From NCBI GenBank assembly GCA_913776795.1, contig CAJYRH010000314.1, positions 1-6,551 on the forward strand: 6,551 bases of DNA, read 5' to 3'. Each line of letters starts with the position of its first letter. Within the stretch, counting starts at the first letter, position 1. The position numbers were made by a program, and so were the translations under genes. Below the pieces are notes generated by a model. It worked only from the letters and a program-made list of their open reading frames with translations. It was not told where the DNA came from and did not search any database. This stretch comes from an uncultured Pseudorhodoferax sp. GTDB lineage: Bacteria; Pseudomonadota; Gammaproteobacteria; Burkholderiales; Burkholderiaceae. Positions 1 to 6,551 of this stretch are shown piece by piece.

Positions 1-422
1 CCCAGCATGAAGATTGCAGTGCGGTAGCTGGCCTCCAGCGCGGTGGCGCGCACCAGCGACAGGTGGGTGCGCACGCGCGCCCGCACGACCAGCGGCGAGA
101 CCGGCTTGACGATGTAGTCCACGCCACCGGCCGCAAAGCCCGCTGCCTCGTCGCCGACCTCGGAGAGCGTGGTGACGAAGATCACAGGCGTGTCGCGCGT
201 GGCCGGCTCGGACTTCAGGCGGCGGCACAGCGCGTAGCCGTCCATGTCGGGCATGCGGATGTCCAGCAGCACCAGCGCCGGGTGGTGCTTTTGCGCCGCG
301 GCCAAGGCCTCGGCGCCGTCGCGGGCGAAGACCAGCGGGTGCTCGTCTGCAAGGATCTGGCGCAGTGTCGCCAGATTGGCCGGTTCATCGTCGACGATCA
401 GGATCGGCCGGCGGCGCAACAT
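1..422 (-). CDS. Response regulator, receiver domain complete, probable HD-GYP cyclic-di-GMP phosphodiesterase (3' end cut by window edge)
   Basis: The gene starts at the ATG on 422-420 and reads leftwards off the window, giving 140 complete codons. The receiver domain spans about residues 5-122. It has the acidic pair D11-D12, the phospho-acceptor D54 (in LLDIRMPDMDG), T84 (in FVTTLSE) and the conserved K106 followed by P107, so it should be phosphorylatable. The last visible residues (about 126-140, ending ASYRTAIFML plus the first two bases of a Gly codon) resemble the helix that joins the receiver to the HD domain in RpfG-type proteins. There it leads into a GEAGHYND-like stretch. HD-GYP proteins hydrolyse cyclic di-GMP in the cytoplasm. 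The output domain lies outside the window, so that part is inference. The gene follows the hybrid kinase by 20 bases on the same strand and is its likely phosphorelay target. A DNA-binding or single-domain regulator is possible but less likely. Confidence 0.85.
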   Translation of the reverse strand, partial: MLRRRPILIVDDEPANLATLRQILADEHPLVFARDGAEALAAAQKHHPALVLLDIRMPDMDGYALCRRLKSEPATRDTPVIFVTTLSEVGDEAAGFAAGGVDYIVKPVSPLVVRARVRTHLSLVRATALEASYRTAIFML

Positions 423-428
423 GGGAAT

Positions 429-434
429 CTCCTT
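429..434 (-). promoter_or_regulatory. Ribosome binding site of the response regulator
   Basis: The minus strand reads AAGGAG here, 6 bases before the ATG at 422-420. It is a near-perfect Shine-Dalgarno sequence in the 20-base gap between the kinase stop (TGA, 445-443) and the regulator start. It supports that start and translation from a shared transcript. Confidence 0.8.
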
Positions 435-442
435 GGCGCGGT

Positions 443-3400
443 TCAGGTGGTCTCGAGAAGGCGGCGCACATAGCGTTCGCCGCCGCGAAAGTCGTAGCTG
501 TCCAGCAGGGCCTGCAGGGCCTGCACGTCGTGCGGCGGCAGATGCCGTCCCAGCGTGGCCAGCAGGGCTTCGGCCGGACCTGGGTCGTCGGCATCGAGCG
601 CGCGCAGCAGCGCCCGCAGCAGCGTCTGCGGTTGCTCGCCCGCAGGCGTTGGCGCGGGCGAGGCCAGGGGCGCCTGCGGCTCGGCCGCCGCCAGCTTGCG
701 CAGCGAGGCACTGGCCGTCTCCAGCGCCTGCTCGAGCCGCTGCAGTGCGGGCGCCGGGTCTTTTCCCTGCCGCAGTGCGTGCTCGATCTCGGCTGCTGCC
801 TCGGCTGTCTGCGGCAGCGCCAGGTGGGCGGCCCCCCCGCGCAGGCGATGGGCCGATGCGGCCGCATGCCCGGTTTGGCCAGCGGCGAGCAGTGCGCCGA
901 TCTCCTGCGCGCAGCCGCCATGCTCCTGCAGAAAGCGCGCCAGGAAGCGGCGGTACGCCGTGGCATCGGTCCAGATCTGCAAGCCCTGCGCCAGGTCGAT
1001 GCCTGGCAGCTCCTGCAATGCCGGGGCCGCACGTCGCGCACCCGGTGCGGCCAGGGCGGTGGTGCCGCCATCGCGGCCGGTCAGCCTGCGCACCAGGGCA
1101 ATGGTTTCGGCCACGTCGAACGGCTTGCCGATGAAACCGTTCATGCCCGCAGCCCAGGCCGCGTCCTGCTGGCTCTTGAAGGCGCCCGCCGTCAAGGCGA
1201 CAACGGGCAGCCGCGCCAGCTGCGGCCTGGCGCGGATGCGGCGCGTGGCCTCGATGCCGTCCATGACAGGCATCTGCACATCCATCAGCACGATGTCCAC
1301 GGGCGCTGCAGCGCTGTCCGCAAGCCGGTCCAGCGCCTGCTGGCCATCGCCTGCCAATGCCACGCGCGCGCCGGCACGCTGCAGGATGCGCTGGGCCACC
1401 TCGCGGTTGATCTCGCTGTCGTCCACGACCAGGATGGACAGGCCGGCCAGCGGCTGGGCCTGCGCCACCGGTGCGGCCGCAGCCGGCTGCTTCGTGGTGT
1501 TGCGGCGGCGTTGGGCCTGCACCACCGCGTCGTAGAGCTTGGAGCTGGTGAGCGGCTTGTCCAGCACCGCGTCGACAAGATCCGGACCGGCCTGCGCCAG
1601 CAGCGCCCCCCGCGCATGGGCCGTCACCATGATGACGATGGGGCACGCCTGTGCCGGCACCGCAGTGCGGATGGCGCGCGCGGCTGCGAGGCCGTCCATG
1701 CCCGGCATGCGCCAGTCGAGCAGGACCACGTCGGGCAGGGTCTGGGCCGCCACCCGGCGGTCGATGAAGTCCAGTGCATCGCGGCCGGAGGCCACGGCCT
1801 CCATCTGCCAGCCCAGCGCGCGTGCCGTCGCCACCGTGGCCTCGCGCACGAGCGGGTTGTCGTCCGCCACCAACCCCTGGACCTGCAGCATGGCAGGCGA
1901 GGAGAAGTGCGTGTCCGGCGCCGGTTCGAACGGCACGGAGAACCAGAAGGTGCTGCCCTGGCCGGGCGTGCTGCGCACGCCGATCTCGCCCCCCATGAGT
2001 TCGACCAGCTGGCGGCAGATCGCCAGACCCAGGCCGGTGCCGCCGAAGCGCCGCGTGGTCGAACTGTCGGCCTGCGCGAAGGGCGCAAAGATGTCCTGCA
2101 CCTTGTCGTCCGGGATGCCGATGCCCGAGTCCACCACAGAAAAGCGCAGCCGCACCTGGCGGCTGTCGCGCCACTCCAGTTCCGTCTGCAGCGCGACCTG
2201 GCCGCTGTCGGTGAACTTGATGGCGTTGGCCGTCAGGTTCACGAGCACCTGCTGCAGCCGCAGGGCATCGCCCACGAGCTGGCTGGCGCCGAGCGGAGGT
2301 GGCGAGACCACGAGTTCCAGCGGCTTGTCGCCGGCGTTCACGCCCATGATGGTGGCCACGTTGTCGATGACCTCGTCGAGCCGGAACGGCGCGCGCTCGA
2401 TCTCCAGCCGCCCTGCCTCGATCTTGGAGATGTCCAGCACATGGTTGATGGTGCCCAGCAGCGTGCGCCCGGCCGCGTGGATCTTGCGCACCAGGTCCAG
2501 CGGCTCGCCCTGCAGTGCACTGTGTTCGAGCAGGTAGGCCAGTCCCAGGATGGCGTTGAGCGGCGTGCGCACCTCGTGGCTCATGTTGGCGACAAACGCA
2601 GCCTTGGCGTGGCTGGCCTGCTCTGCGGCGTCGCGGGCCTGCACGAGCTCGGCCTCGGCACGCTCCAGGTCGGAGATGTCCTGCAGGAAGACCACGGTGG
2701 CCGGGCCGTCAGACAGGTGCACGGCGCTGCAGGCCACCAGCACCGGCAGCAGCGCGCCGCTCTTGCAGACGCTGTGCACCTTGCCCGCGCTGCTGGGTGC
2801 TGCCTGCGGAGCGGCCAGCGCAGCGTGCGCGTCGACGGCGAACGATGCCCGCCAGTCGCTCCCGGTCAGGGTGTCGGAGCCGCCGTAGCCATGCATGGCG
2901 AGGAAGCGCTGGTTGGTGTACTCGAACTGCGCGCCGCGCAGGATGGCGATGGCCGCCGGGGCGTCCTCGATGAGCATGCGAAAGCGCGCTTCCGACAACT
3001 TGAGCGCGGTCTCGGCCCGGCGACCCGAGATGTCACGCACGACCGCCAGGAAGCGTGGGCGGCGCTCGGCGGTGGCGGGCAGGTACTGCAGGAACACCTC
3101 CGCCGGGATCGGATGGCCGTCGCGGTGCCGGTGCACGACCTCGACCAGCTGGGCCGGTTCGCGCCCATCGACGAGAGGGCGCGTGCGCTCCAGATACTGG
3201 GCCGGCGTGGTGTCCCACAGCAGGTCGGTCGGCTTCATCGCGAGCAGGGCCTCCTCGCTGTAGCCGCTCATGCGGATGGCGCCTTCATTGACGTAGATGA
3301 ACTGCAGCGTCTGCGCGTCCAGGATGAAGACGCAGTCGAGCGTTTCGTCCAGCATGCTCTTGAAGTCGCGCAGTTCCGCTTCGCGCACCGCCAGGGACTG

Positions 3401-4768
3401 CGCCGCCAGCTGCCGCGCCGTCACATCCATGTGGGTGCCGGCCAGGCGCACGGGGGTGCCGTCGACGCGGTTGCCGCGCGACAGGATCCAGACCCAGTGG
3501 CCCTCGGCGTGCCGCACGCGGAACTCGGCTTCGAAGCGCGGGGCGCGGCCCTCCACGTGGTCTGCGGCGTGGGCCAGCACGCCGGCCACATCGTCTGGGT
3601 GCAGCCGTCGCGCCCAGGGCTGGCGCTCGAGCTGGAGTTGTGCGGGCGTCAGGCCCAGCATGCTGCTGCCCCGCGCGTCGAGCACGATGCGGCCGGTGTC
3701 CAGGTCCCACTCCCACAGGCCCAGGTCGGCGCCGCGCAAGGCCAGCGCCACGCGTGCCTCGCTCTCGTGGCGCGCCGCACGGCTGGCTTGCTGCAGGGCG
3801 GCCACCTGTGTGCGCCGGCGCTGCAGCAGCCCCAGGCCGAGGCCGCTCGCCAGCGTCGCCGCTGCGAACAACAGTCCGTAGGTGCGCGCCTGTTGCCAGA
3901 TCGGGGCGTACATCGCCGACTCGGATCGGCCCACTGCCACGACCAGCGGCTGGTCGACCTGCAGCCGGGGCGACAGCACGGTGCGTACGGCCACGCGCCG
4001 GTCCTGGACGGCCGACTGGTCGTGCACGAGGCTGTGCAGCACGCCTGCGGCCGCATGTTCGTGCCAGAAGGAACCCGGGCGTTGCAGATCGTCCAGCATG
4101 TCGCCGGCCGTCAGTGGCGCGACCTGGAACAGCCTTCCCTTGCCGTGCAGCACCGCGGCCCACATGTCTGGCGCGTACGTCACCGAGCCCAGCACGCCGC
4201 CGAAGTATTCGGGGTCCAGCGTGGCACTGGCCACCCGCAGCACGCTGGCGTCGTGCGCTCCGTTGGAACGCGCGGCATTCAAGGCCACGCTGCCGAGGTA
4301 CGAACGGAAGGGTTCCGACAAGGAAAGCATGCCCGCCCGCGGCGGATGCCGGGCGGCGCGGAAGAAGTCGCGCTCGCCGTAGTTGCGGCCCAGCAGCTCG
4401 GGGCGGTTGGCCGCCAGCACCGTGCCGTTGCCATCCATGACCGCCAGCGTGCGAACGCCCGGCATCACGTCCACCAGCGTCTGCAGCGCGGCCTCGCCCG
4501 CGCGGCCGGCCGGCACGGGCCAGTGCAGCGCGGCCTGGAGTACGGTGTGCAAGGCCTGGTCGACACTTTCCAGCTGCCGGCGCACGTGGTGGTCCACGAC
4601 CTGGGCCTGTGTCTGCAGACGCGCACTTTCCAAGCTGTCGATGCGCCTGTACTCCCGTACCAGGGCGTAGGCCATCAGTCCGGCAACCACGACAAGAACG
4701 CCGGCCAGCAGCAGCCATTCGCGCAGCAGTGCAGGCCAACGATGACCATGGGCGTTATTTGCAACCAT
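443..4768 (-). CDS. Membrane hybrid sensor histidine kinase: Cache-like sensor, 3 PAS, HisKA, HATPase, 2 receivers, HPt
   Basis: This is a 1441-residue multi-step phosphorelay kinase. A membrane segment (about 15-37) and a second (about 297-315) enclose a periplasmic sensor of about 255 residues that resembles a double Cache/PDC domain (VMDGNGTVLAANRPELLGRNY at 110-130). PAS domains lie at about 342-452, 467-585 and 590-705. HisKA carries the autophosphorylated H731 (NMSHEVRTPLN). The ATPase has N box N844/N848, G1 box DSGIGIP at 880-886 and G2 box GGTGLGLAI at 909-917. Receiver 1 (about 963-1085) has D969-D970, D1018, T1049 and K1071. Receiver 2 (about 1110-1230) has D1116-D1117, D1163, T1193 and K1215. 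HPt has H1307 (AHRLRG). Residues about 1380-1441 form an unassigned tail. No key residue is missing. I chose the ATG at 4768 because the first membrane helix follows at once. The frame stays open to 5044, but that extension does not look like protein. No good Shine-Dalgarno sequence is visible. The ligand is unknown, and the partner is probably the next gene. Confidence 0.95.
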   Translation of the reverse strand: MVANNAHGHRWPALLREWLLLAGVLVVVAGLMAYALVREYRRIDSLESARLQTQAQVVDHHVRRQLESVDQALHTVLQAALHWPVPAGRAGEAALQTLVDVMPGVRTLAVMDGNGTVLAANRPELLGRNYGERDFFRAARHPPRAGMLSLSEPFRSYLGSVALNAARSNGAHDASVLRVASATLDPEYFGGVLGSVTYAPDMWAAVLHGKGRLFQVAPLTAGDMLDDLQRPGSFWHEHAAAGVLHSLVHDQSAVQDRRVAVRTVLSPRLQVDQPLVVAVGRSESAMYAPIWQQARTYGLLFAAATLASGLGLGLLQRRRTQVAALQQASRAARHESEARVALALRGADLGLWEWDLDTGRIVLDARGSSMLGLTPAQLQLERQPWARRLHPDDVAGVLAHAADHVEGRAPRFEAEFRVRHAEGHWVWILSRGNRVDGTPVRLAGTHMDVTARQLAAQSLAVREAELRDFKSMLDETLDCVFILDAQTLQFIYVNEGAIRMSGYSEEALLAMKPTDLLWDTTPAQYLERTRPLVDGREPAQLVEVVHRHRDGHPIPAEVFLQYLPATAERRPRFLAVVRDISGRRAETALKLSEARFRMLIEDAPAAIAILRGAQFEYTNQRFLAMHGYGGSDTLTGSDWRASFAVDAHAALAAPQAAPSSAGKVHSVCKSGALLPVLVACSAVHLSDGPATVVFLQDISDLERAEAELVQARDAAEQASHAKAAFVANMSHEVRTPLNAILGLAYLLEHSALQGEPLDLVRKIHAAGRTLLGTINHVLDISKIEAGRLEIERAPFRLDEVIDNVATIMGVNAGDKPLELVVSPPPLGASQLVGDALRLQQVLVNLTANAIKFTDSGQVALQTELEWRDSRQVRLRFSVVDSGIGIPDDKVQDIFAPFAQADSSTTRRFGGTGLGLAICRQLVELMGGEIGVRSTPGQGSTFWFSVPFEPAPDTHFSSPAMLQVQGLVADDNPLVREATVATARALGWQMEAVASGRDALDFIDRRVAAQTLPDVVLLDWRMPGMDGLAAARAIRTAVPAQACPIVIMVTAHARGALLAQAGPDLVDAVLDKPLTSSKLYDAVVQAQRRRNTTKQPAAAAPVAQAQPLAGLSILVVDDSEINREVAQRILQRAGARVALAGDGQQALDRLADSAAAPVDIVLMDVQMPVMDGIEATRRIRARPQLARLPVVALTAGAFKSQQDAAWAAGMNGFIGKPFDVAETIALVRRLTGRDGGTTALAAPGARRAAPALQELPGIDLAQGLQIWTDATAYRRFLARFLQEHGGCAQEIGALLAAGQTGHAAASAHRLRGGAAHLALPQTAEAAAEIEHALRQGKDPAPALQRLEQALETASASLRKLAAAEPQAPLASPAPTPAGEQPQTLLRALLRALDADDPGPAEALLATLGRHLPPHDVQALQALLDSYDFRGGERYVRRLLETT

Positions 4769-4815
4769 TAACAGCCATGTTTTTCCGGTTAATCGCTCAA
4801 ATTTAGGCCATATTA
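4755..4815 (-). promoter_or_regulatory. AT-rich segment upstream of the kinase start, possible promoter/leader
   Basis: This is the most AT-rich stretch around the kinase gene, in otherwise strongly GC-rich sequence. The minus strand reads TAATAT at 4815-4810, a fair -10 hexamer, followed by TAAATT and GATTAA elements. I find no convincing -35 box at 16-18 bases from TAATAT, so the exact promoter is not fixed. The composition fits a promoter and leader for the kinase-regulator operon. The segment also covers the first few kinase codons. Confidence 0.35.
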
Positions 4816-5056
4816 CCGCGTGCAGGAGGTGAGGGCATCGCGCCTTGCTTCGAAGCTGGTCGTGGGAACAGTCGGTCGCGCGAAGGGAAGAACATGATCG
4901 CCCCGTGGCCATGCGGGTCGCGGGTAAGGCGAACGGCCACCGAGGCGAAACCGTCAGGCCGCAGGTAGCGAGATGTGGTGTGCCGACAGCCCACGTTGGG
5001 GGCAGGCCGCATGCATGGCGCGCCAAGCAGGCGGCGCGGAACACGAAGACAAGAAG
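4769..5056. other. Intergenic region between SRP RNA and hybrid kinase, no supported gene
   Basis: Open frames exist here on both strands (plus 4845-5072, minus 4803-5081 and the upstream extension of the kinase frame). They are rich in Arg, Pro, Cys and His, overlap one another, and resemble no family I know. One also runs through the SRP RNA. The region must separate ffs from the kinase, since both are transcribed leftwards. A GC hairpin with stem arms 5019-5024 and 5033-5038 and an 8-base loop lies downstream of ffs, but no T-run follows it. Just after the RNA's closing stem the minus strand is pyrimidine-rich (CCCCTTCTTGTCTT, 5059-5046). Either could help end ffs transcription. Neither is a textbook intrinsic terminator. 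Confidence 0.5.
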
Positions 5057-5154
5057 GGGTGACGAGCCTTGACCCCGGCACTGGCTACACAGTTAGGGCT
5101 GCTTGGTTCCCCACCTGACCCGGTTGGCCGCTTCACCATGCGGGAAGGCCCGTC
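5057..5154 (-). ncRNA. ffs: Small signal recognition particle RNA (4.5S RNA)
   Basis: The RNA binds Ffh and directs membrane and secreted proteins to the translocon. On the minus strand the domain IV core aligns without gaps to E. coli 4.5S RNA. It comprises GGTCAGG (5120-5114), a 3-bp stem TGG/CCA (5113-5111 with 5106-5104), the GGAA tetraloop (5110-5107) and AGCAGCC (5103-5097). E. coli has TCC/GGA in the short stem, so both sides have changed and pairing is kept. The ends close in a 10-bp helix: GACGGGCCTT (5154-5145) pairs with AAGGCTCGTC (5070-5061), with one G-T pair. The GTGCCGGGG stretch (5082-5074 region) matches the conserved 3' arm. The 5' end is set by the closing stem and the -10 box. 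The 3' end is uncertain by several bases. The gene is divergent from dnaX. Confidence 0.93.
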
Positions 5155-5161
5155 GGGGCGC

Positions 5162-5167
5162 ATTGTA
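5162..5167 (-). promoter_or_regulatory. -10 box of the ffs promoter
   Basis: The minus strand reads TACAAT (5 of 6 to consensus). Seven bases (GCGCCCC) separate it from G5154, the first base of the RNA's closing stem. That is the standard distance to a transcription start. The all-G/C discriminator is typical of stable-RNA promoters under stringent control in proteobacteria. No good -35 hexamer is found at 16-18 bases upstream; the region reads CCGGAGGG. Confidence 0.65.
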
Positions 5168-5199
5168 GCTGTGGCCGCATTGCCCTCCGGACCGGTTCG

Positions 5200-5205
5200 T
5201 AGAAT
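5200..5205 (+). promoter_or_regulatory. Possible -10 box for dnaX, close to its start codon
   Basis: TAGAAT matches the -10 consensus at 5 of 6 positions and ends 6 bases before the dnaX ATG, so transcription would start at or next to the A of the start codon. The best -35-like sequence, TTGCCC at 5180-5185, is only 14 bases away, which is too short. Other spacings give poor hexamers. The same TAG is an in-frame stop that rules out an upstream dnaX start. Confidence 0.35.
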
Positions 5206-5211
5206 GCACGG

Positions 5212-6551
5212 ATGTCCTATCTGGTTCTCGCGCGCAAATTCCGACCCAAGACGTTTGGAGAGATGGTGGGACAGGAGCATGTGGTCCGCGCACTGGAGAA
5301 CGCACTGACAAGCCAACGCCTGCACCATGCGTACCTGTTCACGGGTACGCGTGGGGTCGGCAAGACCACCGTGTCGCGCATCCTGGCCAAGTCGCTGAAC
5401 TGCCAGGGTACGGACGGGCAGGGCGGGGTGACCGCCCAGCCCTGCGGGGTTTGCCAGGCCTGCGCCGAGATCGATGCCGGCCGCTTCATCGACTACACGG
5501 AACTCGACGCTGCCTCCAATCGCGGCGTGGACGAGGTGCAGGGCCTGCTGGAGCAGGCCGTCTACAAGCCGGTGCAGGGCCGCTTCAAGGTCTTCATGAT
5601 CGACGAAGTGCACATGCTGACGAACACGGCGTTCAACGCCATGCTCAAGACGCTGGAGGAGCCGCCCGAGTACCTCAAGTTCGTGCTGGCCACCACCGAT
5701 CCGCAGAAGGTACCTGTGACGGTGCTGTCGCGTTGCCTGCAGTTCAACCTGCGACCGATGGCGCCCGAGACGGTGCGCGAGCACCTGGGCCGCGTGCTGC
5801 AAAGCGAGCATGTGCCGTCCGACGATGCATCGCTGCGCCTGCTGGCGCGCGCGGCCAGAGGCTCCATGCGCGATGCGCTGTCGCTGACCGACCAGGCGAT
5901 CGCTTTCGGCGCCGGCCAGTTGCAGGAAGCCAACGTGCGCCAGATGCTGGGCAGCGCCGACCGCAGCCATGTGCTGCGCCTGCTGCAGGCGCTGGCTGAA
6001 GGCGATGGACGCACCGTGGTCGACACCTGCGAGGAACTGCGCCTGCAGGGCCTGTCGGCCGCCGCCACGCTGGAGGACATGGCCGCCATGCTGCAACGCA
6101 TGGCCGTGCTGCAGGCCGTGCCCGACGGCATGCGCAGCGACGACGCCGAGCAGGCTGACGCAGCCCGCCTGGCCGCGGCGATGCCGGCCGACGAAACGCA
6201 GTTGCTCTACTCCATCTGCCTGCATGGCCGTGCCGAACTCGGTCTTGCGCCGGACGAGTACGCAGGCCTCACGATGGTGCTGTTGCGACTGCTGGCATTC
6301 AAACCGGCAAGCGCCGCAGCGGAAAAAAAAACTCTGCATGACGGCGACACCGGCCTGAACCGCGCTGCGCCAGCACCTGCGGCCGCGGCCGCGCGATCGC
6401 CAATGCCTGCGCCAGAGGCAGCGCCAGCGTCAGCGCCGAAGCCAGTGCGGGAGCCATCCCTGGCGTCGGCATCCACACCGGAAACAGCACCAGTTACAGC
6501 ACCGGCAACCGCAACCGCAACAGCGACAGCAACAGCAACAGCAACAGCGGC
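5212..6551 (+). CDS. dnaX: DNA polymerase III subunits tau/gamma, clamp-loader ATPase (3' end cut by window edge)
   Basis: DnaX is the motor subunit of the clamp loader that opens the beta ring at primed DNA. Its full-length tau form also holds the polymerase cores and the helicase. The first residues, MSYLVLARKFRP, match the family start, and an in-frame TAG at 5200 excludes an earlier one. Visible motifs are Walker A GTRGVGKTT (45-53, K51), zinc-binding C64, C78, C81 and C84, Walker B with DEVH (131-134), the SRC arginine finger (173-175) and the sensor 2 region GSMRDALSL (217-225). The collar domain ends near LLRLLAFKP (357-365). A run of nine A residues follows at codons 371-374, then an Ala/Pro/Thr-rich linker with an (Ala-Thr)7 run. 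Tau domains IV-V lie beyond the window. The zinc loop is 5 residues longer than in E. coli (C64 to C78 against C64 to C73). There is no Shine-Dalgarno sequence. Confidence 0.97.
   Translation, partial: MSYLVLARKFRPKTFGEMVGQEHVVRALENALTSQRLHHAYLFTGTRGVGKTTVSRILAKSLNCQGTDGQGGVTAQPCGVCQACAEIDAGRFIDYTELDAASNRGVDEVQGLLEQAVYKPVQGRFKVFMIDEVHMLTNTAFNAMLKTLEEPPEYLKFVLATTDPQKVPVTVLSRCLQFNLRPMAPETVREHLGRVLQSEHVPSDDASLRLLARAARGSMRDALSLTDQAIAFGAGQLQEANVRQMLGSADRSHVLRLLQALAEGDGRTVVDTCEELRLQGLSAAATLEDMAAMLQRMAVLQAVPDGMRSDDAEQADAARLAAAMPADETQLLYSICLHGRAELGLAPDEYAGLTMVLLRLLAFKPASAAAEKKTLHDGDTGLNRAAPAPAAAAARSPMPAPEAAPASAPKPVREPSLASASTPETAPVTAPATATATATATATATA
6323..6341 (+). promoter_or_regulatory. Predicted dnaX frameshift/slippage site (A9) with -1 frame stop
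   Basis: The run of nine A residues (6323-6331) is read GAA AAA AAA ACT in frame, giving E371-K372-K373-T374. It contains the tandem slip sequence A-AAA-AAA. A -1 shift after K373 reads AAC TCT GCA TGA and stops at 6339-6341, giving a product of about 376 residues with only domains I-III. That is the composition of a gamma subunit. The +1 frame stops at TGA 6356-6358. E. coli dnaX uses A-AAA-AAG by ribosomal frameshifting, and Thermus dnaX uses an A-run by transcriptional slippage. The sequence does not say which applies here. No strong Shine-Dalgarno-like enhancer is seen upstream. A small GCTG-CGC-CAGC hairpin (6364-6374) lies downstream, but its role is unproven. Confidence 0.65.
6505..6546 (+). 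repeat. Tandem 6-base repeat, 7 copies, in the dnaX linker
   Basis: Seven consecutive copies of GCAAC(C/A) occur, one of them varied to GCGACA. They are in frame and encode Ala-Thr seven times (residues 432-445). The unit is a multiple of three, so copy-number change would alter linker length without breaking the frame. The preceding linker is also low-complexity, rich in Ala, Pro and Ser. The window ends 5 bases after the array, so more copies may follow. Confidence 0.85.

Follow-up and report, generated by a model that had tools for sequence, protein, structure and literature searches.

The dnaX gene in the 6,551-nt stretch of Pseudorhodoferax DNA analysed here (the window) carries nine consecutive As directly behind the codons for collar domain III, and both unread frames end a few codons after this run. 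We regard the A9 run as probably a programmed recoding site, at which slippage of RNA polymerase would yield a gamma protein of about 376 residues beside tau. Judged from the relatives compared, the conservation of the run at this site is not due to chance. Coordinates are collected in Table 1.

Table 1. Features of dnaX and its surroundings in the window.
Feature	Position	Strand	Remarks
dnaX 5' part (DNA polymerase III tau/gamma)	5212..6551	+	TIGR02397, PF12169; window ends inside domain IV
LLAFKP, end of collar domain III	6289..6306	+	codons 360-365
A9 slippery run	6323..6331	+	phase GAA AAA AAA ACT; conserved in clade
-1 frame TGA	6339..6341	+	reached through an extra A or a ribosomal -1 shift
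+1 frame TGA	6356..6358	+	reached by one A lost or two gained
Frame-0 continuation	6332..6551	+	Pro/Ala/Thr-rich domain IV linker, tau-only if gamma is made
GCGCCA array	6367-6437		weaker array, before the AACAGC repeat in the dnaX linker
AACAGC hexanucleotide tandem repeat	6483-6548		11 copies, 78% matches; domain IV linker, codes Thr-Ala repeats
Small bacterial SRP RNA	5058-5154	-	RF00169, 62.6 bits; divergent from dnaX
Hybrid sensor histidine kinase ORF	443-5044	-	NCBIfam best BarA, TorS, below cut-offs (443-4774 scanned)

The window covers the first 446 codons of dnaX. TIGR02397 matched residues 3-360 with 404 bits, and the match to Pfam domain III (PF12169) extended to residue 363. Residues 1-368 aligned with residues 1-364 of the 373-residue gamma chain from E. 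coli (PDB 1jr3), and since this alignment ends at residue 368, the run is located just after domain III, where a preliminary description of this DNA had placed it. That description had also claimed nine As at codons 371-374 and near stops in both alternative frames, and both claims were borne out. The codons read GAA (371), AAA (372), AAA (373) and ACT (374). Behind the run, the -1 frame continues AAC TCT GCA TGA, with the stop as fourth codon and a predicted product of 376 residues, in agreement with the length expected earlier for a shift product. The +1 frame continues CTC TGC ATG ACG GCG ACA CCG GCC TGA, with the stop as ninth codon and a predicted product of 381 residues for a message with eight As. 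Frame 0 crosses the run and remains open up to the end of the window, and tau is thus encoded in a single ORF. In L001, the nearest of the relatives listed, the full gene encodes 617 residues, of which 493-611 match the polymerase-binding domain V (PF12170). Pseudorhodoferax species, with 97 and 96% identity over residues 1-370, were the nearest relatives among the best 80 listed. At the window's start, a response-regulator-like reading was seen on the minus strand, which also carries the histidine kinase ORF.

The dnaX run is the only A9 or T9 in the window, and none of 200 dinucleotide shuffles of the window contained an A9. In the L001 genome (6.7 Mb), GAAAAAAAAAC had a single occurrence, in dnaX, as against three for the reversed pattern. 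A9 on both strands of this genome gave nine overlapping matches, and A9/T9 is rare, ten genomes containing between 2 and 18 overlapping matches each. Some of the other runs in L001 also fall inside long open frames, with 331-333 codons open within 1 kb at four of seven places, an open frame not being a proven gene.

Conservation of the site was observed directly. The best 80 relatives (L001-L080) were selected by residues 1-370, a query that ends before the run; together with the window, 80 of 81 had the run in the same phase and 79 had exactly nine As. The linker flanking the run varies in length and sequence, and the run itself lies at codons 368-386 in these relatives. The TGGCNTTYAARCC...A9 pattern, limited to one spelling, was found in 146 of 399 family genomes and its reversed form in none. 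It misses genes that spell LAFKP otherwise: the 28 loci L151-L178, which are enriched for exceptions because they were picked as lacking this pattern, held 23 A9 or A10 runs, four A6G and one masked base. A search of 60 further genomes gave 30 loci, of which 29 were taken (G407 was left out, its match ending at residue 302). The two lists of relatives (300 and 399 genomes) contain best matches only, not one per genome, and removal of identical N-termini reduced 261 sequences to 254.

In a quick tree of 173 DnaX N-termini (at least 65% identity, plus L091 and L092), all loci that carry the run here fell into one clade of 131 rows (SH-aLRT 99). A9 was present in 116 of these, A10 in five, A8 in one and A_AAA_AAG (A6G) in five; three had no run (L073, L220, L228) and one had a masked base in it (L165). 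The preliminary description had proposed to look for run and nearby stops in relatives, and 116 A9, five A10 and one A8 among 131 answer this in its favor. Since a gene counts as A9 only if it has the run, the codons of this class are AAA there by definition; the figure unbiased by this definition is A8-A10 in 122 of the 131 rows. Outside the clade the run was absent from this site in all 42 rows, 40 of them relatives at 65-76% identity. With five states the tree requires no fewer than 10 changes, or 8 if A9 and A10 are merged. All named rows of the clade, wherever a family was given, belong to the Comamonadaceae, and we therefore place the origin of the run probably near the base of that family, with few losses afterwards.

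Two forms of A10 were seen in the clade. L111, L112, L171 and L192 form a subclade (SH-aLRT 99) reading GAA AAA AAA AAG CTG A, in which tau is still in frame 0 and both stops lie within 5 codons. In L021, from a metagenome bin, an A10 sits at codon 376; frame 0 ends at residue 385, so that the short form is the one in frame 0, and the +1 frame is open for 218 codons. This may be a dnaX resembling the two-ORF type, or an assembly error.

The stops in the two unread frames were the second line of evidence. Of 114 testable A9 genes (the 116 minus two with fewer than 45 codons behind the run), 112 have a stop within 15 codons in each of the alternative frames, whereas 500 codon shuffles gave 10.7 such genes on average and never more than 20; the species are related and these counts are not independent. 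Taken singly, the -1 stop and the +1 stop were each found within this distance in 113 of 114. After thinning to 13 A9 rows with less than 82% identity, both stops were still within 15 codons in 12. The exceptions are L064, with its -1 stop at codon 56, and L162, with its +1 stop at codon 55; in L199, the A8 row, the +1 stop is at codon 36. The first +1 stop in A9 genes is TGA in 108, TAA in 4 and TAG in 4. A CTG codon follows the run in 97 of the 116, and in 93 of these 97 the next base is A, although the residue it helps to encode varies (K 40, N 25, T 19, I 8, S 1). As the base is nearly constant and the residue is not, this position is, by the pattern of substitutions, under selection on the base, which makes TGA in the +1 frame (CTC TGA or similar). 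Such a selected +1 stop would be met only by messages that have lost one A or gained two.

These observations lead us to the following scheme. RNA polymerase slipping on the nine As would generate mRNAs that differ in the length of the run. Those with 9 (or 9+3n) As would be read through to tau, those with 10 As would enter the -1 frame and those with 8 or 11 the +1 frame, and in both cases translation would end a few codons on. The resulting gamma, of some 376-382 residues, would end just behind the collar domain and lack the C-terminal part of tau. The run, its conservation and the stops in both frames are what we observed; the slippage, the gamma protein and any gamma:tau ratio are what we infer from them. 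Nine As together with stops in both frames constitute the arrangement of Thermus. According to passages of PMC3711429, a shift in one direction among orthologues points as a rule of thumb to the ribosome and shifts in both directions to transcriptional realignment; stops kept in both frames would fit the latter. Genes for both lysine tRNAs, UUU and CUU, were detected with ARAGORN in L001 as well as in G094, G493, G687 and G566, and an anticodon-arm pattern was present in both forms in all 13 genomes searched. The available part of PMC5009743 suggests that the presence of two lysine tRNAs may be why slippage is used in Thermus.

The most serious alternative is a faithful transcript on which ribosomes shift to the -1 frame at A_AAA_AAA inside the run and so make gamma. 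The heptamer is there in the right phase, A7 is in itself a possible slip site, and the -1 stop, close by in nearly all A9 genes, would serve it as well. The first A, the ninth A and the +1 stop are however superfluous for a -1 shift, and yet they are kept. A Shine-Dalgarno-like box 2-24 nt upstream was found in 26 of 116 A9 genes, near the background of 244 in 1347, and inspection revealed none upstream of the window's run. RNA folding, which slippage does not need, gave slight encouragement to a ribosomal event. Downstream of the run in A9 genes (+7 to +47), folding energies averaged -14.6 kcal/mol as compared with -13.0 for codon shuffles and were lower in 84 of 116; for +4 to +64 the fold was below codon shuffles in 69 of 116, and in 111 genes the stretch behind the run reached -22.6 as compared with -20.0 kcal/mol for later stretches of the linker. 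Upstream, -60 to 0 was lower in 89 of 116, a stretch that covers conserved domain III codons, and -36 to 0 in 65. In the window itself, z values for 60 nt each were -1.65 upstream, -1.28 around the run and 0.89 downstream, so that its downstream region is no better folded than shuffles. These values make no case for a fixed hairpin at the A9 run, the downstream excess across the 116 genes being small.

We accord this alternative a minor chance and hold slippage to be the likelier process, since the +1 stop and the length of nine As are kept, since the upstream box is no commoner than background, and since relatives with A_AAA_AAG contrast with the A9 genes in their +1 stops. A ribosomal contribution beside slippage may exist. 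The preliminary description had rated the two processes as equally likely: its proposal of recoding was supported, and its equal weighting shifts towards slippage.

The relatives just mentioned carry a heptamer of the ribosomal type at the same place, within the same family, which speaks for the ribosomal alternative. A_AAA_AAG or A7G replaces A9 in 37 genomes, 31 of them from the Polaromonas genus group, a name that follows depositors' labels: G493 has the same DnaX sequence as an entry deposited as Polaromonas sp. A23, and Polaromonas is also the label of many among the 120 matches listed for it. L007, a metagenome bin with the same label, carries A9. Searches for the genera of G493 and G566 covered 42 distinct genomes, 37 of which had a match and 31 loci of which were read (the matched genomes outside these loci are G699, G721, G708, G727, G693 and G697). 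In the G493 genus all 31 examined loci were of this type (28 A6G, 3 A7G), as were five of five in the G328 genus. The -1 stop lies within 5 codons in all 37 genomes. A +1 stop within 5 codons was found in only 4 of the 37, as against 108 of 116 A9 genes, and its median distance was 33 codons compared with 1 (Fisher value 1e-21, ignoring kinship).

Upstream of the heptamer, the G493 genus has GGGAG or a G-rich variant at 15 nt, with GGGAG in 19 of 31. A loosely defined box 2-24 nt upstream was present in all 31, compared with the A9 and background frequencies given above. The 15-nt spacing falls just outside the 9-14 nt reported for Shine-Dalgarno elements (PMC5009743, in part). In the spacer of the A6G/A7G sites, numbered back from the G of AAG, the third codon positions at -18 and -12 do not vary among 35 sites, and the one at -15 is the same in 34. 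In L276-L310, from both A6G genera, GGGRGYGCCGYCGAGCC is nearly invariant 10 to 26 bases before this G, a stretch longer than a Shine-Dalgarno box by itself, with some third codon positions also fixed. Downstream, 18 of 31 loci of the Polaromonas group folded lower than codon shuffles, with no consistent hairpin, and a gap-free alignment of 35 A6G/A7G sites yielded no consensus structure. Five A6G loci averaged -24.4 kcal/mol downstream and -20.0 elsewhere in their linkers. The A6G genomes checked (G493, G687, G566) all also possess tRNA-Lys(CUU), which should weaken A_AAA_AAG and is an argument against a ribosomal reading in them.

In the first tree, L159, L169, L170 and L175 stood together (SH-aLRT 98) and L209, the fifth A6G row of the clade, sat on a long branch. 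A second tree of 109 rows, in which G493 stands twice and L169, L170 and L175 are missing, placed 36 of 37 A6G/A7G rows in a subclade of 47 nested in the A9 clade; the remaining row, L304, on a long branch, fell outside. The subclade has an SH-aLRT of 84, with several branches on the way below 80, and includes 11 A8-A10 rows. This nesting suggests that A9 is the ancestral state and that the ribosomal-type site arose from it on one or two occasions. We lean towards the view that one family makes the same short DnaX by two decoding errors: slippage on A9 would be the ancestral way, a ribosomal -1 cassette, with A_AAA_AAG behind a conserved GGGAG-like box, would have arisen in Polaromonas and one further genus, and the +1 stop would then have been lost. 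If genera indeed exchanged the mechanism and retained the short DnaX, gamma would be selected as a product, however made.

Codon choice bears on another explanation, namely that EKKT is a functional peptide or that the run was inherited by chance. EKKT or EKKS is indeed a common reading of the run, and behind it lysine is encoded by AAA in 321 of 550 cases (229 AAG). In the same genes, however, the lysine codons before the run are AAG in 943 of 1260 (317 AAA), and both unread frames are enriched in stops. AAA being commoner behind the run, the codon argument is drawn from domains I-III. In conserved columns of the clade there, the mean share of codons ending in A is 24% for lysine (8 columns, of which the highest has 56%) and 44% for glutamate (13 columns). 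In the visible part of the window's gene, a recount confirmed the 9 AAG and 4 AAA lysine codons noted earlier, two of the AAA falling in the run. Given the two-frame stops and the codon choice in domains I-III, conservation at the protein level, or neutral conservation, appears very improbable. A homopolymer error of sequencing or assembly, to which A runs are prone and of which L021 and L165 are perhaps cases, can practically be dismissed, because a run of nine As leaves frame 0 open for at least 183 codons, or to the end of the available sequence (5 cases), in 79 A9 genes.

Among 83 more distant loci (less than 65% identity), seven had an A9 near the end of domain III. In L117, L119, L128, L130 and L146 it reads CAA AAA AAA ACT AAT, with a -1 stop right after AAC and a +1 stop no more than four codons away; L147 has a close stop in the -1 frame only, and L260 has the run in another phase, in a gene region of 48% GC. 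L091 and L097 carry A9 at dnaX codons 491 and 519, followed directly by a -1 stop. These distant sites in the order are probably independent origins of a similar site.

The purpose of gamma has long been disputed (PMC5009743, in part). A 2012 review (PMC3290774) states, in the part available, that most bacteria beyond enterobacteria and Thermus have no kept dnaX frameshift signatures and perhaps no gamma. A family-wide site with doubly guarded stops would speak for selection on gamma in many species. That genera apparently exchanged one mechanism for the other may further offer a natural experiment on slippage as against ribosomal shifting and on the role of gamma. We found no paper on dnaX recoding in Acidovorax or Ottowia in the literature searched, which excludes most subscription journals. 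For dnaX slippage in Burkholderia the same search gave PMC3711429 alone, the main text of which names Burkholderia once, for another gene, and the available part of PMC5009743 names neither Polaromonas nor Burkholderia nor Comamonas.

Known dnaX systems resemble the present one to different degrees. Caulobacter likewise has a short DnaX beside tau, but it arises post-translationally, by proteolysis of tau (PMC5009743, in part), with no slippery run involved. Two-ORF dnaX was described, in passages of PMC3711429, for 17 genes from 12 genera, 12 of them with runs of 7-10 As that are thought to slip. There, tau needs recoding, whereas tau of the window is in frame 0; among the rows seen, L021 alone is clearly similar. 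E. coli dnaX shares with the window the gene, the kind of product and a -1 stop adjoining the site, but the window has no A_AAA_AAG, no Shine-Dalgarno-like box and no downstream hairpin above shuffles. E. coli gamma has 431 residues; a chain of this length, 8giy_B, carries the name tau in the structure listing. The gamma of 376 or 381 residues predicted here is close in length to the crystallised 373-residue gamma and, with the run directly after domain III, would be near-minimal. Recode-2 also lists Salmonella, Vibrio and Neisseria for A_AAA_AAG in dnaX (PMC3711429, in part). The closest likeness is to Thermus thermophilus, whose dnaX also has tau in a single ORF, nine sense-strand As, near stops in both frames and two lysine tRNAs. 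There, RNA polymerase inserts or drops As and the out-of-frame transcripts lead to short DnaX (PMC5009743 and PMC1088944, both in part). The window differs from it in a run that directly follows domain III, in conservation across a proteobacterial family, and in that slippage is here proposed from sequence.
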